Assembly: GCA_027314795.1 (NCBI GenBank)
Contig: DAHVAE010000036.1
Location: 1 to 7,297 of the forward strand
Origin: Candidatus Saccharimonadota bacterium
GTDB taxonomy: Bacteria; Patescibacteriota; Saccharimonadia; Saccharimonadales; UBA4665
DNA length: 7,297 nucleotides
Reading direction: 5' to 3'
The first letter of the stretch is position 1. Each line of letters opens with the position of its first letter. Below the pieces are notes generated by a model, which ran no database searches, was not told where the DNA came from, and saw only the letters and a program-made list of their open reading frames with translations. The translations under genes were made by a program, and so were the position numbers. Below are positions 1 through 7,297 of this stretch, in pieces.

Positions 1-720
1 AACAGTAATTAAACCACTACCAAACGCTGTTAGGTTGTTACTGTTATCTTTAGCTATAGCGCCAGCGTCAATAACTACGGGACCGGTGAAACTAGTGCTA
101 GGGTTATCAAATGTATAATACGCAGTCGTTGAACCACTAGGCGGGCTGGCAAGGGTTAATGTCCCTGAGCCCGTAAGACTATTGGCAACTACCAATTGAT
201 TAGCTTTGGTGGCTAAAGTAAGATTATTTGAGCCAAGATTAACTGAGCCGTCAATATATAGGTTGTCACCAGCCTGATTATTATTAAAAGTTTGACTACT
301 GGTTAAGGTTAAGCTCATTGATACTACGTCATTTAATAGGGTAGAAACAGTATCAGTAATACCGTTGTCTAAACTTATTGCATCACCTGATAGGTTATAG
401 GCGCCTGTCCCGGTACCCATAAAGGTAATACTAGATATATCTAGACCAGCTATATCATTAGTAAGATCAAGCGTTGAAGTAAGACTTGAGTTATTAAATA
501 CTAAGCTATCCCCAGATACCGGGACTTCTTGAGTACCACCACTACACGCTGAACTAGTATTCCAGTTACTGGCGGTATTCCAGTTACTATTTGAAGCAAA
601 CTCGCACCAATAAAGAGTCGTACCAACGGCTTGGGCCTGACCACTGAAGGCTAAAGAAAACAGCGATGCTAATACTAATACCAGAACACTGCTTAAAGCA
701 CTAAACTTTTTTAAAATCAT
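1..720 (-). CDS. Secreted beta-repeat surface protein, N-terminal part (C-terminus outside window)
   Basis: Reading the minus strand from the ATG at 720 gives 240 codons without a stop, so the gene runs off the left edge. Residues 1-31 form a Sec signal peptide: Lys4-Lys5, a Leu/Val-rich core at about 10-27, and an AQA cleavage motif before Val32. The mature part is rich in Ser, Thr, Asn and Gly. It opens with repeated NW motifs (Trp47, Trp53) and then a 'GDSLVFNNSS'-like strand. That pattern is known from autotransporter-associated beta-strand repeats and other passenger-like beta-helix proteins. Many short alternating-hydrophobic strands follow (e.g. SSITFMG, LTLATKA). Cys39 and Cys59 could form a disulfide. 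An in-frame stop lies just upstream of ATG 720 on this strand, so no longer N-terminus is available. A cell-surface adhesin or wall protein is inferred; the exact family and any anchor lie outside the window. Confidence 0.85.
   Translation of the reverse strand, partial: MILKKFSALSSVLVLVLASLFSLAFSGQAQAVGTTLYWCEFASNSNWNTASNWNTSSACSGGTQEVPVSGDSLVFNNSSLTSTLDLTNDIAGLDISSITFMGTGTGAYNLSGDAISLDNGITDTVSTLLNDVVSMSLTLTSSQTFNNNQAGDNLYIDGSVNLGSNNLTLATKANQLVVANSLTGSGTLTLASPPSGSTTAYYTFDNPSTSFTGPVVIDAGAIAKDNSNNLTAFGSGLITV
557..588 (-). repeat. 18-bp tandem duplication inside the surface protein gene
   Basis: The 14-mer GTATTCCAGTTACT occurs at 557-570 and again exactly at 575-588, an 18-bp period. On the coding strand it encodes the duplicated S-N-W-N-T unit (around residues 45-55). 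It looks like a small in-frame duplication that adds one Trp-containing repeat. Confidence 0.7.
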
Positions 721-794
721 ATTGGATCGTTACTCTTTTTGTTTTTTATCAATCCCCCTTATTTTACAGGTATCAACAGCTTTAAGGCAATAAC

Positions 795-803
795 TTATCC
801 ACA
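795..803 (+). promoter_or_regulatory. Perfect DnaA-box 9-mer
   Basis: TTATCCACA matches the strong DnaA-box consensus exactly and lies in the intergenic region between the divergent surface-protein and LexA-like genes. I see no second copy nearby and no dnaA, dnaN or AT-rich unwinding stretch, so it is a lone box that might titrate DnaA or regulate the neighbours, or may be chance. Confidence 0.4.
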
Positions 804-822
804 AGCATCATAGAGTTAGATT

Positions 823-839
823 AGTATTAGTGTCATACT
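823..839 (+). promoter_or_regulatory. Extended -10 promoter overlapped by an inverted repeat (candidate operator)
   Basis: An extended -10 element (TG at 831-832, hexamer CATACT at 834-839) ends 7 nt before the ATG at 847. Transcription would therefore start at or beside the first codon. The inverted repeat AGTAT (823-827), 7-nt spacer, ATACT (835-839) covers the -10, which would suit autorepression by the winged-helix protein encoded next. No convincing -35 is visible. The operator role is inference. Confidence 0.45.
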
Positions 840-846
840 TAAGTAA

Positions 847-1317
847 ATGGATAAACAAAACCCGAACGTTAGTATCAGACCGACTAAGAAACAAAAAGAA
901 CTTCTAAATTATTTAGATAGCTTTATAAACGAACATGGCTACAGCCCTAGTTATCGAGAAATAATGAGCGGGCTAAACTACAACTCAGTAGCTACGGTTG
1001 CCCTACATGTCAATAACTTGATGCAAAGAGGGCATTTGCGGAAGCGTGACCACTCAGCTCGAAGCCTCGAGCTAATTAATAGCGACTTTAAATCCAAAGT
1101 ATCTTCAAACTATGTCGCGCCAACTGAAGAAAAATGGTTAGTTGAGAAAGTTGAACATGCCTTTAGCGAAATAGAAAGACTAGGTGATGATTTAAAAAAT
1201 ACTAGCATTGACCATTTATACGTACTAGTCGGAGCTTTAAAAGTGCTGGATCTGCACGGCGCAGCTCAAAGCTTTATGCCTAGACTTACGGCATTAAAAC
1301 AAAAACAAAGTAGTTAA
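847..1317 (+). CDS. LexA-type winged-helix DNA-binding protein without protease domain
   Basis: Residues 11-76 match the LexA N-terminal DNA-binding domain: 'RPTKKQKELLNYLDSFI' for helix 1, 'GYSPSYREI' (31-39) for the classic GYxPSxREI motif, a recognition helix around 'NSVATVALHVNNLMQRG', and a wing ending 'RSLELI' (72-77). In LexA this is followed by an S24 Ser-Lys autoprotease domain. Here only about 78 residues follow, mostly helical and without the Ala-Gly cleavage site or Ser/Lys dyad, so RecA-stimulated self-cleavage is not expected. The tail (about 95-152) may serve as a dimer or ligand domain. No Shine-Dalgarno precedes the ATG, and a -10 hexamer ends 7 nt upstream, suggesting a leaderless mRNA. 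The next transcription unit is the riboswitch-controlled gene; whether this protein regulates it is unknown. Calling it lexA proper would overstate the evidence. Confidence 0.85.
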   Translation: MDKQNPNVSIRPTKKQKELLNYLDSFINEHGYSPSYREIMSGLNYNSVATVALHVNNLMQRGHLRKRDHSARSLELINSDFKSKVSSNYVAPTEEKWLVEKVEHAFSEIERLGDDLKNTSIDHLYVLVGALKVLDLHGAAQSFMPRLTALKQKQSS

Positions 1318-1318
1318 C

Positions 1319-1369
1319 ATAGTCAAAAATACTATATCTAGTGTTTAGGTTTTAGTGCTAGACTCTAAA
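1319..1369 (+). promoter_or_regulatory. Extended -10 promoter for the riboswitch leader, with flanking inverted repeats
   Basis: TG at 1356-1357 plus TAGACT at 1359-1364 form an extended -10, predicting transcription from about 1371. The stretch 1352-1364 agrees at 10 of 13 positions with 827-839 in front of the LexA-like gene. Inverted repeats surround it: ATAGT/ACTAT (1319-1323 and 1331-1335, 7-nt spacer) and TTTAG/CTAAA (1351-1355 and 1365-1369) bracketing the -10. They could be operator sites, or weak end-of-transcript structure for the upstream gene. No good -35 is visible. Confidence 0.4.
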
Positions 1370-1389
1370 TATCTTTAACAAATAAACAT

Positions 1390-1461
1390 GCTGGAAGCGG
1401 GGTGAAATTCCTCCACTGTGCCGCAACGGTAAGCGTTATCAAGCGTAAAGACCGATTCAGC
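1390..1461 (+). ncRNA. Cobalamin-family riboswitch aptamer, compact form
   Basis: The conserved cobalamin-riboswitch blocks occur in order. First is GGAA (1393-1396), followed by GGTGAAATTCC (1401-1411). Next comes the B12-box core ACTGTGCCGCAACGGTAA (1415-1432). Last is the 3' element AAGCGTAAAGACC (1441-1453), equivalent to the GAAGACC block of known members. GCT (1390-1392) can pair with AGC (1442-1444) as P3-like closure, and GCTG with CAGC (1458-1461) as an outer alternative. The variable arm between the core and the 3' element is only about 8 nt (1433-1440), so this is a minimal type without the large P6 region of E. coli btuB. P1/P2 are weak, since the predicted transcript starts only about 20 nt upstream. 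The family call rests on the box sequences; which corrinoid is bound cannot be told. Confidence 0.85.
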
Positions 1462-1473
1462 TATAAGTCCTTT

Positions 1474-1526
1474 CGAGCAAAAGCCTAGATTTAAGCCCTT
1501 TGCCCGTTTGAGTAAAGGGATTTTTT
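1474..1526 (+). promoter_or_regulatory. Riboswitch expression platform: two mutually exclusive hairpins; terminator and hidden Shine-Dalgarno
   Basis: Hairpin A pairs 1474-1483 (CGAGCAAAAG) with 1498-1506 (CTTTGCCCG), with one bulged A and one A-C mismatch. Hairpin B pairs CCCTTTGC (1496-1503) with GTAAAGGG (1512-1519), 8 pairs including one G-U, loop 1504-1511, followed by TTTTTT (1521-1526). Both need 1498-1503, so they cannot coexist. B resembles an intrinsic terminator. It also buries AAAGGGA (1514-1520), the Shine-Dalgarno lying 6 nt before the ATG at 1527. The T-run touches the start codon, so one element could act on both transcription and translation. In most cobalamin riboswitches ligand turns expression off; the direction here is inferred, not shown. 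Confidence 0.75.
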
Positions 1527-2897
1527 ATGGCCGAGACAGCCGTCCAAGAACAATTTAGAGACAGCCTATACCTAGTAGAAGATCAGCCTATGGCTGAGCT
1601 TATTGATGATCAGCTAGCTCGCAAAGAGGCAGCTAGATTTATTAGAAACATTGGCAGCACAGCTATTCAGGGTTGGGAAACTAAGCTAGATTTTAAACCT
1701 ATTGAGAACCTAGAACAGGCAATCAAACAGGCGGATACTGACCCTGTAGCCAGGCAAATGGTCAAAGCTAACGTTAGAACCGAAGGCATTGAGCAAACAC
1801 TTAAAGCCGGACATATAATGCATGTTGATCTATTTTCTGACGAATCATCAGTAATCTATCAGCACAACCAGACACTTAAATCAATTAACGCGAACAGCCT
1901 TAGCCTTGCTAGTGGTCATCATAAAATGAGAGAACGATCAGAAGCCGAAACTACAAACGCTTTTATGCTGCAAAGACTCTTCAGGCTCGGCCAATTAGAG
2001 GGCAAAAGTTTCGTCGTATTTTCTTTGGCTCCAGATAATATGTCTACTAAAGAAATGGACGATGTCGGTTTCTTTACGGATACTATGAGCCTAACAATTC
2101 AAGTCACTACCATCAAAGATGGCCAGCTTCAGTTAGAGTCGGCCTTTGTCGCTGGGATCAAGGAACATAATGGTGCTCGGCATGATATACCGGCAATTAA
2201 GTTACTAGCTAGAAAGATGGGTCTTAATTTTGACGATCTGACAGCTACTGAAATGTTAGCTAGTCCGGCCCTTATAGAAAATGAACATATGCCAGATGGG
2301 GCTATCAACATCGTTGAAATGCTCGATGAATGTATTGATGAGGTTACAGGGTCTACTGACACTTTCTTTGGTCAAGCCACCAGCAAACAGGACTACAGAC
2401 ATTACCAACAATACTGCGAGCTAAGGGAAAAGCGGTTTGAACCAGCAATTGAAAATGCGACATACGAGCTAATATCACAGGCTGGCACTATCAGTAATCC
2501 TATAGACGCTATTAAAAAACTCCATGAGATTACAGAAAAACATATGGTTTTATACGCAGCAATTGAAGACAAGTCTATCGATGCATGGGTCTTTGGTCCA
2601 AAAGCCGCGCCGCATATTGAGATGGCTCGTTGGCACATAGAAAACGGCAACATTGAACAAGCACAAGAAGAGATTGCCGTTAGCCAGAAACTTGCGGACG
2701 CTCGTTCCTGTCCCTCTGGTTTGTTATTTAAAGGTAGCTTGACTAATGAAGAAAGTAACAGCCCATCATCTGACGATTGTGAGTTTATATCTATAGAGTG
2801 CCCGATATGTCATAAGAAAAACGTCAAAACAACGATATCAAGAAGAGGGCAAAGGTCTTTAATAAAAGGTTCCTGTGGTTGCTCTAAGGTAGCTTAA
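1527..2897 (+). CDS. Unrecognised 456-residue protein with C-terminal zinc ribbon, under cobalamin riboswitch
   Basis: I do not recognise the main body. It has no signal peptide or membrane segment, so it is probably cytoplasmic. Residues about 1-100 are acidic and helical. The middle (about 95-265) looks like a mixed alpha/beta domain with strands such as 'KSFVVFSLAP' and 'MSLTIQVTTI'. Residues about 285-395 are strongly helical. A Ser/Asn/Asp linker (about 405-420) leads to a short zinc ribbon with Cys425, Cys428 (CPIC) and Cys450, Cys452 (CGC). I find no corrinoid-binding DxHxxG motif, no TonB- or ABC-transporter signature and no cobalamin-biosynthesis domain. NrdJ-type B12-dependent ribonucleotide reductases also end in a Cys-rich ribbon, but the catalytic barrel is absent. 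The ATG at 1527 is chosen because the Shine-Dalgarno AAAGGGA and the riboswitch platform sit directly before it. Its regulation implies a B12-linked role that cannot be named. Confidence 0.85.
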   Translation: MAETAVQEQFRDSLYLVEDQPMAELIDDQLARKEAARFIRNIGSTAIQGWETKLDFKPIENLEQAIKQADTDPVARQMVKANVRTEGIEQTLKAGHIMHVDLFSDESSVIYQHNQTLKSINANSLSLASGHHKMRERSEAETTNAFMLQRLFRLGQLEGKSFVVFSLAPDNMSTKEMDDVGFFTDTMSLTIQVTTIKDGQLQLESAFVAGIKEHNGARHDIPAIKLLARKMGLNFDDLTATEMLASPALIENEHMPDGAINIVEMLDECIDEVTGSTDTFFGQATSKQDYRHYQQYCELREKRFEPAIENATYELISQAGTISNPIDAIKKLHEITEKHMVLYAAIEDKSIDAWVFGPKAAPHIEMARWHIENGNIEQAQEEIAVSQKLADARSCPSGLLFKGSLTNEESNSPSSDDCEFISIECPICHKKNVKTTISRRGQRSLIKGSCGCSKVA

Positions 2898-2908
2898 AGC
2901 TTGCGGTA

Positions 2909-2914
2909 TATAAT
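2909..2914 (+). promoter_or_regulatory. Consensus -10 box of a leaderless promoter
   Basis: A perfect TATAAT lies 12 nt after the upstream stop codon and ends 6 nt before the GTG at 2921. Initiation 7 nt downstream of the hexamer would fall on the G of the start codon. No Shine-Dalgarno is present and no clear -35 lies at 16-18 bp. Confidence 0.65.
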
Positions 2915-2920
2915 ATATGT

Positions 2921-3109
2921 GTGAAGATTAACGAAAACGCTGATATAGATTTAGACTCGTATAATGAGCTAGTTAAGGAGAAGTCTCCTTATCTCTTTTG
3001 TGATGCCTGCGGATATTATCCATTAGACCCAGTCCACGGACATTTTGTTTGCCCTAGCTGTTACTTTCAAACCAGATGTTGCGAAGGAGCACCAATTGAA
3101 GAAGGTTAG
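2921..3109 (+). CDS. Small zinc-ribbon protein (62 aa), cysteine-rich CPCC-like
   Basis: The protein has an acidic N-terminus (1-20) and then two CxxC knuckles, Cys27/Cys30 (CDAC-G-Y) and Cys44/Cys47 (CPSC-Y-F), a typical treble-clef or zinc-ribbon metal site. Cys53 and Cys54 follow. The pattern 'CxxCGY...FVCPSCYF' resembles the small 'cysteine-rich CPCC' family, whose function is unknown; this resemblance is from memory and may be superficial. Start GTG 2921 fits the consensus -10 box and leaderless expression. The last 14 nt overlap the proposed nadD start, and its codons for residues about 55-57 contain the AAGGAG ribosome site used by nadD, so the two genes are probably translationally coupled. 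It may act as a partner of the downstream enzyme or simply provide a translated leader. Confidence 0.8.
   Translation: MKINENADIDLDSYNELVKEKSPYLFCDACGYYPLDPVHGHFVCPSCYFQTRCCEGAPIEEG
3084..3089 (+). promoter_or_regulatory. Shine-Dalgarno AAGGAG deciding the nadD start
   Basis: AAGGAG is separated by 6 nt from TTG 3096 and lies inside the 3' end of the 62-residue zinc-ribbon gene. It supports the TTG start and coupled translation of the two genes. Confidence 0.7.
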
Positions 3110-3692
3110 AAATAAAATCGGTATATATTCAGGCAGCTTTGATCCAGTGCACTTAGGGCATATAACATTTGCCCTTCAAGCTATTGAAGAAGCCGGGCTA
3201 GATCAAGTCTTTTTCTTACCTGAAAGAGTACCACGAAATAAGGTCGGTTATGAACATTTTGGTCATCGGGTAGCAATGATTAAACGGTCGATAAAACCTC
3301 ATCCAAAACTAGGCTTAATTGAGCTTGATGATAAAACCTTTAGCGTTAGAAAAACCCTGCCAGCTCTAGAAAGATTACTTACAGATTCGGATTTAGTATT
3401 CTTATTCGGCTCAGATAAAGTTGAAGGCATAGCTAGGTGGCCTGATGGTCAGAAGTTTTTAAATCGTGCTGAAATAGTAATTGGTCTAAGACAAGGCTCA
3501 TCACTAAAGAAGGTGATAGCCGAGACCCAGACTTGGCCTAAACCGCCGCTTAAAATTATCGAAAGCTATTGGCCAGCTCTTGTTTCAACCGAAATTAGAA
3601 GGTCTCTTCAAAAGGGTGAAATAGCTCAAGGCTTAGCCAAAAGCGTCGCTACATATATAAGACAAAACTGGCTGTACGCCTCGATTAATTAA
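3096..3692 (+). CDS. nadD: Nicotinate-nucleotide adenylyltransferase-like nucleotidyltransferase
   Basis: This is a Rossmann-fold nucleotidyltransferase of the HxGH superfamily, about 198 residues, which is normal for NadD. 'IGIYSGSFDPVHLGH' (8-22) is the ATP-binding loop with HLGH at 19-22. 'FFLPERVPRNK' replaces the usual FxPxxxPPHK. 'VFLFGSDKVEGIARW' matches the family's GxDxxxxxxxW segment, and 'VSTEIRRSL' (STEIR at 164-168) is the C-terminal ATP-contact motif, followed by a typical 'YIRQNWLY' tail. NadD transfers AMP to nicotinate mononucleotide in NAD synthesis. The SYTxDTL motif is altered to 'FSVRKTL', so substrate preference (NaMN, NMN or another) is uncertain. I choose TTG 3096 because AAGGAG (3084-3089) lies 6 nt before it and the protein then begins just before the first beta strand, as in the family. 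The in-frame ATG at 3045 would add 17 unmatched residues inside the upstream gene. Confidence 0.8.
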   Translation: MKKVRNKIGIYSGSFDPVHLGHITFALQAIEEAGLDQVFFLPERVPRNKVGYEHFGHRVAMIKRSIKPHPKLGLIELDDKTFSVRKTLPALERLLTDSDLVFLFGSDKVEGIARWPDGQKFLNRAEIVIGLRQGSSLKKVIAETQTWPKPPLKIIESYWPALVSTEIRRSLQKGEIAQGLAKSVATYIRQNWLYASIN

Positions 3693-3701
3693 TAGATTTT
3701 A

Positions 3702-3731
3702 TTGACATAAGCACTATTAAAACCGTACAAT
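3702..3731 (+). promoter_or_regulatory. Near-consensus sigma70 promoter
   Basis: TTGACA (3702-3707), an 18-bp spacer and TACAAT (3726-3731) form the best -35/-10 pair in the window. It begins 10 nt after the nadD-like stop and points to the right, into a gap whose next gene is on the opposite strand. It therefore cannot serve an adjacent plus-strand protein gene and implies a standalone RNA starting at about 3738. Confidence 0.75.
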
Positions 3732-3737
3732 CAAAGC

Positions 3738-3900
3738 GTCTTAAGGGTAACCCCTGAAAACAAAAAAACAGTTAAATAAAGCCTTCAATTATATTAATTG
3801 GAGCGAAAGAGGGCAAAAGTGCCAATTAAAATAAAAGTTATAAAAAGCTATGCAGAAAGAGTTCCTGTCCATGTGGAATCGCCCTCTTGGCGCAATGTAA
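3738..3900 (+). ncRNA. Candidate standalone structured RNA with long pseudoknot
   Basis: Downstream of the strong promoter several complementary segments occur. Stem S1 is TTAATTGG (3794-3801) with CCAATTAA (3822-3829), 8 perfect pairs closing a 20-nt loop. Within that loop AAGAGGGC (3807-3814) pairs perfectly with GCCCTCTT (3881-3888), and GCG (3803-3805) extends this to CGC (3891-3893) across a small internal loop, giving an H-type pseudoknot. A hairpin GTTCC/GGAAT (3861-3865, 3875-3879) lies between the strands. CAATTA/TAATTG (3786-3791, 3795-3800) is an alternative hairpin excluding S1. The 5' part has a small GGG-TAA-CCC hairpin (3745-3753) and an A-rich tract. It does not show the core motifs I know for tmRNA, SRP RNA, RNase P RNA or 6S RNA. 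The ends are estimates, and no canonical U-tract terminator is visible. Confidence 0.5.
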
Positions 3901-3908
3901 TATCTTAG

Positions 3909-4616
3909 TTATTTCTTTGTCTGCTGGGTAGTACCAGCTGTTGTCGATTGATTAGCAGATTTACCGGTCTTTTGAGCAATGGCTGAATTTATTAGTGTTT
4001 GAAAAGCTGAAACACTATTAGCTACTGAAATCTTTTTACCGTCTAAGAAGAATGTTGGTGTAGCATCAATACCCAAGGAATTGCCGACATTTTCATCAGC
4101 AATAATCAGGTTATTGACTTGGTCAGATGAATAAAGCTGCTGGAACTTAGTCGTATTAAGTCCAAGACTCTTAGCGTATTGGACAAAAGTTGGCTCTGGA
4201 TTTGACTGGCCGATCCACGTTGGGTTGGACCCACCGGAGTTATAATAGATTTGGTTTTCTTGGTAAAGCAAATCGTGCATTTGCCAGAACATACCCATAA
4301 GTCCTGCCGCCTCAGCAGCTCTAGCGCCAGCAAAGGCGTTAGGGTGAAGCGAGGTTAGTGGGAAATTTCTAAACTGGAATGTTATTTGGGTGTTATATAA
4401 AGCCTCAACCTGCTTAACTGTTGAAAAATATTCACCACAGTATGGGCACTGATAATCTCCGTACTCAACTAAAGTCACACCAGCCTTACCTTCTCCTTCA
4501 ATATGATTGGTTGGGGTTAACTTGTTACTAGTATTATTGCCATTAGCGGTGAAGATAAAAACACCAACAAGTATTACGACTATTGCAACTACAACTATCC
4601 AAAAATTTCTAGTCAT
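3909..4616 (-). CDS. Membrane-anchored DsbA-like thiol-disulfide oxidoreductase
   Basis: Residues 5-23 form a hydrophobic N-terminal segment with no clear cleavage site, probably a membrane anchor exposing the rest outside the cytoplasm. 'VTLVEYGDYQCPYCGEYF' carries the CPYC active site (Cys57, Cys60) of the thioredoxin fold. A helical insertion with 'FRNFPLTSLHPNAFAGARAAEAA' follows, as in DsbA/BdbD-type Thioredoxin_4 proteins, and 'GIDATPTFFLDG' supplies the cis-proline (Pro187) next to the active site. At 235 residues it has normal length. Residues 215-235 form a Gln/Thr/Lys tail of low complexity. The role is formation or shuffling of disulfides in exported proteins; the neighbouring surface protein with two early cysteines is one possible client. 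No DsbB/VKOR partner is present in the window. The upstream GGGAG, 11 nt before the ATG, is a loosely spaced ribosome site. Confidence 0.9.
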   Translation of the reverse strand: MTRNFWIVVVAIVVILVGVFIFTANGNNTSNKLTPTNHIEGEGKAGVTLVEYGDYQCPYCGEYFSTVKQVEALYNTQITFQFRNFPLTSLHPNAFAGARAAEAAGLMGMFWQMHDLLYQENQIYYNSGGSNPTWIGQSNPEPTFVQYAKSLGLNTTKFQQLYSSDQVNNLIIADENVGNSLGIDATPTFFLDGKKISVANSVSAFQTLINSAIAQKTGKSANQSTTAGTTQQTKK

Positions 4617-4646
4617 TTAAAAATAATCTCCCAAGTTTATTAACAA

Positions 4647-4652
4647 AGTATA
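4647..4652 (-). promoter_or_regulatory. -10 box for the dsbA-like gene
   Basis: TATACT on the minus strand predicts transcription from about 4640 and a leader of roughly 24 nt that contains GGGAG as ribosome site. A matching -35 is not clear. Confidence 0.45.
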
Positions 4653-4708
4653 CATTAAATAACATAAAATTGCCTCAGCTAGCAAGCTTTTAAAATAATG
4701 TCTAAAAG

Positions 4709-4714
4709 TATAAG
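4709..4714 (+). promoter_or_regulatory. -10 box for the CBS-domain protein gene
   Basis: TATAAG ends 12 nt before the GTG at 4727, predicting a leader of only about 5-6 nt with no room for a Shine-Dalgarno. The 110-bp region 4617-4726 thus holds two divergent promoters and I see nothing else in it. Confidence 0.4.
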
Positions 4715-4726
4715 CTTAAAGTTATT

Positions 4727-5695
4727 GTGGCTGACTATATATATTCGCTGATTTTACTGGTAGTTGCCTTAGTGTGCATTGAACTAAGAAAGAGTTACCA
4801 CGCTGTTCCTAAAATCGAGATAAGACGTATGGCCAGGCAAGGCGATAAGCTTGCTGAGAAGATATATAGCGCGGTAGCTTATGAGGAAAGCTTAGAGCTG
4901 TTTTTATGGATAGTTATTATACTTTGCGCAGCTGGTAGTCTTATTTTATTTAATAGAGTTGCGCCGCTCTGGTTAGATTTTATTGCCGTTATATTGTTTA
5001 TATGGGTAGCTTTTGCCTGGCTGCCTAAAAGACGCGTCGACAGCTTTAGTCGAATAGTAGCCGAGTATTTTACGCCAGTAGTTATCTGGTTGCTTAATTA
5101 TTTACAGCCGATGTTTAAACTGGTCAATAAACTAGGTTCAAAAAGTCTAGATATTCATACTGGTCTCTATGATAAAAATGACCTTCTTCAACTCATTGAT
5201 CGGCAGATAAAACAATCAGACAATCGTATAGATATTCAAGATCTAGAGTTAATAAAGAGGGGGCTTAAACTACCAAACAAAAAGGTCGGTAGTTATTGTA
5301 CAAGCTGGTCAAAAGTTCACCATACTCTAGCTCATGAAGCTATGGGCCCAATTCTGCTCGATGAACTTCATAAATCTGGGCAACTCTTCATTCCAGTTCT
5401 TGAAGATAACCAGACCAAGAAGGTTATCGGCATGATTAATACTGGTGTTATAGATATAGCTAAAGCCGGTGAAGTGAGAGACCTGATGGACAACAAAGTC
5501 TATTACCTAAATGAAGACGACAGTTTAACTGATGCTGTTAATGCCGTAACTCAAACTGGTAGTCCGGTCTTTATAGTCTTAGATAAAAAAGAGCGTTTAA
5601 CTGGCCTAATCACTTTCAAAGACATAGTTAGCCAGTTGATTTCTCTGGAGCCAAAAACCAAACTTGTCATTCCAGAAAATCACGAAGAATCCTAA
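4727..5695 (+). CDS. CNNM/CorC-like membrane protein with CBS domains
   Basis: Hydrophobic segments lie at about 3-19, 58-76, 81-99 and 111-127, the layout of the CNNM (DUF21) membrane domain, including the intervening 'EIRRMARQGDKLAEKIY' helix typical between its first two segments. A linker 'YDKNDLLQLIDRQI' (149-161), acidic and helical, matches the segment that precedes the CBS pair in HlyC/CorC-type transporters. The region 187-245 ('FIPVLEDNQTKKVIGMI') is a divergent first CBS domain and 250-305 ('VRDLMDNKVYYLNEDDSLTDAV...GLITFKDIV') a good second one. CBS pairs usually bind adenine nucleotides, and CNNM proteins are linked to Mg2+ or other cation export. The C-terminal CorC/transporter-associated domain is absent, since the protein ends 17 residues after CBS2. 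GTG 4727 is the start that includes the first membrane segment. Transport substrate is inferred from the family only. Confidence 0.8.
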   Translation: MADYIYSLILLVVALVCIELRKSYHAVPKIEIRRMARQGDKLAEKIYSAVAYEESLELFLWIVIILCAAGSLILFNRVAPLWLDFIAVILFIWVAFAWLPKRRVDSFSRIVAEYFTPVVIWLLNYLQPMFKLVNKLGSKSLDIHTGLYDKNDLLQLIDRQIKQSDNRIDIQDLELIKRGLKLPNKKVGSYCTSWSKVHHTLAHEAMGPILLDELHKSGQLFIPVLEDNQTKKVIGMINTGVIDIAKAGEVRDLMDNKVYYLNEDDSLTDAVNAVTQTGSPVFIVLDKKERLTGLITFKDIVSQLISLEPKTKLVIPENHEES

Positions 5696-5700
5696 ACAGA

Positions 5701-5709
5701 TGTTAGAAT
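5701..5709 (+). promoter_or_regulatory. Extended -10 promoter of aspS, leaderless geometry
   Basis: TGTTAGAAT is an extended -10 (TG at 5701-5702, hexamer TAGAAT at 5704-5709) sitting in the 21-nt gap after the CBS-protein stop codon and ending 7 nt before ATG 5717. No Shine-Dalgarno is present. aspS may therefore be transcribed separately as a leaderless mRNA. Confidence 0.5.
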
Positions 5710-5716
5710 AAGTCTC

Positions 5717-7030
5717 ATGGACCGGACTTTAGTTAAAGACCTTGCTGACTATGAAGGCAAACAAGCTAGCGTTAGCGGCTGGCTACATAAAAAGCGCTTA
5801 CTTGGCGGCCTAACTTTTATTAACCTCAGAGATAGAAGCGGTCTAGCTCAAATAGTTATAAAAGACAAAAATCAAGTCAATAAATTACATGGCCTGCAAG
5901 TCGGCACTATCATCAAGGTAATCGGTAACGTAATTAAAGAACCTAGGGCACCAGGAGGATTCGAAATCCACGACCCTGAGGTAGAAATTTTAGTGCCTGT
6001 AACAGACGAGCCTCCGATCGAAATAGATAAACCAATCAGGCATGGTTCAGACAACTTAGACACGCTGTTTGAATATAGGTTCTTAAACATTAGAAACTTA
6101 CAGGAACAAAAGATATTTAAAATCCGTGCAAGTTTGGTTCAATACCTAAGAGAGTTTTTAATAAATCACGAGTTTACCGAAATACAAACACCAAAATTGT
6201 TACCCGGAGCTACTGAAGGCGGTACAGAAGTTTTTAAGCTTGATTATTTTGGTCAACAAGCCACACTAGCTCAAAGCCCACAGTTGTATAAACAAATGTT
6301 GGTTGGAGCATTTGAAAGAGTATTTGAAATAGCTCCGGCCTTTAGAGCTGAACCTAGTGCGACAACTAGACACATGAGTGAAGTAATGATGCTCGACATT
6401 GAAATGGGTTTTATTAACAATCATGACGAAGTTCTGGACATGGTAGGGGATATGACAATTTATGCCTTACAACAGGTCTATGAAAAACATGCCGACGATC
6501 TGAAATCACTTAAGGCACCAGACCTAGTATTATCAGCTAAGATCCCGAAAATAGCTGTTAAAGAAATCCATGAACTATATAGCAAGGCAACAGGTAAGGA
6601 TACTACGACCGAAAAAGATTTGACACCAGAAGAAGAAAAATGGATCTCAGATTACGCTAAGAAGCAATTTAGTTCTGAACTAGTTTATGCAACACAATTC
6701 CCAGTTGAAGCTATGAAGTTCTATCATCAAATTAACCCTGAAGACCCTCAAACAGTAATGTGGGGAGATCTAATTTTCAGAGGGTTAGAAATAGCAACAG
6801 TACCGCTTCGAGAATATCATTACGATGTTCTCTTAGAACAAATGAAAAAAGCTGGTTTGGATATAAATAACCCAGGCTATAAGTACTATCTACAGGCTTT
6901 TAAATATGGTCTGCCGGCTCACGGTGGCTGCGGTTTTGGTATTGATAGATTCGTCGAGAAAACTATTGGCCTTAATAACGTTAAAGAAGCTACACTCTTT
7001 CCTAGAGATATTAACCGACTGTCACCATAA
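5717..7030 (+). CDS. aspS: Aspartyl-tRNA synthetase, archaeal type, probably non-discriminating (Asp/Asn)
   Basis: This class IIb synthetase charges tRNA with aspartate in the cytoplasm. An OB-fold anticodon domain (about 15-95, 'VSGWLHKKRLLGGLTFINLRD') precedes the catalytic core. Motifs seen are 'TPKLLPGATEGGTEVF' (159-173), the aspartate-pocket 'QSPQLYKQ' (186-193), motif 2 'FRAEPSATTRHMSE' (209-222) and motif 3 'GFGIDRF' (407-412) with the 'LFPRDINRLSP' end. QSPQ rather than an SGQ-type motif marks AspRS over AsnRS. At 437 residues and without the bacterial GAD insertion, it is the archaeal/eukaryal-like form. His24 after GW and Pro79 in the following loop appear to match positions linked to tRNA(Asn) acceptance in non-discriminating enzymes, which would then need GatCAB. 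Archaeal enzymes usually read GGQR before motif 3; here residues 361-365 read TVPLR. ATG 5717 gives the normal N-terminus. Confidence 0.92.
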   Translation: MDRTLVKDLADYEGKQASVSGWLHKKRLLGGLTFINLRDRSGLAQIVIKDKNQVNKLHGLQVGTIIKVIGNVIKEPRAPGGFEIHDPEVEILVPVTDEPPIEIDKPIRHGSDNLDTLFEYRFLNIRNLQEQKIFKIRASLVQYLREFLINHEFTEIQTPKLLPGATEGGTEVFKLDYFGQQATLAQSPQLYKQMLVGAFERVFEIAPAFRAEPSATTRHMSEVMMLDIEMGFINNHDEVLDMVGDMTIYALQQVYEKHADDLKSLKAPDLVLSAKIPKIAVKEIHELYSKATGKDTTTEKDLTPEEEKWISDYAKKQFSSELVYATQFPVEAMKFYHQINPEDPQTVMWGDLIFRGLEIATVPLREYHYDVLLEQMKKAGLDINNPGYKYYLQAFKYGLPAHGGCGFGIDRFVEKTIGLNNVKEATLFPRDINRLSP

Positions 7031-7071
7031 GTATTAATTTAACTCTCTAAGCATTTTCTTGGTCTGAAGAG

Positions 7072-7077
7072 TAAAAT
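7072..7077 (+). promoter_or_regulatory. -10 box with leaderless spacing
   Basis: TAAAAT ends 7 nt before ATG 7085, the same distance as in front of 847 and 5717. No Shine-Dalgarno or clear -35 is visible. The 54-bp gap after aspS shows no terminator hairpin. Confidence 0.4.
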
Positions 7078-7084
7078 ATTAACT

Positions 7085-7297
7085 ATGGAGTTACCAAATC
7101 GTCCGACAAAGGATCCATATCAAGAGCTGCCTATTAAAGACTATAGCTACATTAATACTCGAAGTAACATCCCTAAAAAAAGCAGCAATAAGCTCGGGTT
7201 AATAATTGGCATTGTTATAGCTCTTGTTTTAATTGGTGGCGGAGCTTATGCATTTATTCATTACGCCAAACATAAACCCATAAAGCACATAAGTAAC
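7085..7297 (+). CDS. Single-pass membrane protein, N-terminal part (runs off window)
   Basis: The frame from ATG 7085 stays open for 71 codons to the window end. Residues 1-36 are polar, with Pro, Lys, Tyr and Asn ('PNRPTKDPYQELPIKDY'). They precede a single hydrophobic segment at about 38-58 (LGLIIGIVIALVLIGGGAYAF) and then a Lys/His-rich stretch. With lysines before the segment and no cleavage motif, it looks like an N-terminal anchor (type II orientation) with the main domain outside the cell. The family cannot be named because the functional domain lies outside the window. A -10-like TAAAAT ends 7 nt upstream of the ATG. Confidence 0.75.
   Translation, partial: MELPNRPTKDPYQELPIKDYSYINTRSNIPKKSSNKLGLIIGIVIALVLIGGGAYAFIHYAKHKPIKHISN

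Follow-up and report, generated by a model that had tools for sequence, protein, structure and literature searches.

The gap between nadD and a convergent dsbA-like gene raises the question of what is transcribed from it and for which product. It is located in the window, the whole stretch of 7,297 nucleotides that was analysed, which represents one whole contig (G000:C31). The flanking genes are nadD, with its stop at 3692, and a gene for a DsbA-like thioredoxin on the minus strand (3909..4616; Pfam Thioredoxin_4, E 2.4e-21, and DSBA, E 1.1e-14). A sequence-only reading had placed a dedicated, pseudoknotted non-coding RNA behind a strong promoter in this gap. According to the sequence comparisons reported here, positions 3702-3908 are very probably a microprotein gene with a structured leader.

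The claim that the gap holds no plus-strand gene did not stand. A frame of 29 codons extends on the plus strand from a GTG start at 3819 to a TAG stop at 3908 and reads (M)PIKIKVIKSYAERVPVHVESPSWRNVIS*. It is preceded by a Shine-Dalgarno-like GAGGG (3809..3813, plus strand), 5 nt upstream of the GTG, and its TAG abuts the stop codon of the convergent dsbA. The assignment as a gene relies on a family profile match and on pN/pS; in its own genome, the frame matches the family profile with an E of 1.8e-11, its own peptide being among the 41 profile rows. In relatives, blastn yielded short matches to the 3′ part of the gap, several of which (G006, G030, G067, G068, G071) lie beside dsbA. A G006 match (E 2.6e-5) to the leader was attributed to A-richness and discarded, being located at the start of an unrelated long frame. 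After nadD and dsbA had been located in relatives, the 3′ flanks of dsbA were read at 56 loci. The common layout among the flanks listed consists of a promoter, about 100 nt, a Shine-Dalgarno site and a short frame. A frame search recovered this short frame, which follows the pattern MPIKIK...S....V.V.VRRPxWQQFLxY-stop, from 41 of the 56 flanks, including that of the window.

The family comprises 140 distinct genes including that of the window, counted from hits of at least 18 bits with one copy per identical gene (203 of 265 loci had a hit). Exactly 30 codons are present in 121 of the 140, and the start codons are ATG (123 genes), GTG (16) and TTG (1). A Shine-Dalgarno core (GGAG, GAGG or AGGA) lies ahead of 104 genes, against 19.6 in shuffled sequences. 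Start codon, ribosome site and constant length are thus those of a protein-coding gene. Comparison of 30-codon genes differing at 2-30% of nucleotides gave a pooled pN/pS of 0.27 in frame, whereas the shifted frames gave 1.30 and 1.82; pN was smaller than pS in 310/310 close pairs, which are not independent of each other. Purifying selection is seen in one frame only, as in a protein-coding sequence.

The encoded peptides, about 3.5 kDa in size, are basic, with a median net charge of +3, and 136 of the 140 are devoid of cysteine. Trp24 is invariant in 57 aligned sequences. Of the first 41 sequences, at least 90% have a C-terminal Tyr; it is less consistent in the wider set, where it is retained in most sequences outside family f34. 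AlphaFold2, applied to 29 peptides, returned a poor model (pLDDT 61, pTM 0.17). Tiny peptides often model poorly, and no particular fold or partner is favoured by the model.

Library searches gave no name to the family. NCBIfam, Pfam and PHROGs yielded no hits with four peptides each, and PADLOC none with three. A search of 57 members against Pfam matched six families, each by one member only (best E 0.068). The PDB profile search returned five hits (best E 0.85), three of which are hibernation-factor chains over the same 17 positions; as homology, these matches were rejected as chance-level. The likeness to the N-terminal part of the ribosome hibernation promoting factor (6qbz_A, E 0.88) consists of a 17-residue stretch at microprotein positions 3-19, with a chance-level score and no other common feature, and the microprotein is not a member of that family. 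Conserved bacterial microproteins with a promoter of their own are a known general kind, and gene finders easily miss proteins of this size. The present family resembles them in having one short frame under purifying selection, a strong promoter and a Shine-Dalgarno site, and in being absent from family libraries; the difference is that it matched no named family of Pfam, NCBIfam, PHROGs or PADLOC. To the libraries searched, the family and its leader are new, although a larger protein catalogue may contain an unnamed entry; the kind of small-protein gene is already known. Among the papers listed by literature searches, none treats such a saccharibacterial small protein or leader, as judged by title or displayed abstract.

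The promoter TTGACA-18-TACAAT (3702..3731, plus strand) was correctly recognised as near-consensus and as the strongest in the window: with 11 of 12 matches, it scores highest among the 12 promoter-like sites. By itself, the scan is not significant, since 19.4 such sites are expected in shuffles. The site is convincing because the same arrangement recurs in relatives. A TTGAC...-10 promoter is situated 60-160 nt upstream of the start in 118 of 138 family genes, against 3.1 on average and at most 6 in shuffles. In the spacer that separates the -35 and -10 elements, CATAAGC or its complement occurs in many relatives. The pattern TTGACA-(0-5)-CATAAGC was found at 33 places in 60 genomes, against three for a reversed control pattern. 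The DNA was read at 30 CATAAGC places; eight precede the microprotein gene and 22 lie elsewhere, some before other genes. An operator specific to the microprotein gene was rejected on these counts, and the spacer is taken as a strong-promoter feature of the order. A regulator common to several genes may possibly act through it. At three loci (L279, L283, L290), promoter-like sites with the CATAAGC spacer lie ahead of short regions that share an ACAAA...CTTGCAAGA motif, followed in L279 and L283 by a terminator-like hairpin. A script found no frame of at least 28 codons with a ribosome site there, and the short regions are possibly small RNAs of the order.

The predicted 5′ leader of the mRNA occupies 3738..3818 on the plus strand, its start site being deduced from the -10 box. 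Folding of the window leader places a first hairpin, AGGG-TAAC-CCCT, at 3744..3755, an A-rich element GAAAACAAAAAAACA, predicted to be unpaired, at 3756..3770 (many relatives: GAGACAAAAA), and a second hairpin with a CAATTATATTAATTG stem at 3781..3804, all on the plus strand. The proposed structured RNA behind the strong promoter thus reappears as the leader of a gene family, and the proposed inner hairpin falls in leader hairpin 2, a place at which a hairpin is kept in the family. From 118 of the 140 genes, leaders 60-150 nt long with a promoter score of 9 or more were taken; their mean folding z was -1.73. Swap and shuffled-half tests were confined to the 66 of these that match the motif expression, and kinship was ignored in them. 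For hairpin 1, own halves gave -8.66 and swapped halves -4.93; for hairpin 2, the values were -11.86 and -8.13; none of 2000 swaps was as stable in either case. With one half shuffled, the mean z was -1.30 for hairpin 1 and -1.32 for hairpin 2. The ACAAAAA stretch sits between the two hairpins, and ACAAAA is unpaired in 78 of the 89 leaders holding it. In alignment A2, the invariance of the motif is by construction, as its 64 rows were chosen by the motif (L255 and L247 dropped). The window's own leader is short and folds moderately (z -1.33), and its hairpins 1 and 2 are beaten by fractions of 0.21 and 0.20 of the swaps.

Leaders of the f34 type contain a 9-bp stem near a conserved UAAAGGUCGAA. 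A promoter was recognised for 26 f34-type leaders, of which alignment A5 includes 20; L265, L259, L236, L258, L169 and L243 were excluded as too different or too long to align, and eight more f34-type leaders are without a promoter found. The stem pairs in 90.9% of cells in these 20 leaders, although the rows L247, L260 and L160 form only two, three and six of the nine pairs as aligned. Double-changed cells numbered 16 against 5.1 in shuffles, with kinship not fully controlled. The covariation score was 0.421, a value reached in 0/500 shuffles, and slid controls gave at most 0.188. Two of the five measures were weak: five double-changed pairs (15/500 shuffles as high) and 14 further pair types (249/500). 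With kinship not fully controlled, the hairpins are maintained by compensating changes, as in a structured cis-acting leader. The predicted leader class would comprise two forms, one built as hairpin-GAGACAAAAA-hairpin and one in which a covarying CUCGCGC/GCGUGAG stem accompanies UAAAGGUCGAA. Leaders through which ribosomal proteins regulate themselves likewise combine variable paired stems with a conserved unpaired motif before a small basic protein; ribosomal proteins bind their own mRNA leaders. They differ in that no Rfam leader family matches the microprotein leader, for which autoregulation is a candidate mode of control.

That the locus makes a dedicated non-coding RNA, structured by an H-type pseudoknot and acting as a regulator, 6S-like RNA or ribozyme, is very improbable. 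The complementary letters on which it was founded do exist: TTAATTGG (3794-3801) with CCAATTAA (3822-3829), AAGAGGGC (3807-3814) with GCCCTCTT (3881-3888), and GCG (3803-3805) with CGC (3891-3893). Their pairing is unusually stable in the window, and a structured leader is present. However, the 3′ strands coincide with codons 2-4 and about 21-25 in the microprotein frame and stand under protein selection, and neither stem is kept in relatives. Each gene's own strands were compared with other relatives' partners, stem A being the leader against codons 1-6 and stem B the Shine-Dalgarno and start region against the last 12 codons (130 genes, kinship ignored). Own pairs of stem B had a mean of -13.4 and permuted pairs -13.8, with 1919 of 2000 permutations as low or lower; for stem A, the means were -6.27 and -6.11 (327/2000). 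Against shuffled strands, the stems had z values of +0.25 and +0.08. The window is an outlier in this comparison: its stem B, at -22.1, ranks in the best 2-3% of its row, and its stem A is the best of its row. As far as the compared sequences indicate, the pseudoknot pairing is private to the window sequence and, with two genomes of the genus, inseparable from chance. The search for homologues and covariation in relatives, suggested along with the pseudoknot, thus had a divided outcome: 140 genes and conserved leader hairpins were obtained, while the pseudoknot stems were not kept. Positions 3738-3908 have an ordinary folding energy (z -1.12), 28 of 200 shuffles reaching the same stability. 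The sequence-only reading was right that the gap resembles no common RNA family. Rfam gave no covariance-model match at gathering score in 3690-3920, which speaks against a 6S-like or ribozyme RNA as well; at E up to 10, four weak hits appeared (three microRNA families and DUF2800, best E 3.1), far below gathering scores. With 6S RNA, ribozymes and other Rfam families, the locus shares only the strong promoter and the position between genes. A tmRNA was rejected, as the search for tRNA-like ends plus a tag frame had no hit in the gap; the tmRNA of the genome is encoded on another contig (56.1 bits). The transcript is accordingly read as the mRNA, with its leader, of a conserved protein of about 30 amino acids.

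The remaining alternatives accept a transcript or a frame and assign it another role. Convergent antisense control of dsbA, in which the transcript enters the 3′ end of the dsbA mRNA and pairing or polymerase collision tunes DsbA, would make the peptide perhaps an extra. It agrees with the abutting stop codons in the window, with the lack of a listed plus-strand terminator-like site between 3908 and 4616, and with the neighbourhood in the family. A tail-to-tail dsbA adjoins 118 of 127 informative genes at a median gap of 58 nt (13 with too little flank were set aside), and 77 of 86 genes whose first detection did not involve a dsbA or nadD query have it in convergent position (12 set aside likewise). 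Selection nevertheless acts on amino acids, some relatives have a terminator-like hairpin between both genes (read by eye), and nine of the 127 informative genes lack a dsbA alongside, so that the small gene is regarded as a unit of its own. Antisense control is therefore unlikely as the main role. The same neighbourhood bears on the idea of an attenuation or stalling leader peptide controlling a downstream gene. The invariant Trp24 and, in the first 41 sequences, the terminal Tyr may be likened to features of stalling peptides. But with a convergent dsbA next in 118/127 cases, a downstream gene on this strand is usually lacking, and a leader peptide is disfavoured to the point of being hardly credible. 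Scarcely better is the chance that the frame is the small toxin of a type I toxin-antitoxin pair. Small size and a structured leader would suit such a toxin, yet the peptide is basic and not hydrophobic, mostly one match occurs per genome, at the same place, and PADLOC returned nothing.

Decay of the window's copy, within a real family, such that it no longer makes a working protein, has a small but appreciable probability. The copy is atypical in its GTG start and in the replacement of the usual C-terminal F-L/I-x-Y by a degenerate NVIS; the copy of the genus mate G001 ends at 27 aa, the window's leader is short, and a remnant occurs in another genome (G031). On the other hand, the comparison with G001 gave a pN/pS of 0.25 with changes dominated by third positions (7/5/15 differences at codon positions 1/2/3), and the promoter has kept its 11 of 12 matches. 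A functional microprotein gene remains the preferred reading of the locus.

Convincing matches to the family came from the order of the window. In the class, 204 of 392 genomes, that of the window among them, matched the first profile at E≤0.05; every one belongs to the order except one marginal case (G107, E 0.023). Across the phylum, 19 of 286 genomes matched at E≤0.01, 18 of which belong to the order; the other match consists of 14 residues with an internal stop and was counted as chance. No convincing match outside the order was thus obtained in the 392 genomes of the class or the 286 of the phylum. With a wider profile at E≤0.01, the family was detected in 124 of the 194 genomes searched in the order, in 118 of these at 1e-6 or better, and in 77 of 90 genera. 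Genomes of at least 95% completeness had been requested for this sample, to which the window's own genome (87%) was added. A DNA pattern for the C-terminal part, run on one genome per species from 84,980 species, matched 34 contigs; 23 carry the title Saccharibacteria, Saccharimonas or a similar name, and 11 are titled only 'bacterium'. Plasmid records gave no tblastn match, and phage records no blastn match to the gap.

In 70 of the 194 genomes of the order, the gene was not found at E≤0.01, and among 20 misses listed, at least nine belong to two genera of family f34. A natural loss is represented by G031 (locus L086), in which the promoter, hairpin 1, the first half of the leader and GAGACAAAAA are kept and only the last residues of the frame remain. 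The misses together with this remnant indicate that the gene is not essential everywhere. In an f34 genus with several misses, a diverged copy was observed at about 590-690 of L296 (G242), where the frame reads MRVKKLKRSKKLQTKVAPAEWQEFIEI. A promoter-like site there leaves so little distance to the ATG that a leaderless mRNA is possible.

Other features of the window were recorded alongside. A cobalamin riboswitch (AdoCbl) is indicated at 1374-1509 on the plus strand, where the score of 43 bits (E 1.7e-5) stays under the gathering score of 50. The frame behind it (1527-2897, plus strand) encodes 456 aa and has no Pfam, NCBIfam, PHROGs or PDB match. Cobalamin-clan hits also precede homologues of the 456-aa protein, with 46.1 bits in L302 and 25.9 in L304, both under the cut-off, and 33.2 in L305, over it; a weak hit in L303 has no such homologue in the stretch. 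The 456-aa protein is conserved and likely B12-controlled. Upstream, at 847-1317 on the plus strand, a protein of 156 aa has only the LexA DNA-binding domain (Pfam 3.1e-14) and aligns with positions 5-79 of 203 of the LexA equivalog model, with 51 bits against a cut-off of 111. The predicted product is a LexA-like repressor without the usual peptidase part.

The following course of expression is proposed for the microprotein gene. Transcription would start near 3737 from the promoter at 3702-3731 and would be strong. The A-rich stretch would give ribosomes access and so permit efficient translation, and the leader hairpins may protect or regulate the mRNA; the microprotein is predicted to be strongly expressed. 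The product likely acts by binding a larger partner, on which the basic peptide, for which no confident fold was modelled, would dock. A factor associated with the ribosome or with RNA, and possibly autoregulated, would agree with the positive charge, the constant length, the general absence of cysteine and the structured leader; in the manner of ribosomal proteins, the microprotein may bind the leader of its own mRNA. As the partner, the ribosome or some other RNA complex is the likeliest candidate, at less than even chance. A somewhat more tentative proposal is that the order-wide protein of about 30 aa serves as a core accessory of the saccharibacterial ribosome or of another RNA machine, with a strong promoter of its own and a new peptide-sensing leader class of two architectures.

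Saccharibacteria are described as bacteria with reduced genomes, the cultivated ones living on host bacteria. For them, PMC10633639 describes a natural-transformation method. In this order, the microprotein falls below the 40-aa query minimum of a large protein search, yet it is widespread among the sampled genera. The peptide is short enough to be synthesised, tagged or deleted, so its partner can be sought directly, and the structured leader offers a second handle, which is testable for autoregulation.
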